The translations under genes and the position numbers were made by a program. A stretch of DNA of 64,000 nt from a bacterium OL-1 (GTDB taxonomy: Bacteria > Actinomycetota > Coriobacteriia > Coriobacteriales > Atopobiaceae). Location of the stretch: positions 380,447 to 444,446 of the forward strand of contig LM994626.1 of the NCBI GenBank assembly GCA_000752675.2, in the 5' to 3' direction. Each line of letters begins with the position of its first letter. The stretch's first letter is position 1. The notes beneath the pieces are model-generated. The model did not search any database and was not told the origin of the DNA. It was given only the letters and a program-made list of their open reading frames with translations. This document shows positions 1 through 64,000 of this stretch, one piece after another.

Positions 1-10
1 CCGCGACGAG

Positions 11-39
11 TGAGACAAAGGGAGTTTCCTTTTGTCTCA
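11..39. repeat. 29-bp TGA-ended palindrome, copy 1
   Basis: First of nine copies of a palindrome whose arms are TGAGACAAAGGG and CCCTTTGTCTCA around a short variable centre; this copy has one mismatch in the right arm. The base triplet at 11-13 is TGA, and a frame entering from the left edge would end ...R-D-E-stop here, so it may supply the stop codon of a gene lying outside the window, as other copies do inside it. Confidence 0.9.
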
Positions 40-105
40 CTGCGCGCGTCTGGCGCCCTTCTCGGCCTATGCTGCGGCGGCCTTCTCGGCAATGCCGCGC
101 CCTCT

Positions 106-231
106 CGCCGGTTAGGAATTTTCCGAACGGTTAAGCCCTCTTAAATGGTGAAATCCCGCGGCATTGGCAGCGATGCCGCGCATTCCGAACGGTTAGGCCG
201 CCCTAAACGTTCGGATTTTTCCTAAACGGCG
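106..231. repeat. paired imperfect hairpins with GGTTAG/CTAAAC arms
   Basis: Left arm 106-135 and inverted right arm 202-231 match at 24 of 30 positions. An inner hairpin pairs 185-197 with 202-214, and a perfect 8-bp stem pairs 157-164 with 173-180. The unit TTCCGAACGGTTA recurs at 62-bp offset (about 121 and 183). The same style of unit (CGAT.GGTTAG) appears at 21.1 and 40.9 kb. No gene is seen between this element and the aldolase gene. Confidence 0.75.
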
Positions 232-277
232 AAATCTCGCGGCATCCCTGCGACGTCGATGCCCCAGGGACGCCCAC

Positions 278-313
278 CGTCGATGCCCAGCGTCGATGCC
301 CAGCGTCGATCCC
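278..313. repeat. 13-bp tandem repeat
   Basis: The unit CGTCGATGCCCAG is present at 278-290 and 291-303, with a partial third copy at 304-313. It is intergenic. It could be a slippage product; no function is evident. Confidence 0.8.
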
Positions 314-332
314 GCGGGCAAAGCTCCCAACC

Positions 333-433
333 AAACCTGCGGGTAAATAGCACCCCGCAAGAGTCGCTGCCGAGAAGAACCGCAGGTAGTGGTCTTGCGG
401 CCGCAGAGGGCACTGCTATTAAGCCGCAGGTTT
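333..433. repeat. inverted repeat with nested stem
   Basis: The 20-bp sequence at 333-352 is repeated inverted at 414-433 (18 of 20 positions match). Inside it CCGCAAGA at about 354-361 can pair with TCTTGCGG at about 393-400. It lies downstream of the aldolase terminator on the fba side, in a gene-free stretch. Confidence 0.7.
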
Positions 434-466
434 GCTCGGCTCGCCCGGCACCCCCCACCACCACGC

Positions 467-497
467 AAAAGGCCCGTCCGGACGCGCCGGGCGGGCC
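467..497 (-). terminator. Rho-independent terminator of fba
   Basis: On the minus strand a GC-rich stem (GGCCCGCCCGG paired with CCGGACGGGCC) is followed directly by TTTT, 50 bases after the aldolase stop codon. This is a standard intrinsic terminator for the gene at 550-1422. Confidence 0.8.
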
Positions 498-549
498 TCA
501 GCAACACTATGCGGCGAGAAGAACTCGCGGCGCGGAACCCACGGAACCG

Positions 550-1422
550 TTAGTTCCAGCCCTTGCCGTCGGAGCCAAACTCCTTGATGAGCTCCTCGGT
601 GCGGGCCTTGATGGCCTCGCGACCGGGCTTGAGGAGCTTGCGGGGATCGTAGCCCTTGCCCTGCTTGTCGAGGCCCTCCTCGATGTACTTGCGGGTAGCG
701 GCCGCAAAGACAAGCTGGAGGTCGGTGTTGACGTTGATCTTGGAGATGCCCAGCGAGATGGCCTTCTTCACCTGGTCAACGGGGATGCCGGTGCCGCCGT
801 GAAGGACGAGCGGCAGGTCGCCCGTCTTGGCCTTGATCTCCTGCAGGCGGTCGAAAGACAGGCCCTCCCAGTTGGCGGGATAGATGCCGTGGATGTTGCC
901 AATGCCGCAGGCTAGGAAGTCAACGCCCAGGTCGGCGATGGCCTTGCACTGCTCGGGGTCGGCAAGCTCGCCCTTGGCGGTCACGCCGTCCTCGGTGCCA
1001 CCAATGCCGCCGACCTCAGCCTCGACGGAGATGCCCTTGTTGTGGGCAAGCTTCACGATCTCGGCGGTGTGGGCAAGGTTGGTCTCGAAGTCCTTCTCGT
1101 GCGAGCCGTCGTACATGACGGAGGTGAAGCCGGCGTCGATGCACTCAAGGGCGGCCTCGTAGGAACCGTGATCGAGGTGAAGGGCAACGGGCACGGTGAT
1201 GTTCTTGGCCTCGACGAGGTCCTTCACCATGTCGGCGACAAGCTTGAAGGAAGTCTGCCACTTGGCGGCGCCGCTGGTGCACTGGATGATGAGCGGCGAC
1301 TGAAGCTCCTCGCCAGCATCCAGAATGGAAGAGGCCCACTCGAGGTTGTTGGTGTTGAAGGCACCAATACCATAGTGGCCCTTCTCGGCGCTCTGAAGCA
1401 TTGCGGTTGCATTGACGAGCAT
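550..1422 (-). CDS. fba: class II fructose-bisphosphate aldolase
   Basis: Cleaves fructose 1,6-bisphosphate to dihydroxyacetone phosphate and glyceraldehyde 3-phosphate in glycolysis (cytoplasm, zinc-dependent in this family). The protein has 290 residues, close to the family norm. Recognisable class II features are the HLDHGS metal site near residue 80, the EAEVGGIGG segment near 140, VLHGGTGI, and the INVNTD phosphate-binding segment. The start chosen is the ATG at 1422, preceded by GGAGG; a longer frame begins 48 bases upstream but adds residues that do not fit the family start (MLVNATAML). It is monocistronic with its own terminator. Confidence 0.96.
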   Translation of the reverse strand: MLVNATAMLQSAEKGHYGIGAFNTNNLEWASSILDAGEELQSPLIIQCTSGAAKWQTSFKLVADMVKDLVEAKNITVPVALHLDHGSYEAALECIDAGFTSVMYDGSHEKDFETNLAHTAEIVKLAHNKGISVEAEVGGIGGTEDGVTAKGELADPEQCKAIADLGVDFLACGIGNIHGIYPANWEGLSFDRLQEIKAKTGDLPLVLHGGTGIPVDQVKKAISLGISKINVNTDLQLVFAAATRKYIEEGLDKQGKGYDPRKLLKPGREAIKARTEELIKEFGSDGKGWN

Positions 1423-1696
1423 GGTGTGACCTCCATCTGTTGGAAGATGAACGATGTGGTACTTCAACAATCATACCCGATGTGAGAACCTTCACACCCT
1501 AGAAGCGCTGCAAGAACGCGATTCCTGCAGGCATTACAAAACGTTGGCAGTCCGGGCGGCGCCACGGACCTGTGGGTTAGGGGAAGGCTTGTCTCTTATT
1601 CGTGAGGATGGGCGCAACGCGTTGGTCGCAGCCTATACTCGGGTATCCCAAAACAGTAGGGCCGCGCGGGAGACGCGACCGAAGGAGGGATGGGCC

Positions 1697-2809
1697 TTGG
1701 CGCAGGAATCCAAGATGTACGCCAATGGTGCGGATGACCAGCGGGACAAGAAGGACGAGAAGGACGAGCGTGCTGGAGGGGTGTTTGGCGACCTCTCGTT
1801 TGCGCAGATCCTCGCTAGCGCACTTGCCGCAGGCGTGTCGTTCTCGCTCTCTTCGCAGATAGGCGTTGCCGGCTCGCTCATTGGAGCCATCGTGGGCGCC
1901 GCCGCGGCAACCGTGGCGTCCTCGGTGCTCAACAACCTCTTCTCCAAGTCCGCCGAGGCAATCAAGGGCGCCGTGGGCACGGATGCCGGCGAGGCGCCCG
2001 CGGCCGAGAAGCCTGCCGCCTCCGCCGCAGGCGAGACCTCGCTCATGCCCCACCCCGTTGACGCGGACCAGCCCGCGGGCGCCGAGGCCCCGGCAGGCGC
2101 AACAGCAACCCAGAGCCTTGCGGCAGGCGAAACCAGGCCAGCCACGGCATCTTTGGCCGATGACACCGAGGTCAAGTTTGCGCCCTCTGGCACGCGCATC
2201 GCTCCGGCCAGCCTGCGCCGCGCCGTGCACGAGAGCCAGCGCCGCGACACCAAGCGACGCCTCGTTGTGGTGTCCGTTGTGGCAGGAATCGCGGCCGTTC
2301 TCATCTCGGCGCTTCTCGTCAACGCGCTCACTCAGGGCAAGGGCATTGGCACCACGCCCGGCCGCACGCAGGAGACAACCGCCACCGAGCAGGCACAGAC
2401 CACAAAGGAGCAGACCGAGGCCGAGAAGCCCGAGGAGACGGACAAGTCCGAGAAGTCCGCCGAGTCTGACTCCGCCCAGACCACTGACACGAGCTCAAAC
2501 TCCGACACGACGGGCAGCACCACAGACTCGACCACGAGCAACTCCGGCACGTCCTCTAACTCCGGAAACAACAGCTCGAGCAGCAACTCGAGCACCGGGG
2601 ACGGCTCGAGCTCCACGACCAACTCGACGGGGTCCAACTCCAGCACCAACAGCGGCTCGAACTCCTCGAGCAACAGCGATTCGTCCAACTCTTCGAGCAG
2701 CACCGACTCCACCAAGGGCAACGGCTCCACGTCTGCCACAAAGGGAACGGGCAGCTCGAGCGGCTCCACTGGCTCTGGTACCACCACGAGCGGCACCAGC
2801 GGCAACTAG
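1697..2809 (+). CDS. single-pass membrane protein with Ser/Thr/Asn-rich tail
   Basis: No named family recognised. The 370-residue protein starts at TTG 1697, preceded by AAGGAGG at 1683-1688; a longer frame without a ribosome site extends upstream. In order: a charged N-terminus (about 1-30), a Gly/Ala-rich hydrophobic stretch (about 35-85) that could insert in or associate with membrane, an Ala/Pro-rich acidic linker, one clear transmembrane helix (about 190-212), and a 150-residue C-terminal region made almost only of Ser, Thr, Asn and Gly. The tail resembles a wall-spanning linker, but no sorting motif or folded domain follows. Function is unknown; topology suggests an envelope protein. 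Confidence 0.75.
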   Translation: MAQESKMYANGADDQRDKKDEKDERAGGVFGDLSFAQILASALAAGVSFSLSSQIGVAGSLIGAIVGAAAATVASSVLNNLFSKSAEAIKGAVGTDAGEAPAAEKPAASAAGETSLMPHPVDADQPAGAEAPAGATATQSLAAGETRPATASLADDTEVKFAPSGTRIAPASLRRAVHESQRRDTKRRLVVVSVVAGIAAVLISALLVNALTQGKGIGTTPGRTQETTATEQAQTTKEQTEAEKPEETDKSEKSAESDSAQTTDTSSNSDTTGSTTDSTTSNSGTSSNSGNNSSSSNSSTGDGSSSTTNSTGSNSSTNSGSNSSSNSDSSNSSSSTDSTKGNGSTSATKGTGSSSGSTGSGTTTSGTSGN

Positions 2810-2918
2810 GGGTACCCGCACAGACCGCCGCGCATCTGCGCGTCGGGCAACAAAAGCACAAGCGGCGCACGCGACCACACCAGGCCACGTGCGCCGCTTC
2901 GCTACTCTTGGCGCTCCC

Positions 2919-3740
2919 CTACCCCAGGAGCTCAAGCACCTCTCGCTTTGCGGAGAGAAACTCCGGCGTGAGGGCAAAGTCTCCCTCGCCCGCCGCGTCG
3001 TGGTCCACGCGCACCTCTCCGGCAACGTGGCTTGGCTCGCCCTCGGAGGGACGCCCTGCCAGCACGTAGACGCGACTCGCCATCGAGACCGCCTCGTCCA
3101 CGTCGTGCGTGATCACCAGGGCGGAGAGCCCTAGCTCGCGGGCCATATCACAGAACCAGCGCCGCACCTCCACGCGCGTGATGGCGTCAAGCGCAGAGAA
3201 AGGTTCGTCTAGCAGCGTGACGTCTGCCCCCATGAGGTAGGTGCGCATGAAGGCCGCGCGCTGGCGCATGCCGCCCGAGAGCTCGGCCGGCCACTTCTCC
3301 TCCGTGCCCGCGAGGCCAAAGCGCTCGAAGAGCGGCTCGGCCTTGGCACGCGCCTCGGCGCGCGGTACGCCCGTCAGAAGCATGGGCAGGCACACGTTGT
3401 CGATGATGCGTCGGCTGGGCAGCAGAAGGTCCTTCTGCAGCATGTAGCTCACGTGGCCAGGCGTGCCGGTAATGTCCTCGCCGTGGAGCAGCACCTGGCC
3501 GGAGAGCGGCCGCGTGAGGCCCGAGAGCGCGTGCAGGATGGTGGTCTTGCCGCAGCCGGAACGGCCCACCAGGCACACGACCTCGCCCGAGGCCACGGTG
3601 AGCGAGATTCGGTCCACGACCGTGGTCTGCCCGTCCCACGAGAGCGTGAGCGAGCGCGCCTCGAGCGCCGGCACGTCGCCGGCGCCGGCGTCGGCGCCCG
3701 AGGCCGCGCCCCTCTCGGCAGCTATAACGCCTGCGCCCAA
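2919..3740 (-). CDS. ABC transporter ATPase, thiamine-precursor/NitT-TauT type
   Basis: Energises import by the importer encoded with it. All ATPase motifs are visible: Walker A GRSGCGKTT, Q-loop, signature LSGGMRQ, Walker B VTLLDEP and the switch histidine in ITHDV. Length 273. The start is inferred as TTG 3740, because GGAGG sits seven bases upstream while the preceding gene's stop lies at 3743-3745; the open frame runs further upstream but overlaps the binding-protein gene. Last gene of the four-gene riboswitch operon 2919-5976. By context it is the ThiZ-like subunit; sequence alone cannot exclude a taurine or nitrate role. Confidence 0.88.
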   Translation of the reverse strand: MGAGVIAAERGAASGADAGAGDVPALEARSLTLSWDGQTTVVDRISLTVASGEVVCLVGRSGCGKTTILHALSGLTRPLSGQVLLHGEDITGTPGHVSYMLQKDLLLPSRRIIDNVCLPMLLTGVPRAEARAKAEPLFERFGLAGTEEKWPAELSGGMRQRAAFMRTYLMGADVTLLDEPFSALDAITRVEVRRWFCDMARELGLSALVITHDVDEAVSMASRVYVLAGRPSEGEPSHVAGEVRVDHDAAGEGDFALTPEFLSAKREVLELLG

Positions 3741-3742
3741 CG

Positions 3743-4819
3743 CTACGCCTCCAGGTACGAGAGGTCGTAGCCCTTGTTCACGTCGAGCTGGTTCTGGACC
3801 AGGCCCTGGTCGTTCAGCCACTGGTAGAACTTGGCCCAGCGGCTGCCGTCGATGACGCCCCAGGCCGAGGCGTCGGCGATGTACTGGTCCTTGAGGTAGT
3901 CCTGGCTTGCGTGCACGAGGTCCGAGTCAAGCTCGGGCACGGCGTCGCAGAGGATGTCGGCGGCGTCGCTGGGGTTCTCGACGCAGAACTCGTAGCCCTT
4001 CTTGACGGCGCGCAGGAAGGCCTTGACCTGGTCGGGGTTCTCCTTGGCAAAGTCGTCGTTGGCAGCGATGACCGGCGTGTAGTAGTCAAAGACGTCGTCG
4101 ATCGAGATGAACGAGAAGTAGTTCACGTCGTAGTTCTGGACCTTGGCGTTCTGGACCGCCCAGCCCTCGTAGACCCACACGGTGTCGAACATGTTGGCCT
4201 TGAGGCCCGAGACCTCGTCGTCCACGTTGTAGGGCACCAGGCTGATCTTGGAGTAGTCGCCGCCGTCGGCCTCGACCACGTCCTTGATGGTGGCCTGCTC
4301 GACGGGCTGGTCCCACGTGGCGTAGGTGTGGTCCTCCATGAGCTTGGGACGCGTGATGCCGTCGGCCGCACGGCTCATGATGCCGGAGGTGTTGTGCTGG
4401 ATGATGGCGGCAACGGCCGTGTAGGGCATGGGCTGGTCGGACGAGAAGCTGTTGGCCATAACGTCCTGGTACGAGACGCCCATCTGGGCACCGCCCGCGC
4501 CGATGAGCGCGTCCGCGCCGTCCTCGGGCGGCTGGACGATCTCGACGTCCAGGCCCTCGTCGGCGAAGTAGCCCTTGGCCTGGGCCACGTAGATGCCGGT
4601 GTGGTTGGTGTTGGGGGTGTAGTCAAGCACGAAGGAGATCTTCGCGAGGTCACTCGAGGAGCTCAAGCTGGACGAGCCGCTCGACGAGGAGGCGTCGGAC
4701 GAGCCAGACTGGGCCGACTGGCCGCAGCCGGCGAGCGCCAGTGCGGCGGAGGCGGCGACGGAGCCACGGAGGAACGAGCGGCGAGAGACGCCGCCAGCAA
4801 GCGGAGACATGAAAGCCAT
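3743..4819 (-). CDS. ABC substrate-binding lipoprotein, ThiY/NMT1-like
   Basis: Captures the imported ligand outside the membrane. The 358-residue protein opens with a twin-arginine motif SRRSFLRG and ends its signal with the lipobox LAGC, so a Tat-exported lipoprotein is likely; TatB and TatC are encoded at 44-45.5 kb. After a Ser-rich linker comes an NMT1/ThiY-like fold beginning ISFVLDYTPNTNH, typical of binding proteins for the pyrimidine moiety of thiamine. Start ATG 4819 overlaps the permease stop codon by one base, indicating translational coupling. The TPP riboswitch upstream supports the ligand guess; the exact ligand (HMP, formyl-aminopyrimidine or thiamine) is not shown by the sequence. 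Confidence 0.9.
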   Translation of the reverse strand: MAFMSPLAGGVSRRSFLRGSVAASAALALAGCGQSAQSGSSDASSSSGSSSLSSSSDLAKISFVLDYTPNTNHTGIYVAQAKGYFADEGLDVEIVQPPEDGADALIGAGGAQMGVSYQDVMANSFSSDQPMPYTAVAAIIQHNTSGIMSRAADGITRPKLMEDHTYATWDQPVEQATIKDVVEADGGDYSKISLVPYNVDDEVSGLKANMFDTVWVYEGWAVQNAKVQNYDVNYFSFISIDDVFDYYTPVIAANDDFAKENPDQVKAFLRAVKKGYEFCVENPSDAADILCDAVPELDSDLVHASQDYLKDQYIADASAWGVIDGSRWAKFYQWLNDQGLVQNQLDVNKGYDLSYLEA

Positions 4820-5634
4820 TATCGTTTGTTCCCTTCTGCCCTCTTCCAGGGCATGCACACGCGCTGCAGCAGGTCGACGAGCTTCATGAGACCAAGCGAC
4901 AGCGCAGAGATGACAATGATGACCGCGAACATGCGGTCGTACGAGAAGGACTTGCGCACGCGCGTCATGTAGACGCCCAGGCCGGAGTTGCCGCCGAGCC
5001 ACTCGGCGATCACGGCGCCCACGATGGCGTAGGTCGCGCTGATGCGCAGGCCGCTGAAGAACTGGTCGGCCGCGGCGGGCAGCTTGGCGTAGCGAAAGAT
5101 CTGCCAGCGCGAGGCGTTCATGGTGCGCATGAGGTCGATGACGTCGGGGTCAACCGAGCGGAAGCCCGAGATCAGCGAGACCGTGATGGGGAAGAACGTG
5201 GTGATCACGATGAGGATCACCTTGGGAGCTAGGCCGTAGCCAAACCACAGCACCAGAAGCGGCGCGATGGCGATGGTGGGGATGGTCTGCGAGATGGTCA
5301 CGAGCGGCTGGAGGGCCAGGTAGAAGCCCTCGAAGCGGTCCATGAGCACCGCGATGGCAAAGCCGAGGGCAACTCCTATGAGAAGGCCGATGGCCGTCTC
5401 GACCAGCGTGGTTGCCGCATGGCTCACAATGAGCGAGAAGTCGCTCACGAGGGCCTGCACCACCTGGACGGGCGTGGGGAGCAGGAAGTTGGGAATGATT
5501 CCCAGGTCAACGACGAGCTCCCACACCACGAGAAGCCCCGCCACCGTGAGGAGCGGCGTGAGCACGCGGCGCGCACGGGACGCACCGGCGCGCGGGGCGG
5601 CGGCGTTTCTCGGCGTGTCTTGCTGGCATGACAC
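4819..5634 (-). CDS. ABC transporter permease, thiamine-precursor type
   Basis: Membrane subunit of the importer. The 271-residue protein has about six hydrophobic segments and the EAA loop (DLMRTMNASRWQIFRYAKLP, near 165-185) that contacts the ATPase, as in the SsuC/ThiX family. GTG 5634 is chosen as start: it lies directly after the thiamine-binding protein gene with GAGGAGG about eleven bases upstream. Middle gene of the riboswitch-controlled operon. Confidence 0.9.
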   Translation of the reverse strand: MSCQQDTPRNAAAPRAGASRARRVLTPLLTVAGLLVVWELVVDLGIIPNFLLPTPVQVVQALVSDFSLIVSHAATTLVETAIGLLIGVALGFAIAVLMDRFEGFYLALQPLVTISQTIPTIAIAPLLVLWFGYGLAPKVILIVITTFFPITVSLISGFRSVDPDVIDLMRTMNASRWQIFRYAKLPAAADQFFSGLRISATYAIVGAVIAEWLGGNSGLGVYMTRVRKSFSYDRMFAVIIVISALSLGLMKLVDLLQRVCMPWKRAEGNKR

Positions 5635-5637
5635 CGG

Positions 5638-5976
5638 CTACGCGACCTCCTCGGCCTTCTGAGCAAACTCGGTGTCGGTGGGGTGGTACTTGCCCACCTT
5701 GTGCTCGGTGGTCATCACGTCGCCGTTGGGGCGGTAGTCGATCTTCACGTAGGTGGCCATCTTCTTGCAGCCCGCCTTGGCACCCACGAGCTGGCAGTTC
5801 TTGACGATCTCCATGCAGGTGTCGTAGTCGGCCTCGATGGCGGTCTCGAACGGGCCAACAAAGTAGTCGACGCCCGTCGAGTCGATGTAGGCGATCACCG
5901 CGTCAACCACGCGGCAGACCTCCTCGTCGGTCTGGGCGTCCATGGGCAGGAACTGTATCGCGACGGAGCAGTCCAT
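5638..5976 (-). CDS. MTH1187/YkoF-like thiamine-binding protein
   Basis: Small cytosolic protein of 112 residues resembling the MTH1187 family, whose members bind thiamine or its pyrimidine. Family-like features are the N-terminal CSVAIQFLPM strand, the VDAVIAYIDSTGVDYFVGPFET region and the C-terminal KVGKY segment. It is the first gene after the TPP riboswitch, with ATG 5976 and GGGAGGG as ribosome site. It probably serves the same importer, as a ligand carrier or sensor; that role is inferred from position. Confidence 0.85.
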   Translation of the reverse strand: MDCSVAIQFLPMDAQTDEEVCRVVDAVIAYIDSTGVDYFVGPFETAIEADYDTCMEIVKNCQLVGAKAGCKKMATYVKIDYRPNGDVMTTEHKVGKYHPTDTEFAQKAEEVA

Positions 5977-5997
5977 GCACCCTCCCTTCCGGGTGCC

Positions 5998-6027
5998 AAA
6001 AAGGCACCCACGTCTTCCGTAGGTGCC
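5998..6027 (-). terminator. riboswitch-controlled terminator
   Basis: On the minus strand a 10-bp stem (GGCACCTACG with CGTGGGTGCC, loop GAAGA) is followed by TTTTT. The 3' arm GGGTGCC can instead pair with GGCACCC just downstream, next to the ribosome site of the first gene. This gives a terminator and a mutually exclusive hairpin directly after the TPP aptamer. Confidence 0.8.
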
Positions 6028-6039
6028 CGAACTGTGCGC

Positions 6040-6132
6040 TCTGGTCCCTACGCCGGCATTACCCGGACAGGTTCTATGGGTCGCAGCATTGGTGCCGCCT
6101 CTCAGCCGGGCCGATATCCCAGCTCCCCTTTG
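6040..6132 (-). promoter_or_regulatory. TPP riboswitch (THI element)
   Basis: Read on the minus strand, the sequence has the conserved THI-box parts in order: GGGGAGCT start, GGCTGAGAGG (6098-6107), the GACCCATAGAACCTG segment, GGGTAATGCCGGCGTAGGGA near the 3' end. TPP binding is expected to switch off the downstream importer operon 2919-5976. A -10 box TATACT lies at 6141-6146 on the minus strand, just before the aptamer. A hairpin-forming inverted repeat (ACCGGGCAACGG and partner) lies further upstream at about 6167-6193. Confidence 0.96.
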
Positions 6133-6320
6133 CGTGCCCTAGTATAGCGCCCCGCGGGATTTTTTTACCGGGCAACGGGATTCCGTTACCCGGTAGTGGG
6201 ATTCGGTTCCGGGGCATGGCGAGAAGGCCGCTACTCATTCGTGGCCAAAACGCGTGGCGACCTGCGCTGGATACAGCTTCGCGTCCGAATGTGTGGCGGA
6301 TTGCACCAGAAACGAATTCT

Positions 6321-6344
6321 CATTTCTGTCATATGACAGAAATG
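6321..6344. promoter_or_regulatory. perfect 24-bp palindrome, putative operator
   Basis: Twelve-base arms CATTTCTGTCAT and ATGACAGAAATG abut with no spacer, 53 bases before the start of the DUF134-NifX gene. Such a perfect AT-rich palindrome in a GC-rich genome is most simply a dimeric repressor or activator site. The adjacent gene encodes a putative HTH domain, so autoregulation is possible but only inferred. Confidence 0.7.
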
Positions 6345-6396
6345 CTATCGTTTGAGGGCTTACCAGCACGGTCGTAATCCAAGGAGGGGCTGGAAC

Positions 6397-7116
6397 TTGG
6401 CAGGACGCCGAGAAAAACCGCGCAACGTGGGGATAGTACCCGAGTACGTCTCGTTCTCCCCCAACGGAGTCGGCACGTCAGACGAGAGGGACGTCCGTCT
6501 CACCCTCGACGAGCTTGAGACAATCCGTCTCATCGACTTTGAGGGCCTAGACCAGCGGCAGACGGCGGAACGCATGGGCGTGGCCAGGGCAACGGTGGCG
6601 GCAGTGTACGCGCGGGCGCGGCACGCCATTGCGGACGCGCTGGTAAACGGGAAGGGCATCACAATTGGGGGCGGAAGCGTCACGTTTGCCCCTGCGGCCG
6701 CACACGGGAAACTGTGGCCGTCCAAGGAGAAAGAGAGCATGATGAGAATCGCAGTGACCTACGAGAACGGCAATGTCTTTCCGCACTTCGGGCGGACGGA
6801 GAGCTTCAAGCTGTACGACGTCGAAGGCGGAAAGGTCGTCTCGTCCGAGGTGGTTGGGACAAACGGCGTAAGCCACGGGGCGCTCGCCGGGCTTCTCGCC
6901 GCAAACGCTGTTGACGTGCTCATCTGCGGCGGACTCGGCGGCGGCGCGCTGGCGGCCCTGCAGCAGGCGGGTGTAACCGTGTACGGCGGAACACAGGGAC
7001 CGGCCGATGACGTGGTAGAAGCCTTCCTAGCGGGATCTCTCCAGCAGACCGCCAGCGCCAGTTGCCACGCGCACGACCACGAGGGTAGCTGCGGCAACGG
7101 CGGCTGCTGCCACTAG
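6397..7116 (+). CDS. DUF134 HTH domain fused to NifX/MTH1175-like domain
   Basis: A 239-residue protein in two parts. Residues 1-105 look like DUF134, a sigma-70-region-4-like helix-turn-helix (LTLDELETIRLIDFEGLDQR, then QTAERMGVARATVAAVYARA). Residues about 115-225 match the NifB/NifX iron-molybdenum-cofactor-binding fold (RIAVTYENGNVFPHFGRTE, ICGGLGGGALAALQQAG). The tail is His/Cys-rich (SCHAHDHEGSCGNGGCCH), probably metal binding. Start TTG 6397 follows AAGGAGGGG; the longer open frame lacks a ribosome site. No nitrogenase gene is near, so a role in iron-sulfur or metal sensing is more likely than nitrogen fixation. Function inferred. Confidence 0.85.
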   Translation: MAGRREKPRNVGIVPEYVSFSPNGVGTSDERDVRLTLDELETIRLIDFEGLDQRQTAERMGVARATVAAVYARARHAIADALVNGKGITIGGGSVTFAPAAAHGKLWPSKEKESMMRIAVTYENGNVFPHFGRTESFKLYDVEGGKVVSSEVVGTNGVSHGALAGLLAANAVDVLICGGLGGGALAALQQAGVTVYGGTQGPADDVVEAFLAGSLQQTASASCHAHDHEGSCGNGGCCH

Positions 7117-7137
7117 CCAGCGCAAAGCATGGACCTC

Positions 7138-7166
7138 AATGCAGCCCTCATGCTGAGGGCTGCATT
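7138..7166. terminator. 13-bp perfect hairpin after DUF134-NifX
   Basis: AATGCAGCCCTCA and its exact complement flank a 3-base loop 22 bases after the stop codon. There is no long T run, so it may be a weak terminator or a 3' stabilising hairpin. Confidence 0.6.
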
Positions 7167-7399
7167 GTCTGCCCCCACCCGGTCACGGTTCTCGAACCAG
7201 TAGGCGGGTGCACGGTCCAAGGCGTCAGCATCGAGAAGGGCTGCTGTCGCACCCCCACGCAACTCTTCAAGAACTTTTCGCAGCCAACGAGCAGGGGCAA
7301 CGCTGCATCTCCTGCGCCCATAGGCACATCGTTTCTCGCCCCTTGGTATACTTGCGTCGTTTCGGGGTATTATCGGCATCCTGGCGGACAGGGGTTAGC

Positions 7400-7735
7400 A
7401 TGGGCGGAAACGTGGTTCTCGGCTGCGTTGTCTGCGTTTTTGTCGGCGGGCTTATCCTGGCGCTTGCAATCTGGCAGATGCGCACCGGCAGCGTGTGCTT
7501 TCTGCACAGCTACCATTACGTGAACGTCCCCGCCGATCGCCGCCCCGCGCTTGCTCGCGAAAGCGGGCACTGGCTGGCCGCAACCGGAGCGTGCGTGGTC
7601 CTCTTAGGGTTCTCGCTCTTGCTGCCGAGCCCCACGGCGGACGCCATCGCGCTTGTCCTGGTAATCGCGTTGTTCGCAGCCATCATCATGATCTGCCGCG
7701 TCATCGTGAGGCACAATGGGTCTCTCTTTGGCTGA
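7400..7735 (+). CDS. small membrane protein, DUF3784-like
   Basis: 111 residues with three hydrophobic helices (about 5-27, 62-80, 83-105). A loop after the first helix (GSVCFLHSYHYVNVP) has the layout of DUF3784 proteins, which are of unknown function. ATG 7400 is the most plausible start, with a weak AGGGG upstream. It overlaps the broken DUF4256 gene that follows, in the same direction. Confidence 0.7.
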   Translation: MGGNVVLGCVVCVFVGGLILALAIWQMRTGSVCFLHSYHYVNVPADRRPALARESGHWLAATGACVVLLGFSLLLPSPTADAIALVLVIALFAAIIMICRVIVRHNGSLFG

Positions 7736-8153
7736 TGCCGCAGCTCCGCCTGACCAAGCCCGACACAGGAGACCCATAGACGCCCTTAAGGCCCGCTTTA
7801 AAAGTCACCCCGAGAGACACCCCGGCGTTACCTGGGAAGATATCGCGCGCCAACTTGACGACGCACGGTTGAGTGCGCTCGCCTTCCTCGAGGAGACAGG
7901 CGGCGAGCCGGACGTCCTCCTCTACTAGGGGCGTCTCTACGTTGCGGACTTCTCGCCCGAGTCCCCGCAGCGCCGGTCGGTCTGCTACGACCGGGCCGCC
8001 CGCCTGGGCAGGAAGCGCAACCCGCCAACAACCAGCGCCTGCGAGTTGGCAGAGTCGAACGGCCTGGAGCTCGTGGGCGAGGCGATGTATCTCGAAATGC
8101 AGGAGCTGTACCCTCTCGACGCAGCGCGCGGCTTTAGGGCGTGTTTCCCGTAG
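7716..8153 (+). pseudogene. DUF4256 family gene, broken by amber stop and deletion
   Basis: The first frame runs to an amber codon at 7926-7928 (...EETGGEPDVLLY-stop). Reading on in the same frame gives 74 more residues that fit DUF4256: YVADFSPESPQRRSVCYDRA and LELVGEAMYLEMQEL. It then jumps to DAARGFR, the family's C-terminal motif, so roughly 40-50 residues usually lying between are missing. The family's expected start position reads ATA (7778-7780) after AGGAGA. Two or three independent lesions indicate decay. DUF4256 has no assigned function. Confidence 0.8.
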
Positions 8154-8564
8154 GAGTGACAGTTGCGCGGCCTTTGCGGAGGTTGCCATCGCACGATTTC
8201 GGCGTCGGTGGGGTAGGCTGGAGCCAGATTGGGCCCGCCCAACGCCTCCGCGCAACGAGATTCTTCCAAACTACGTGCAGAAGTCGACATATGTGGGTTA
8301 TTTTCTCGTCTCTAAGGACTTTTAGGAGCCTCTGGTAAGCGCGCAGATATTGTTGGGTCGCGTTTTCCCTGTTGGCGTTTTTCGTGGGCTGTTAAGAACG
8401 CACCCGCGTCCCCGTCTCAGCCCAAAGAGTAAAAACGGAGTTCTACAGAAGTCCCATTCCGGACGTAACTTCCCGAAGAGCGGAAGCGCGGATGCCACGC
8501 GTACTTTCGAAAGGCCTAACATGAGCGCACAGCATCTCTGCTGAAACCCCAGGAGGCCACTCGC
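8154..8564. other. gene-free stretch
   Basis: No convincing reading frame, repeat or RNA structure is visible between the DUF4256 remnant and the GNAT remnant. AT-richer patches around 8280-8370 could hold a promoter for the GNAT gene, but no clear -35/-10 pair stands out. Confidence 0.5.
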
Positions 8565-9042
8565 GTGCCTGAAGTCACGTACCGCTTTGCTCAAGAGGAC
8601 GACTGTACCCTTATCCTGCGCTTCATTCGAGAGCTAGCGGATTACGAGAAGATGCTCGACCAGGTCATTGCCACCGAGGACCTCCTGCACGCATGGGTCT
8701 TCGAGAGGGGCAAGGCCGAGGCGCTCTTTGTGTGCGAGAACGGCAGTGAGGCGGGGCTTTGTGCTCTTCTTCCACAACTTCTCGACCTTCCTCGGGCGCG
8801 CCGGCATCTACCTGGAGGACCTCTACGTTACGCCGGAGTATCGTGGGCGCGGCTATGGCAAGGGCCTCCTGCGGCAGCTTGCGCGCATTGAAGTCGAGCG
8901 CGGATGCATGTGGCTCGAGTGGTGGTGCCTCGACTGGAACAAGCCCAGCATCGACTTTTACCTCTCGCTTGGCGCCGAGCCCATGAAGGACTGGACGGTC
9001 TATCGTATTGCTGGCGACACGCTTGCCAAACTCGCACAGTAG
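8565..9042 (+). pseudogene. GNAT acetyltransferase with frameshift
   Basis: The N-terminal half (MPEVTYRFAQEDDCTLILRF, start GTG 8565, AGGAGG eight bases upstream) and the C-terminal half (LFFHNFSTFLGRAGIYLEDL, then YRGRGYGKGLLRQLA with the acetyl-CoA loop, then WNKPSIDFYLSLGAEPM) lie in different frames. The break maps to the GGGG run at 8753-8756; removing one G restores a normal protein of about 158 residues of the diamine N-acetyltransferase-like GNAT group. It may be a true frameshift, a slippage-switched gene or a sequencing error. Confidence 0.8.
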
Positions 9043-9098
9043 ACGAGCAGGGCGCAAGGTAATTCCCCTTGTCGCGTGATACTCTTTCAGCAAGGCAA

Positions 9099-9127
9099 TG
9101 AGACAAAGGGACTGTCCCTTTGTCTCG
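9099..9127. repeat. 29-bp TGA-ended palindrome, copy 2
   Basis: Perfect except for the last base, centre ACTGT. It lies between the GNAT remnant and the small gene at 9159, and does not overlap a stop codon of a recognised gene. A second short TTGTCTCGC follows at 9131-9139. Confidence 0.92.
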
Positions 9128-9158
9128 CTTTTGTCTCGCTCGTTACGGGAGGCTCGTC

Positions 9159-9371
9159 ATGGGACTCATCTTTGGCAGGAAGAAGCGCCGCAAGCGCGCC
9201 GCGTACGACCCCGACGAGTTTGTGGACACCAGGCCAAACCCACTTCTCACACGCGGGTTCTCCAAGGGAGGCTCGTCCCAGGGGCACGGCAACGAGGGCG
9301 GCCTCTATGCCAACAACGAGAACTGGGACGACTCCCCACGGGACAGCTGGGACGACGGCTGGGACAGGTAG
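9159..9371 (+). CDS. small charged hypothetical protein
   Basis: 70 residues; ATG 9159 follows GGGAGG. The N-terminus is hydrophobic then strongly basic (MGLIFGRKKRRKR), the middle is Gly/Ser-rich and the C-terminus is acidic and Trp-rich (NWDDSPRDSWDDGWDR). No family recognised. It sits between two copies of the 29-bp palindrome. Confidence 0.6.
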   Translation: MGLIFGRKKRRKRAAYDPDEFVDTRPNPLLTRGFSKGGSSQGHGNEGGLYANNENWDDSPRDSWDDGWDR

Positions 9372-9387
9372 CTGCCGCAGCCACCAA

Positions 9388-9416
9388 TGAGACAAAGGGA
9401 CTGTCCCTTTGTCTCA
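9388..9416. repeat. 29-bp TGA-ended palindrome, copy 3
   Basis: Perfect arms, centre ACTGT. Its right-hand TCA (9414-9416) is the minus-strand TGA stop codon of the DUF2075 gene. It lies 16 bases after the stop of the small plus-strand gene, in a convergent gap. Confidence 0.95.
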
Positions 9417-11531
9417 TTCCGACGCGCCGGCCTCCTGCATCTCCAGCAGGCGATGCTCGAGCGCACCGTCAACCGCAAACAAGTAGAGCCCGTGCACACC
9501 TCGCTTGAGCAGCACGTTGAGCTCGTGCCGAAGGTTCGCCTCCGGGTCCTCGCTGCCGTTGATCGCCTGCGAGTTGCAGCTCTTTGACGGGTCGAACGCC
9601 AGCCGTCCTTCTCGCCAGCAGACTGAGGGCCCAATGATCACGCCCGCGTAGTTGAGGTCGAACCCCTGGATGGTATAGATCGAGCCACATTCCCCCAGCG
9701 TGTGGGGCTGCTCGGCCCATGCCTTGTCGTGTTCCCGGGCTGCCTCGTCCCCGGTGGCAGAAGTCTGATAGTTCCACGGCATGTGGAAGTACTGCGTGCG
9801 GGGCACTTCCGCGATGCTGGCAGCTGCCTGCGCGTGACGCGAGCCGCGCCCGCCGCGCGCGCCACTCGCACCGTAGGAGACCCAGCCGCCCTGCTCGCGG
9901 TAGATGCGGACCTCCCACACGCCCGACTCCGGCTTGGACTGGCCGGAGTAGGGCCAGTCATACGTTGCCAGCACGCGCGAGAGCCCGTGCGAGGTATCGT
10001 CCACAATCTCGCCCGACGAGGCATCAAAGGCAAAAGCGCGTTCCTCGATTGCCATCTTCAGGTCGTACGTCGAGTCAAAGACCTTGATCTGGTAGGGTGT
10101 GTGCCCCTCTCGCGCCGGGTCCTGCGGGATGGGCCCCACGCCACGACCGTTTGCAAAGTCGTCGATCCACCGCACGACCTCGTCGCAGGCATCAATCCGG
10201 TACTGCTGGCGAAGGAGCAGGTTCTCCACGTGGAAGGGGAATCCCGCGACGTTGGCGGCCCTTCTCGCACAGCGAACCTTGCCATCTGAGAAGCGCTTCT
10301 CGGGAAAGAGCGCATCCCGCATCGAGGCGTCAAGTTCCTGCGACTTTCTCAGCACCTGTCCCAGGTCGTAGACCGCGATGACCACCCGAGCTCGACGCAT
10401 GATGTCCACGAGCATGTTCCTGCTACCGGAGTAGCCCTGATTGCCCTGGGTGAGCAGGAGGTGCGCCTCGTCGACAAGGGCGACGTCGACCGGGTCGCAG
10501 GGGTAGTCCTGACGCGCGAGGCCATTCCCGTGCCCGGACTCGCTGTGCTTGTTGATGAACCGCGTGGGCTTGTCCACCACCACGCCATCCTTGTTCTGGA
10601 GGCCAAGGCGCTTCATAATGGCGTTGTACACGGTGAGCTGCTCTTCATGGTTTATCAGAAGGCACGCGTTCACGGGACGCTCGGTGATCTTGCCGCCACT
10701 GCCGTCGCCGGCCACCGGGACCACAAGCTCGTTCATGATTCGCAAGAACAGGTGGCTGAGAAGGACCGTCTTGCCGGTTCCTGCCATGCCTTCGACAACA
10801 ATGAGCTCGCCGTTCTCGACGGGCGCGCTGGAATCTGGCGGCTGCGGCGCGGCAGCCCATCCGTTCATGAGGTCGCGCAGGCGGCCGAGAATCGCGTCCT
10901 CCGCGGCAATCTGGTCCTTTCCCAGCGCGCGAAACGGCGACGCCTTGAAGATGGCGGAGTCCCGGATGACGGACTCGGCCGGAAAAAGCTCCGGCTCGTA
11001 GCGGTTGAGCTTGCGCCACGCCTGCGAGGTGATTATCGGTAGCTCGGGCTTGGTGTAGTAGTCCTCCTGCGGGTTGCCGCGGCCGTTTACCAGGGTCACA
11101 TGGCTCGCGCCCGAAGCCAGAAGGTAGCTCAGGAAGTTGTTCTCGAGGTCGAGCGTGAGCGACTTGTTGAAGTGGTTCTGGGCGATCACCAGTATGTGGC
11201 TGCCAGGCTGGTTGAGGCGCCGCCACGCCTTCTTGCCCCGCTCCGAGCGATACGTGACGTCGTCGGTGTAGTGCTCCTTGGTTCGCCGCACGATGGAGTT
11301 TGTCTCGCCCACGTAGACCACGAAGTCGTCGTACTCGTAGCCGCCACGGGCGCGCTTGCGCTCCTTGCCGCGAATGATGTAGACAGTAGGGTAGGTCTTG
11401 AGGAGCCGCCGCTCGTCGGCCGTAAGCTCGCTGCCGTCCACCTCGCACTGCACCTGGTCGATGCACTGCTCGATCTGGATGTCGTCCGCGCGGAACGGCA
11501 CGTCTATGACAACCGGCTGCCTAACTGACAT
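9414..11531 (-). CDS. GIY-YIG and DUF2075 helicase-like protein
   Basis: 705 residues. An N-terminal GIY-YIG-type nuclease domain (TVYIIRG near 49, then YVGETNSIVRRTKEH near 75) precedes a DUF2075 superfamily-1-like ATPase: Walker A VEGMAGTGKT near 245, Walker B VALVDEAHLLL near 345, QYRID near 445, a motif-V-like YTIQGFDLNYAGVIIG near 620, and an arginine-bearing LLKRGVHGLYLF near 680. Such proteins are often found in defence islands; the combination suggests nucleic-acid cleavage or remodelling. Start ATG 11531 (GGAGAGG upstream); the longer frame begins inside the repeat. It follows the MazG-like gene after a 50-base gap holding a repeat copy, probably one transcript. Role inferred. Confidence 0.85.
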   Translation of the reverse strand: MSVRQPVVIDVPFRADDIQIEQCIDQVQCEVDGSELTADERRLLKTYPTVYIIRGKERKRARGGYEYDDFVVYVGETNSIVRRTKEHYTDDVTYRSERGKKAWRRLNQPGSHILVIAQNHFNKSLTLDLENNFLSYLLASGASHVTLVNGRGNPQEDYYTKPELPIITSQAWRKLNRYEPELFPAESVIRDSAIFKASPFRALGKDQIAAEDAILGRLRDLMNGWAAAPQPPDSSAPVENGELIVVEGMAGTGKTVLLSHLFLRIMNELVVPVAGDGSGGKITERPVNACLLINHEEQLTVYNAIMKRLGLQNKDGVVVDKPTRFINKHSESGHGNGLARQDYPCDPVDVALVDEAHLLLTQGNQGYSGSRNMLVDIMRRARVVIAVYDLGQVLRKSQELDASMRDALFPEKRFSDGKVRCARRAANVAGFPFHVENLLLRQQYRIDACDEVVRWIDDFANGRGVGPIPQDPAREGHTPYQIKVFDSTYDLKMAIEERAFAFDASSGEIVDDTSHGLSRVLATYDWPYSGQSKPESGVWEVRIYREQGGWVSYGASGARGGRGSRHAQAAASIAEVPRTQYFHMPWNYQTSATGDEAAREHDKAWAEQPHTLGECGSIYTIQGFDLNYAGVIIGPSVCWREGRLAFDPSKSCNSQAINGSEDPEANLRHELNVLLKRGVHGLYLFAVDGALEHRLLEMQEAGASE

Positions 11532-11555
11532 GAACCTCTCCCCTACCTTGCGGAA

Positions 11556-11584
11556 TGAGACAAAGGGACAGTCCCTTTGTCTCA
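11556..11584. repeat. 29-bp TGA-ended palindrome, copy 4
   Basis: Perfect arms, centre ACAGT. Its TCA at 11582-11584 is the stop codon of the MazG-like gene. It fills the gap between two co-directional genes, so if it terminates transcription it would attenuate the DUF2075 gene. Confidence 0.95.
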
Positions 11585-11932
11585 TAGCTCCGTGTACTTC
11601 TTGGAGTTGCCGCGGCTGAGCTCGACGGGATACTTCTTGGCGTTGGCGTCGATCTTCTCGTTCACAATCTGGAGCGGGTCAAGCCCGCAGGAGTCCGCCA
11701 TGAACAGGCAGTAGATGAGGACGTCCGCCAGCTCCTCCGAAATCTTGTCCAGGTGCCCGTCCGCCGAGGTGTCTGCCCCGGACCACTGGAACGCCTCGAG
11801 CAGCTCCGCCGACTCGAGGCTTATCGAGATGGCGAGGTCCTTGGGGTTGTGGAACTGGCGCCACTCCCGCTGGTCGCGAAAGGCGCGCAGCCTGTCGATT
11901 GTCTCCTGGTAGTCATAGTCGCCCACGAGCAT
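11582..11932 (-). CDS. MazG-like nucleotide pyrophosphohydrolase
   Basis: 116 residues with the all-alpha NTP pyrophosphohydrolase pattern: SISLESAELLEAFQW (first acidic helix) and KISEELADVLIYC (second acidic helix), which bind magnesium and hydrolyse (d)NTPs to monophosphates in this family. The C-terminal NEKIDANAKKYPVE motif is typical of the short RS21-C6/dCTPase-like members. ATG 11932 has GGGGAGG only two bases away; GTG 11926, six bases further in, has better spacing and could be the true start. Placed just upstream of the GIY-YIG/DUF2075 gene. Confidence 0.88.
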   Translation of the reverse strand: MLVGDYDYQETIDRLRAFRDQREWRQFHNPKDLAISISLESAELLEAFQWSGADTSADGHLDKISEELADVLIYCLFMADSCGLDPLQIVNEKIDANAKKYPVELSRGNSKKYTEL

Positions 11933-12237
11933 GGCCTCCCCACGTTTGTCCTTGCGCCGCCCGGCGCCGCGCGTTCACGCGCACGTATGCGCGGCCGGCT
12001 CCGCACCCCACGCCGCACCCTCGCGCTTGGTTAGTTAGCACCATTATGCGCGACGTGAGGGACGTTGGATATTCCTTGCGCTTGTAAGCCTCACGTCGGT
12101 GGCCAACTCCCAGGACGAGAACCCCAACCTCCTCATCGCGAATCTCGAAGCGATTGGACTTCGCCGTTAAGGGATGAGATGCGGACGCAGTCAATCCGGG
12201 GGGTATTAACTGCGTGAATTCAGTGGTATAAGATACA
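11933..12237. other. gap with no assigned gene
   Basis: No complete gene is seen. A minus-free frame at about 12050-12170 on the plus strand ends ...DENPNLLIANLEAIGLRR-stop and reads like the tail of a protein, but it has no start codon or ribosome site and I could not place it in a family. The right end contains the promoter of the small RNA described next. Confidence 0.45.
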
Positions 12238-12297
12238 TATCGGTGGCGGGTTTCCCGCTGCCTCCAAGTGCCGGGGGCCTATCCCCCGGCTTTATTT
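12238..12297 (+). ncRNA. two-hairpin leader RNA before DUF3800 gene
   Basis: Downstream of a plausible -10 (TATAAG at 12227-12232) come two hairpins: GGTGGCGGG/CCCGCTGCC with a TTT loop (9 bp, two wobble pairs) and GCCGGGGG/CCCCCGGC (12270-12290), followed by TTTATTTG. Several classes of structured RNA named DUF3800 motifs are known upstream of DUF3800 genes, and the position fits. Whether this RNA belongs to one of those classes, acts in trans, or is simply a transcription attenuator needs a covariance search. Boundaries are estimated from the promoter and the T run. Confidence 0.6.
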
Positions 12298-12332
12298 GTC
12301 TATAAAGACGGTTTTGCAACGGGAGCCGGCGG

Positions 12333-12805
12333 TTGGACAGGGAGCTTTCCATATTCGTTGACGAAAGCGGTGACATGGCAGGTGTCTCCAGCTACTACCT
12401 CGTGACACTCGTACTCCACGACCAAGCCAATGATATCCGCGAGAAAGTTCGCCGCTACGAGGAGTCGCTTTCGCGCGCTGACCTGCCGAATATCCCGTTC
12501 CACTCTGAACCACTTTCCAAGGGTTTGACGGCGTGAAAGTCTATTACGACGACGGTCAGCCAATCGTGAGCCATGCCCTCTACGGCGCCGTCGGCGACGA
12601 GCTCTTCAAGGACGCCGTACGACGCACCAAGACAACCATGACCGAATACCGGCTGGAGCAGGCCGCCGACTACCTGTGCACGATTGAGCTCGCTGCACTG
12701 AAATACGCCACCAAGGAAGACGGCGAAACGTATAACAAGTTCTTCGGCAGCGTGGGGAAGTTCAAGAAGAACTGGCTCAAGCAGGCACGCAGGAAAGCCT
12801 TCTAG
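12333..12805 (+). pseudogene. DUF3800 family gene with internal deletion
   Basis: The N-terminal part (TTG 12333, GGGAG upstream) has the family's start: ELSIFVDESGDMAG, followed by YYLVTLVLHDQ and LPNIPFHSEP. It then runs out of frame at about 12517. The C-terminal part in another frame has VKVYYDDGQPIVSHAL, TTMTEYRLEQAADYLCTIEL and the family end KNWLKQARRKAF. The middle, about 60-70 residues in intact members, is missing and the junction is frameshifted. DUF3800 has an RNase H-like fold; the acidic residue in the deleted part is lost, so the product is probably inactive. Confidence 0.85.
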
Positions 12806-12887
12806 CCTATAACTGACCTGTCTCCGCGATATGCCCACGCCCTTCTCGGAAAGCGACGCCGAGGGCGCATCACTCGCGTAACCTCCC

Positions 12888-14417
12888 TTACTGCTGGTAG
12901 TAGCTCAGGAAGTCCTCGAGCTTGTCCATCGCCTCGTGCAGCGTGTGCTTACGCGGCAGGTAGACAATACGGAAGTAGCCGGGCTTCTCCCAGTTGAAGC
13001 CCTTGCCCGCGGTAATCAGGACGTGCTCGTCCTTGAGCAGATCGAGCGCAAACTGGTCGTCGTCGGTGATGTGGAACTTGTCCGGGTCGAGCCTCGGGAA
13101 GATGTAGAACGCGGCCTCGGGCTTGGTCACCGTGACGCCATCCATGTTGGAAAGTCGCTCGTAGACGTACTCGCGCTGCTCGTAGATGCGCCCGCCGGGA
13201 ACGAGAAGCCCCTGGCTGCGCTGGATGCCGCCCAGGCACGTCTGCACGATGGACTGCGCCGGCACGTTGGAGCACAGGCGCATGTTGGACAGCATGTTGA
13301 TGCCGTCGATGAGGTCCTTCGCAATGCGCTTGTTGCCCGAGAGGCTCATCCAGCCAATGCGGTAGCCCGCCACCATGTGGCTCTTGGAGAGGCCGTTGAA
13401 CGTGATGCAGAACAGGTCCGGCGCAAGGCTCGCGATGGAGACGTGCTGCTTGCCGTCCATCACCAGGCGGTCGTAGATCTCGTCCGCAAAGATGACCAGC
13501 TGGTTCTCGCGCGCCACGTCCACGATCTGCTCCAGAACCTCCCGCGGGTACAGGGCGCCCGTGGGGTTGTTGGGGTTGATCACGACGATGCCCTTGGTGC
13601 GCGGCGTGACCTTGCTGCGGATGTCGTCGATGTCAGGGTACCAGTTGGCCTTCTCGTCGCAGATGTAGTGCACGGCGGTGCCGCCGGCCAGCGTGGCGCA
13701 CGCGGTCCACAGCGGGTAGTCCGGGCTGGGGACGAGAATCTCGTCGCCCTCGTCCATGAAGGCGTTCATCGCAAGCTGGATGAGCTCCGAGGCGCCGTTG
13801 CCCGTGTAGATGTCCTCCACGTCCACGTTGGGGATGCCCTTGAGCTGGTCATACTGCATGATGGCCTTGCGCGCGGAGAAGAGGCCGCGGCTGTTGGAGT
13901 AGCCCTCGCACTCTGTGAGCTGGTCCTGCATGTCCTTCACGACCTCGTCCGGCGTGCGGAAGCCAAACGGCGCGGGGTTGCCAATGTTCAACTTGAGCAC
14001 ATGGATGCCCTGGTCCTCCATGCGGTACGCCTCGTCCAGGACGGGTCCGCGGATGTCGTAGAGGACGTTATCGAGCTTGGATGACTTCTTGAACTGGCGA
14101 CGAGGCATGGTGGATTCCTTCTTCTTGGTGGGGGTGGATGAGGCAGAGGGAGTTTCCCTTTGTCGCGTTTCCGGCGGCGCGGCGGCATCGGTCTCGCCCG
14201 AGAGCCACTCGGCGCTCACGCCGAGTGCGGTGGCGAGAAAGGCGAGCGTTGCCTTTCTCGGCTCAGTCTTGCCGCTTAGGTACTGGCTGAGCTGCGACTT
14301 TCCCAGCTTGACGCCATCGGCCGCAGCCATGCGCACAAGATCTGCCTGACGCAGGCCGCGCTCGTCCATGGCCTGGCCAAGGCGTGCCGAGAAGTCCTTG
14401 TGGGTCTGGTCTTCCAC
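12888..14417 (-). CDS. XRE-type HTH fused to AlaA-like aminotransferase
   Basis: 509 residues. Residues 1-75 form a lambda-repressor-like HTH (GLRQADLVRMAAADGVKLGK, SQLSQYLSGKTEPRK). A Pro/Ser/Lys-rich linker follows, then a fold-type I PLP aminotransferase like alanine aminotransferase AlaA (KLNIGNPAPFGF; NPNNPTGALY; FNGLSKSHMVAGYRIGW, with the PLP lysine at about 345). GTG 14417 follows AAGGGAGGGG. An internal ATG at 14108, with AAGGA seven bases upstream, marks the start of the enzyme part, so two products are possible. The linker codes through a degenerate copy of the 29-bp palindrome. The HTH may autoregulate through the array at 14454-14583 (inference). Confidence 0.88.
   Translation of the reverse strand: MEDQTHKDFSARLGQAMDERGLRQADLVRMAAADGVKLGKSQLSQYLSGKTEPRKATLAFLATALGVSAEWLSGETDAAAPPETRQRETPSASSTPTKKKESTMPRRQFKKSSKLDNVLYDIRGPVLDEAYRMEDQGIHVLKLNIGNPAPFGFRTPDEVVKDMQDQLTECEGYSNSRGLFSARKAIMQYDQLKGIPNVDVEDIYTGNGASELIQLAMNAFMDEGDEILVPSPDYPLWTACATLAGGTAVHYICDEKANWYPDIDDIRSKVTPRTKGIVVINPNNPTGALYPREVLEQIVDVARENQLVIFADEIYDRLVMDGKQHVSIASLAPDLFCITFNGLSKSHMVAGYRIGWMSLSGNKRIAKDLIDGINMLSNMRLCSNVPAQSIVQTCLGGIQRSQGLLVPGGRIYEQREYVYERLSNMDGVTVTKPEAAFYIFPRLDPDKFHITDDDQFALDLLKDEHVLITAGKGFNWEKPGYFRIVYLPRKHTLHEAMDKLEDFLSYYQQ
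14139..14167. repeat. degenerate 29-bp palindrome inside a coding region
   Basis: Copy 5, with several changes in both arms. It lies in frame inside the HTH-aminotransferase gene and encodes RQRETPSAS on the minus strand, the same peptide that intact copies would give. The changes remove the palindrome's terminal TCA/TGA, so the frame stays open. Confidence 0.75.
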
Positions 14418-14453
14418 GACCCCTCCCTTCCGGGTGCCCGCCGAGCGCTGTGC

Positions 14454-14583
14454 AAGAAGTTCAATTTCTCTTCTCAGCTATCAACGCGTCGGACCCAAAA
14501 GTTCAATTTCTAGAACGAGAAGTTCAATTTATTGACAGAGTAGCACTGCCCATCACGGCGTACTGCGAGAAATTGAACTTCTC
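14454..14583. promoter_or_regulatory. four-site operator-like array
   Basis: Four copies of a 17-bp semi-palindrome, consensus GAGAAGTTCAATTTCTC, at 14454-14470, 14497-14513, 14517-14533 and, inverted and complete, at 14567-14583. They occupy the region upstream of the HTH-aminotransferase gene (start 14417, minus strand), as expected for autoregulation by its HTH domain. The number four and the mixed orientation also resemble the intergenic repeat quartets described elsewhere in the window, so a non-regulatory repeat is the alternative. Confidence 0.65.
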
Positions 14584-14682
14584 GGTGTGTCCACGGCTTT
14601 TCCAACCGCTGGGGACGTCTCGCGGGGTATTGGGTGTCGCGAGGGGGTTGTGCGGGATTCTCGCACTGTGCGCCGCCACACG

Positions 14683-14816
14683 TTCGCGCCCGAAGCTGTA
14701 TCCCGCGCAGGTCGGTACAGATTCGGACGCCGAATCTGTATCCCCTCTCCACACGTTCGCGCCCGAAGCTGTATCCTGCCCAGGTCGATACACATTCGTG
14801 CGTCGAACCTGTACCG
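14683..14816. repeat. tandem 75-bp imperfect repeat with inverted parts
   Basis: The segment starting CACACGTTCGCGCCCGAAGC occurs at about 14678 and 14752, each continuing with TGTATCC and CCAGGTCG or GCAGGTCG. Within each copy GAAGCTGTATCC is followed by its approximate inverse GGTACAGATTC or GATACACATTC. It lies between divergent genes and has no coding look. Confidence 0.75.
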
Positions 14817-14892
14817 GCAGGATTCGGGGATGCGGCGGGCTCGGGTATCATGGAACAACCAACACCGGCCCCCGGAACGCGAGGTAGCAGCC

Positions 14893-15249
14893 ATGAGAAC
14901 GCTTATGTCCGTACTTGCGACCGCCATAGCGTCATTTGTCGCGGTTGCCCTTGTCCCCTCGGCGCACGTGATTGGCCACCCGCAGTGGGCGGCGTACCTG
15001 GCCTTTGCGCTCATGCTCTGCGTGATGAACGCAATCGTGAAGCCCATCATCCAGATCCTCTCGATTCCCGTAACAATCATCACGCTGGGGCTTTTCACGT
15101 TTGTGATCGACGCGCTTATGGTATCGCTCGCGTCTAACCTTGCAGAAAGCGTCTTTGGCATGGGCGTAGTGGTCACGGGCTTCTGGGCCACGCTCTTTGT
15201 CGCGCTCATCGTGAGCGTGGTTAGCGGGCTTCTCGGCGCCAAGGACTAG
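14893..15249 (+). CDS. phage-holin-family (DUF4.2-type) membrane protein
   Basis: 118 residues, almost entirely four hydrophobic helices, matching the bacterial membrane family annotated as phage holin family 4 superfamily. Characteristic are NAIVKPIIQILSIPVTIITL in the second helix region and the GLLGA end. ATG 14893 follows GAGGTAG. There is no endolysin or phage gene nearby, so despite the name it is probably a housekeeping membrane protein of unknown role. Confidence 0.8.
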   Translation: MRTLMSVLATAIASFVAVALVPSAHVIGHPQWAAYLAFALMLCVMNAIVKPIIQILSIPVTIITLGLFTFVIDALMVSLASNLAESVFGMGVVVTGFWATLFVALIVSVVSGLLGAKD

Positions 15250-15252
15250 CGC

Positions 15253-15349
15253 CGCGCCGGCGACCATCGCAGTTGCCCTCGACGCGGCGACCATCGCAGT
15301 TGCTTTCGACGCGGCGACCATCGCGGCTACACGCACCAGCGATGGTCAC
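15253..15349. repeat. tandem GGCGACCATCGC repeat with one inverted copy
   Basis: Three direct units (GGCGACCATCGCAGTTG and a variant, about 27 bp apart) start at about 15260, 15287 and 15314, and an inverted GCGATGGTC follows at about 15338. Located in the convergent gap before the HxlR regulator. Three units this close do not make a CRISPR array: there is no spacer of constant length and no cas gene. Confidence 0.75.
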
Positions 15350-15360
15350 TCGCCCCGTCC

Positions 15361-15711
15361 CTATCGCAGCTCGATATCCCCCTTGCGCAGGTGCTCGATG
15401 TAGCCCTCGCCCCACGTCTCAATGCTCGAGAGCACCGGAACAAAGTCCTCCCCCACCTGCGTGAGCGAGTATTCCACGCGCGGCGGCACCTCCGGGAAGA
15501 CCTCGCGGCGCACCAGCCCCTCTGTCTCCAGCCGCTTGAGCTGCGAGGAGAGCGTGGAGTGCGTAAGCTCGGGCATGCGGCGCTCAAGTTCGCCAAAGCG
15601 CAGCTTGCCCTTGCTGAGGTGGTGGAGAATCACGATCGACCACTTGCCCTGGAGCAGCCACTGCGCGGTCACAAATGGACAGACGCCAAAGTCTTTGGGT
15701 GTGCTTCGCAT
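15361..15711 (-). CDS. HxlR-family transcriptional regulator
   Basis: 116 residues of winged-helix HxlR type, with the N-terminal cysteine (DFGVCPF) and the family core GKWSIVILHHLSKGKLRFGE, ERRMPELTHSTLSSQLKRLE, RREVFPEVPPRVEYSLT. Start ATG 15711 is preceded by GGAAGGGA; a longer frame starts at 15786 without a ribosome site. Divergent from the FMN reductase gene at 15867, which is its probable target; members of the family often sense reactive electrophiles, quinones or redox changes. Confidence 0.92.
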   Translation of the reverse strand: MRSTPKDFGVCPFVTAQWLLQGKWSIVILHHLSKGKLRFGELERRMPELTHSTLSSQLKRLETEGLVRREVFPEVPPRVEYSLTQVGEDFVPVLSSIETWGEGYIEHLRKGDIELR

Positions 15712-15741
15712 GTGATGCCGTCCCTTCCTGCTGTTAGCAGA

Positions 15742-15761
15742 TGGTATCTCAACTAATACCA
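15742..15761. promoter_or_regulatory. inverted repeat in hxlR-reductase divergent promoter
   Basis: TGGTAT and ATACCA arms with an 8-base spacer, 31 bases from the HxlR start codon and in the intergenic region shared with the reductase gene. The geometry fits a dimeric winged-helix regulator. Assignment to HxlR is inference from position. Confidence 0.5.
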
Positions 15762-15866
15762 AGTATCGAGAAAAAACGTTATTCAAACACTCACATATAT
15801 TGGATACACTGATTTTAGTACAGAGTTGCTACCAAGTCGACACACCCGACTGAACAGGAGAGAGCA

Positions 15867-16421
15867 ATGGCAGAGAAGAACGTCCTCATCGTAGTGGGAA
15901 CCCTCCGCAAGAACGGCTTCAACGAGCAGCTGGCCCAGCGCATCGAGGCGCTGCTTGAGGGCCGCGCCAACGTGAGCAGGCTCGACTACTCGGCGCTGCC
16001 CCTCATGAACCAGGACCTCGAGGATCCCGAGCGCGCAGAGGTCGCGGCCGTACGTGAGGCCGTGCGTCAGGCCGACGGCGTGTGGTTCGTAAGCCCGCAG
16101 TACAACGCCTCGTTCCCCGGCCACGTGAAGAACCTGGTCGACTGGCTGAGCAGGCCGCTTCCCGGCAAGGGTCGCGACACCGCCGTTTCCGGCGGCATGC
16201 GCGCAACCGTCTCCGGCGCGGGCGGCCGCACCGCCACCGCCGAGATGCGTGCCGCGCTCGACGCGCTTCTCGCCTTTGTGGGCGCGCAGGTCATGACTGA
16301 GAAAGAGACCGGCATCGCCCTCTCCGGCGAGTCCTGGATGTCCGGCACGCTGACCCTCTCCCCCGAGGACGAGGCCGCCCTTGCCGCCCAGGCAGACGCC
16401 TTCCTTGAGTTCATCGCGTAA
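15867..16421 (+). CDS. NADPH-dependent FMN reductase
   Basis: 184-residue flavodoxin-fold protein of the chromate/quinone reductase group: VGTLRKNGFNEQLAQRI carries the FMN phosphate loop, and VWFVSPQYNASFPGHVKNLV is the family signature. It reduces FMN, quinones or similar acceptors with NADPH. ATG 15867 follows AGGAGAG. Under probable control of the divergent HxlR regulator. Confidence 0.92.
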   Translation: MAEKNVLIVVGTLRKNGFNEQLAQRIEALLEGRANVSRLDYSALPLMNQDLEDPERAEVAAVREAVRQADGVWFVSPQYNASFPGHVKNLVDWLSRPLPGKGRDTAVSGGMRATVSGAGGRTATAEMRAALDALLAFVGAQVMTEKETGIALSGESWMSGTLTLSPEDEAALAAQADAFLEFIA

Positions 16422-16445
16422 GACGCGAGAAATACGCTGCAAGCA

Positions 16446-16476
16446 GGCCGCCCGGCATTCCGTGTGCTGGGCGGCC
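16446..16476. terminator. 12-bp hairpin between convergent genes
   Basis: GGCCGCCCGGCA pairs with TGCTGGGCGGCC across a 7-base loop, between the reductase stop and the ABC-F gene end. T-rich sequence after it is short, so termination efficiency is uncertain; it could serve both directions. Confidence 0.6.
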
Positions 16477-16534
16477 ACTTCCATAACTTGGCAATAAGCT
16501 CAAGCGTCCCCATGTAGGGCGCTCCAAACCACGC

Positions 16535-18052
16535 TCAGCGCTCCACCACAACCGCACCGCTGGTAAAGTCGTCACCACTCGCCGGCAGCAGCTCCCAGAT
16601 TCTCCCGCAGCTCGACCGCATCACCCGCGCGTCGTGCGAAACCAGAACTACCGCACCGGGGAACTCGGAGAGAAGACGCTCCAGAGCCTCAATCGAGTGC
16701 AGGTCGAGGTGATTCGTTGGCTCATCCATCACCAAGAGCTGCGGCTTTGTGAGAACCGCCTCCGCCAGCACGAGTTTGCGTAACTCCCCTGGGCTCAGCT
16801 CGCCCTCCTCAAGCAGAGCATCCGGGCGAGAATTGAGCTGTGCCACAACGGAGAGTACCTGTCCCTTCTCACCGGCGGCAAGGCCCTGGAGCCGAGCGCA
16901 GGCACGCCTTGCCGCATCCACGCCAATCTCCTGAGGCACGTAGAGCATGGGAACATCCTTAGGAACCGCTGCAACAAGCGCCCTGACCAGCGTTGACTTG
17001 CCCGAACCGTTGGGTCCAACAACGCCAACGTGATCTGCCGAACCAAGGAACAGCTCCGGCGCGGCAACGCCTGGGGCGTCCGGAATCCCGCCATAGCGCA
17101 CCGTCCCCTCCGGCAGCCGCGCGATGAACGACCTTCTCGACCGCTCGCCAAACGAAGGAACGTTGCCGTCATAGCGCCGCTCGACGTATGACGCCTGCAC
17201 ACGGTCTCGCTCGCCCTTAATACGTGCATCAAGGGTTGTGGCAAGATGCGTGGCGCGGCCGTCCTTGCCCGAGACAATCGCGCGCCCGATCTTCTCGCGT
17301 GCGTCATGGTCACGCGGGTCAAGGCCGCGCCTGCTACGCAGGCCGTCCGCACGCGAGGCAGCCTCCACCCGTCGCTGGCGCTCGGCCGCCAGACGACGCT
17401 CCTCTCGCCGCGCACGCGCCTGAGCATCTGCGGCTGCCTCGGTCTCGCGTTGCCGCTGCTCAAAGGTATGCGAGTAATTGCCCGGGCGCACGCGCACCTC
17501 TCCACCCTCAAAGGAGATGCACCTCTCTACAAGCGCGTCGAGAAGGTCTCGGTCATGCGAGATGAGAATTCCCACGCCAGAGAAGGAACGCAGTGCGAGC
17601 AGGACCGCCTTGCGCGTGTGCGCATCAAGGTGATTCGTTGGCTCGTCCATCACCAGCACGTCCGGGCGGCTCCAGAGTGCCACCGCCACCTGAAGGCGCT
17701 TCTGCTGCCCGGAGGAGAGCTCGTCAAAGCGCCAAGCCCAGTCGTCGCCAATACCCAGCACGTCGCGCAGTCGCACGGCATTACGGTCCCACGCGGCGGC
17801 AAAGTCGAGAAGCGCAGCCGGCGAACGGTCGCCGTCCTGCTCGCAGTAATAAGAGACCAGGCCGTAAGGCCCCACGCTCCCCGACGTAGGACGTAGCTCG
17901 CCCGTGGCAATCCGAGCAAGCGTAGACTTTCCGCAACCATTGTCGCCAACTACGCCGGTCCAGCCAGTGGGTAGGCTTAAGGTAACACCGTGAAGTACCT
18001 CATGCGGACTCCCGGCATAGCTGTAGTGGATGTTCGTAAGGTTAAGTTGCAT
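16535..18052 (-). CDS. ABC-F family ATPase, ribosome-associated type
   Basis: 505 residues with two ABC cassettes and no membrane segment: Walker A GDNGCGKST and GPNGSGKST, signatures ELSSGQQKR and ELSPGELRK, Walker B LVMDEPTNHLD twice. A long arginine-rich linker (about 195-265) separates them, as in proteins that enter the ribosomal E site. Members include translation factors and antibiotic-resistance proteins of the Lsa/Vga/Msr kind; sequence by eye cannot decide between them. Start ATG 18052 with GAGGT four bases upstream. Confidence 0.9.
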   Translation of the reverse strand: MQLNLTNIHYSYAGSPHEVLHGVTLSLPTGWTGVVGDNGCGKSTLARIATGELRPTSGSVGPYGLVSYYCEQDGDRSPAALLDFAAAWDRNAVRLRDVLGIGDDWAWRFDELSSGQQKRLQVAVALWSRPDVLVMDEPTNHLDAHTRKAVLLALRSFSGVGILISHDRDLLDALVERCISFEGGEVRVRPGNYSHTFEQRQRETEAAADAQARARREERRLAAERQRRVEAASRADGLRSRRGLDPRDHDAREKIGRAIVSGKDGRATHLATTLDARIKGERDRVQASYVERRYDGNVPSFGERSRRSFIARLPEGTVRYGGIPDAPGVAAPELFLGSADHVGVVGPNGSGKSTLVRALVAAVPKDVPMLYVPQEIGVDAARRACARLQGLAAGEKGQVLSVVAQLNSRPDALLEEGELSPGELRKLVLAEAVLTKPQLLVMDEPTNHLDLHSIEALERLLSEFPGAVVLVSHDARVMRSSCGRIWELLPASGDDFTSGAVVVER

Positions 18053-18390
18053 AAAGACCTCGCAGACGCAGAACCGGCGCGAAGCACCAGCATATGGGCA
18101 CGAACTTCTCGCCCCAGGGGGCAGCGTCTACTTGCGCAAGGTCCTCTCCCGTCTCTCAGTCGGCCTACCAAAGGCCAACCCAGTTGTTCATGCAACGCAA
18201 ATTAGCCTAAAGGAGGACTACGGCAAGCGCAAGCTGCAACACCCCTGACAAAAAATGCCCTCCGGCGCCGATTTGACGCCCAAGCGTGGGTTTTGTCCGC
18301 AACTGCTGCGACAAACGCGTCCCCCGGCGTCGCACGCCCGCACGCCTGCGTGCTACGCTCGTCTGGCTGCAACCAACAGAGAGGACGCGC
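18053..18390. other. divergent intergenic region
   Basis: Separates the ABC-F gene (minus) and the M18 peptidase gene (plus). No open frame, attenuator peptide or repeat family seen in this window is evident. A weak hairpin TTTGTCCGCA/TGCGACAAA lies at about 18293-18315 upstream of the peptidase gene. Confidence 0.5.
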
Positions 18391-19758
18391 ATGCCAGACG
18401 AGAAGCACCCAACCACAGAGGGCGCGACGGCCGAGGACCTTGAGACCTCGGAGCGCCTCATCGACTTTATCCACCACTGCCCCAGCATGTTCCACACGGC
18501 GGCAACCATCAGCGACCGCCTCGACCAGGCAGGCTTCACCTACCTGCCCGAGGGCGACGCCTGGGACGTTGAGCCTGGCGGCTCGTACTACACCACTCGC
18601 AACGGCTCTAGCGTCATCGCCTTTCGCGTGGGCGAGGACGCCCTTGACCGCGACGCCTACCACTTCCAGATAACGGCGGCCCACGCGGACTCCCCCACCT
18701 ACAAGGTGAAGTCCGTTCCTGTACTCGACGGGCCCGAGACCTACCTGCGCCTTAACGTGGAGGGCTACGGCGGCATGATCGACTACACCTGGCTCGACCG
18801 GCCGCTGTCGCTCGCCGGTCGCGTCCTGGTGCGCACGGCCACGGGCATAGTGAGCCGCCTCTTTGCACCCGACCGCGACCTGGTGCTCATTCCCAGCGTG
18901 GCCATCCACCTGGACCGCACCGTGAACAAGGGCAAGGAGTTCAACCGCGCCGTCGACCTCTGCCCGCTCTTCTCGGCTGGCCGTCTGCGCAAAGAGGACT
19001 TTGACCGCATGGTCGCCGAGGGCGTGGGCGCCAAGCCCGAGGACATCCTGGCGCGCGACCTCTTCCTCGTGAACCGCGAGCGCCCATGTATCTGGGGCAT
19101 GGCAGACGAGTTTGTCTCGTCCCCCAAGCTCGACGACCTGCAGTGCGCCTTCGCGTCGCTGGAGGCATTTGTCGCCGAGAAGAACCGCCGCTGCGTCACC
19201 GTCTTTGCGTGCTTCGACAACGAGGAGGTTGGCTCCAACACCAAGCAGGGGGCCATGTCCACGCTGCTCCACGACACGCTGGTGCGCGCCAACGCGGCGC
19301 TGGGCATGGGCGAGGAGGACTACTTGCGGGCCCTCTCGCGCTCGTTCCTTGTGAGCTGCGACAATGCGCACGGACTGCACCCCAACCACCCCGAGCTCTA
19401 CGATGCCGAGAACCGCTGCCGCCTCAACGGCGGGCCGGTGGTGAAGGAGGCCGCCAACCAGAAGTACACGACCGACGCCTTTAGCCGGGCTGTCTTTGTG
19501 TCGCTGTGCGAGAAGGCCGGCGTGCCGCACCAGACCTTTGCCAACCGCTCGGATATGGCCGGTGGGTCCACGCTTGGCAACCTCTCGAACACGCAGGTGA
19601 GCGTTCACGCCGTGGACATTGGCCTGCCGCAGCTGGCAATGCACTCCAGCTACGAGACGGCGGGCACGCGCGACACCACGTGGACCATTCGTGCGTTACG
19701 CGAGTTCTTCTCGGCTGACCTGAGAATTACTGGTGCGGAGCGGGTAGACATGGTCTAG
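18391..19758 (+). CDS. M18 family aminopeptidase
   Basis: 455-residue zinc aminopeptidase removing N-terminal, often acidic, residues from peptides in the cytoplasm. Family motifs: QITAAHADSPTYKVK (first metal histidine and aspartate), ACFDNEEVGSNTKQGA (catalytic glutamates), LVSCDNAHGLHPNHPE and the C-terminal AMHSSYETAG with the last metal histidine. ATG 18391 follows GAGAGGA; the longer frame has no ribosome site. Monocistronic or co-transcribed with the following bile salt hydrolase gene, 75 bases downstream. Confidence 0.93.
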   Translation: MPDEKHPTTEGATAEDLETSERLIDFIHHCPSMFHTAATISDRLDQAGFTYLPEGDAWDVEPGGSYYTTRNGSSVIAFRVGEDALDRDAYHFQITAAHADSPTYKVKSVPVLDGPETYLRLNVEGYGGMIDYTWLDRPLSLAGRVLVRTATGIVSRLFAPDRDLVLIPSVAIHLDRTVNKGKEFNRAVDLCPLFSAGRLRKEDFDRMVAEGVGAKPEDILARDLFLVNRERPCIWGMADEFVSSPKLDDLQCAFASLEAFVAEKNRRCVTVFACFDNEEVGSNTKQGAMSTLLHDTLVRANAALGMGEEDYLRALSRSFLVSCDNAHGLHPNHPELYDAENRCRLNGGPVVKEAANQKYTTDAFSRAVFVSLCEKAGVPHQTFANRSDMAGGSTLGNLSNTQVSVHAVDIGLPQLAMHSSYETAGTRDTTWTIRALREFFSADLRITGAERVDMV

Positions 19759-19833
19759 CAGGCACTCGTTTGGACGATCTCGGCGCTGGTCCATGCAGGC
19801 CGGGCTCGTTCCTAGGAACCAGGAGGCATTGTC

Positions 19834-20796
19834 ATGTGCACGGCAATCAGGTTCACAGACGACAAGGGTCAGATGTACCTCGCGCGAAACCTCGACTGGA
19901 GCTGCGGGTACGGCGAGCGCGTCGTGGTGACGCCGCGCGGCTTCAAGCCCAACTCCCCGTTTGGCGCCGTTACGGGCATGCGCGAGCCCGTGATTGGCAT
20001 GGGCATTGTCGAGGAGGGCATGCCGCTCTACTTTGACTGCGCCAACGCCTCCGGGCTGGCAGTGGCCGGCCTCAACTTCCCGGGCTACGCGCAGTACACC
20101 GACGCCCCAGTTGAGGGCAAGACCAACGTTGCCGCCTACGAGTTCCCGCTGTGGGTTGTGGCCAACTTCACGACCGTCGACGAGGTCGAGCGCGCCCTCG
20201 ATGACCTGGTGATTGTTGGCAAGCCCATCAACGACAAGTACCCCGTGTCGCTGCTGCACTGGATCATTGGCGACGCCACGAGGAGCATTGTGGTGGAGCA
20301 GACGGCGCAGGGCATGGAGGTCTACCACGACGACGTGGACGTCCTGGCCAACCAGCCCGGCTTTGCCTGGCACCGCGAGAACCTGCGCAACTACATGAAC
20401 GTCTCCAACGAGCTGCCGCAGAACGTGGTGTGGGACAAGGCCGAGCTTCTCCCCTATGGCTCCGGCGCGGGCATGCGCGGGATTCCCGGTGACTACTACT
20501 CTACCTCGCGCTTTGTGCGCGTTGCGTACCTGAACTCGCACTATCCGGTGCAGTCGGGCGAGAAGGCAAACGTGAGCCGCATGTTCCACGAGCTTGAGGG
20601 CGTTGCCATGATCGACGGCGCGGCCCGCATGACCAACGGCGAGTTTGAGCGCACCGTGTACACCGGCGGCTACTCCGCGGCCACGCGCACGTACTACTTC
20701 AACACCTACGAGGACCCCGCAATTCGTAGCGTTGCCATGGACGACTACGACACCGAGGGCACCGAGCTGGTGCAGGTGGCGGACCCGAGGGCGTAG
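19834..20796 (+). CDS. bsh: choloylglycine hydrolase (bile salt hydrolase)
   Basis: Ntn-hydrolase that removes glycine or taurine from conjugated bile salts, or a close penicillin-V-acylase relative. The 320-residue protein keeps the catalytic set: Cys2 exposed after Met removal, Arg18 and Asp21 in ARNLDW, Asn in NASGLAVAGLNFPG, Asn in VLANQP and Arg in GDYYSTSRFVR. ATG 19834 with AGGAGG eight bases upstream. No signal peptide, so cytosolic as usual. It suggests a bile-exposed (gut) host habitat. Followed by a strong terminator. Confidence 0.94.
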   Translation: MCTAIRFTDDKGQMYLARNLDWSCGYGERVVVTPRGFKPNSPFGAVTGMREPVIGMGIVEEGMPLYFDCANASGLAVAGLNFPGYAQYTDAPVEGKTNVAAYEFPLWVVANFTTVDEVERALDDLVIVGKPINDKYPVSLLHWIIGDATRSIVVEQTAQGMEVYHDDVDVLANQPGFAWHRENLRNYMNVSNELPQNVVWDKAELLPYGSGAGMRGIPGDYYSTSRFVRVAYLNSHYPVQSGEKANVSRMFHELEGVAMIDGAARMTNGEFERTVYTGGYSAATRTYYFNTYEDPAIRSVAMDDYDTEGTELVQVADPRA

Positions 20797-20821
20797 CGCG
20801 GGCTTGCTTGCAGTGAGGTAT

Positions 20822-20853
20822 GGGGTCTCGGCTATGCCGGGACCCCTCTTTTT
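20822..20853 (+). terminator. intrinsic terminator after bsh
   Basis: GGGGTCTCGGC pairs with GCCGGGACCCC across a TAT loop and is followed by TCTTTTT, 26 bases after the stop codon. Confidence 0.9.
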
Positions 20854-20873
20854 GGCTTTCTGGGCATCCCGCT

Positions 20874-21034
20874 GTTCCCGGCTCGTCGCGCATCTCGGCC
20901 GCCAACTGGGCAGATGCGACGAACCTGTGATGAGCCGGTAACAACGGAGCTGCGCGGCCGGGGCTTGTTACCGGCGCGTCGAGGTTCTCGACTGCCAACT
21001 CGGCGACGCCGCCGGCTCGCGACGAGCAGGTAAC
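20874..21034. repeat. two GCCAACTG-core palindromes in tandem
   Basis: Palindrome 1 (20874-20942) and palindrome 2 (20967-21034) each begin GTTCCCGG or GTTACCGG and end in the inverse CCGGTAAC or GCAGGTAAC. Each has a centre GCCAACT(G/C)GGC (20901 and about 20993). The same centre is found with quite different arms at 36.1, 36.4 and 49.7 kb. Confidence 0.8.
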
Positions 21035-21128
21035 AACGAACGGGCTGACGCCCCCAATCTGGAACTCCCCGCCCAATAATCGAACTTGACAGTACGATAA
21101 AAATCGAAAATGCAAGGCCAGACGTAGC

Positions 21129-21235
21129 TGCAAATTTCGATTGGTTAGCACCCTCTAACCGATCGAAAAATGCAAGCTTGTGACTTGGCTGCAGATTCCG
21201 ATCGGTTAGCAGCCTCTAAACGATCGAAAACTGTA
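21129..21235. repeat. quartet of TGCA...CGAT.GGTTAG units
   Basis: Direct units at 21129-21148 and 21190-21209 (61 bp apart) each form a 13-14-bp stem with inverted units at 21155-21174 and 21216-21235 (also 61 bp apart). Loops are six bases (CACCCT, CAGCCT). The same unit type occurs at 40.9 kb and, more diverged, at 0.1 kb. Confidence 0.85.
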
Positions 21236-21297
21236 AGAAGACGGAATCTGCAGGATGACGTCTGAGGCTGAGACCTTACGCCAAGGTACCCCCGAAT

Positions 21298-21313
21298 TAA
21301 TTGTGTACAATTA
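21298..21313. promoter_or_regulatory. OhrR/MarR-type operator
   Basis: TAATTGT and ACAATTA arms around a GT centre, 101 bases upstream of the glutathione peroxidase gene. The pattern AATTGTNNACAATT is close to operators of MarR/OhrR peroxide sensors, and an OhrR-like gene is the second gene of this operon. A weaker half-site AGTTGTGCTCAAT follows. Confidence 0.75.
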
Positions 21314-21413
21314 GTTGTGCTCAATCGATTAGCGCCGCCAGCCCGCCAGTTCGCGCCATACTGAAGCCGTTACCAACAACACCGGGCCGCAACGCCCGGA
21401 GGAGGGAGCCATC

Positions 21414-21974
21414 ATGGCATCCGAGAACACCACCAACTACCTGGACTTTTCTGTCACCGCACAGGACGGCAGCACCGTCCCTCTGAGCACCTACGCCGGC
21501 AAGGTCCTGCTCGTTGTGAACACCGCCACCGGCTGCGGCTTCACGCCCCAGTATGAGGACCTCGAGCGCATCTACGCCGCCCACAAGGACCAGGGCCTCG
21601 AGATCCTGGACTTCCCCTGCAACCAGTTTGCCGGCCAGGCGCCCGAGTCCGACGACCAGATCAACCAGTTCTGCTCGCTCAAGTTCAACACTGAGTTCCC
21701 GCGCTTCAAGAAGCTCGACGTGAACGGCGACACCGCAGACCCGCTCTTTGCCGCCCTTGCCACCGAACGCCCCTTCCAGGGCTTTGGCGATGGCCTCAAG
21801 GCGGCGGCGCTCGACAAGTTCGCCAAGGCCAACAACAAGAAGTTCGGCGAGAAGGCCTACATCATGTGGAACTTCACCAAGTTCCTCATCGACCGTAACG
21901 GCCACCTCGTGGCCCGCTTCGAGCCCACCGCCAGCATGGACGAGGTCGAGCGCGCAATCGAGGCGCAGCTCTAG
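21414..21974 (+). CDS. glutathione-peroxidase-family (thiol) peroxidase
   Basis: 186 residues reducing hydroperoxides with a cysteine rather than selenocysteine: Cys41 in NTATGCGFTPQ, followed by the family segments LDFPCNQFAGQAP and MWNFTKFLIDRNG. Cysteine-type bacterial members usually take electrons from thioredoxin. ATG 21414 follows GGAGGGAG. First gene of a three-gene operon with a peroxide-sensing regulator and a CDF transporter, behind an OhrR-type operator. Confidence 0.93.
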   Translation: MASENTTNYLDFSVTAQDGSTVPLSTYAGKVLLVVNTATGCGFTPQYEDLERIYAAHKDQGLEILDFPCNQFAGQAPESDDQINQFCSLKFNTEFPRFKKLDVNGDTADPLFAALATERPFQGFGDGLKAAALDKFAKANNKKFGEKAYIMWNFTKFLIDRNGHLVARFEPTASMDEVERAIEAQL

Positions 21975-22519
21975 TGGCCGCCACCCAGCCGCAAGCGTCC
22001 CCACAGGAGGCCCCCTTCGCAACGAAGGGGGCCTCCCCTGCCGAGCTCCTGCGCCTAGACAACCAGCTGTGCTTTCCGCTCTACGCCTGCTCAAAGGAGG
22101 TCGTCCGCAGCTACCAGCCGCTGCTTAGTCCGCTCGGCCTCACCTACACGCAGTACCTCTGCATGATGGTCCTCTGGGAGGAGGGCGCAGCCACCGTGAG
22201 CCACCTTGGCGAGCGGCTCTACCTGGACTCGGGCACGCTTACGCCGGTCTTGAAGAAGCTCGAGAAGAGCGGCTACATCACGCGCGAGAGGAGCGTGGCC
22301 GACGCGCGCGTGCTTGAGGTGCGTCTCACGCCCAAGGGCCTCGACCTCCGTGACCGCGCGGCATCCGTGCCGGCGGCCATGGCGTGCCATGTGCACCTCT
22401 CGGCAGACGAGGCCGCGGAGCTCAAGCGGCTCCTAGCAAAGGTACTTGCCAGCGTGCGCGATGGCGAGCCAACCTGCAGCAACGCATGCACACAGACGGA
22501 AGGAAGCGAGAACCAGTGA
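21974..22519 (+). CDS. MarR/OhrR-family redox regulator
   Basis: 181 residues. The core has the OhrR pattern: LDNQLCFPLYACSKEV with Cys33 in the position of the peroxide-sensing cysteine, LTYTQYLCMMVLWEEG, and the recognition helix and wing LYLDSGTLTPVLKKLEKSGY, ITRERSVADARVLEVRLT. Start GTG 21974 overlaps the peroxidase stop by one base. Probably represses its own operon through the site at 21298-21313 until oxidised by organic peroxide. Extra Cys-containing C-terminal tail (EPTCSNACTQTEG) is unusual. Confidence 0.92.
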   Translation: MAATQPQASPQEAPFATKGASPAELLRLDNQLCFPLYACSKEVVRSYQPLLSPLGLTYTQYLCMMVLWEEGAATVSHLGERLYLDSGTLTPVLKKLEKSGYITRERSVADARVLEVRLTPKGLDLRDRAASVPAAMACHVHLSADEAAELKRLLAKVLASVRDGEPTCSNACTQTEGSENQ

Positions 22520-23685
22520 GCAACAAGCAGGACAGCAGCGCCGAGAAGAACCAGGCGGCCGCGCCCATTCCCACCACCGAGCGCGAGAAGACCATCGTAC
22601 GCACAAGTATCCTCGGAATCGTAGCCAACGTGCTGCTCGCCGCATTCAAGGCCGTGGTGGGCGTGATCTCCAACTCCATCGCCATCACCCTCGACGCAGT
22701 GAACAACCTCTCCGACGCGCTTTCGTCGGTCATCACGATCGTGGGCACCAAGCTCGCCGGGCGCGCGCCGGACAAGCGCCACCCCATGGGCTACGGGCGC
22801 ATTGAGTACCTCACGGCCATGGTCATCTCGATCATCGTGCTCTACGCCGGCATCACCTCGGCCGTGGAATCCGTGCAGAAGATCGTCTCGCCCGAGGCGC
22901 CGGACTACTCCGCCGCCGCGCTAGTGGTTGTTGCCGCCGGCGTCGTGGCCAAGGTGCTTCTCGGCCGCCACGTGCAGTCTGTTGGCAGGCGCGTGAACGC
23001 CGACTCGCTGGTGGCCTCGGGGCAGGACGCGCTCTCGGACGCAGTACTCTCGGTGTCAACGCTGGGCGCCGCCGTGGTCTACCTGGCGTGGGGCATCTCG
23101 CTTGAAGCCTGGGTGGGCGCCGTGATCTCGGCGTTCATCGTGAAGGCCGGCCTTGAGATGCTCTGGCAGACGCTCAGCCAGATACTGGGCGAGCGCGTGA
23201 GCCCCGAGCTTGCCGAGAAGGTCAAGAGCATCGTGGCCGAGGATGACTGCGCCCTGGGCGTCTACGACCTCATCCTGAGCAGCTACGGGCCCGAGCGCAG
23301 GGTTGGCTCGGTCCACGTGGAGGTGCCCGACACCACCTCGGCAGAGGAGATTGACGAGCTCTCGCGGCGCGTGGCCGAGCGCGTCTTTGCGCGCACTGAC
23401 GGCCAGGTGATTCTCGCCGCCGTGGGCATCTACTCGAGAAACACCTGCAAGGACGTCGCCGACATGCGCGAGCGCGTGCGTCGCATCGTGACAGCACACG
23501 ATCACGTGCTGCAGTTCCACGGCTTCCACGTGGACGAGGCGCGCCACCTGCTGGAGTTCGACGTGATTATCGCATTTGAGGCGCCTGACCGGCAGGGCGA
23601 GTACCAGCAGATTGTGCACGAAGTCGAGGAGGCATTCCCCGACTACACCGTGCGCGCCACGCTCGACAGTGACATCACGGACTAG
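22516..23685 (+). CDS. cation diffusion facilitator family transporter
   Basis: 389-residue secondary exporter of divalent metals (Zn, Mn, Fe or Co). About six transmembrane helices; metal-site residues in SIAITLDAVNNLSDALSSV and DSLVASGQDALSDAV (the family HxxxD/DxxxD sites appear as D-rich forms), a GYGRIEYL loop, then a cytosolic C-terminal ferredoxin-like domain. Start GTG 22516 overlaps the regulator stop by four bases (GTGA). Its operon with a peroxidase and OhrR-type regulator suggests manganese or iron efflux linked to oxidative stress (inference). Confidence 0.92.
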   Translation: MSNKQDSSAEKNQAAAPIPTTEREKTIVRTSILGIVANVLLAAFKAVVGVISNSIAITLDAVNNLSDALSSVITIVGTKLAGRAPDKRHPMGYGRIEYLTAMVISIIVLYAGITSAVESVQKIVSPEAPDYSAAALVVVAAGVVAKVLLGRHVQSVGRRVNADSLVASGQDALSDAVLSVSTLGAAVVYLAWGISLEAWVGAVISAFIVKAGLEMLWQTLSQILGERVSPELAEKVKSIVAEDDCALGVYDLILSSYGPERRVGSVHVEVPDTTSAEEIDELSRRVAERVFARTDGQVILAAVGIYSRNTCKDVADMRERVRRIVTAHDHVLQFHGFHVDEARHLLEFDVIIAFEAPDRQGEYQQIVHEVEEAFPDYTVRATLDSDITD

Positions 23686-23722
23686 AATAATCGGCGCGGA
23701 GAGGCCACCCTCCCCGCGCCGA

Positions 23723-23751
23723 TGAGACAAAGGGAAACTCCCTTGGTCTCA
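23723..23751. repeat. 29-bp TGA-ended palindrome, copy 6
   Basis: One mismatch (CCCTTGGTCTCA). Its TCA at 23749-23751 is the stop codon of the flavodoxin remnant on the minus strand. Also close to the end of the CDF gene (stop 23685). Confidence 0.93.
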
Positions 23752-24024
23752 TCCCGCCAGCTTGGCGCCAAGGGCCTCGCAGGCTGTAAGCGCGTCATCG
23801 TCCGGCTCGAGGTGCGCGATGTAGGTCTCGACCACGTTCACACCGGCATCCTTGGCCGCCTGCTCCCACGTGCGCATCCACTCGCCATCGCCCCAGTCGT
23901 AGGAGCCAAAGAGCGCCACGGGGCGGCGCACGACGGCCCCGACGGCCCTCCCGCGCCCGCCAGAAGAAAAAAGCGCCCGGAGCTCGCCGTCCGCAAGTAC
24001 GGGCGAGACAAGCTCCAGGCGCAT
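23749..24024 (-). pseudogene. flavodoxin, C-terminal remnant
   Basis: The minus-strand frame ends with an unmistakable flavodoxin C-terminus: PVALFGSYDWGDGEWMRTWE (the second FMN loop region) and HLEPDDDALTACEALGAKL. An intact flavodoxin has about 140 residues with an N-terminal TGNT phosphate loop; here only about 65 C-terminal residues are recognisable, preceded by a poor-quality stretch and then by a repeat copy at 24024-24052. The remnant is thus framed by two copies of the 29-bp palindrome. An ATG at 24023 could still start an about 90-residue peptide. Confidence 0.75.
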
Positions 24025-24049
24025 GAGACAAAGGGAAACTCCCTTTGTC

Positions 24050-24052
<3 letters not shown>
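24024..24052. repeat. 29-bp TGA-ended palindrome, copy 7
   Basis: Perfect, centre AAACT. Its TCA at 24050-24052 is the stop codon of enolase. The other side abuts the start of the flavodoxin remnant. Confidence 0.95.
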
Positions 24053-25796
<1,744 letters not shown>

Positions 25797-26924
25797 CTAC
25801 CCCCAGACCTGCTCGGCCACCTCGCGCACCAGGCGGACCTTCGCCCACTGCTCGTCCTCGGTCAGCTTGTTACCAATCTCGCACGACGCAAAGCCGCACT
25901 GGGGCGAGAGGCACAGGCTCTCAAGCGGCACGTACTTCTCGGCCTCGTGAATGCGCGCGACCACAGCCGCGGGATCCTCCAGCGCCGCAGACTTGGTGGT
26001 CACCAGCCCCAACACGACCTTCTTGCCCGCCGGAACCTTTGCCAGCGGCTCAAAGCCGCCCGAGCGCGCGTCGTCAAACTCCAGGAAGAACGCATCGACG
26101 TTCTCGCGTGCGAGAAGGAAGTCCGCAACCTCGTCGTAGCCGCCCTCGCAGGCCCACGTGGAATGGAAGTTGCCGCGACACACGTGCGTGTTCACCGTGA
26201 GGTCGGCGGGGCGGCCCTCCAGCGCGCGGTTGTTGACGTCGAGCAGGGCCTCCTTCACGCGCTCCAGGCCAGCGGCGTCGGTGCCAAAAAACTGCTCGGC
26301 GTGCGGGTCCACGACCATGCCCCACGAGCAGTCGTCAAATTGCAGATTGCGGCAGCCCACAGCGTAAACGTCGGCGATGAACGCACGGTACGCGGCAACG
26401 ATGTCGTCCGCCAGCTCCTCGTCAGTCTTGTAGTAGCGGCGCGTTGCCTCCAGGTTGAAGGGCATCGCGAACTGCTCGAAAAACTGCGCCGGCGCCGGGA
26501 TGGTGAGCTTAGCCACGCACTTCTCGTCCTCGAGGTCCTGGACAAAGCGGAAGTGCTCGATGAAGGGATGGCCACCGCGGTAGGCAATCTTGCCGGTGAG
26601 GTAGGTGTCATCGATCTTTGCGGCCTCGTCGTGGAAGGGCAGGCCGGTCTCGGTGGGCTTGTGCGCCACGCCGTCGAACGCCCACATAAAGTCGAGGTGC
26701 CAGGTCTCGCGACGAAACTCGCCGTCGGTGATCACGCTCAGTCCGGCGGCCTTCTCCTTTGCCACCAGGTCGCGGATGCACTCGTCCTCGATGGCCGAAA
26801 GCTCTTCGGCCGAGATACGCCCGGCCTTCCAGTCGACGCGCGCCTGCTTCAGGCGGGCGGGACGCAGGAAGCTGCCAACCACGTCAAAGCGGTGCGGGGT
26901 CTTCTTGTCATATGCGATGCTCAT
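25797..26924 (-). CDS. MetE-family (cobalamin-independent) methyltransferase, YxjG-like
   Basis: 375 residues, about half of full MetE, matching the short YxjG/YxjH-type proteins that hold only the C-terminal catalytic barrel. Recognisable: FDVVGSFLRPARLKQAR, ITDGEFRRETWHLDF, LQFDDCSWG, HVCRGNFHSTW with the zinc-site His and Cys, and LSPQCGFAS with the distal Cys. Predicted to methylate homocysteine or a related thiol; the methyl donor of short members is uncertain. ATG 26924 with AAAGG seven bases upstream. The LysR gene lies directly upstream in the same direction. Confidence 0.9.
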   Translation of the reverse strand: MSIAYDKKTPHRFDVVGSFLRPARLKQARVDWKAGRISAEELSAIEDECIRDLVAKEKAAGLSVITDGEFRRETWHLDFMWAFDGVAHKPTETGLPFHDEAAKIDDTYLTGKIAYRGGHPFIEHFRFVQDLEDEKCVAKLTIPAPAQFFEQFAMPFNLEATRRYYKTDEELADDIVAAYRAFIADVYAVGCRNLQFDDCSWGMVVDPHAEQFFGTDAAGLERVKEALLDVNNRALEGRPADLTVNTHVCRGNFHSTWACEGGYDEVADFLLARENVDAFFLEFDDARSGGFEPLAKVPAGKKVVLGLVTTKSAALEDPAAVVARIHEAEKYVPLESLCLSPQCGFASCEIGNKLTEDEQWAKVRLVREVAEQVWG

Positions 26925-27000
26925 GGGGTTACCTTTCTCTTGCCGTTGACAAGAGCAATGGTGCCCCACGCGAGAAGCCAAAGGAACTATCGATGTGCTA

Positions 27001-27927
27001 TTACCTGCCATAGCCAGAGGCTATGTACTTCGCAACGTAGGCGCTCAGGTGCTCGAGGTAGCGCTCCGCCATGGGCGAGAGGGGCCGACGCGGCTGGTGG
27101 ATGTAGCCCAGCTCCATCGTGCCGCCATTCTCAAGCGGAACAGCCACGATGTTCTCGCCGTTTAGGTCCACGCTCAGAATGCCGGAGGAAATGGTGTAGC
27201 CATCGAGGCCAATGAGCAGGTTGAAAAGAGTTGCTCGATCCGTGACCACCACGGCCTTGTCCACCTGCTCGGTGATGTGGGGCTCCTCGGCAAAGTAGAA
27301 CGAGTTGCGCGAGCCCTGGTCGTAGGAGAGGCGCGGGTACGGCGCAAGGTCCTCAAGCGTCACGGAGTCGCGCGCGGTCAGCGGGTTGGTCCTGCTCACA
27401 AAGACGTGCTCGCGGGCCTCGAAGAGCGGCTCGAAGCGCAGCTCGGCATCGCGAATGGCGCTGGTGAGCACCTCTCGGTTGAAGTCGTTGCGGTAGAGAA
27501 CGCCCAGCTCGGAGCGCTGCAGGCGGACGTCCTCGATGGTGCCGAAGGTGGTTCCCTCGCGCAGGCTGAACTCGTAGCGGCTCTCGCCGTGCTCGCGCAC
27601 CAGCTCGGCGAAGGCATTGACCACGAACGCGTAGTGCTGGCTCGAGACGCCAAAGACGCGGCGCGGCGGCGTACCGTGCTTGTACTGGGCTTCGAGGAGG
27701 TCGGCCTGCTCGACCACCTGCCGCGCGTACGAGAGGAACCGCGTGCCGTCCTCCGTAGGCACGACACCCTTGCTGGAGCGTTCGAAGATCGTGATGCCCA
27801 TCTCGGATTCGAGCTCTGAGATGGCCTTGGAGAGCGACGGCTGGGCGATGAAGAGTCGCTGCGACGCGGCGGTGATCGATCCGGCCGTGGCGACCTCGAC
27901 CACGTAGCGAAGCTGCTGCAGTGTCAT
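27001..27927 (-). CDS. LysR-family transcriptional regulator
   Basis: 308 residues: N-terminal winged HTH (LRYVVEVATAGSITAASQRL, FIAQPSLSKAISELESEMGI, FERSSKGVVPTEDG) and a C-terminal effector-binding fold. ATG 27927 follows GGGGAG. It ends 77 bases before the MetE-like gene, which it may control or be co-transcribed with; the ligand cannot be inferred. No SAM or cobalamin riboswitch was found between the two genes. Confidence 0.92.
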   Translation of the reverse strand: MTLQQLRYVVEVATAGSITAASQRLFIAQPSLSKAISELESEMGITIFERSSKGVVPTEDGTRFLSYARQVVEQADLLEAQYKHGTPPRRVFGVSSQHYAFVVNAFAELVREHGESRYEFSLREGTTFGTIEDVRLQRSELGVLYRNDFNREVLTSAIRDAELRFEPLFEAREHVFVSRTNPLTARDSVTLEDLAPYPRLSYDQGSRNSFYFAEEPHITEQVDKAVVVTDRATLFNLLIGLDGYTISSGILSVDLNGENIVAVPLENGGTMELGYIHQPRRPLSPMAERYLEHLSAYVAKYIASGYGR

Positions 27928-28268
27928 GGCGGTGCTCCCCTCCCCCTGGCCGGCGACTTTGGCCCGGCGCACGTCGACCGATGGTACCTGACGAGCACGG
28001 CGCAAAGGGGCGCGGCCAGCCCTCGGCGGAAAGAGCACACGTTTCCAAGCGATTGGGCCACGGAGCAGGCACAAATATTACCGAGAATGGGGAACGAGCC
28101 CAGCCGGGGACTACGCCACCTGGCTGGGCCCGCACAAGGAAGGGGTAATTGGGTCGTGTTGTTCGAGAACAAGGGTAGCCGGTGGAGATATTGCGGGCGT
28201 AAGCAACCATTAGCCGCGCTGGCAGAGGTTGTTAAGTCATTGTTCGGCTGCGGTGAATGGCTGTCGCG

Positions 28269-28512
28269 TGCACCGAAATCCCCTTCGTTACACTAATATT
28301 CGGTTTGTTGCGCCGAAGTGGCCTTTGTTACACGTTGTTTTGAGAACCTCCCAAGTAGGAGGTTGCCATCACATACAATATGTAGTGTGTGCTTTGAATC
28401 ATATAGCAAGATGTGTGAGCCTATACTCAGACCCCCGGCAAAATCCAGTGTAACGAAGGCCACTTCGGCGCATAATTCCCAAATTTAATGTAACCAAGGG
28501 TAGTTCGATGCA
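28269..28512. repeat. 2+2 repeat quartet with exact 40-bp spacing
   Basis: Direct 25-bp units at 28269-28293 and 28309-28333, and inverted units at 28448-28472 and 28488-28512. Both pairs are offset by exactly 40 bp. Consensus TGCRCCGAARTGGCCTTYGT followed by TACAC. The 114-bp centre holds a further stem (AACCTCC/GGAGGTT, about 28346-28365). The whole lies in the gap before mntH. An element of identical architecture lies at 31.1 kb. Confidence 0.88.
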
Positions 28513-28667
28513 TTTTGGGGACGCCGCGCTTCCCCTTGCCCTCAATATGCGCCCCTAAAAAATCCCACCGTTTGACTACCGCGCCGCAAATAAGAGCCTA
28601 ATGGTACCTGATACTAATAATACCGCGTCGCACGCGCCGGCGCACCTCGATGCACGTGGAGGAAACT

Positions 28668-29927
28668 ATGGACATTCGTGAGGAGATGACCAGGCAGTTT
28701 GGCGCCGAGAAGACCGGCGGCCACGGGGGCCTCGAGATTCTCAAGCACATTGGCCCCGGCCTGCTGGTGACGGTAGGCTTCATCGACCCAGGCAACTGGG
28801 CATCGAACATGGCGGCGGGCTCGCAGTTTGGCTACGGGTTGCTGTGGGTGGTGACGCTTTCGACCCTGATGCTCATCCTGCTGCAGCACAACGCCGCCCA
28901 CCTGGGTATTGCCACCGGCGAATGTCTTGCCGAGGCAACGCATAAGCACTTCCCGCGCTGGCTGGGCACCGCCATTCTCGCCACCGCGTACGCGGCCACC
29001 GTCGCCACCGCGATGGCCGAGGTCCTTGGCGGCGCCATCGCGCTCCAAATGCTCTTTGGACAGCCCGTCCGTGTGGGCAGCGTCATTGTGGGCGCCTTCT
29101 CGGTAGCCATGCTGGCCACCAACTCATACAAGCGCATCGAACGCTGGATTATCGCGTTTGTCTCGCTCATCGGCCTGGCCTTCCTTGCCGAGCTTGCGCT
29201 GGTGAACGTTGACTGGCCGCAGGCAGCGGTCTCGTGGGTCAGTCCAAGCTTCCCCGCCGGCTCCGCAGCCATCGTGATGAGCGTGCTGGGTGCCGTGGTC
29301 ATGCCGCACAACCTGTTCCTGCACTCCGAGGTCATCCAGAGTGTCCACTACGAGCAGCAGGGCGAGAAGGTCATCCGCGAACGCCTGCGCTACGAGCTCT
29401 TCGACACGCTCTTCTCAATGGGCGTTGGCTGGGCGATAAACTCCGCCATGGTGATTCTGGCAGCCACGACATTCTTCACGCGCGGCGTGGTGGTGGACGA
29501 TCTCGCGACCGCGGCGGCGACGCTCTCTCCCATTCTGGGCTCGGCAGCGACGGTCATCTTTGCCGTGGCGCTGCTGCTGGCGGGACTCTCGTCCTCCATC
29601 ACAGCGGGCATGGCGGCGGGCACCATCAGCGCGGGCATGTTTGGCGAGGAGTACGACATCCATGACCGCCACTCCTCCGTGGGTGTGGCGCTGTGCATGG
29701 GCATTGCCACGCTGGCATGCCTGCTGGTGGAGAACACCTTCCAGGGCTTGGTGCTCTCGCAGGCGCTGCTCTCGCTGCAGCTGCCAATCACGATCTTCAC
29801 GCAAATCCGCCTCACGGGCTCGAAGCGCGTCATGGGCCGCTACGCCAACTCGCGCCTCACCAACGCATTGCTGCTGGCAACGGGTATCGTAGTTACGGCG
29901 ATAAACGTGATATCTCTCGCGGGATAG
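28668..29927 (+). CDS. mntH: NRAMP-family Mn/Fe transporter
   Basis: 419-residue proton-coupled importer of Mn(II)/Fe(II) with about eleven helices. The two metal-binding motifs are present: GFIDPGNWASNMAAGSQFGY in helix 1 and GAVVMPHNLFLHSEVIQ in helix 6. ATG 28668 follows GGAGG. It overlaps in operon style with the next gene (8 bases apart). Upstream, GGTACC...AATACC at about 28602-28624 is a possible metalloregulator site, weakly supported. Confidence 0.95.
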   Translation: MDIREEMTRQFGAEKTGGHGGLEILKHIGPGLLVTVGFIDPGNWASNMAAGSQFGYGLLWVVTLSTLMLILLQHNAAHLGIATGECLAEATHKHFPRWLGTAILATAYAATVATAMAEVLGGAIALQMLFGQPVRVGSVIVGAFSVAMLATNSYKRIERWIIAFVSLIGLAFLAELALVNVDWPQAAVSWVSPSFPAGSAAIVMSVLGAVVMPHNLFLHSEVIQSVHYEQQGEKVIRERLRYELFDTLFSMGVGWAINSAMVILAATTFFTRGVVVDDLATAAATLSPILGSAATVIFAVALLLAGLSSSITAGMAAGTISAGMFGEEYDIHDRHSSVGVALCMGIATLACLLVENTFQGLVLSQALLSLQLPITIFTQIRLTGSKRVMGRYANSRLTNALLLATGIVVTAINVISLAG

Positions 29928-29935
29928 GAGCCGTC

Positions 29936-31012
29936 GTGGAAGCCTTCGCCCTTGCCGCTATCTGCCTTGCTGCCACGGGACAACTCTGGTTTTGGCGCCT
30001 CCACACGCACGAGCAGCGCAGCCTTTGGTACGGGCTGTCGTTCCTCGTTGCCGTGGGGACGGCCGTCGTTGCCATCGAGGTGCTCCTCCTGCAGGCGTTT
30101 TCGCTCGAGAGCCATCCCGTTGCCGAGCAGATAAACCTTGTGGTCATTGGCGTCATGGCTGTGGCGCTCCTGGCGTTTCCCGTTGCGCTCGTGGTGACGC
30201 TCGTTGCCTCGGGGGTGCGGCTCATCCGACGCGAGGGCGCAAACCCGCGCAACATGCTCTCGCTGGGGCTGGGCATCCTCGTGGTTGCCTACGTGATCGT
30301 TTGGCCGCAGGTTCGCAGCGCCCTCACCAGCGTGCCCGTGCTCGGTCGCGTGCTCGACCTGGTCTTTGGCTTTGCGGCGATACTCCTGGGCATCGCCGGC
30401 GTGGCGTTCACGCTTTACACCGTGAGCGGCCTGGTGGCGCAGATTCCGCACCGACACCGCCGCTACCAGCGGATTGTTGTGCTTGGCTCCGGGCTTATGC
30501 CCGACGGCTCGGTGACGCCGCTCCTTGCCCACCGCGTTGAGCGCGGCGTGGAGATGTGGCGCAGGAACCCGGGCTCCGCGCTGGTCATGTCGGGCGGCAA
30601 GGGTGCGGACGAAGCACAGCCGGAGTCCCATGCCATGCGCGCCTACGCAGAGTCCCTCGGCGTGCCGGCCGAGGCAATCCTTGTAGAGGACAAGTCCGCA
30701 AACACCCGGGAGAACCTGCGCTTTAGCGCGCAGCTTCTTGCCGACAAGGACAGCGGCAACGCCGGCCGCATCCTTGTCGTGACTGACGACTACCACGTCT
30801 TCCGGGCACTACTCATCACCCGCGAGCTGGGTGTTCCCGCGGATGGCGTTGGGTCACACGTGCGCCTGTACTTCTCCCTTAACGCACTGGTGCGCGAGTG
30901 GGTGGCGTACGTCTCGCTGCGCCGAGCGTTCTACACTAGGCTCACCATTGCGCTGCTGGTAATCTACCTGGTAGCAAGCGGTTTCAACGCGATGGTTGCG
31001 CCTAGCGCGTAG
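29936..31012 (+). CDS. YdcF/SanA-like (DUF218) membrane protein
   Basis: 358 residues. The first half is membrane helices; the second holds the DUF218 fold with RIVVLGSGLMPDGSVTPLLA, ALVMSGGKGADEAQPESHAM, VEDKSANTRENLRFS and VVTDDYHVFRALLI, followed by a final helix. Relatives (ElyC, SanA, YdcF) act in envelope maintenance. GTG 29936 with AGGAG six bases upstream, right after mntH, suggests co-transcription. Substrate unknown. Confidence 0.88.
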   Translation: MEAFALAAICLAATGQLWFWRLHTHEQRSLWYGLSFLVAVGTAVVAIEVLLLQAFSLESHPVAEQINLVVIGVMAVALLAFPVALVVTLVASGVRLIRREGANPRNMLSLGLGILVVAYVIVWPQVRSALTSVPVLGRVLDLVFGFAAILLGIAGVAFTLYTVSGLVAQIPHRHRRYQRIVVLGSGLMPDGSVTPLLAHRVERGVEMWRRNPGSALVMSGGKGADEAQPESHAMRAYAESLGVPAEAILVEDKSANTRENLRFSAQLLADKDSGNAGRILVVTDDYHVFRALLITRELGVPADGVGSHVRLYFSLNALVREWVAYVSLRRAFYTRLTIALLVIYLVASGFNAMVAPSA

Positions 31013-31111
31013 AGAGGCGTCCGGAGGAACGCCCTGCCATTTGGTGCGAGCCGCGACAGCCGTTTGAGCTGCCATCCTGATTCTTCCTCGCCTGGTCACT
31101 TGCCTTCTGCC

Positions 31112-31360
31112 GCATAAAAACGCTCTATCGAACGGATTTCTCGCCGACCTTGCACAAAAGTGCCCTATCGAACGGTACCTGAGGGAGACCGTGTTCGCTT
31201 AAGTGCATGAGTATGCAACATTACGAATCTATATCCTGTTAATCGTTGATATTATGCACTAAATATTCGTTGGCCAATTTGTGGTGTCAATAGGCGCCGT
31301 CCGATAGAGCCATTTTATGCAGTCACTCGGCATTTGCCGTTCGTTAGAGCATTTTTGTGC
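31112..31360. repeat. 2+2 repeat quartet with exact 40-bp spacing, second locus
   Basis: Direct 24-bp units at 31112-31135 and 31152-31175, inverted units at 31297-31320 and 31337-31360; both pairs offset by exactly 40 bp. Units read GCAYAAAANNGCYCTATCGA then ACGG. Aligned with the 28.3-kb units, about 15 of 25 positions agree, so the two elements are related but their units have diverged together. It lies between the YdcF-like gene and the convergent adhesin gene. Confidence 0.88.
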
Positions 31361-31515
31361 GTCCATAGGCTCGACTGGTCGCGCGAACACAATCACAGGC
31401 CCAATCGGACACGCGAGAACGATCTTTCGCAGCATCGAAAACGAGGGCCCCACCAAAGCGGAGCCCTCGAAGCATCAAAGCTATGTGCGACAGCGCACGG
31501 CCGATAAGCCGACCG

Positions 31516-33357
31516 TTACCGCAGGTGGTCACCGTGGCGTCTGCGAGAACGGCCGCCCCAGATGAAGGCAATCGAGAGCACGGCCACGCCGGCAACGGCA
31601 AAGCCAACGATCGAGGCGTAGTTGGTGCTGTCGCTCGTATCCGGCACAGCCGCGGGCTGCTTGGGCGCGGGCTTGGAGTCGGGGACGTTGGGCGCGGGCT
31701 TTGTCTCTTCGTTTGTTTCATCGGTGGTGTTGGGCGTAATGGGTTCCTTCGGCTCCGGCGACTTCGGCTTGAGCGTGTTGGTGCAGGTCGCGGCCACAGT
31801 CTTCTCGGCAACGATGCTGCCGGTCTGGCCATCCCACGTTGTTGTGAAGGCGTCGTTTGCCTCCTCGGCAACCGTGTAGGTGACACCTGCCGGAAGGTGC
31901 TCCGCCACAGCGGCCTCGCCATTGTGCAGCTCGAACGTCGCCACACCGTTGGTGAAGTCCATCGCCCCGTACGAACCGTTGATCGAGGTGTCGCCCAGCG
32001 TTACGGTGAACTTGAATGCCGTGGTCGAGTTCTCCTCGCCATCAACGTTCTTGGTCACAGAGAGCGAGCCCTCCGTCGCAGGCTGGGTCGTAACGCTGGT
32101 CGAGACGTCCTTGGTGTAGATGAGGGCACCAATCATGTGCTGGAACTCGGTGGAGTTCACGGGAGAGTACTGGCGCGTCTCCTTAAGCCAGGTGAGGGTC
32201 GACGAGGCCGAAACCGTGGCCGTCTGGGTGGGCTTCGTGCTGGAAACCAGGCAGAAGCCCCTGCCGGCACGAATCGTGGTACCGGAGATGTCGTTGCCCT
32301 CCTCGTCGACGGCGGTCATGCCCTCGGGAAGCGTGAGCTTGTAGAGGCCGTTGTACTTCTCGCCCTCGGTGATGGTGAGAAGGCCTGTGCGCCAGGTCTT
32401 GGTTGCCGGATCATAGGCAAACTTGGTGTCGCCCGAGAAGCCCAGAGCGCTCGCCTGCGGCTCGGTGCGCAGCACCTCGTTGGCGTTGGCGCCGTCCAGC
32501 AGGCGGAGCGAGAGGGGGTTGTGGACAACGTCAAGACTCTTTCGCGTAAGGTTGTTGCTCGGCACTCCGTACTCTTGGAGGAGCACCCAGATGGCATCCC
32601 GGGTTGCCTTGTATGCCTGCGACTCCGTTACCAAGGTGTCGTCGGCATACTGCTCGTTCCAGTACTGGAGCGGTGTAGTGTCCTTTGTCCCATAGACCAT
32701 GGCAGACGCCGCATTGTAGAAGTTGGTGGTAAGAATCTCCTGGTAGGTAAGGCCAGAGGCGCTCTTGCCGTTGGGGAAGAGTGCAAAGACCTTTGTCAGA
32801 AACGCCTTGAGCTTGTCGAGGTTCACCTTGTTAGCGCTGGTGTAGTCGGCATAGGTGAAGGTGGTGTCCCCCAGAGAGTCGGGGAAGTCCCGGCGAAGCA
32901 CCTCGGGCGCATCGAGCATCTGGTTGAACTCGGCCTCGGTGATCTGCTTGCCCTGGTCCGTCACCTCATACAGGTGCAGGCCATTGTAGGGATAGCCCGC
33001 GTACAGGATGGCGAGAAGCTTCTCCATGCACTCCTCGTACTTCTCCTGCGGCCGAAACATGCCGGGTGTGAGGTAGCCAAGCGTGTAGTTTGGGACATTC
33101 GGAGTCGATGACGTGGAGTGCGGCCAGTGGAGCTGGTTGTTCATGCAGTACAGGATGATCTTCGTCCCGTCGTCATCCGTTACGGAGTGGATGTCGGTTT
33201 TCGAGTCGTAGCCAATCTTGACCGTACCGCTCGTGGTGGTATCGTCCGCCCTGGCAACGGTTGTCAGGCACGAGAGGGACAGCACCACAGCAAGCACGGC
33301 AGCCGCCAGTGCCATCAGTGGCCGCCGGCCGACTTGATACTTAGCCTTTGCACTCAT
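31516..33357 (-). CDS. thioester-domain surface adhesin with sortase-type tail
   Basis: 613-residue cell-wall protein. Signal peptide 1-37 (ending VARADD), then a thioester (TQxA-type) domain with Cys71 in ILYCMNN, a second region with LTWLKETRQYSPVNSTEFQH, and a Cna-B/SpaA-like beta domain near 410-510 (LSVTKNVDGEENSTTAFKF; YTVAEEANDAFTTTW). A Pro-rich stalk follows, then VPDTSD, a hydrophobic helix and RSRRRHGDHLR, a sortase-type anchor with a non-LPXTG motif. At the place where TQxA proteins have the thioester glutamine, this protein reads ATRDAIW (Arg253). ATG 33357, AAAGGA upstream. No sortase gene is in the window. Confidence 0.85.
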   Translation of the reverse strand: MSAKAKYQVGRRPLMALAAAVLAVVLSLSCLTTVARADDTTTSGTVKIGYDSKTDIHSVTDDDGTKIILYCMNNQLHWPHSTSSTPNVPNYTLGYLTPGMFRPQEKYEECMEKLLAILYAGYPYNGLHLYEVTDQGKQITEAEFNQMLDAPEVLRRDFPDSLGDTTFTYADYTSANKVNLDKLKAFLTKVFALFPNGKSASGLTYQEILTTNFYNAASAMVYGTKDTTPLQYWNEQYADDTLVTESQAYKATRDAIWVLLQEYGVPSNNLTRKSLDVVHNPLSLRLLDGANANEVLRTEPQASALGFSGDTKFAYDPATKTWRTGLLTITEGEKYNGLYKLTLPEGMTAVDEEGNDISGTTIRAGRGFCLVSSTKPTQTATVSASSTLTWLKETRQYSPVNSTEFQHMIGALIYTKDVSTSVTTQPATEGSLSVTKNVDGEENSTTAFKFTVTLGDTSINGSYGAMDFTNGVATFELHNGEAAVAEHLPAGVTYTVAEEANDAFTTTWDGQTGSIVAEKTVAATCTNTLKPKSPEPKEPITPNTTDETNEETKPAPNVPDSKPAPKQPAAVPDTSDSTNYASIVGFAVAGVAVLSIAFIWGGRSRRRHGDHLR

Positions 33358-33594
33358 GGGAAGTCCTTTGCCTCGATGTCTTAGCTGCGCTTATCTGCGG
33401 GACATGCTCGAAGTTTGACATTCGAGCTTTTGGGACAAAACTACGTGATTTTCAGACCGCATGACCTGAAGATTGTGGAAATAACCCTTGGCAGAGCAGG
33501 AAGGCAGGGCTCTTCCGGCGGAAAAAGCCACGCCGATAAGAGCCCAGCATCCCTGCCGTTATCAGCGGCTGCTCCGCAGGCCACGCGCCGCCCG

Positions 33595-35259
33595 CTACCC
33601 CACGAGCGCGAGGATCTCGGAAAGCCCCTTCTTGCCAAAGCTCACGCGCTCGCCTGTACCGTCATCAATCACGAGGCACGGCACGCTCATCACGTCGTAG
33701 CGCTCGCGCAGCGCCGGGAAGCGGTTGACGTCGTAGACGTTGGCCGTGACCAGCGGGTTATCCGCCGCCATGCGCTGGCACGCCACCACCACGTCCGGGC
33801 ACATGGTGCACGAGAGCCCCACGAGCACGCGCAGGCTCACCGGGCGCATAATGTCTGCGATGCACTGACGGTCGGCATCCGCGATGGGTTGGCCGGGACC
33901 AGCGGCGTTATAGAGCCCCAGCACAAAGGACGTGAACTCGTGGCCGCCGGGAACGCCGTGGAAGGCGAGGCCAGAAGGCGTGCCATCGGCCCGCACGACC
34001 TCAACAAAGGGCAGCTCGGCTGGATCGTCGGCGGAGGCATCTGCCTCCTGGACCGTCAACAGCTCCGTCTGAGCGGCCAGCGCGTCCATGTAGGAGCGCA
34101 GCTCGGCCGAGACGTCACCACCGTCGAGGTGCAGGCGCAGTACCAGCGGGTTCTGCATGCGCGAGAAGACCGCCTGGAGCTGGGCCGCCATGGCATCATC
34201 GATGGGAGAGCCGGGCGCGCCGGCGTGCGCAGCTGCCGAGGCATGCGCGGGCCTCTCGGCCACGTCGCGCGTCCTGCTGGCAGGTTGCTTGGGCATGATG
34301 CCAGTGCGCTCGCGCGCTGCCTTGAGATAGCGCTCCATCTCGGTTGCCGTGGCCGCGCCCTCCCCCACGGCGGTGGCAACCTGGCGCAGGCGCTTCTGAC
34401 ACACGTCACCCGCGGCAAAGAGGCCCTCGACGCTCGTCATCTGGCGATCGTCCGTGATCACGTAGCCCTGCGGGTCAAGCTCGGCCACGCCCGCCACCAG
34501 CGAGGTTGCCGGCGCGTAGCCCACAAAGACAAAGACGCCCACCGGGCCGCCGTCTGCCGAGGAGAACTCGTGCTCCTCGCCCGTGGCGCGGTCAAGCCAG
34601 CGGACGCCCCGCACCACGGAGTCGCCCTCCACGGCCAGAAGCTGCGCGTTTGTCCGCACGGTGATCTTCTCGTTGGCATAGGCCGCATCAGCCGTGGCCT
34701 TTGCGCAGGTGAAGTCATCCGTGTAGACCAGGATGGTCACGTGCGAGGCGTACGTGGTGAGAAAGACCGCCTCCTCTGCCGCGGCAAAGCCGCCGCCCAC
34801 CACGAAGACCTCGCGACCGGTGAAGAACTCGCCGTCGCAGGTGGCGCAGTACGCCACGCCGTGGCCGCGGAAGTTCTCCTCGCCCTCGAAGCCGGCGCTT
34901 CTCGGCGAGGCGCCGGTGGCGAGAAGAACCGCCAGGCAGCGGATGTCGCCGCGCGAGGTGTGCACCACCTTGACGTCTGCCGCAAGGTCGAGCGACTCCA
35001 CGCTTGCCAGCAGCATCTCGGCGCCAAAGGCCTCCGCCTGGCGGCGCATGGTGTCCGTAAGCTGCTCGCCGCTTGCGGTGAGCACGCCCGGGTAGTTCAC
35101 GACCTCGGAGGTGATGGTGATCTGGCCACCAAAGTGCTCGCGCTCGACCACCAGCACGCGGTAGCGCGCGCGGGCCAGGTAAAGCGCGGCCGTGAGCCCG
35201 GCCGGGCCGCCGCCAATCACCACCGCGTCGTATACGTTGTCGATGTTGTTCTCGCTCAT
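33595..35259 (-). CDS. AhpF-like/thioredoxin-reductase-like flavoprotein
   Basis: 554 residues. Residues 1-320 are a thioredoxin-reductase module: FAD motif VIGGGPAGLTAALYLARA, redox pair YCATCDGEFF near 135, NADPH motif VVGGGFAAAEEA, and LFAAGDV. Residues about 365-554 form two thioredoxin-like folds as in the N-terminal part of AhpF/NADH:peroxiredoxin reductases, with a redox pair LSCTMCPD near 483 (CxxC, where AhpF has CHNC). The domain order is thus reductase first, thioredoxin folds last. It should pass NADPH electrons to the AhpC encoded just upstream. ATG 35259 with GGAGG. Confidence 0.88.
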   Translation of the reverse strand: MSENNIDNVYDAVVIGGGPAGLTAALYLARARYRVLVVEREHFGGQITITSEVVNYPGVLTASGEQLTDTMRRQAEAFGAEMLLASVESLDLAADVKVVHTSRGDIRCLAVLLATGASPRSAGFEGEENFRGHGVAYCATCDGEFFTGREVFVVGGGFAAAEEAVFLTTYASHVTILVYTDDFTCAKATADAAYANEKITVRTNAQLLAVEGDSVVRGVRWLDRATGEEHEFSSADGGPVGVFVFVGYAPATSLVAGVAELDPQGYVITDDRQMTSVEGLFAAGDVCQKRLRQVATAVGEGAATATEMERYLKAARERTGIMPKQPASRTRDVAERPAHASAAAHAGAPGSPIDDAMAAQLQAVFSRMQNPLVLRLHLDGGDVSAELRSYMDALAAQTELLTVQEADASADDPAELPFVEVVRADGTPSGLAFHGVPGGHEFTSFVLGLYNAAGPGQPIADADRQCIADIMRPVSLRVLVGLSCTMCPDVVVACQRMAADNPLVTANVYDVNRFPALRERYDVMSVPCLVIDDGTGERVSFGKKGLSEILALVG

Positions 35260-35298
35260 GTGCCTAACCTCCCCCGCCGCGCGCGGCGAATCATGGAT

Positions 35299-35328
35299 GG
35301 AGCCCGCCGAGCCAGCGCGGCGGGCTCC
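35299..35328. terminator. 11-bp hairpin between ahpC and the reductase gene
   Basis: GGAGCCCGCCG and CGGCGGGCTCC flank an 8-base loop. No T run follows on the minus strand, so it may be a processing or stability hairpin within the ahpC transcript rather than a full terminator, letting the reductase be made at a lower level. Confidence 0.55.
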
Positions 35329-35363
35329 GGAATCTACGGTTGCGCTTTGTTCGCGCGGTGTGC

Positions 35364-35927
35364 CTAAAGCTGGCCGACGAGGTCAAGCGAGGGCTTGAGG
35401 GTCTCGGCACCCGGCTGCCACTTGGCGGGACACACCTGGTCGCCGTGCTCGCGCACAAACTTCGCGGCCTGCACCAGGCGCAGGAGGTCCTTGGCGTTGC
35501 GGCCAATGCCGCCGGCGGTGACCTCGTAGACCTGGATCTTGCCGTCGGGGTCAACGATGAAGGCGCCGCGCTCGGCAAGGCCGTCGGCGGGGATCAGGAC
35601 CTCGAAGCCCTCGGCCAGGACGTGGGCGGGGTCAGCGAGCATGGGGTAGGTCACCTTGGAGATGCGCTCGGACTCGTCGTGCCAGGCCTTGTGGACAAAG
35701 TGGGTGTCGCAGGACACGGAGTAGACCTCGCAGCTCTCAGCCTTGAAGGCGTCGTAGTTCTCAGCCAGCTCCTCGAGCTCGGTGGGGCACACAAAGGTGA
35801 AGTCCGCGGGATAGAAGAAGAACAGGGCCCACTTGCCCAGGACGTCAGCCTTGGTGACGGTCTTGAACTCGCCATTCTGGAAGGCCTGGACGGCAAAATC
35901 GCCGATTTCCTTGTTGATGAGGGACAT
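35364..35927 (-). CDS. ahpC: peroxiredoxin AhpC
   Basis: 187-residue typical 2-Cys peroxiredoxin reducing hydrogen and organic peroxides. Peroxidatic Cys47 in PADFTFVCPTELEEL, resolving Cys in DQVCPAKWQPG near 167, and the GGIGRNAKDLLR (F/GGLG-type) motif. ATG 35927 with AAGGAG seven bases upstream. First gene of ahpC-reductase; the PerR/Fur-type regulator gene at 36626 is divergent. Confidence 0.97.
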   Translation of the reverse strand: MSLINKEIGDFAVQAFQNGEFKTVTKADVLGKWALFFFYPADFTFVCPTELEELAENYDAFKAESCEVYSVSCDTHFVHKAWHDESERISKVTYPMLADPAHVLAEGFEVLIPADGLAERGAFIVDPDGKIQVYEVTAGGIGRNAKDLLRLVQAAKFVREHGDQVCPAKWQPGAETLKPSLDLVGQL

Positions 35928-35961
35928 GTGACGCTCCTTCTCTGTGTTGGTGGTTGTCTGC

Positions 35962-36013
35962 GTACCACTATTGGTACTGAGACTTATTATCGACAGTTGA
36001 GAAAGTATTTCAA
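35962..36013 (-). promoter_or_regulatory. ahpC promoter and inverted repeat
   Basis: On the minus strand a -35 TTGAAA (36008-36013) and a -10 GATAAT (35986-35991) are separated by 16 bases, about 60 bases before the ahpC start codon. Just downstream of the -10, GTACC and GGTAC arms (35962-35977) form a small inverted repeat that could bind a regulator. Confidence 0.6.
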
Positions 36014-36066
36014 GCGAGAATTTCGACTTTTTCGGAGGCGGTCCACCTCCTCCCCCTATCCCTCGC

Positions 36067-36479
36067 GTTCTTTAGCGGTATTCGAAAATCGCGTTTCCCG
36101 CCAACTGGGCAAATGCGGCGGCCGATTCTCAGAAACCACTAAAGAATGGTGGGCGGAGGTTGCTGCTGCACGGGGCTAGGGAGATGAGGGGGCGCTGCAC
36201 CAAACTCGGCACTTCTCAGTACTTTTTTGGATTCCTCTTGGTATCACCTCACTGGTGCCTTTTTATCTACCTGCGTCTCCGTAATTCGTTCGGCCCATGT
36301 ACTCGGCAACTCGCGGTAAAAGTACTGAATAGTCTCGTTTTTGGTGCAGCGGGATCCCACCCAAGAGAGCTTGAACCTCTTTTTCTCTCGCTCCTCGCCA
36401 TGCTTTAGCGGTATTTGAGAACCACGCTATCTGCCAACTGGGCAAACGCGGCGGTCGATTCCCAGAAACCGCTAAAGAA
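36067..36479. repeat. two GCCAACTGGGC-core palindromes flanking another inverted repeat
   Basis: Palindromes at 36067-36147 and 36402-36479 share arms (CTTTAGCGGTATT..GA and inverse ending AC.ACTAAAG) and the core GCCAACTGGGCAAA.GCGG at 36100 and about 36433. Between them, a 31-bp sequence beginning TGCACCAAA (36196) recurs inverted at 36318-36348 (shared end CAGTACTTT). No gene is visible in this roughly 700-bp gap between ahpC and the Fur-type gene. Confidence 0.8.
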
Positions 36480-36625
36480 CGGGAGGGGGCCGAGCGGGAT
36501 AAGAGCTCAGAGCCGGCGGCGACACGTAACTCTCGCGTAGTCGCGCTAAATGGTATATAGTCCTAATATTGTTTGGGTAACATCACCGTGTAAGCCAAAG
36601 CCACGCACGGAGAGCAGGAGCAGTC

Positions 36626-37036
36626 ATGGAGAGAAGAAACACGCGCCAGCGGCAGCTGGTGCTTGAGGCGGTGCAGGAGCTGTGCGACCACCCCACCGCC
36701 GACGAGATATACCTTCGCGTCCGCGAGCAGGACGACCACATCAGTCGTGGAACCGTCTATCGCAACCTGCACCTGCTCGCTGACACCGGAGAAATCCTTT
36801 CGGTGAAGACCCCCGGCGGTGAGCGCTTTGACCGCCGCATGGACCACCACGCCCACCTGGTGTGCTCGGAGTGCGGCACCGTGATTGACGTCCCCATGTC
36901 CAAGCAGGACGACTTCTGCCGCCAGATTGAGCGCTCCACCGGCTACGCCAGCGTCTCTACCAGCACCATCCTCACCGGCGTGTGCCCCGCATGCCAGGAG
37001 CGTCTTCGTAAGGCTGCGGGGGCCGAGCAGAGGTAA
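36626..37036 (+). CDS. Fur/PerR-family metalloregulator
   Basis: 136 residues: winged HTH (RQRQLVLEAVQELCDHPTAD, ISRGTVYRNLHLLADTGEIL), the metal-binding DRRMDHHAHLVCSECGTV loop, and a structural zinc site from CSEC and CPAC near 123-126. PerR and Fur cannot be told apart safely by eye, but the divergent ahpC operon on one side and the feo operon on the other make a peroxide- or iron-responsive role likely. ATG 36626, AGGAG upstream. Short for Fur, typical for PerR of anaerobes. Confidence 0.92.
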   Translation: MERRNTRQRQLVLEAVQELCDHPTADEIYLRVREQDDHISRGTVYRNLHLLADTGEILSVKTPGGERFDRRMDHHAHLVCSECGTVIDVPMSKQDDFCRQIERSTGYASVSTSTILTGVCPACQERLRKAAGAEQR

Positions 37037-37043
37037 CAGAACG

Positions 37044-37079
37044 ACGGCCCTCCCCCACGGTTTGGTGGGAAAGGGCCGT
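37044..37079. terminator. bidirectional terminator between fur-like gene and feoB
   Basis: ACGGCCCT and AGGGCCGT form the base of a hairpin with an inner CCCAC/GTGGG stem, placed between the ends of two convergent genes (stops at 37036 and 37092). Confidence 0.7.
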
Positions 37080-37091
37080 CCGGAACGTCAC

Positions 37092-39755
37092 CTAGGCGAC
37101 GGGCTCCTCGGCCAGGTTGTCGAGGATGTGCTCGTCCTTCTCGTCCCACTTGGGCATGGGACGGAAGAGCTGGAACAGCATAAGGGCGAGCAGGGCAAAG
37201 GCGACCACGGTCCAGACCCCAAAGTTCCCAAAGACAAAGAGCTCGTAGAACTGGTTGATGAGGAGGCCAATGACCCAGCCAAAGCCGCACTCGTAGCCAA
37301 TGGCGAACCAGAACCACTTGGGGTCGTCCATCTGGCGGCGGATGGTGCCCATGGCGGCGAAGCACGGCGCGCAGAGCATGTTGAAGGCGACGAAGGCGCA
37401 CATGGCACCAACGTGGAGCGTGCCGGCGATGGTGAACATGTTGGCGAAGCCCTGCCACATAGAGACGGAGTTCTCGGTAGCGTCACCGAGCCCGTACAGG
37501 ACGCCAAAGGTGGAGACCAGGTTCTCCTTGGCGATGAGGGCCGAGATGGTGGACGCGGTGGCCTGCCAGTTGCCAAAGCCAAGCGGAGCGAAGATGAAAC
37601 TCAGCGCGCCGCCGATGCCGGCGAGGATCGAGTAGTCCATGTACGTCTCGGGCGCGCCGTCCATGGCCTGCAGGAAGCCGAAGGAGCCGTCGCCACCCTC
37701 CCAGCCGGCCAGGCCAAAGTTGGAAAGCGCCCAGATGCCCACGGCGGCCGCAAAGATGATCGTGCCCGCCTTCTTGACGTAGGCCGAGACGCGCTCCCAC
37801 ACGTGCAGTGCCCAGCTCTTGATGGCGGGCATGTGGTAGTCGGGCAGCTCCATCACAAAGGGGGTGGGCTCGCCGGCAAAGCGCTTGGTCTTCTTGAGCA
37901 TCACGGCCGAGATGATGATGGCGACGATGCCCATGAGGTAGAACATCGGGGCAACCCACCACATGTCGGAGCCACCGGCAAGGACGCCCATGACCAGAGC
38001 GATGATGGGGAGCTTGGCGGAGCAGGGGATCATGGTGGTGAGCATGGCCGTCATGCGACGGTCGCGCTCGTTCTCGATGGTCTTGGTGGCAAGGACGCCC
38101 GGGACGCCGCAGCCGGAGGACACGATCATGGGGATGAAGGACTTGCCGGAGAGGCCAAAGCGACGGAAGACGCGATCCATGACGAAGGCCACACGGCTCA
38201 TGTAGCCGCAGTCCTCAAGGAAGCAGAGTATGACAAAGAGGACGAAGATCTGCGGGATGAAGCCCAGGACCGAGCCCACGCCGCCGATGATGCCGTCGAC
38301 CACAAGCGACACCACCACATCGGAGGCCCCGGCGCCGGTGAGCCAGCCGGTCACGGCGTTGGGGATGGAGTCCACAAAGCCGTCGTAGTCATGCTGGTCG
38401 GGCTCGGGGGTGTCGACAGCGGTGGCAAAGTCCGCCTCGGTGACCGTGGGGAGGACGTCCAGCTCCTGGCCCTCGGCAAGCACGGGGTTGCCGTCCTCGT
38501 CGAGCGTGGTGATGACGTTGCCCTCGGTGTCGAGGTAGTTGCCGTCGGCGTCCGTCACGGGAACGTCCGTGGCCACGACGCCGGCCTTCTCGGCGGCCTC
38601 CTCGAACTCGGTGATGGTGGCCTCGTTGCCTGCGGTCTGCGGGTCCGCGTCGATGGCGTCCTGCACGCCGTCGGTGTCGACGCCGGCCTCCTCGGCCGCG
38701 GCAATGTAGCCGGAGATCTGGTCGGTGTAGTGGGCGTCCTGCCACGCCTCGTCGGCCTCCTCAAAGGCGGCCTGGCCGCTGCCGCTCACAAAGAAGCCAT
38801 CGGAGAAGAGGTTGTCGTTCACCCAGTCCGTGGCGGGAGTGCCCACGGCGACAAGAGCAACCCAGTACACGCCGATCATGATGGCAATGAAGATGGGCAG
38901 GCCAAGCACGCGGTTGGTGACCACGCGGTCGATCTTCTCGGAGACGGTGAGCTTGCCCGGCGCCTTGACCACGCATGCGTCCATGACCGTGGCGATCCAC
39001 TCGTAGCGCTCGGAGGTGATGATGGACTCGGAGTCGTCGTCGCGGTCCTGCTCGATGGCCTCGATGACCTTCTCCATGCTGGCAAGCTGCTGCTTGGAGA
39101 GCCCGAGGGACTCGATGGCGGCTGAGTCGCGCTCGAAGACCTTGATGGAGTACCAGCGGAGAAGGTCTGGCGCGCAGGAGCCGGCGATGGTGCTGGCGAT
39201 GGTCTGGAGCGCGTCCTCGACCTCGGGCGAGAAGCACTTCACGCCCTGGGCCACCTTGTTGGCACGGCCCGAGGCGACGGCGGTGCCCACCAGCGTATCG
39301 AGGTTCTTGGAGCGCAGCGCCGAGACCTCTACCACGGGCACACCGAGCATCTTGGAGAGGCGCTTGGAGTCGATCTTCTCGCCACGCTGCTCGAGCAGGT
39401 CGCACATGTTGAGACCCACGACCACGGGGCGGCCGGTCTCGAGAAGCTGCGTGGTGAGGTAGAGGTTGCGCTCGATGTTGGTGACATCCACGAGGTCGAT
39501 GATGGCGCTCGGACGGCCGGAGATGATGAAGTCGCGCGAGACGACCTCCTCCGGCGAGTAGGGGGAGAGCGAGTAGATGCCCGGAAGGTCCGTGAAGAGC
39601 ACATCGGCGTCCTTCTTCCAGACGGCCTCCTTCTTCTCCACGGTGACGCCCGGCCAGTTGCCCACGTAGCCGTTCGAGCCGGTGAGCTCGTTGAACAGCG
39701 TGGTCTTGCCGCAGTTGGGGTTGCCAGCCAGGGCTATGTCGATCTTCTCTGCCAT
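37092..39755 (-). CDS. feoB: ferrous iron transporter FeoB
   Basis: 887 residues. N-terminal GTPase: G1 GNPNCGKTT, G3 DLPGIYSLSPYSPEE, G4 NMCD; then a helical spacer and membrane core with the Gate motifs (SSGCGVPGV, TMIPCSAKLPII). It imports Fe(II). Unusual is an about 125-residue acidic, Ala/Asp/Glu-rich segment (about residues 325-455; DNA 38385-38790) between the first and second membrane parts, where most FeoB have a short loop; predicted to lie outside the membrane. ATG 39755 with AAGG upstream. Last gene of feoA-feoA-feoB. Confidence 0.96.
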   Translation of the reverse strand: MAEKIDIALAGNPNCGKTTLFNELTGSNGYVGNWPGVTVEKKEAVWKKDADVLFTDLPGIYSLSPYSPEEVVSRDFIISGRPSAIIDLVDVTNIERNLYLTTQLLETGRPVVVGLNMCDLLEQRGEKIDSKRLSKMLGVPVVEVSALRSKNLDTLVGTAVASGRANKVAQGVKCFSPEVEDALQTIASTIAGSCAPDLLRWYSIKVFERDSAAIESLGLSKQQLASMEKVIEAIEQDRDDDSESIITSERYEWIATVMDACVVKAPGKLTVSEKIDRVVTNRVLGLPIFIAIMIGVYWVALVAVGTPATDWVNDNLFSDGFFVSGSGQAAFEEADEAWQDAHYTDQISGYIAAAEEAGVDTDGVQDAIDADPQTAGNEATITEFEEAAEKAGVVATDVPVTDADGNYLDTEGNVITTLDEDGNPVLAEGQELDVLPTVTEADFATAVDTPEPDQHDYDGFVDSIPNAVTGWLTGAGASDVVVSLVVDGIIGGVGSVLGFIPQIFVLFVILCFLEDCGYMSRVAFVMDRVFRRFGLSGKSFIPMIVSSGCGVPGVLATKTIENERDRRMTAMLTTMIPCSAKLPIIALVMGVLAGGSDMWWVAPMFYLMGIVAIIISAVMLKKTKRFAGEPTPFVMELPDYHMPAIKSWALHVWERVSAYVKKAGTIIFAAAVGIWALSNFGLAGWEGGDGSFGFLQAMDGAPETYMDYSILAGIGGALSFIFAPLGFGNWQATASTISALIAKENLVSTFGVLYGLGDATENSVSMWQGFANMFTIAGTLHVGAMCAFVAFNMLCAPCFAAMGTIRRQMDDPKWFWFAIGYECGFGWVIGLLINQFYELFVFGNFGVWTVVAFALLALMLFQLFRPMPKWDEKDEHILDNLAEEPVA

Positions 39756-39922
39756 GCCTTGCCTTTCCTGTTGTGTGGCGTGCGAGTTGCGTGCGGACCG
39801 CCTTACGACGGCTGAGCTTCTCTCGGCTAACTGTTACCTGCGTGGTGCTAATTGTTAGAGTTGGTTAACTTAATGTGCCAAAACATGAGGGCCTGTGCCC
39901 CCGGTACTCTCAACGCTGCCTG

Positions 39923-40177
39923 CTACGCGACACCCTGGGCAGCTGCCTTCTCCACGTCTGTGACCTCGACGCTGGAGGCCTCGTCCTTGCGCAGCGACAG
40001 CTCGTAGCCGCGCACGGTAACCTCGATGGGGTCGCCCAGGGGTGCAACCTTGCGCACGTAGACGTGCGTGCCCTTGGTGATGCCCATGTCCATGATTCGA
40101 CGCTTAATGGCGCCCGTGCCGCTGAGCTTCGAGACCGTGCAGGTCTCCCCCACGCGCACGTCCTTGAGACTTGCCAT
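39923..40177 (-). CDS. feoA: FeoA-family protein (second copy)
   Basis: 84-residue SH3-like protein that assists FeoB: VRVGETCTVSKLSGTGAIKR, RIMDMGITKGTHVYVRKVAP, GDPIEVTVRGYELSLRKDEA. ATG 40177 with AAAGGGAG upstream; the frame runs further upstream without coding look. Lies 168 bases before feoB. Confidence 0.94.
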   Translation of the reverse strand: MASLKDVRVGETCTVSKLSGTGAIKRRIMDMGITKGTHVYVRKVAPLGDPIEVTVRGYELSLRKDEASSVEVTDVEKAAAQGVA

Positions 40178-40277
40178 GCTCTCCCTTTCTTCATGCCGCA
40201 CGCCGCGCATGCAGTTACGCGCTGCCTGCGGCGATTGATAAACGATTGCGATTGCTAGCCGGCGGGCCGGCGTGGCG

Positions 40278-40589
40278 CTAGTACGTGACGATGCGCATGG
40301 CCATGTCGCGGCCGATGCCAAAGGTGGAGCCCTTGACGCTTACCACCACGTCGCCGTTCACGCGCGAGACGACCTTGACCTTGGCACCCTCGACAAAGCC
40401 CATCTCCGAGAGGTGCTGGCGCAGCGTTGCGGTGCCGCGCACCTTGAGGACGCGGATCGTCTCGCCCTCGCTCACCATTGCCAGGGGAAGCTGGGCACCC
40501 CTCCCGATGGTCGTTGCCTCCACACGCGCGCCCGCCCGACTGGCGGGGTTGCTGCCTGTCATTACGGCATCAGCCTCCATGGTCGACAT
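40278..40589 (-). CDS. feoA: FeoA-family protein (first copy)
   Basis: 103 residues with a non-conserved N-terminal extension of about 32 residues and then a FeoA domain: LAMVSEGETIRVLKVRG, LSEMGFVEGAKVKVVSRVNG, DVVVSVKGSTFGIGRDMAMR. ATG 40589 with GGGAG. First gene of the operon. Two FeoA copies with different N-termini are common in anaerobes. Confidence 0.92.
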   Translation of the reverse strand: MSTMEADAVMTGSNPASRAGARVEATTIGRGAQLPLAMVSEGETIRVLKVRGTATLRQHLSEMGFVEGAKVKVVSRVNGDVVVSVKGSTFGIGRDMAMRIVTY

Positions 40590-40665
40590 CGCAACTCCCT
40601 TCTCGGCTCTCTACGGCCCTTCCGGCTGGCAGCGGCCTCCCTGCTGGCCGTGCAAGTTGTACGAA

Positions 40666-40694
40666 GCTAACTCATAAGTAGTATAAGGCTAACT
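40666..40694 (-). promoter_or_regulatory. feo promoter with paired GCTAACT sites
   Basis: A -10 TATACT (40680-40685, minus strand) is bracketed by two direct GCTAACT heptamers at 40666-40672 and 40688-40694, exactly 22 bp (two turns) apart. Related GGTTAACTT sequence lies in the feoA-feoB gap at about 39863-39871. The position suits an iron-dependent repressor of DtxR or Fur type; TTAGGC/GCTAA half-sites favour DtxR slightly. No clear -35 is seen. Confidence 0.55.
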
Positions 40695-40867
40695 TGCTGC
40701 AAGTCGTGCGAGAAAGTTATCTATTCTCAACTATTGTGGCAAAAGCGCAGGTATCCGGTTTGCAATGTGCTTGTCGCCAGTCCATTTGGACGGGACGTAC
40801 GAGGTCTGGCGCACATGGTGGCGAGAATGACGAGGCGCGAGCGCTCCTCGGCTGACCCTCTCCGCGG

Positions 40868-40976
40868 TGCCGCGGATTCCGAACAGATAGGCCCCTCTAA
40901 CCGATCTGAATCTGCAGGATAGAAGCAATGTTGCATTTTCCGATTGGTTAGGCTGGCTTAAACAATCGAAATTTGC
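40868..40976. repeat. quartet of TGCA...GATTGGTTAG units
   Basis: Two imperfect hairpins: 40877-40890 with 40897-40910, and 40937-40951 with 40957-40971. Direct units end 61 bp apart (40890, 40951) and inverted units start 60 bp apart (40897, 40957). Same unit family as 21.1 kb. Gene-free stretch between the feo promoter and the MFS remnant. Confidence 0.8.
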
Positions 40977-41044
40977 AGGGCATTTGGAAACCGCGGCATT
41001 GCCGAGAAGAGCCGCGGCCAGCGGGGCGTTGGCGTTTCTCGGCA

Positions 41045-41089
41045 CAAATAACGACCCGCCGCCGGGCCAAGTGCCCAACGGCGGGTCGT
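41045..41089 (-). terminator. terminator after the MFS remnant and topoisomerase gene
   Basis: ACGACCCGCCG and CGGCGGGTCGT form an 11-bp stem; on the minus strand it is followed by TATTTG. It lies 33 bases after the remnant's stop codon. Confidence 0.75.
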
Positions 41090-41121
41090 CGCAACAATCG
41101 CAAGAGCCGAGTGCCAATAAC

Positions 41122-41466
41122 CTACGCCTCGAACTCCATGTCCTTGCTCTCCTTGATGAGCAGCAGCGCGACAAGCGCAACCACGGACATCGCGAGAAGG
41201 TACCAGCCCACGCCCTGGATGCCAAACGCAAGCACCAGCGCAGTCGCGATGGTGGGCGCAAACGCGCCGCCCAGGATCGACGAGAGGTTGTATGCCAGGC
41301 CGGAGCCAGAGTAGCGCACATTTGCCGGGAAGAGCTCGGGCAGGTAGGCGCCACACGGCCCAAACAGGCCGCCCATCAGGCAGAAGCCAACGGCGAGGAA
41401 GGCAAACACGCTGGCCGCGTTCTGCGTCGCAAGGAGCTGCGGCGTCAACAAGGCGAAAGGCGACCG
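41122..41466 (-). pseudogene. MFS (MHS-type) transporter, C-terminal remnant
   Basis: About 110 residues that match only the last three or four helices of a metabolite:H+ symporter: GGLFGPCGAYLPELFPANVR is the conserved loop between helices 10 and 11, followed by SGSGLAYNLSSILGGAFAPT. An in-frame stop lies just upstream and the topoisomerase gene ends 15 bases away, so about 300 N-terminal residues are gone. A clean 5' truncation, probably by deletion fused next to topA. Confidence 0.85.
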
Positions 41467-41480
41467 CTACCCCGCCCCCG

Positions 41481-44048
41481 CTATGCCTTCTTGCTTCGAG
41501 AGGAGCCCGCGCTACCGCGTCGAGAGGTGCTGCGCCCTGTGGCCTTGCTGCGCCCTGTGGCCTTGCTGCGACCAGCGGCCCCACGCGCACCGCGGGTGCT
41601 GGCGGCGGCCTTCTTCTCCCTGCTCGGGCAGTCCATGTTCACGCAGATGCGCCACGGCCCGCGCTGCGTCACCACCTCGACGATGGGCGCGCCGCACTCG
41701 GGGCAGGTCTCGCCCGTGGCGTGCAGCTCGCCGCGCTGAGGCAGGGGGTAGCTCGTGCCGCACTCGTCGTAGTTGGTGCAGCGAATAAAGCGCTTTCCGC
41801 TCTTCTCGGACTTGTGCGCCACAAGATCGCCGTGACGACCGGCCGCCTTGCACGCTGCGCACTCCCCCACCACGATGTCGGGCTCGCGGTTGGTGGGGCA
41901 CGCCGGATTGATGCAGGTCTCGTACGGACGGTTGCGGAACGGGTGCACCTTCACGCGCGGCGCACCGCACTCCAGGCACACGCCCGCCTCGCCCTCGATA
42001 GGCTCGATGCGGCCCTTGGGCAGCGGGTACGTTACGTCACAGTCGGGCCAGCCCATGCAGCCGGCAAAGCTCCCGCGCGTCTTGGCAGACGTCTTCACCA
42101 CCAGGTCGCGTCCGCACTTGGGGCACACGCCAATCTTGGCGTCGGCGGTCACGGCGTCGGCGATGGCCTCGGAGAGGTCGTCCTTGTGGTCGATGAGCCC
42201 GTCCATCATGCCGGCGAGAAGCGCACGAGAGTGATCCACGACCTGCGCCTGGGTATCCACGCCCTCGGCAACCTTGGTCATGTCGCCCTCGAGCTCAGCG
42301 GTCATCTCGGGCGTGGTGATGCGCGGCGCGTAGCTGGTAAGCGCGTCGATGATGGCCATGCCAAGCTTGCTGGGCTCGGCGGGATCGTTCTTGAGGTACT
42401 TCACGTCATAGAGGCGCTGGATAATCGAGGCGCGCGTGGACTTGGTGCCAAGCCCTCGCTTCTCCATCTCCTGGATGAGCTTGCCCTGACTGTAGCGTGC
42501 GGGTGGCTCGGTCTGCTTGGCGTCAAGCGACATGGAGGTGACGTCGCAGGTATCACCCTCGTTTAGCTCGGGCAGCTGGTCGTCCTTCTTGAGGCCGTAG
42601 GGGTAAATGGCACGGAACCCCGGCACCGCCAGCACGTTGCCCGTGGCAACGAAGGGCTCACCGGCAACGTCCAGCTCGACCTTGGTCCCGGCAATCGTTG
42701 CCGGCCCCATGAGCGTAGCCAGGAAGCGTCGCGCGATGAGGTTGTAGAGCTTCCACTCCGCGGGCTGCAGGTTGTCCGGGTTGGCGGCGCCGGTGGGATA
42801 GATGGGCGGGTGGTCGGTTGTCTCCTGCTTGCCGCGCGTGGCATGGAGCGTGCCCTGGCCGAGAAGCGCCTTGCACGTGGGCGCAAACTGCGGCACCGAG
42901 GAGAGCGTGCGCACGCACTCGCGCAGGTCGAGCGACGACGGGTAGACGGTGTTGTCCACGCGCGGGTACGAGATGAGGCCGTCCATGTAGAGTGACTCGG
43001 CCAGGCGCATGGCACGTGCGGGCGAGATGCCCTCGGCCGCCGCGGCTGCCTGCATGGACGTGGTGTTGAAGGGCACCGGCGGGTTCACGCGGCGCGTCTT
43101 GCGCGTGACCGCACGCACGGTGGCGGTCTTCGCGTCGCGCACGTGGCCATAGGCCTTCTCGGCAGCGTCATGGTCGGTGAAGCGTGCGGTGGTGTGCGTG
43201 ATGCGGAACGGGTCGGAGTCCGCGTGCGTGGCCTCGCCCGAGAGGACCCAGTAGTCCTCGGGCACGAAGGCCATGCGCTCGCGCTCGCGCTCCACCACCA
43301 GGGCAAGCGTGGGAGTCTGCACGCGGCCGGCCGAGCGGGTGTTGCCCAGGCCGCCAAAGCGCACGCAGGTGAGGTAACGCGTGAGCACGGCGCCCCAGAT
43401 GAGGTCGATGTGCTGGCGGCTCTCGCCCGCATCTGCAAGGTCCTGGTCGAGCGCCACCAGGTTGTCGAACGCGTGGTCTATCTCGGCCTTGGTGAAGGCG
43501 GAGTAGCGCGCGCGAGAGACATTCACATCTGGCGCCACCGAGAGAATCTGCTTGAGGGCATCCGAGCCGATAAGCTCGCCCTCGCGGTCGAAGTCCGTGC
43601 CAATGATGACCGAGTCCGCCTTCTTGGCAAGGTTCTTGAGCGAGCGGATGATCTCCTTCTCGGCTGGAAGCTTCTCGATGGGGGCCCACACCAGGTACGG
43701 CAGGCTTGGGATCTTCCAACCCTTGATGTCCACGCCATCGGCCAGGAAGGGCTTGCGCTTGGTGGCAAATGGCGGACGAGCAAGGCCATCAGGCACATCT
43801 GCCGGCAGGTGCTCGCCCTCGGCGGTGAGGCCGTACCAGCCCTCCTGCGAGTCAAACTTGAGCTCGGGCGGGAAGTCCGGCTGCATAATGTGACCGCGCA
43901 GGCCTATGGTCACCCAGTCCTCCCCGCCCTTCCTAAAGCGGTAGATGGGCGTGTTGTAGACCTTGTCCGCCTTGGGCTTGCCGGACTCGGAGAGGAGCCT
44001 GGCGATCTGCTGGGCGGCATCGTTCTTCTCGGTGACGACAAGGATCAA
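41481..44048 (-). CDS. topA: type IA DNA topoisomerase I, archaeal-like
   Basis: 855 residues relaxing negative supercoils. N-terminal toprim MILVVTEKNDAAQQIARLL with acidic metal ligands in IGTDFDREGELI, catalytic tyrosine Y361 in DGLISYPRVDNTVYP, and at least four zinc-ribbon-like Cys clusters near 635-790 (CPKCGRD, CLECGAP, CAACKAA, CPECGAP). The basic tail has a short DNA-level tandem repeat coding RSKATGRSKATGRST. The N-terminus resembles archaeal/TopA-Ia enzymes more than the usual actinobacterial MAKK...VESPAKA type. ATG 44048; weak ribosome site. Confidence 0.92.
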   Translation of the reverse strand: MILVVTEKNDAAQQIARLLSESGKPKADKVYNTPIYRFRKGGEDWVTIGLRGHIMQPDFPPELKFDSQEGWYGLTAEGEHLPADVPDGLARPPFATKRKPFLADGVDIKGWKIPSLPYLVWAPIEKLPAEKEIIRSLKNLAKKADSVIIGTDFDREGELIGSDALKQILSVAPDVNVSRARYSAFTKAEIDHAFDNLVALDQDLADAGESRQHIDLIWGAVLTRYLTCVRFGGLGNTRSAGRVQTPTLALVVERERERMAFVPEDYWVLSGEATHADSDPFRITHTTARFTDHDAAEKAYGHVRDAKTATVRAVTRKTRRVNPPVPFNTTSMQAAAAAEGISPARAMRLAESLYMDGLISYPRVDNTVYPSSLDLRECVRTLSSVPQFAPTCKALLGQGTLHATRGKQETTDHPPIYPTGAANPDNLQPAEWKLYNLIARRFLATLMGPATIAGTKVELDVAGEPFVATGNVLAVPGFRAIYPYGLKKDDQLPELNEGDTCDVTSMSLDAKQTEPPARYSQGKLIQEMEKRGLGTKSTRASIIQRLYDVKYLKNDPAEPSKLGMAIIDALTSYAPRITTPEMTAELEGDMTKVAEGVDTQAQVVDHSRALLAGMMDGLIDHKDDLSEAIADAVTADAKIGVCPKCGRDLVVKTSAKTRGSFAGCMGWPDCDVTYPLPKGRIEPIEGEAGVCLECGAPRVKVHPFRNRPYETCINPACPTNREPDIVVGECAACKAAGRHGDLVAHKSEKSGKRFIRCTNYDECGTSYPLPQRGELHATGETCPECGAPIVEVVTQRGPWRICVNMDCPSREKKAAASTRGARGAAGRSKATGRSKATGRSTSRRGSAGSSRSKKA

Positions 44049-44092
44049 AGAACATTACCTCGCTTGCTTCGTGACGGCAGAGTCCCCCTAGT

Positions 44093-44881
44093 TTAAAGCT
44101 TGTCGAGCTCTGCGTTCTCGTAGTCCTCGCGGGACCACTTGAGGGCCTGCTTGCCGTCGCGCGCAACGATGACGTAGCGGGCGATGGCGAGGGCAATCTC
44201 GTACAGGCCGATAAGCGCGGCAAACATGAGGAGCATGGTCACGGGCGAGGCGTCGGGCGTGACAACGGCCGAGAGGACCATGAGGCCAACGTAGATGTAG
44301 CGCCACTGCGAGCGGAAGGTCTTGTACGGCACGATGTGCAGGATCGAGAGGTAGAAAATCACTAGCGGCAGCTCGAAGGCAATGCCAAAGCCAATCTCAA
44401 GCAGCATGTAGATGTTGAGGTAGTCCTCGGCGTCGGCCATGTTCTGCGCGAACTCGAATGACTGGTCGAGAAGCCAACCAAACGCAGCGGGCTGGATCAC
44501 GTAGTAGCAGAAGATCATGCCGATGAAGAACAGGGCGACAAGGGCTGCCACCGTGGGGACGACCCACTTGCGCTCCTTGGGCTTGAGCGCCGGCAGGATG
44601 AAGGCCATGATCTCCCAGATAATGATGGGGGTGCAGATGATCATCGAGAAGAACATGGCGACCTTGAAGCGGATGGTGAAGCCGCCGAGCGCAGTGAGGA
44701 CGTAGAGGTCACCGCCGCGCATGGCCTCCTTAATCTGGTCGATCATGAGGTCGATGAGGGTGGGGGTGGCAAAGTAGACGATGACCGCCACCGTGAGGAG
44801 CGAGACCACGATGATGGTGAGCCTGCGACGAAGCTCGCCGAGGTGGTCCATGATGGGCATGCGTGCTGGTCCGATAGGCAT
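44093..44881 (-). CDS. tatC: Sec-independent translocase subunit TatC
   Basis: 262-residue six-helix receptor of the Tat pathway. Family motifs: MDHLGELRRRLTIIVVSLL at the N-terminus, FIGMIFCYYVIQPAAFGWLL, and YLNIYMLLEIGFGIAFELPL with the conserved glutamate. Start ATG 44881 is assigned by frame; no good ribosome site is visible and ATG 44851 region could serve. Adjacent to TatB/TatA-like gene. Confidence 0.93.
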   Translation of the reverse strand: MPIGPARMPIMDHLGELRRRLTIIVVSLLTVAVIVYFATPTLIDLMIDQIKEAMRGGDLYVLTALGGFTIRFKVAMFFSMIICTPIIIWEIMAFILPALKPKERKWVVPTVAALVALFFIGMIFCYYVIQPAAFGWLLDQSFEFAQNMADAEDYLNIYMLLEIGFGIAFELPLVIFYLSILHIVPYKTFRSQWRYIYVGLMVLSAVVTPDASPVTMLLMFAALIGLYEIALAIARYVIVARDGKQALKWSREDYENAELDKL

Positions 44882-44901
44882 GGTGGTATGGGAGCGGGGC
44901 G

Positions 44902-45552
44902 CTAGGCCTGCTGCTCGCCGCCCTCCTCTCCGTCTGTAGCGGTAACGGTGTCAGTGGCTGCGGGCGCGTCGGCCTTCTCGGCTTTATCGGCCTGCTGCTC
45001 GCGACGGCGCTTGGGGCTCATCGCGTAGAGGTCGGCGGCCGTCGTGGGCTTGGGCTTCTCGTCCGCGGGCTTTGACGCCTCTGGTGCGGGAGCGCTTGCC
45101 GTCTTGGCCTCGGCGGGTGCCTCGGCTGCGGGCGCGGCGTCGGCGTCGCTGTCGGCGTTGGCACCCGAAGCGTCCTCGTCGGATGCCTTCTCGGCGGCTG
45201 CGGCGTCTGCCTTGGCCTTCTCGGCGGCGGCGCGCTCTGCCTCAAGGCGCTTCTTGCGCTCGGCGAACGTCTCGGTCTTGGGCGTGGACTTGGGGGAACC
45301 GGAGCCCTCGATGTCTGCGTCCTCCTCCTCGCTGCGCTTGCGGTTGGGCTTCTTGGGCGCATCGCTCATTGCCTCGGTCGCGGGATCCACGATCTCGGTC
45401 TGAACCACCTGCGTAAAGCCCTCCTGGGCGTTTCTGAACTGCCGCAGCGCGCGGCCAATGGTGCGGCCCATCCCGGGGAGCTTGTCAGGCCCAAAGATGA
45501 GGAACGCGAAGAGCAGGATGAGAGCGAGCTCTGACTCTCCAATGCCAAACAC
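44902..45552 (-). CDS. tatB: TatA/TatB-family translocase subunit
   Basis: 216 residues. MFGIGESELALILLFAFLIF and GPDKLPGMGRTIGRALRQFR give the membrane helix, FGP hinge and amphipathic helix of the family; glutamate at residue 6 and length favour TatB. A roughly 150-residue Ala/Glu/Asp/Lys-rich low-complexity tail follows, longer than usual. Precedes tatC. Only one Tat A/B-type gene is in the window. Confidence 0.9.
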   Translation of the reverse strand: MFGIGESELALILLFAFLIFGPDKLPGMGRTIGRALRQFRNAQEGFTQVVQTEIVDPATEAMSDAPKKPNRKRSEEEDADIEGSGSPKSTPKTETFAERKKRLEAERAAAEKAKADAAAAEKASDEDASGANADSDADAAPAAEAPAEAKTASAPAPEASKPADEKPKPTTAADLYAMSPKRRREQQADKAEKADAPAATDTVTATDGEEGGEQQA

Positions 45553-45619
45553 GGTCGGTTTCCTCCAGCGTGGATCGAATTCCTACAGGTACCCGCGGCG
45601 TGCGGGCTTTCTGGAAGCG

Positions 45620-45940
45620 CTACTGCTGCGCCCCGGTGACGTTGAGGTCGGCGCCCACGCCAAGAAGAGAGAGGACGCGCGCCACGTTTCTCTGCGGGCG
45701 CTCCACCGAGAGGGTGCGGCCCGTCTCCTTGGCTCGGTGCGCCGCGCCAACCAGGACGCCTATGCCCGTCGAGTCAATGTAGGGCACCTCTGCCAGGTCG
45801 ATTGCAAGCGAACCCTTGCCCGAGGAGAGCTGCTCGTCAAGGACGTCTCGCAGAGCAGAGGCGTTGGAGACGTCGACCTCGCCGGCGACCGCCACGCGGC
45901 AGCCTCCCTCGGTGGGTGTGGTTGAGATGTTAATGCTCAT
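45620..45940 (-). CDS. STAS-domain anti-sigma factor antagonist
   Basis: 106 residues of SpoIIAA/RsbV type: GEVDVSNASALRDVLDEQLS and the phosphorylatable serine in VPYIDSTGIGVLVGA. It would bind an anti-sigma kinase when unphosphorylated and free an alternative sigma factor. No partner kinase or sigma gene lies next to it. ATG 45940. Confidence 0.92.
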   Translation of the reverse strand: MSINISTTPTEGGCRVAVAGEVDVSNASALRDVLDEQLSSGKGSLAIDLAEVPYIDSTGIGVLVGAAHRAKETGRTLSVERPQRNVARVLSLLGVGADLNVTGAQQ

Positions 45941-45955
45941 GGAGGTCCCTCTTCC

Positions 45956-46888
45956 TTAGAGTCCGGTACCAGAGAGGTTGTTCAGTGTGTCCGTGAGACC
46001 CTTCGCCCCGGTCTCGCCCGAGGTTGGTGACGTGGTGGACGAGCTATTGTTCGAGTTGGTCGAGGTTGACGACGTGGCGCTCGACGAGGACTCGAGCGCG
46101 GCAAGGCGCTGGGTGGCGTAGGACTTCGCGCCATACTCGTCGTTGGGGTCGTTGTCGATGGCGGACTGGTAGGAGGCCTTGGCGGCGTCCTTGTCGCCGG
46201 AGTACTCCTGAACCATGCCAAGGTTTGCCCAGGCGGGGGCATAGGTGGGCGAGTTCTGCGTGAGCGTCTCGAGGTCGGACTGCGCCTCGCTCGTGTTGCC
46301 CTCGTAGAGCTTGCAGAGCGCGATGTCCACGCGAACGGCGTCGGAGTCCTTGAGGTCGAGGTACTGCTGGTAGTAGCCAATGGCCTTCTCGAGGAGCTCG
46401 TTGCCGTGGGTGGTGTCGTCGTCCGAGGAGGACACCGAGATGACCGAGGCGCCCCAGCGCATGTAGTTGCGGCCCAGGTTGAGCAGGGTCGCGAGGTTGG
46501 TGTTGTCAGAGGAGAGCTTGGACTCAAGCTCCGCAACGGTGTCCTGGTACTTGGCGTCCACAGCGGCCACACCAGTAGCGGAGCTAGAGTCCGTGGAGCT
46601 TTCGTCCGACGAGTCCGAGCTGCTGTCCGAGCTGGAGTCAGCGCTCGAGTCCTGGGAGCTTTGCTGCTCGGCCTGCTGGTTGTTGGAGAAGGCCGTGGAG
46701 AGCGTGGGCATCATGAGCGAGACAACCATGAGCACGGCAAAGATGATGATGACGACCTTGGCGGGCGTGGAGAGGTTGTTCGCAGGTGAGGACTGGCCCT
46801 TCTTGGACGCGGAGCCCTTGCCCCTTGCCGAGGGAGCGGCCGTTGCTGCGCCCTTCTTGGCTGCCTTGTTACTTGGCTTCTTCGACAT
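45956..46888 (-). CDS. membrane-anchored TPR protein
   Basis: 310 residues: a Lys/Ala-rich cytosolic start, one transmembrane helix (about 45-65, VVIIIFAVLMVVSLMMPTLS), an Ser/Asp-rich linker, about three tetratricopeptide repeats (140-265; for example YAPAWANLGMVQEYSGDKDA) and a Ser/Thr/Asn-rich tail. Likely an extracytoplasmic scaffold. ATG 46888 is preceded by GGAGGGA about eleven bases away. Ends 15 bases upstream of the STAS gene start, so one transcript is likely. Confidence 0.8.
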   Translation of the reverse strand: MSKKPSNKAAKKGAATAAPSARGKGSASKKGQSSPANNLSTPAKVVIIIFAVLMVVSLMMPTLSTAFSNNQQAEQQSSQDSSADSSSDSSSDSSDESSTDSSSATGVAAVDAKYQDTVAELESKLSSDNTNLATLLNLGRNYMRWGASVISVSSSDDDTTHGNELLEKAIGYYQQYLDLKDSDAVRVDIALCKLYEGNTSEAQSDLETLTQNSPTYAPAWANLGMVQEYSGDKDAAKASYQSAIDNDPNDEYGAKSYATQRLAALESSSSATSSTSTNSNNSSSTTSPTSGETGAKGLTDTLNNLSGTGL

Positions 46889-47201
46889 GCCCGAACGATC
46901 CCTCCGTGTCCTTATACGTCTGGCCAGCCCAGGGGCTGGGCCACGCCTCGTGCGCTGGCGCCACTGGTGGCGCCACCGTTTGTGACCCTCTAATGTATGC
47001 CACATCCGGCCCGCCCTCGCGGGCGATGTGCGCGCCTCCCGATTCTACAGAACTCTGCGAGTCCGTTGGCGCAGGCCAAGCGCTAGTCCCATGCTAGGCA
47101 TCGGCCTCCCGAACGAAAAATACATTCTGGAGGCCGTTGCCATACAAGCATTGTATATGTCCGCTCTTCTCGCCTACTTGTGGCGAGAAGAGCTGGCCGC
47201 C
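46889..47201. other. intergenic region with hairpins
   Basis: No gene. Contains a GGCGCCAC/GTGGCGCC palindrome near 46959-46976, an ATACAA/TTGTAT stem near 47142-47157 and the 12-bp hairpin at 47163-47193. It separates the TPR operon from the aminotransferase gene end, both minus strand, and should hold the TPR promoter. Confidence 0.5.
47163..47193. terminator. 12-bp perfect hairpin after aminotransferase gene
   Basis: GCTCTTCTCGCC and its exact complement around a 7-base loop, nine bases after the aminotransferase stop on the minus strand. No T run follows. Confidence 0.6.
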
Positions 47202-48500
47202 CTAGCCCTGCTGGCCGTCGCGCTCGGCCTTGGCAAGGCGCGCCGAGACGAGCTTCACGGCAACCACAAAGACGTCGAGCGCCGCGCCAAGGTCCTCGAG
47301 CGAGGGGTACGTGGGCGCGATGCGGATGTTGGTGTCCTCGGGGTCGCGGCCGTAGGGCCAGGTCGCGCCGGCGGGCGTGAGCTTCACGCCCAGCTCGGCC
47401 GCCAGGCCAACGATGGCCTTCGCGGAGCCCTTGGGGCCGTCGAACGAGACAAAGTAGCCGCCGTGGGGGTTGCTCCAGGTGGCGCAGTCGAGCCCGTCAA
47501 GGCCGGCGTGGAGCTTCTCCTGCACCAGCTCGAAGCGCGGGCGCACGATCTGGGCGTGCTTCTCCATGTGGGCTTTGATGCCGTCGAGGTCCTTGAGGAA
47601 GCGCACGTGCGCAAGCTGCGAGACCTTCTCGGGCGAGACGCGCATCACCGAGAAGGCCGCGCGAATCTCGGCCATGTCGGCGGAGCTGGCGGTGACAAAC
47701 GCGATGCCTGAGCTGGGGAACGTCACCTTTGCCGTGGAGCCAAACTCGTAGACCATGTCGGACTTGCCGACCTCGGCCAGAGCGTCGAAGATGTTGAGCA
47801 GGTGGTCGCCCTCGCCCTCAAAGGTGTGGACCACGTAGGCGTTATCCCAGAAGATGCGGAAGTCGGGCGCGGCGGGCGTGAGCGCGGCGAACTTGCGGAC
47901 CACGTCGTCGGAGTAGGTGATGCCCGTGGGGTTGGCGTACTTGGGGACGCACCAGATGCCCTTGACTGCGGGGTCATTCTCGACCAGGCGCTTCACCACG
48001 GCCATGTCGGGGCCGTCATCGAGCATGGGAACGGGGACATTCTCGATGCCATAGTGAGCCGTGACCTTGAAGTGGCGGTCGTAGCCGGGAGCGGGGCAGA
48101 GGAACTTGACCTTGCCCTGCTGGCTCCAGGGCTTGTTGCCGCCAATACCGTGGGTATAGGCGTTGCAGACCAGGTCGTGCATGAGGTTGAGGCTCGAGGA
48201 GCCGTTCACGATCACGTTCTTGGGGTCAACGCCCAGGATCTGCGCGGCGAGGGCGCGCGCGGAGGGCAGGCCGTCAGGGGCACCGTAGTTGTCAACGGCC
48301 ACGCCCTGGTCGTCCATCTCGGTAGAAGAGTTGAGAACGTCGAGCATGGGGTGAGAGAGCGCGGTCTGCTCGGGGCTGGGCTTGCCTCGCGCCATGTCCA
48401 GCTTGAGACCCAGCGAGCGAAGGTGCTCTGCCTCGGCCTCGAGGCGCGTTATCTCCTGTGCGAGTTCCTGGTCTGACATGAGCTCATATGCGGTGGGCAT
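47202..48500 (-). CDS. aspartate-aminotransferase-like enzyme (MocR/Ic type)
   Basis: 432-residue fold-type I PLP enzyme of the group with PF12897-like features: LDMARGKPSPEQTALSHPML, NYGAPDGLPSARALAAQILG, NVIVNGSSSLNLMHDLV, CVPKYANPTGITYSDD, FWDNAYVVHTFEG, PLP lysine in EFGSTAKVTFPSSGIAFV. These are usually bacterial aspartate aminotransferases. ATG 48500 follows GAGGAGGGG; MSDQELA at 48479 is an alternative. Confidence 0.9.
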   Translation of the reverse strand: MPTAYELMSDQELAQEITRLEAEAEHLRSLGLKLDMARGKPSPEQTALSHPMLDVLNSSTEMDDQGVAVDNYGAPDGLPSARALAAQILGVDPKNVIVNGSSSLNLMHDLVCNAYTHGIGGNKPWSQQGKVKFLCPAPGYDRHFKVTAHYGIENVPVPMLDDGPDMAVVKRLVENDPAVKGIWCVPKYANPTGITYSDDVVRKFAALTPAAPDFRIFWDNAYVVHTFEGEGDHLLNIFDALAEVGKSDMVYEFGSTAKVTFPSSGIAFVTASSADMAEIRAAFSVMRVSPEKVSQLAHVRFLKDLDGIKAHMEKHAQIVRPRFELVQEKLHAGLDGLDCATWSNPHGGYFVSFDGPKGSAKAIVGLAAELGVKLTPAGATWPYGRDPEDTNIRIAPTYPSLEDLGAALDVFVVAVKLVSARLAKAERDGQQG

Positions 48501-48652
48501 GGGCCCCTCCTCGTGACGGCTGCATGGACGGATGCGGATGCGATTGTGTTGCGCCCAGAACGCGTTCCGGGCTGCCGACGCGCGTCAGTTGGCGCGCAGC
48601 GGCGAGAAAGAAGTATAGCGCGACGCCCTGTAGGCGTGATGCAGCTGGTACC

Positions 48653-48967
48653 ATGGGTTTCATGATGAGAAACACAGACACACACGAGCATCGCACCGCC
48701 CGCAGCGTCACGCACGGGGGGCTGCGCGCGCCGGAGTACGGCGAGCTGCAGCAGCTGGTAAACGAGCTCTACTACCACAACATGTCCGGGTCGGTCAGCA
48801 AAATCGACGTGCTCACGCGCGCCGAGATTGACGACCTGTGCGATGACCTCATGGAGGTCGTCGACCTTCTCCCCGCGGGCAGGTACAAGCGCGGGAGGCT
48901 GTGCGACCAGCTCAACAGCATCGTGACGGCCCACGGCTGGGGCAACGTCTACGGCACGGTTGAGTGA
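48653..48967 (+). CDS. conserved-looking hypothetical protein
   Basis: 104 residues, no family recognised. The sequence (ELQQLVNELYYHNMSGSVSK, LTRAEIDDLCDDLMEVVDLL, CDQLNSIVTAHGWGNVYGTV) has the regular helix pattern and codon bias of a real gene. ATG 48653 is chosen; no ribosome site is visible, and ATGs at 48662 and 48665 are possible, so it may be leaderless (a TATAGC -10-like hexamer is at 48615). The stop codon TGA is the first three bases of a 29-bp palindrome copy. Confidence 0.65.
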   Translation: MGFMMRNTDTHEHRTARSVTHGGLRAPEYGELQQLVNELYYHNMSGSVSKIDVLTRAEIDDLCDDLMEVVDLLPAGRYKRGRLCDQLNSIVTAHGWGNVYGTVE

Positions 48968-48993
48968 GACAAAGGGAGTTTCCCTTTGTCTCA
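48965..48993. repeat. 29-bp TGA-ended palindrome, copy 8
   Basis: Perfect, centre AGTTT. TGA at 48965-48967 is the stop codon of the preceding plus-strand gene. Confidence 0.95.
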
Positions 48994-49009
48994 TTCCTAA
49001 TGGCATGCG

Positions 49010-49125
49010 GTCGCCGGAAGGCCGCGTTTGATGCAATCTGCAACAAAAACCGTGCTCCGGCGACAAAAAGTCGCCGGAGAGCCCCGTTTGGATAGTCATT
49101 CCTCCATCGAGGCCCTTCCGGCGAC
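49010..49125. repeat. quartet of TCGCCGGA units forming two hairpins
   Basis: Units GTCGCCGGA.... at 49010-49035 and 49070-49095 (60 bp apart), with inverted units at 49039-49064 and 49103-49125. The inner ends read TGCA.CAAA, as in units at 28.3 and 36.2 kb. Placed between a repeat copy and the glutaredoxin gene end. Confidence 0.8.
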
Positions 49126-49152
49126 AACGCTACAGCTAAGTTCGCCGCGGCA

Positions 49153-49470
49153 CTAGAACGAGCAGCCACCGCCAATGGTGCACGAGGCACCCGCAGCGGG
49201 GGCGTCGTCCTTCTCGCCAGCTGCCGCCGCCGAGAACTCCTTGCCCAGGTAGGCGATGATGTCATCCGACTCGTACATGGCCTTGCCGTCAATAAAGAGG
49301 CACGGCACCTGACGCTTGCCGCCAACCTCGACCAGGCGCTCGCGGTCCGCGTCGGACTCGTCAATGTTGTGGAGCGGCAGCTCAATGCCGTTGGCGTCCA
49401 TGAAGGCAAGCACCTTGTGGCAGTAGGGGCAACCGTTCTTGATGTAAAGCTCGAGGTTCTTCTCGGCCAT
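49153..49470 (-). CDS. glutaredoxin-like protein
   Basis: 105-residue thioredoxin-fold oxidoreductase with the active site C14-P-Y-C17 (YIKNGCPYCHKVLAF), the cis-proline QVPCLFIDGKAMYESDDIIA, and a C-terminal extension ending CTIGGGCSF with two further cysteines that is not part of classical glutaredoxin. ATG 49470 with AAGGAGAG. Monocistronic. Confidence 0.93.
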   Translation of the reverse strand: MAEKNLELYIKNGCPYCHKVLAFMDANGIELPLHNIDESDADRERLVEVGGKRQVPCLFIDGKAMYESDDIIAYLGKEFSAAAAGEKDDAPAAGASCTIGGGCSF

Positions 49471-49656
49471 GGCTCTCCTTCCAGAGGGGGGTCTCGTGTG
49501 ACTCTAACCTGCATGTACCCGTAGGGGGCCAGGTCCAGCCCATATGATACAGGACGAGAAGCAAATCTCCACACGCCAACGCGCCATCAACCCCGCCAGC
49601 GCCGCCCGGCGTTCCCCTCGGCGCCCGCAGATGACCTCCAGCGCCACCCCAATCGC

Positions 49657-49734
49657 AGAAATAGCTCTATTTCTTAATCGCACTTGACGTTTCCGCAGTT
49701 GGCTCAAGATCGTTTTAAGAAACGGAGCTATTCT
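49657..49734. repeat. GCCAACTG-core palindrome, single copy
   Basis: Arm 49657-49680 (AGAAATAGCTCTATTTCTTA..) is repeated inverted at 49711-49734. The centre, read on the minus strand, contains AGCCAACTGCGGAAACG, similar to the cores at 20.9 and 36.1-36.4 kb. Lies upstream of both the glutaredoxin and the end of aspS. Confidence 0.7.
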
Positions 49735-49931
49735 CCGGTGGCGGGACGTCGCGGCACGTGCGAGCGAGACGTGAGAAGGGCAGCGGACGCTACGAGAGAT
49801 CACCTTCCGGCGTCAAGAGGGCGCCGGGACGAAGGCTCCATCCGCGCGCCAAAGAAAACCCTCCGGCGTCACAAGACGCCGGAGGGCAAGCCAAAGCCGA
49901 GAAGAGAGGGCGCGCCTACAGGGCTGCTTCC

Positions 49932-51698
49932 CTACAGAAGCCTCAGCGAGACCTCCTTGAGCTGCGCGCCCGTGACCTCGGACGGCGCTGCGCTCATGAG
50001 GTCGGAGCCGCTCGCCGTCTTGGGGAACGCCATGACCTCGCGGATGTTGTCCGCGCCCGCAAGCAGCATGCACACGCGGTCCAGGCCAAGCGCAAAGCCG
50101 CCCATGGGAGGCGCGCCAAACTCGAGGGCGTTCATGAGGAAGCCAAACTGCGCCTGCGCGCGCTCGGGCGTGAAGCCCAGCTTCTCCAGGATCTTCTCCT
50201 GCAGCTTGGCGTTGTGGATACGCATGCCGCCACCGCCGGCCTCGTAGCCGTCCATGACAAAGTCGTAGGTGTGCGAGCCCATGGCCAGAGGGTCGGTGTC
50301 GAGAAGGTCGATCTGGTCCTCGTTGGGCTGGGTGAAGGGCTGGTGCTCGGAGTCCAGGCACTTGCGGTCCTCGTCCCAGTGGAACAGGGGGAAGTTCACG
50401 ACCCACAGGAAGTCGTGGCCCTCGCGCGGCACCTCAAGCTCGTTGGCCATGTGGCTGCGCATGCCGCCCAGGATCTCGTCAGCGTGCAGGCGGCTCTCCA
50501 CGGCGAACATCACAAGGTCGCCGGGCTCCACGTTCATCTCGGCACGAAGCGCGGCCATCTCCTCATCCGAGAAGAACTTGACGATGGGGCTGGTCACCGA
50601 GCCGTCCTCGCGGAAGGCGATGTAGGCCAGGCCCCTGGCGCCAAACTCGGCGGCAACGTCGGCCAGGCGGTCAATGCGCGCACGGGGCCACTTGCCGGCG
50701 CCCTTGGCGTTGATGGCCTTGACGTACTGGCCATCGGTGGCCGCGGCGGTGGCAAAGAGCTTGAACTTGGATGCCGAGAAAATCGGCGTCACGTCGTGAA
50801 GCTCCATGCCATAGCGGGTGTCGGGCTTGTCGGTGCCATAGGTGTCCATGGCATCCCAGTACTGGATGCGACGGAGCGGCAGCTCAAGCTTGACGCCCAT
50901 CTTGCCAAAGGCCTTGGCCAGCACGTGCTCGAGCGCGCCCATCACGTCGTCCTCGGTGACGAAGCTCATCTCGACGTCCACCTGGGTGAACTCGGGCTGA
51001 CGGTCCTTGCGCAGGTCCTCGTCGCGGAAGCACTTGGCCACCTGGTAGTAGCGCTCGACGCCGCCCACCATGAGGAGCTCCTTCAGGAGCTGCGGGGACT
51101 GCGGCAGCGCATAGAAGTGGCCCGGCTGCATGCGGCTGGGAACCAGGAAGTCGCGGGCACCCTCGGGGGTGGACTTAAAGAGCGAGGGGGTCTCGACCTC
51201 CATGAAGTCAGAGTCATGGAAGGCCTCGCGCAGGGCGAAGGTGAAGTCGCTGCGGAGCTTGAGGTTGGACGTCATCTTGGGGCGACGAAGGTCGAGGTAG
51301 CGGTAGCGCAGGCGAACGTCCTCGGCGGTGTCAACGTGGTCCTCGATCTGGAACGGCGGCGTCTTGGACGTGTTGAGCACCACAATCTTGGTCACGTAGA
51401 CCTCGATGGCACCCGTGGCCAGCTTGTCGTTGTTCTGGCCCTCAGGGCGCTCGCGCACGGTGCCGCTCACCATGATGGGCCACTCGGAGCGGATGGTCTC
51501 GGCCTCGTGGAAGGTGGCCTCGTCGCAGACCTCGGGGTCAAACTCGAGCTGAGTCACGCCGGCGCGGTCGCGAAGGTCGACAAAGATCAGGCCGCCGTGG
51601 TCGCGGCGGTGCCAGACCCAGCCGGTGAGCGTGACCTCCTCGCCGATGTTCGACTCGCGCAGCTCGCCGCAGGTGTGCGTGTGCATGCTATAGGACAT
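49932..51698 (-). CDS. aspS: aspartyl-tRNA synthetase
   Basis: 588-residue class II synthetase charging tRNA-Asp (possibly also tRNA-Asn; no AsnRS or GatCAB is in the window). N-terminal OB-fold anticodon domain (EVTLTGWVWHRRDHGGLIFV), class II motif 2 (CFRDEDLRKDRQPEFTQVDV), the bacterial GAD insertion, and motif 3 (GFALGLDRVCMLLAG). ATG 51698 with AGAGGA. The open frame extends upstream without coding character. Confidence 0.97.
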   Translation of the reverse strand: MSYSMHTHTCGELRESNIGEEVTLTGWVWHRRDHGGLIFVDLRDRAGVTQLEFDPEVCDEATFHEAETIRSEWPIMVSGTVRERPEGQNNDKLATGAIEVYVTKIVVLNTSKTPPFQIEDHVDTAEDVRLRYRYLDLRRPKMTSNLKLRSDFTFALREAFHDSDFMEVETPSLFKSTPEGARDFLVPSRMQPGHFYALPQSPQLLKELLMVGGVERYYQVAKCFRDEDLRKDRQPEFTQVDVEMSFVTEDDVMGALEHVLAKAFGKMGVKLELPLRRIQYWDAMDTYGTDKPDTRYGMELHDVTPIFSASKFKLFATAAATDGQYVKAINAKGAGKWPRARIDRLADVAAEFGARGLAYIAFREDGSVTSPIVKFFSDEEMAALRAEMNVEPGDLVMFAVESRLHADEILGGMRSHMANELEVPREGHDFLWVVNFPLFHWDEDRKCLDSEHQPFTQPNEDQIDLLDTDPLAMGSHTYDFVMDGYEAGGGGMRIHNAKLQEKILEKLGFTPERAQAQFGFLMNALEFGAPPMGGFALGLDRVCMLLAGADNIREVMAFPKTASGSDLMSAAPSEVTGAQLKEVSLRLL

Positions 51699-51879
51699 GT
51701 GATTCCTCTCGTCTCTTCCGCCCCGTGCCGTGCGGACGGACCAACAGATGACGGCGCGCCGACGTAGACTGCGGCGGCACGCGCAACTGGCCATGGTAAA
51801 CCAATCGCGCGCGGTCACCGGCCAACATGCGCGGCCGCAACCGTGCCTTAACGGAAAGCCCGCATCGCAGGGCGTATCG

Positions 51880-51931
51880 GCGGTGTGGCGGCACAGCGGC
51901 GTGGCGGCACGGCGGCGTGGCGGCACCTGGC
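51880..51931. repeat. 15-16-bp tandem repeat GTGGCGGCACRGCGGC
   Basis: Three near-identical units run from about 51880 to 51931, in the gap between aspS and the CapA-like gene end. Composition is very GC-rich; no RNA or protein signal is evident. Confidence 0.75.
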
Positions 51932-51962
51932 GCGTCGGCGCACGACAGCACCTGGCGCCACC

Positions 51963-53342
51963 CTACAGCGTGACGAGAAGCTCGCCCTTCTCGCGGTCGT
52001 AGCCGCTTCCCAGGACGTCAGCGCAGAGCTCGTGCGCCCAGGCAGGCGTCACCGTTGGGAGCTTGCTTGTGGCGGCAAGCTCATCTGTGTAGTCCGCCAG
52101 GAAGTACGTGGTCTCGTCTGCTGGGTTGATGTGCGTGACTAGCGGCTTCATGGCGTACGACGCCACGCGGCACGTGCCTGTGGCGTCTCGCTCCAACGTC
52201 ACACGAGCCATGCCGCCAATCATGTTCTGCGGGGCATCCATGCCGCTCACAAAGTTGCCCACCGACCAGTAGCAGACCATGGTGTGGCCGTCTGTGCCGG
52301 TCATGGTCTCGACAGGCCCCATCACGTGCGGATGGTTACCCAAGACCACGTCCACACCGCACTCCAAAAAAATGCTCGCCCAGCGCTCCTGCTCGCCATC
52401 TGGCCCGGTCACGTTCTCGGTGCCCCAATGCGGGCACACAACCACCATATCCGCCTCCTCGCGGGCGCGCCGGCAGTCCTCGCGCACGCGGGTCTCGTCC
52501 AACAGGGCAACGGCGCCTTTAGGGTCCCCGTAGCCATTGAGGCCATAGGTGTAGTTGAGAACGGCCACGCGAAAGCCGTCCTTCTCGTACACGAATATGT
52601 TGTTGGAGTCCGCCGGCTCCTCTGTCTGCGGATCCGTGCACCCAATCACCGCCACCTCGGGATGAGCCGTGCGCCAGAACTCCAGCTCGGAGTGGATGCC
52701 GTCATAGCCCCTGTCCATGGTGTGGTTTGTGGCGCGCAGCACCACGTCAAAGCCCGCGGCAACCTCGGCATCGCCAACCTCCTGCGGCCCGTTGAAGACG
52801 GGGTAGCCAGAAAGCCCCATCCCCGTGCCGCCCAAGATGGTCTCCTGGTCGACAATGGCCAGGTCACAGGCGGCAACTTCGTCGCTCACGTTGGCAAAGA
52901 GGTGCGAGAAGTCATACGAGCCGTCCGCCGTGCGGCCGGAGCTGTAGACCGAGGGGTGGAGAAGGACGTCGCCCACCATGCAGATGTCGATGGTCGTGGG
53001 TGCGGCGGCGGGCGTTGCAGCGCCGCCGTTTGCCGTGGCGGCCTCGGCCACGGCCGGCTCCTCGGAGCCAGGGCCGCCGTTGGCCCAGACGGGTGTCCTC
53101 ACCGTCCATGCGCCGTAGGCAAAGCCCAGAGCGATCACGATGCCAGCAAGCACGGAGAGCGCCAGGCGCAGGCCGTCGTGCGCGTGCGCGGCGCCAGCCG
53201 AGCGGTCAACGTAGTCGTAGCTGGTGCGCTGAGGGGTGCGCTGGTACACGGGCAGCGGCGCCACGGCACGAGGCGCGGTCTTCTCGGCAGCTTCTGGGGC
53301 ATCGTGGCCCTCAGCGTGCGCGGGCTTCTCGGACACGTCCAT
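51963..53342 (-). CDS. CapA-family (PGA_cap) metallophosphatase-like protein
   Basis: 459 residues. A cytosolic start, one transmembrane helix (about 60-82), then a calcineurin-like domain of the CapA family: IDICMVGDVLLHPSVY (metal Asp), LAIVDQETILGG, VLRATNHTMDRGYDGI, WGTENVTGPDGEQERW, VLGNHPHVMGPVE. Homologues include poly-gamma-glutamate biosynthesis protein CapA; no CapB/C genes are near, so an envelope enzyme of unknown substrate is the safe call. ATG 53342 or the adjacent ATG 53345 follows AAGGAG. Confidence 0.88.
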   Translation of the reverse strand: MDVSEKPAHAEGHDAPEAAEKTAPRAVAPLPVYQRTPQRTSYDYVDRSAGAAHAHDGLRLALSVLAGIVIALGFAYGAWTVRTPVWANGGPGSEEPAVAEAATANGGAATPAAAPTTIDICMVGDVLLHPSVYSSGRTADGSYDFSHLFANVSDEVAACDLAIVDQETILGGTGMGLSGYPVFNGPQEVGDAEVAAGFDVVLRATNHTMDRGYDGIHSELEFWRTAHPEVAVIGCTDPQTEEPADSNNIFVYEKDGFRVAVLNYTYGLNGYGDPKGAVALLDETRVREDCRRAREEADMVVVCPHWGTENVTGPDGEQERWASIFLECGVDVVLGNHPHVMGPVETMTGTDGHTMVCYWSVGNFVSGMDAPQNMIGGMARVTLERDATGTCRVASYAMKPLVTHINPADETTYFLADYTDELAATSKLPTVTPAWAHELCADVLGSGYDREKGELLVTL

Positions 53343-53545
53343 CACTCCTTGTCGCCATGTCTGGCTCGAGCTGCGCGACAGCGCGCAGCTGGGGTTTGCG
53401 TGACGTTGCGGCCAGCGCGCGACGGGCGCGCGGGTTTGCGTGTACGCTCGTTTGGCTAGCCAATGTTCATCTTACGCATGCGCGTCCGCGCCGCGCCGCC
53501 TTACGGGTAACGGTTCTGCCAGCGGACGCAGTGGGAGTGATGGGG

Positions 53546-54196
53546 ATGTCCTACCAGACCGCGGTCTTCGACCTCGACGGCACGCTGCTCAACACGCTTG
53601 ACGACCTCTTTGACGCCGTCAACCACTCGCTCATCGCGTACGGGCTGCCCGAGCGCAGCCTCGCCGAGGTGCGCCTCTTCACCGGCAACGGCATCCGTCG
53701 CCTCATCGATCTCTCGGTGCCCGAGGACACACCCAAAGACCTCACCGACAAGGTCTTTGACGAGTTCAAGGCCTACTACGACAAGCACAAGCTCGACACC
53801 ACGCGCCCCTACACCGGCATGTCCGAGGTCATCGACGACCTCCGTGCGGCGGGCGTGGCCTGCGCCGTGGTCTCCAATAAGGCCGACTTTGCCGTGCAGG
53901 GCATCATCGACCACTTCTACCCCGGCAAGTTCGACTACGTGATGGGCGAGAGGGCCGGCATCAGGCGCAAGCCCAACCGCGACATGATTGACGTGATCCT
54001 GCGCGACCTGGGGAGAAGCGCGAACGGCATGGTCTACGTGGGCGACTCCGAGGTGGATATCGAGACGGCCAAGAACTGCGGCTGCCCGTGCCTGTCCTGC
54101 TCGTGGGGCTTCCGCGACAGGGAGTGGCTCGTCGAGCACGGCGCCACCACCATCGTTGACACGCCGGCCCAGCTCGAGGCCAAGATCCTGGCGTAG
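53546..54196 (+). CDS. HAD hydrolase, phosphoglycolate-phosphatase-like
   Basis: 216 residues: motif I VFDLDGTLLNT, motif II VVSNKADFAV, motif III lysine in RRKPNRDM and motif IV YVGDSEVDIETA, with an alpha-helical cap as in Gph. Predicted to dephosphorylate phosphoglycolate or a similar small substrate. ATG 53546 (MSYQT) has GGGAG eight bases upstream; GTG/ATG codons just before are alternatives. Confidence 0.88.
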   Translation: MSYQTAVFDLDGTLLNTLDDLFDAVNHSLIAYGLPERSLAEVRLFTGNGIRRLIDLSVPEDTPKDLTDKVFDEFKAYYDKHKLDTTRPYTGMSEVIDDLRAAGVACAVVSNKADFAVQGIIDHFYPGKFDYVMGERAGIRRKPNRDMIDVILRDLGRSANGMVYVGDSEVDIETAKNCGCPCLSCSWGFRDREWLVEHGATTIVDTPAQLEAKILA

Positions 54197-54244
54197 CGAC
54201 GAAGCCTGCGGCAACGTCGCGGCCGGACGCCTGGCGTCCGCTGC

Positions 54245-55273
54245 CTACGCGCGCGCTGGCTGCGGGCGGTGGTGCTCCAGGTAGTACGTAAGCGTGAGCA
54301 CGCGCCGCGCGGCAAGCGGCATTCCCTTGGAATCAAGCGTTGCCTTGAGCAGCATGGTCTTGGTTGTTGGCAGCACGTCCAGCGAGACCAGGTACTCCTC
54401 GCTCCAGTGCGAGAGGAGCACCTTGCGCAGGGCCGCGGCAACCCGCTGGTAGCAGCCGCTTTCCTGGCGTATGCCCTCGCGCATCACGTACTCCATGATG
54501 AACTCCACGAGGTTTGTGTCGTCCATGCCCAAAAGGCCGCCGCGCTGCCAGTCCGCCAGGATATGGTCGATGATGGTCACGTGATCGAGCAGCTTGGCCT
54601 CCACGTCCGCGTTCATGCCAGCCATGAGCGAGCCCTCGCGCACCACGCGGTACTCGTAGAGCTTCTCGGACGAGAGTGCCACGCGCGAGGCGCGAGGGTA
54701 CACCGCAAAGGCAAAAATCTGGTCCTCGCCAAAGCGAACGCCCTCGTCAAAGCGCAGGTTGCCCTGGACGAGAAACTCCCTCCTCACGGCCATGCGCCAT
54801 GCAAAGGGGCGTGAGTTCTCGCGGAACATGAGCTGGGAGCTGTAGCCCTCGAAGACGGCGTCGCGGGGCGAGAGCACGCGGGAGATCCAGGGAGCTCGCG
54901 CATCCGGCGGGCAGAGCGTGGCGCCAAAGGTGAGCACGTCGGCGCCGGTCTGGTCCAGAAGGCGCACCATCTCGGCGCACGCGTTGGGATGGAAGCGGTC
55001 ATCGGAGTCGAGGAAGCACACGTACTCGGTTGTGGCAGCGTCGATGCCGGCGTTTCTCGCCGAGGAGAGCCCACCGTTGGGCTTGTCGACCACCCTAATG
55101 CGCGGATCACGCTTCTCCCAGCGGGCAAGGACCGCGCGCGACCCGTCGGTGGAGCCGTCGTTCACGCAGATGATGTCGATGTCCGCAAGCGACTGGTCCT
55201 CGAGCGACCCCAGGCTCACATCCAGGTACTTCTCAACGTTGTAGACGGGCACCACCACGGAAAGCCTGCTCAC
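54245..55273 (-). CDS. family 2 glycosyltransferase
   Basis: 342 residues. GT-A fold: LSVVVPVYNVEKYLDVSLGS, IICVNDGSTDGS, nucleotide/metal DxD in CFLDSDDRF, acceptor-loop EDQIFAFAVYP. Probably adds sugars to a surface polysaccharide. GTG 55273 (GGAGGGG upstream) overlaps the preceding glycosyltransferase stop by four bases (GTGA). Confidence 0.92.
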   Translation of the reverse strand: MSRLSVVVPVYNVEKYLDVSLGSLEDQSLADIDIICVNDGSTDGSRAVLARWEKRDPRIRVVDKPNGGLSSARNAGIDAATTEYVCFLDSDDRFHPNACAEMVRLLDQTGADVLTFGATLCPPDARAPWISRVLSPRDAVFEGYSSQLMFRENSRPFAWRMAVRREFLVQGNLRFDEGVRFGEDQIFAFAVYPRASRVALSSEKLYEYRVVREGSLMAGMNADVEAKLLDHVTIIDHILADWQRGGLLGMDDTNLVEFIMEYVMREGIRQESGCYQRVAAALRKVLLSHWSEEYLVSLDVLPTTKTMLLKATLDSKGMPLAARRVLTLTYYLEHHRPQPARA

Positions 55274-56394
55274 AGCGCTGCCCCCTCCTGGTTGGTGCGG
55301 CGCACGTATTGTCCGCACGCCTTGAACGAAAGTGCATCTCTCAGCAGCGGGACGCCACCCAGCGCAAGGTAGCGCAGCACGGCCCCGCCCGGCGCGCGAT
55401 ACGCCCTGCGCGAGCGCTCGAAGCGCGCAGGGTCAGAGACAAGCGCGTCGAGGTCTGCCGCGGCACCGGGCTCGAAGAGCTTGCGGTCCACGCGGCCCAT
55501 CGCCACGTCGTCTGCCAGTTCGTGCGAGATGCGCTCCACAAACGCGGGGCGCAGGCTGGAGTCCAGGCGGTCGTAGTTCCAGAGGTAGCTATCGAGCTTC
55601 ATGCGCTCGAGGATGCCCGTGAGGCGCGTCACGTCGGAACCCGAGAAGTGCTCGTTCACGTACTCGGCCATGGCCTGGTACTCGTCGCACACGCAGTACG
55701 CCTTGGCGCTCGACTTGACGGACGACGCCTCATTGTCCTGGCGGTAGCACAGCACGCAGTCGGCGATGAAGGTCGCGCGGTTGGCCGCGGCCCATACCTT
55801 GAAGTTGAAGCCCACGTCCTGGTACGAGGCACCCGGCGTCTCCAGGAAGCGGATGCCGTTCTTCTCCAGGAAGTCGCGTCGGTAGATGGCGGACCAGATG
55901 GAGGACTTGCGGAAGAATACCGCGATGTCGGCGTCCCCGCGCGGGCAGAAGGTGCGGCCCACCATGGGGCCGTCGACCACCGAGAAGGGCACGCGCTTCT
56001 CGGCTGGCTTAGACCAGTACAGCCAGAAGTTGCCCTTGGCGACCTCGGCGTTTGCGGCCTCGGCAGCATAGACGAGAAGCTCGAGCGCCTGTGGGTCGAA
56101 GAAGTCGTCCGACTCGAGGATGGCCACGTAGCGGCCGCGGGCGCGGTCGAGCCCCACGTTCATCGACGCACCGTAACCCGAGTTCTCCTTGTTCACCAGG
56201 ATGAAGCGCTTGTCCCTGTCGGCAAAGCCGCGCACGATGTTGGGCGAGGCGTCGGTAGAGCCGTCGTTCACGCAGATGACCTCGAAGTCGTTGAAGGTCT
56301 GGGCAGCCAGCGACGAGAGGCACCTCTCGAGGTAGCGCTCCACGTTGTAGATGGGGACAAGCACCGATACCAGGGGATGCTTGGTGTCGCTCAC
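55270..56394 (-). CDS. family 2 glycosyltransferase
   Basis: 374 residues with the same layout: VSVLVPIYNVERYLERCLSS, FEVICVNDGSTDASPN, ILESDDFFDPQ (DxD), SYQDVGFNFKVWAAANRATF. GTG 56394 follows GGAGGT. Translationally coupled to the next glycosyltransferase gene. Context suggests surface glycan assembly together with the dehydratase at the right edge. Confidence 0.92.
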   Translation of the reverse strand: MSDTKHPLVSVLVPIYNVERYLERCLSSLAAQTFNDFEVICVNDGSTDASPNIVRGFADRDKRFILVNKENSGYGASMNVGLDRARGRYVAILESDDFFDPQALELLVYAAEAANAEVAKGNFWLYWSKPAEKRVPFSVVDGPMVGRTFCPRGDADIAVFFRKSSIWSAIYRRDFLEKNGIRFLETPGASYQDVGFNFKVWAAANRATFIADCVLCYRQDNEASSVKSSAKAYCVCDEYQAMAEYVNEHFSGSDVTRLTGILERMKLDSYLWNYDRLDSSLRPAFVERISHELADDVAMGRVDRKLFEPGAAADLDALVSDPARFERSRRAYRAPGGAVLRYLALGGVPLLRDALSFKACGQYVRRTNQEGAAL

Positions 56395-56631
56395 GATGAC
56401 CTCCGTATATCTCGCACCGGTAACACACTAGAGACCATACCGCAGCGCCCCGGCTCGCGGGGAGCAGGACCGGCAAAACCATCATGAGAGCGGACCAGCA
56501 TCCCCATGCGGCATCATCGCGTTCTTCCTGCATTCCCGCTTTTCCTGCACCTTCATGGGCTAGGATGGGAGGGTTGACCACGCGCGCCCCCTCACGCGTG
56601 CCCACCCTCGAGCGAAGCGGACAGTACAGGA

Positions 56632-58674
56632 ATGTGGCTCTCCTTCTACGCAACGGTCTTCGTGACACTGCTCTTCTTAGGCGTACCGGGATATCTCCTG
56701 GGACGCACCCTGGGGCTTCCGCGCATGACGGCGCTGCTTGCGGCAGCGCCCCTTGGCATGGCCGTCATCTGCCTCATGGGCCAGGTGCTCTGTCTGGCAA
56801 AGGTCCCTGCCACGCCAGTCATGATGGTGGGGCTGCCCTCCGCGCTGCTGCTGGTGGCGGCGCTTCTCCGCAACCGCTTTGTGCACGCATTGCTTGACGG
56901 GGCTCCAGCCGTCCATCCTGCTTTGGTGGCCCTCTTCCTGGTAGCGGGCGTGGTTGCCGGCTACGTCTTTCTCGCGGGGATCCTTCCCTCCCCCAATGCC
57001 TTCCACCAGGACTACGACTCAGTGCACCACATCAACTCCATCCGCGCGATGATGGACTCGCTCTCGATGTCGCCGCTCGACGGCAGCTCCTACTCCACAG
57101 AGTCCGATGCCCTTGTGGCCGTGCAGCCCACCGGCTACTATCCCTCGGGCTGGCACGTATTGTGTGCGACCGTTGCCCTTGCAACCAACGTCAGCGTAAC
57201 CAGCACAATCAACGCCGTGAACCTGGCGCTTATGGCCATGGTCTATCCCCTCTCCATGCTGTTTTTGCTCTCGACGGTCTTTCCGGGGCGTACGCGCGTG
57301 GTGGCGCTGGGAGCCGTGGCGGCGCTCACGCTCACCATCTTCCCGTGGGGCATCTGCAACTGGGGGCCGGTCTACCCCAACATCGCCGCCTTCGCGATGC
57401 TGCCCGCCATCTGCGCCCTCTTCATGCGCGCCTTCGACCAAGACGAGAGCCGCCGGGCCACGGTAGACCACCTCGTTGCCTGGTTCCTCTCCACCTGTGG
57501 CGCGGTGCTCCTCCATCCCAACGTGGTCTTCTCGATGGCGGTCTTCCTGGCGCCGTGGATCGTGGCGCGCCTTGGCAGCTCATCGTTGCGTGTGCGGATT
57601 GGCTCGCGCGTGAGCATTGGCCCGCGTGTGCTTGCGGTGGCCTTTGCCGTCTTCTGCGTGGTGGCCTGGATTGGTGCCACCAAGATTCCCGCTTTCGCGG
57701 AACTCGTGAGCTACCACTGGGACTCCTTCGCCGAGGGCGACGGCGCCCTCACCAACGTCTTGCACCTGAGCTACATGCGAGGCATGTGGCCCGCGCCCGA
57801 CGCCGAGCAGCTCTTCCCTGCGGCGCTTCTGCTGGTGGGCGGAGTGCTTCTCGTCTCTCGCCGAGACACGCGCTGGGTCGTGGTGCCCTACGCCATCACT
57901 GCCTACATGATGTACGTGGCCTGCTGCTCGACAGATGATGCTTTTAGGTCCGTCCTCATTGGCTACTGGTACTCTGACCCCTACCGCATTGGCTCATTGG
58001 CAACGATCTTCTCGGTGCCGCTCATCTCATACGGTCTGGATGCCGTGGCCGAGGGTGCGTGCAGGCTCGTGCGCCTAACGCCGGCGCGCAACTGGCACGC
58101 GCTTCCTGTAATCGCGGCGCTTGTCGTGGCCGCAGCCTATGTACCGCTCGCGCTTTTCTATCCCGGCCAAGCACGCAACGGCTTTAGCTACGAGAAGAGC
58201 AGCCCCTGGGACACCTACATAAGCTACGCCTGCCGCGCCTACTCGCATGACGCGCCTCTCACCTACCAGGAGACGGACTTCATGGAGAGCGTTCACCGCC
58301 TGGTGGACGACGAGCTTGTCATCAACCAGCCCTACGACGGCAGCGTCTTGGGGTATGGCGTCACGGGACTGCGCTGCTACTACCGTTACTACTCGGGCTA
58401 CGGCTCGAGCAGCGAGACCTGGCAGAGCCGCGTGATTCGCCAGAGGCTCTACAACATTGCCAACGACCCGCAGGTACAGGAGGCCGTAGAGTCCGTGGGA
58501 GCGCACTACGTGCTGGTCATGAGCACCGACGAGCGCAACAACACGTTTGTGAAGAACACCTACGACGCCACCAAGTGGAACGGCATCAACTACATCACCG
58601 ATGACACGCCCGGTTTCGAGCTGGTGCTTGAGGAGAACGGCTACAAGCTCTACCGCATCACCGCCACGGAGTGA
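56632..58674 (+). CDS. large polytopic membrane protein, DUF6541-like
   Basis: 680 residues with about twelve or more helices in the first 520 residues, then a soluble C-terminal part. Acidic loop residues after the first helices (HQDYDSVHHINSIRAMMDSL) resemble GT-C glycosyltransferases, as does the DUF6541 group in Actinobacteria. Next to two glycosyltransferase genes (divergent), it may be a polymerase, flippase or GT-C enzyme of a surface polymer. ATG 56632 has only AGGA directly before it. Its stop codon is the first triplet of a palindrome copy. Confidence 0.78.
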   Translation: MWLSFYATVFVTLLFLGVPGYLLGRTLGLPRMTALLAAAPLGMAVICLMGQVLCLAKVPATPVMMVGLPSALLLVAALLRNRFVHALLDGAPAVHPALVALFLVAGVVAGYVFLAGILPSPNAFHQDYDSVHHINSIRAMMDSLSMSPLDGSSYSTESDALVAVQPTGYYPSGWHVLCATVALATNVSVTSTINAVNLALMAMVYPLSMLFLLSTVFPGRTRVVALGAVAALTLTIFPWGICNWGPVYPNIAAFAMLPAICALFMRAFDQDESRRATVDHLVAWFLSTCGAVLLHPNVVFSMAVFLAPWIVARLGSSSLRVRIGSRVSIGPRVLAVAFAVFCVVAWIGATKIPAFAELVSYHWDSFAEGDGALTNVLHLSYMRGMWPAPDAEQLFPAALLLVGGVLLVSRRDTRWVVVPYAITAYMMYVACCSTDDAFRSVLIGYWYSDPYRIGSLATIFSVPLISYGLDAVAEGACRLVRLTPARNWHALPVIAALVVAAAYVPLALFYPGQARNGFSYEKSSPWDTYISYACRAYSHDAPLTYQETDFMESVHRLVDDELVINQPYDGSVLGYGVTGLRCYYRYYSGYGSSSETWQSRVIRQRLYNIANDPQVQEAVESVGAHYVLVMSTDERNNTFVKNTYDATKWNGINYITDDTPGFELVLEENGYKLYRITATE

Positions 58675-58700
58675 GACAAGGGGAGTTTCCCTTTGTCTCA
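58672..58700. repeat. 29-bp TGA-ended palindrome, copy 9
   Basis: One mismatch in the left arm. It supplies two stop codons: TGA at 58672-58674 ends the plus-strand polytopic gene, and TCA at 58698-58700 is the TGA of the minus-strand ribokinase-like gene. Confidence 0.96.
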
Positions 58701-59609
58701 CGCGAGCAGGCGCTCGACCTCAGCGAAGGTGGGAATCGAGCGCTGGGCGCCCTCGCGGGTAGTGGCAAGAGCGCCTGCCACCGAAGCCCAACGCATGGCG
58801 TCGAGAATGTCGAGCCCATGTGAGAGCTGCGCCGCCAGGGCGCCAAGGTACGTGTCGCCTGCGGCGGTGGTATCCACCGCGTCCACATGATGCGGCTCCA
58901 CGCGGTACATGTCGTCTGCGATGAGCGCGACCGACCCGCGCGACCCCAGCGTGATGACTGTAGTTGCCACCCCTCGTGCCGAGAAGGCCATGAGCGCGCG
59001 CATGCACCCCTTCTCGGTTTCGGGCGAGATGTCCGTGAGCGCCTGGCACTCGGTCTCGTTGACGCAGAGAAGATCAATCGACTGGTAGATGTCCGAGGAA
59101 AGCGGCGCCGCCGGCGCGGCGTTCAAGATGGTGTAGAGGCCAGACTCGCGAGCGTAGGCAATGGCATCCATGGTGGTGTCCATGTCGCACTCGAGCTGCG
59201 TGAGGAAGATGTCACCCGGCTCCGCGATATCATCAATGACCGAGCAGACCACGTCGGCGTGAGTGGCGGCGTTGGCGCCTGGGTCCACCACAATGCGGTT
59301 GTCGCCCTGCGCGCGCAGGATGGTGGCCGTGCCGGTGGGCACGTCCTTCAGGGCGCGCACACGCTCGCAGAGGACATCTGCCTCCACAAGCGACTGCACC
59401 AGGCGCGTGCCAAAGACGTCCTTGCCCACGGCGCCCACCATGTGCGTGATGGCACCCATGCGCGCCGAGGCCATTGCCTGGTTGGCGCCCTTGCCGCCGG
59501 GACTTGCAAGAAAGCCCTGGCCAATGATGGTCTCGCCGGCCTCGGGGACGCGAGGGCAGCTCACCGAGAGGTCCATGTTGAGCGACCCAAAGACGATGAC
59601 CTTCGACAT
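58698..59609 (-). CDS. PfkB/ribokinase-family sugar kinase
   Basis: 303 residues: VFGSLNMDLSVSCPRVPEAG and GFLASPGGKGANQAMASARM at the N-terminus, and the anion hole with catalytic Asp in AVDTTAAGDTYLGALAAQLS. The motif order is that of ribokinase (RbsK); the substrate could be ribose or another pentose. No rbs transport genes are adjacent. ATG 59609 with GGAGG. Confidence 0.9.
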   Translation of the reverse strand: MSKVIVFGSLNMDLSVSCPRVPEAGETIIGQGFLASPGGKGANQAMASARMGAITHMVGAVGKDVFGTRLVQSLVEADVLCERVRALKDVPTGTATILRAQGDNRIVVDPGANAATHADVVCSVIDDIAEPGDIFLTQLECDMDTTMDAIAYARESGLYTILNAAPAAPLSSDIYQSIDLLCVNETECQALTDISPETEKGCMRALMAFSARGVATTVITLGSRGSVALIADDMYRVEPHHVDAVDTTAAGDTYLGALAAQLSHGLDILDAMRWASVAGALATTREGAQRSIPTFAEVERLLA

Positions 59610-59670
59610 GCGTCCTCCATCCCTCTCGTTGCGCTGCGGCCCGCAGGTCACGCTGGCCACCCGCAACGCG

Positions 59671-60450
59671 TTAGCTCTCCTGGACCTCTCCCGCCATGAG
59701 TCGATGGTACATGACCTCGTTGGCAGCAAGCTCCTCGGTATCGTCGAGCGGCTCAAGCTCCGCCGTGCCGTACTTGCGCTCCATCGCGCGGGCAATGAGA
59801 TAGTCCGCAACGCCGGGGTTCTTAGGCAGGAGCGGCCCGTGGACGTAAGTGCCCACCACGTTCTTGTAGAGCACGCCCTCGTAGCCGGTGATGCCGTCGT
59901 TGCCGTGGCCGTAGAGCACGCGCCCCAGCGGAGTGACGCCCTCGCCCAGGTGCGTGCGGCCGGCGTGGTTCTCGTAGCCCACGATGGGCTGCGGCGATAT
60001 GGAGCTCTCCACCACAATGTTGCCAATGAGGCGCGGGTCGCCGTGGTCGGTGTAGAGGTCCACGAGCGAGAGCCCCTCGACCTTCTCGTCCGCCATGAGG
60101 TAGCTCGAGCCCAGCAACTGGTAGCCGCCGCACACGGCAGCAAGCACGCCGCCGTCCTCGACGAAGGCCCTGATCTCTGCCTGCTCGGCCAGGAGCTTGT
60201 CGCACACAATGCGCTGCTCGCGGTCTGAGCCTCCGCCAATGAAGGCGATATCCACGCCCGAGAAGGACGGCGTGTCGTCGACGTGGACCTCCATCACGTC
60301 CGGCGTGATGCCGCGCCACTCCATGCGGCGGCGCAGGCACAGGATGTTGCCGGAGTCGCCGTAGAGGTTCAGGAGCTCTGGGTAGAGATGGGCAATGCGC
60401 AGCGTGCGGCCACCCGTGGGGGTGGAGTTCTCTGCGGCTTGGCTAGTCAT
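59671..60450 (-). CDS. gatD: lipid II isoglutaminyl synthase, glutaminase subunit GatD
   Basis: 259-residue class I glutamine amidotransferase of the CobQ-like branch: nucleophile Cys in VLAAVCGGYQLLGSSY, catalytic His in GTYVHGPLLPKNPG, plus the NLYGDSGNILCLRRRMEWRG start typical of GatD. With MurT it amidates the glutamate of peptidoglycan stem peptides. ATG 60450; overlaps the MurT gene end by eight bases, showing a tight two-gene unit. Confidence 0.94.
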   Translation of the reverse strand: MTSQAAENSTPTGGRTLRIAHLYPELLNLYGDSGNILCLRRRMEWRGITPDVMEVHVDDTPSFSGVDIAFIGGGSDREQRIVCDKLLAEQAEIRAFVEDGGVLAAVCGGYQLLGSSYLMADEKVEGLSLVDLYTDHGDPRLIGNIVVESSISPQPIVGYENHAGRTHLGEGVTPLGRVLYGHGNDGITGYEGVLYKNVVGTYVHGPLLPKNPGVADYLIARAMERKYGTAELEPLDDTEELAANEVMYHRLMAGEVQES

Positions 60451-61792
60451 GGCGCTCACCCATCCCCTCGAGCTCGGCCTTGGCCGGCCACAGCGCGGAG
60501 TAGTTGCATAGCACGTAGAGCGGCCTGTCCAGCGGCACCGAGCCAAGGCGACCCAGCACCTCGCCCACGGTGGACGCCACGGGCGCCTTAATACCCGCGT
60601 ACTTCATGCGCACCTGCACGTCATTTGCGCGATGGCCGCCCGCAAAGGCGAGAAGGTCCTTCTCGGAGAGCAGCCGCTCGAAGTCAACATCCCAGATCCA
60701 GGAGATGTCCTTGCCGTCGTTGAAGTCATCGTTGATCACAAAGAAGACGGCCTTGGGGCGGGTGTCCGTCTGGAGCAGCGAGATGTTCTGGTTGAAGCCC
60801 GTGGGGTTCTTGGCCAGGTTGAGCACCACCTCGCGCCCGCCCACCGTGAAGTGCTGCAGGCGGCCGTTCTCGGGGTGGTAGCCGTCAAGCGCCGCCTGGA
60901 ACGAGGCCGCATCCACGCCTGCGAGGTGCGCCGCCGCGGCGGCAGCAAGCAGGTTGTAGACCATGTACACGCCACCAAAGCCCGCCGAGACGTGCGCCGT
61001 GCCACCCTCGGGAAAGGCAACGTCAAAGGCCACACCATGCGCGTCCACGCGCACGCCGGTGGCGACAAAGTCGAGCTTGGGGCGCTCGAAGTCGCCGTTG
61101 GGGCAACGAAAGGCACCAAGCTGGGCGTAGGCGCGGTAATCGTAGGAGAGCTCGGCTCCGCACACCTGGCAGAAGCGCGCCTCGGGCACGCGGTCGGGCG
61201 GCAGGTGGAGGTCCTCCCCTATGCCAAAGGCAAGGACCTTGGTGCCTGCCTTCTGCGCGCGAAGCGCTACACCCACAGAGAGCGGGTCATCTCCGCACAC
61301 CACGAGCGTGGTCGCGGGCGAGGCCGCAAGCGCGGCGACGATGGTGTCCTGCACGTGGTCTATCTCGCCCGCGCGATCGAGCTGGTCGCGGAAGAGGTTG
61401 AGAAGCACCAGGTATCGGGGCTGCAGCTGGGGCAGGATGTGGACGGTCGAGAGCTCGTCCGCTTCCATGACCGCCCAGTCCGCACCGCTGCCGGGAAGCA
61501 GCGCGGCAGCCACGCCGGCCGCCATGTTGGCACCCGCACGGTTGCACAGCACCGTGCGGCCAGAGCGCTCGATGGCGTTGGCCAGCACGTTGTTGGTGGT
61601 TGTCTTGCCGTTGGTGCCGCAGACCACAATGGCGCCCTCGGAGAGCTTGGGTGCCAGGTGGGCTATGGCGTTGGGGTCAAGCGCCAGAGTGACCCTGCCG
61701 GGCATCTGGGAGGCGTTGCGATGGAGCACGCGTCGCAGACCCCAGGATGTGAGGCGGCCAAGGCCAACGGCGCAGGCGTTACGAACCCCCAT
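60443..61792 (-). CDS. murT: lipid II isoglutaminyl synthase, Mur-ligase-like subunit MurT
   Basis: 449 residues. Mur-ligase ATP loop VVCGTNGKTTTNNVLAN, NLFRDQLDRAGEIDHVQDTI, zinc ribbon CQVCGAELSYDY with FRCPNGDF (the MurT-specific insertion), and NDDFNDGKDISWIWDVDFE, all diagnostic of MurT. Provides the ATP-dependent amidotransferase site for GatD. ATG 61792 overlaps nothing but lies three bases from the Asp23 gene end. Confidence 0.95.
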   Translation of the reverse strand: MGVRNACAVGLGRLTSWGLRRVLHRNASQMPGRVTLALDPNAIAHLAPKLSEGAIVVCGTNGKTTTNNVLANAIERSGRTVLCNRAGANMAAGVAAALLPGSGADWAVMEADELSTVHILPQLQPRYLVLLNLFRDQLDRAGEIDHVQDTIVAALAASPATTLVVCGDDPLSVGVALRAQKAGTKVLAFGIGEDLHLPPDRVPEARFCQVCGAELSYDYRAYAQLGAFRCPNGDFERPKLDFVATGVRVDAHGVAFDVAFPEGGTAHVSAGFGGVYMVYNLLAAAAAAHLAGVDAASFQAALDGYHPENGRLQHFTVGGREVVLNLAKNPTGFNQNISLLQTDTRPKAVFFVINDDFNDGKDISWIWDVDFERLLSEKDLLAFAGGHRANDVQVRMKYAGIKAPVASTVGEVLGRLGSVPLDRPLYVLCNYSALWPAKAELEGMGERHD

Positions 61793-61795
61793 GCG

Positions 61796-62368
61796 CTACG
61801 CCTTCCCGCCGCGCTCGGCGACTGCCGGGGACTTGGCGTCCACGGCGTCCGCAGGGGGCGCAGCCTCCTCGGCGTCCTTCTCGGCCTCGACGCTGCGCTT
61901 GTACTCCTCGGGCGTGAGCACGTCCTCGATGCGCAGGTTGACGCCCGCAACCTCCAGGCCCGTCATGCCCGTGACCTGCTTCACGATGGCCTTCTTGACG
62001 TCCTCGAAGACCTGCGGCGCGTAGGCGCCGTACTCGATGAGCACCGAGACGTTCACCTTGACGGCGCTCTCGGGCGTGACCTCGACCGAGACACCCTTCG
62101 TGGTGTCGGAGGCGCCAAAGGCGTCCTGCACGCGGTTGAGCCAGCTGCCCTTCATGCCCACGACGCCGGGCACGTCTCGCATGGCGATGGCAACGATCTT
62201 CTCGATGACGCCGTTGGAGAACGTGAGTGAGTCCTCGGAATCTGAGTCGTCTGCGATGTCGATGTCCTGGCCCTGGATGGGCTCGGGCTGGGCGGCGGGT
62301 GCCGTGGTGGCAACGATGTCGGCCTCTGCCGGGGCCTCGGCCTCCCGTGTGCTGTTCTCGGTGTCCAT
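61796..62368 (-). CDS. Asp23/Gls24 family envelope stress protein
   Basis: 190 residues with an acidic N-terminal extension and a central Asp23 domain: LTFSNGVIEKIVAIAMRDVP, GVSVEVTPESAVKVNVSVLI, YGAYAPQVFEDVKKAIVKQV, TGMTGLEVAGVNLRIEDVLT. Asp23 proteins are anchored to the membrane by AmaP, encoded two genes upstream here, and respond to cell-envelope stress. ATG 62368. Confidence 0.92.
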   Translation of the reverse strand: MDTENSTREAEAPAEADIVATTAPAAQPEPIQGQDIDIADDSDSEDSLTFSNGVIEKIVAIAMRDVPGVVGMKGSWLNRVQDAFGASDTTKGVSVEVTPESAVKVNVSVLIEYGAYAPQVFEDVKKAIVKQVTGMTGLEVAGVNLRIEDVLTPEEYKRSVEAEKDAEEAAPPADAVDAKSPAVAERGGKA

Positions 62369-62428
62369 GCTCGCTCCTCTTGATGTGGGCTGATGATTGC
62401 TATGTGGGGCGGTGCCGCACCGCGGCGC

Positions 62429-62848
62429 CTAGTGCGTGTCGTGGTCCCTGAAGATCTTGCCAAGCGCGCGCAGAATCTTGGGGTCGCCGTCTGCCTGCTG
62501 GCCAATGGCCACGCCAATGAGCACGAGAAGCACCAGCAGCAGCGTGCGCCAGAAGCCGATTGCCGCCATCACGATGGCAACAAGGAAGCCGCAGACGCCG
62601 CCCAGAAACGCGTTCTCGTGACCGGGGAAAGTCCTGCTCACCCATGCGGAGGCCCTGTTGACCCCGTTCTGGGTGCTTTGGTCGCTCTTGGCGCTGGCCT
62701 GGGCCGCACCCTCCTGCGACGTGCCTGCAGATGCTGCGTCCTGCTGCGCGCCGGGCACCCTCGAGGTCTCGCGCTGCTCGTCCTTGTGCTGCTGCGGCTC
62801 CTCGGCCTCGACCTTCGCCCGCGGTGCCTTGGTGAACTCGTCGCTCAT
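62429..62848 (-). CDS. DUF2273-type small membrane protein
   Basis: 139 residues; a low-complexity, charged N-terminus (1-80) and two helices (FLGGVCGFLVAIVMAAIGFW and LLLVLLVLIGVAIGQQ) ending GDPKILRALGKIFRD. DUF2273 proteins accompany Asp23/AmaP in many Gram-positives and the gene order here agrees. Function unknown. Confidence 0.85.
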   Translation of the reverse strand: MSDEFTKAPRAKVEAEEPQQHKDEQRETSRVPGAQQDAASAGTSQEGAAQASAKSDQSTQNGVNRASAWVSRTFPGHENAFLGGVCGFLVAIVMAAIGFWRTLLLVLLVLIGVAIGQQADGDPKILRALGKIFRDHDTH

Positions 62849-62850
62849 AA

Positions 62851-63609
62851 CTAGGCCTCCCCGCTCTGATCGTGGTCCTCATCGCTCTCTGCCGAGGAGG
62901 ACGTTCCGTCGTGGCCCGCGCCCATGGGAACCGTGATGGCACCATAGGACGTTGTCTGCGGCGCGGGCGACGGGGCATCCTCATAGGATGGCTCGGTTGC
63001 CTCAAGCTGGTAGCTGTCTGTCGAATAGTCCGTGGTCGAGGCGGGCGAGCTAGAGGATGTGGGCACGCTCACGTCCCCCGCCGCCGGCGCGTCAGCGGTC
63101 TCCTTGGGCTCCACAAACTCCAGGCTCACGTCCTCGAGCTTGTCGCCACAAACGGCAGTGAGGCCCCTCACCAGCTCCTCGTGGAGCTCGGTGCCCTTCT
63201 CAACCACATCCACGCTTTCATGCGGCAGAACGCGCACATGCACGCGCACATGGCCGCGCTTCTTGGCGCTTACAAAGACGCGGTCTGCCGAGCAGGTGCC
63301 ATCTGCCTCGACCGTATGCTTGGCCTGTGACGCAATGGCGTCGCGCGAGACCGAGATGGTGCCGCCGTCGACGGTAGTCACCTCGACGGTGCGCACGCGA
63401 CGCGAGAAGACCGAGCGAAAGAGCATGATGAGCAGCCCCGCCACCGTGATGAGAAGCAGCACCTCAACCGTGGTGTAGTACTCAGGCAGCGAGAAGAGCG
63501 CAGAGGCCTGGGCCGTCCAGGGGCCCAGCCACGTGAGCACAAACGCCGCCAGGCACAGAAGTCCAGACAGCGAGAAGACAAACATGCAGAAGCGCTTGAA
63601 ACCACCCAT
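62851..63609 (-). CDS. amaP: AmaP-like Asp23 membrane anchor
   Basis: 252 residues: two N-terminal helices (about 5-25 and 45-65), then a cytosolic Asp23-interacting part (GGTISVSRDAIASQAKHTVE, VHVRVLPHESVDVVEKGTEL), and a Ser/Thr-rich acidic tail. The layout matches AmaP. ATG 63609 with GGGGAG; ends three bases before the DUF2273 gene starts, so the three genes and MurT/GatD probably form one transcription unit. Confidence 0.88.
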   Translation of the reverse strand: MGGFKRFCMFVFSLSGLLCLAAFVLTWLGPWTAQASALFSLPEYYTTVEVLLLITVAGLLIMLFRSVFSRRVRTVEVTTVDGGTISVSRDAIASQAKHTVEADGTCSADRVFVSAKKRGHVRVHVRVLPHESVDVVEKGTELHEELVRGLTAVCGDKLEDVSLEFVEPKETADAPAAGDVSVPTSSSSPASTTDYSTDSYQLEATEPSYEDAPSPAPQTTSYGAITVPMGAGHDGTSSSAESDEDHDQSGEA

Positions 63610-63746
63610 GCGCAACTCCCCTATCGAGCGCCTTTCCGGCAGCCCAGCCGCCGGCCTGACAAAGAAGAGCATACCCCTTTGGCGGGACGCTATTTAGACC
63701 GCCCCGGGGGCCAGACCGGGGCGGCGAGCTGGCAGTGCGGTGCGAC

Positions 63747-64000
<254 letters not shown>

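What the first reader, a model, noticed from the sequence alone, without database searches (positions are those of the whole stretch)
14454..14583. Four GAGAAGTTCAATTTCTC sites in front of the HTH-aminotransferase gene
Three direct copies and one complete inverted copy of a semi-palindrome occupy 130 bp upstream of an enzyme that carries its own DNA-binding domain. This would be an enzyme that represses or activates itself, perhaps sensing substrate or PLP state like MocR proteins but with an XRE-type domain.
Basis: partly seen in the sequence, partly recalled or inferred. Interest (0 to 1): 0.58.

Follow-up and report, generated by a model that had tools for sequence, protein, structure and literature searches.

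The report
Alanine transaminase carrying its own repressor

Summary
The four sites are real. Their unit is not the 17-bp semi-palindrome but an asymmetric core, AAATTGAACT(t); the GAGA/TCTC flanks are not conserved. The gene is an AlaA-type aminotransferase with an N-terminal XRE domain whose closest solved relative is the phage TP901-1 CI DNA-binding domain. That repressor's half-site, AGTTCAYR (PMC8516035, passages), shares AGTTCA with the core. By matrix score, 192 of 192 loci with this domain have two or more sites upstream, against 0 of 49 orthologues without it, in Coriobacteriales, Bifidobacterium and Bacillota. Domain and sites change together 6 times on the best tree, 3 on well-supported branches. 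Three Clostridia genomes carry a different HTH on the same enzyme and a different array, AAAGTTTAA. Sites are helically phased and flank a promoter-like extended -10. Direct pairs are nearly confined to this gene in 140 genomes. Best explanation: an enzyme with catalytic residues intact that represses its own gene through flexibly tethered CI-type domains. Binding, repression and metabolite sensing are untested. It works like MocR regulators and trigger enzymes but is not a MocR.

The parts
12888..14417 (-). HTH-aminotransferase fusion gene, 509 aa, GTG start after a GGAGGGG ribosome-binding-like stretch
   Evidence: Pfam HTH_3 and Aminotran_1_2; the GGAG...GTG end is kept, with small changes, in the 7 aligned congeners
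14196..14396 (-). XRE/CI-type HTH domain (residues 8-74)
   Evidence: Best PDB match with a significant stretch: TP901-1 CI NTD 3zhm, E 1.2e-9; helical model, pLDDT 86-91 over residues 11-70
14274..14300 (-). predicted recognition helix (residues 40-48, KSQLSQYLS); Gln45 invariant in 11 aligned fusions
   Evidence: the TP901-1 CI Q45A/N48A variant is listed as impaired in DNA binding (PMC11149083 passage)
14088..14195 (-). linker (about residues 75-110)
   Evidence: pLDDT under 50 at 82-105; by a rough measure 2-96 aa, median 30, in 165 relatives; holds a diverged copy of a dispersed palindrome
12891..14087 (-). AlaA-type aminotransferase domain (residues 111-509), class I catalytic residues kept (K345, D312, N283, R353, R483)
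   Evidence: E. coli AlaA 4cvq, E 9.5e-158; invariant columns; the roles of these residues are recalled, not tested
14570..14579 (+). site 1, AAATTGAACT, inverted relative to the gene, upstream of the -10
14537..14545 (-). predicted extended -10 promoter element TGCTACTCT
   Evidence: GTGCTA kept in 6 of 7 congeners, the window included; no start mapped
14521..14530 (-). site 2, AAATTGAACT, at about the predicted transcription start
14500..14509 (-). site 3, AAATTGAACT, 21 bp from site 2
14458..14467 (-). site 4, AAATTGAACT, 42 bp from site 3; 40 bases between it and the start codon

Best explanation
The gene encodes an alanine aminotransferase of the AlaA type joined by a disordered linker to a phage-CI-type HTH domain. 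The HTH domains of the enzyme dimer bind single asymmetric sites AAATTGAACT placed around the gene's own promoter. Helical phasing lets a dimer, or several, hold two or more sites on one face of the DNA although order and orientation vary. Occupation of the sites around the -10 element and start blocks RNA polymerase, so the enzyme limits its own synthesis. Shown by comparison: the sites, their tie to the HTH, the HTH's kinship to TP901-1 CI, the shared half-site core, phasing, closeness to a promoter-like element. Inferred: binding, dimer bridging, repression. Open: whether substrate, PLP or enzyme level sets DNA affinity.
For: Co-occurrence: 192 of 192 loci with the HTH have at least 2 sites by matrix score, 0 of 49 without it do. 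Controls for the first set: 0 of 165 coding stretches have a site; of 825 shuffles 62 have one or more and 3 have two. A different HTH goes with a different array in 3 genomes. TP901-1 CI is the nearest solved HTH; its half-site AGTTCAYR, in which changing the central C to G left no detectable specific band for phi13 CI (PMC8516035 passages), shares AGTTCA. Specificity: 59 of 60 direct pairs in 140 genomes lie next to the fusion, control 0. Domain and sites change together on the tree. Phasing near 10.5 bp at 165, 73 and 49 clusters. Relative to an extended -10, sites peak at -40..-36 and +10..+14 and are nearly absent from -10 to +9 (not tested for significance). In 7 congeners 33 of 40 core columns are invariant against 36 of 158 others.
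Against: No binding or expression data. Repression rather than activation rests on site positions alone. Under a stricter count (at most 1 mismatch) 13 of 164 HTH loci have a single site. The matrix was built from the first set, so only the second and third sets test it independently. Phasing is not significant when collapsed to 11 clusters (p 0.07, 0.33, 0.80). Only 3 contrasts rest on well-supported branches, sign test p 0.25. Site number, order and orientation vary freely.
Confidence: 0.85

Rival explanations
1. The fusion binds the array but activates its own gene, or switches between repression and activation with substrate.
For: In many species a site lies near -38 of the -10, upstream of where a -35 would be, as activator sites often do.
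Against: Sites also sit at about the start point and downstream of it (+10..+14, +30..+34, +50..+54), which suits repression. An extended -10 often works without an activator (recalled).
Confidence: 0.1
2. Another regulator in trans binds the array; the HTH of the enzyme is incidental.
For: None direct; XRE proteins are common.
Against: Arrays are missing where the HTH is missing (0 of 49) and differ where it differs. No other direct pair was found in the window's genome. The CI half-site matches.
Confidence: 0.04
3. The repeats are promoter duplications or a dispersed repeat without a binding role (TTGAAC resembles a -35 box).
For: In several species TTGAAC of a site stands where a -35 would (offset -25).
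Against: Both orientations, 2-8 copies, found across phyla with the HTH and not without it; only 6 copies of AGTTCAATTT in the whole genome, 4 here.
Confidence: 0.01

Closest known systems
MocR/GabR/PdxR regulators (PMC5320631, passages)
   Same: DNA-binding domain joined by a linker to an aminotransferase fold; operators of direct and mixed direct/inverted boxes
   Different: MocR has a GntR-family HTH. Here the HTH is XRE/CI-like, the enzyme is AlaA-like with catalytic residues kept, and the only paired target found is its own gene
Phage TP901-1 / phi13 CI repressor (PMC8516035, PMC4941734, PMC7250872, PMC11149083; passages)
   Same: Homologous DNA-binding domain, the Gln at position 45, half-site core AGTTCA, flexible linker
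   Different: The CI dimerisation region is replaced by an aminotransferase; sites are spaced single boxes, not close inverted pairs
BzdR (XRE HTH fused to a shikimate-kinase-like domain; PMC3602430, passages)
   Same: XRE HTH joined to an enzyme fold through a linker
   Different: BzdR regulates benzoate genes and its authors propose descent through loss of enzyme activity. Here the enzyme looks intact and its own gene is the target
E. coli AlaA (PDB 4cvq)
   Same: Whole aminotransferase domain, E 9.5e-158
   Different: It aligns only from query residue 108 (its residue 29), leaving no room for an HTH domain
Trigger enzymes such as PutA (recalled; two searches showed the term only in other contexts)
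   Same: A metabolic enzyme that controls transcription, in PutA's case of its own locus
   Different: Unrelated folds and sites

Membership tests
MocR subfamily of GntR | N-terminal GntR-type winged HTH | tested here: not met
   HTH_3 above its cut-off, HTH_31 and HTH_19 below theirs, no GntR family at E 0.001
MocR subfamily of GntR | C-terminal aminotransferase-fold domain | tested here: met
   Aminotran_1_2, E 6.1e-56
MocR subfamily of GntR | operators of direct and inverted boxes | tested here: met
   Three boxes one way and one the other; mixed orders in relatives
MocR subfamily of GntR | regulates separate metabolic target genes | tested here: inconclusive
   59 of 60 direct pairs in 140 genomes lie at the fusion itself; inverted pairs and single distant sites were not searched or excluded
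TP901-1-type CI repressors | homologous DNA-binding domain | tested here: met
   3zhm E 1.2e-9
TP901-1-type CI repressors | half-site AGTTCAYR | tested here: inconclusive
   AGTTCA identical, then ATTT where the phage consensus has YR
TP901-1-type CI repressors | helical dimerisation/multimerisation C-terminal region | tested here: not met
   Its place is taken by Aminotran_1_2
TP901-1-type CI repressors | partner MOR encoded nearby | not tested
   not looked for
AlaA alanine aminotransferases | full-length AlaA-like domain with catalytic residues | tested here: met
   but below the NCBIfam equivalog cut-off (PRK08363, 355 of 534 bits)
AlaA alanine aminotransferases | glutamate-pyruvate transamination | not testable with these tools
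   needs an assay
Trigger enzymes | active enzyme that also controls transcription | not testable with these tools
   needs binding and activity assays

The most novel reading that the evidence does not exclude
A family of still-active housekeeping enzymes has, perhaps twice, taken up a repressor-type HTH together with a matching array, so that the catalytic state of AlaA (PLP or PMP form, substrate-closed dimer) directly sets occupancy of its own promoter: an enzyme that reads its own workload.
Probability: 0.4. Interest if true: 0.82.

Novelty: new variant of a known kind. Interest (0 to 1): 0.72.

Why it matters
It would be a widespread self-controlling metabolic enzyme in gut bacteria (Collinsella, Olsenella, Bifidobacterium, Lachnospiraceae). 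Presence, absence and exchange of the DNA-binding domain give natural experiments on how an enzyme becomes a transcription factor, and the small size (one protein, one promoter) makes sensing by a working enzyme directly testable.

Tried and rejected
A wider regulon: in the window's genome no further direct pair was found and all 15-mer hits with 0 or 1 mismatch are the four array sites. G017 has 20 exact sites against 0 for the control; most of those away from the fusion are single and lie in reading frames, a few are intergenic (L300, L304, L311), so a small regulon there is not excluded. A source for the HTH in viral contigs: 2 pattern hits, no relative; that scan reaches close relatives only. 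The phylum sample: 80 of 396 genomes matched at 1e-40, and the rows outside the class begin at query residue 41 or later, so no fusion was seen there, although one search finds it in Bifidobacterium. The neighbouring CGAANCTGTAYC units (14691-14815) as part of the system: the unit occurs elsewhere in the genome. L204/L256 as a split HTH: the region holds a run of N, so the frame is unknown. L208 has a long frame (468 aa) without an HTH hit; it is counted as HTH-less and was not examined further. The two BURRH rows have no significant stretch and were set aside. Literature on this fusion or its sites: none seen in the listings. The annotation name 'bifunctional HTH-domain containing protein/aminotransferase' (PRK13355) is recalled; no call returned it.

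Full report
WHAT IS THERE. The window lies in a 2.46 Mb genome, in the family group that holds Olsenella: Olsenella intestinalis contig NZ_JALGRK010000001.1 has the length and match position of G045:C1, a genome of the same family group. The gene at 12888-14417 (minus) has an HTH_3 and an Aminotran_1_2 domain. The aminotransferase part matches E. coli AlaA (4cvq) at E 9.5e-158. The HTH part matches the TP901-1 CI N-terminal domain (3zhm, E 1.2e-9); two higher-ranked rows are repeat proteins with no stretch significant on its own. The model has a confident HTH, a linker with pLDDT under 50 at residues 82-105, and an aminotransferase of mixed confidence with further stretches under 50 at 118-126, 139-175 and 398-404 (mean pLDDT 75.9).

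THE SITES. Four copies of AGTTCAATTT lie 41 to 162 bases upstream of the first base of the GTG start. Two other copies exist in the genome. With 3 mismatches allowed in the 15-mer the genome has 58 hits against 38 for the reversed control, and all four hits with 0 or 1 mismatch are in this array. In 7 congeners, the window included, 33 of 40 core columns are invariant against 36 of 158 others.

RELATIVES. In the family search 138 of 140 genomes had some match; 113 had one below 1e-100 by my count of the table. I read 110 of these 113 (not G004, G081, G139) and 70 genomes of other families out of the class list: 40 by place and 30 chosen from its lower-scoring rows, not all that one search listed. 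Of 180 loci, 178 had at least 150 bp upstream (L039 and L211 dropped). Without a seed, AATTGAAC and AGTTCAAT were each in 106 of 107 family upstream regions and the 9-mer AATTGAACT in 103; the commonest 9-mer in 20 shuffled sets reached 4-6. With at most 1 mismatch to AAATTGAACT, 151 of 164 in-frame HTH loci have two or more sites, 13 have one, and 13 of 13 HTH-less loci have none. A matrix from those 519 sites shows TGAAC invariant. At 7 bits, 165 of 165 HTH loci have 2-8 sites and 13 of 13 HTH-less loci none; 0 of 165 coding controls have one; of 825 shuffles 62 have one or more and 3 have two. One locus (L204) is counted as HTH-bearing although a run of N hides its frame.

INDEPENDENT TESTS. 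Three had too little upstream; of 77, 12 were recognised as repeats of the first set. Of the rest, at 9 bits, 27 of 27 with a CI-type HTH have at least two sites, 0 of 36 without an HTH do (one, L275, has a single site), and two carry another HTH. The 27 include four Bifidobacterium, 13 Lachnospiraceae, 3 Oscillospiraceae and one Erysipelotrichaceae by NCBI names, several of them metagenome bins. Total: 192 of 192 against 0 of 49; the loci are related, so the Fisher p of 2e-52 is only indicative. On a tree of 75 aminotransferase domains the HTH changes 6 times, 3 of them forced by well-supported branches, and every HTH-less row lacks sites while every HTH row has two or more; with 3 pairs the sign test cannot reach significance (p 0.25).

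DIFFERENT DOMAIN, DIFFERENT ARRAY. L261 and L267 carry a different HTH on the same enzyme; its PDB matches are weak (DBP48, E 6e-5; 434 repressor, E 2.5e-4; TP901-1 CI, E 0.003). Their upstream regions hold 4 exact AAAGTTTAA each, while 38 other HTH-bearing and 37 HTH-less loci hold none. In those two genomes the motif occurs 9 and 10 times (reversed control 8 and 7), so it is not enriched overall, but 4 copies in each are clustered at this locus. A search of 250 genomes of that family gave 34 with a match below 1e-100; of 30 loci read, two are the same genomes, L319 is a third with 5 copies, four are CI-type fusions with 2-5 AAATTGAAC sites (one also has a single AAAGTTTAA), and 23 are HTH-less with no site (18) or one (5) at 1 mismatch. 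AAGTTTAA differs from AAGTTCAA at the C whose change to G removed specific phi13 CI binding (passage). I take this as the strongest sign that the HTH reads the array. Whether it is a second fusion or a replacement is not settled; its nearest listed relatives are HTH-less (76% identity).

ARCHITECTURE. Neighbouring sites in the same direction have a best period of 10.5 bp (R 0.43, n 216). Against jittered spacings the effect holds at 73 and 49 clusters for all three orientation classes but not at 11 (p 0.07, 0.33, 0.80). TGNTANNNT occurs 35 times upstream of 49 representative loci against 5 for a control pattern. Relative to it, sites peak at -40..-36 (16), inverted ones at -20..-16 (9), and direct ones at +10..+14 (19); 4 fall between -10 and +9. 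In the window the -10 is TGCTACTCT at 14545-14537 with sites at offsets -37, +12, +33 and +75. In other species TTGAAC of a site takes the -35 place. Linkers vary from 2 to 96 aa by a rough measure.

SPECIFICITY. AATTGAAC-N6-36-AATTGAAC occurs 60 times in 46 of 140 genomes, control 0. Comparing coordinates, 59 of the 60 are beside the fusion (exception G080:C3:69475), and none of the 27 genomes without an orthologue has one. Inverted pairs were not searched.

MECHANISM. In TP901-1 the isolated CI domain binds DNA weakly and the dimer binds two half-sites cooperatively, with a linker that stays flexible (PMC4941734 passages). Here the aminotransferase dimer (dimer state recalled for class I enzymes) would take the place of the CI dimerisation region. 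Position around the promoter argues for repression. Conserved catalytic residues argue that the enzyme still works, so control may follow enzyme level, substrate or cofactor; nothing here separates these.

NOVELTY. Aminotransferase-fold regulators (MocR) and XRE-enzyme fusions (BzdR) are known. I saw no paper on this fusion or its array in the listings, in an open-access library that lacks most subscription journals.

Noticed in passing
9098-9128, 9387-9417, 11555-11585, 14144-14162, 23722-23752, 24023-24053, 48964-48994 and two weaker places: A dispersed palindrome, ATGAGACAAAGGGA-N3-TCCCTTTGTCTCAT: 6 matches to the long form and 9 to the core within 3 mismatches. A diverged copy sits in the linker-coding part of the fusion, where two congeners encode MRQRDSPFVSS.
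   Followed up: partly
14691-14815: Five exact CGAANCTGTAYC units in both orientations beside the array; 19 exact units genome-wide, so probably a REP-like repeat. With one mismatch the reversed control is commoner (131 against 70).
   Followed up: partly
L005 1491-1513: A 23-bp palindrome, perfect but for its centre base, before a gene that looks Fur-like by eye; perhaps its own operator.
   Followed up: no
L261, L267, L319 upstream of the fusion: A second HTH type on the same aminotransferase with its own AAAGTTTAA array.
   Followed up: yes
15361-16421: HxlR-type regulator gene divergent from a gene that looks like an NADPH-dependent FMN reductase by eye (not searched).
   Followed up: no
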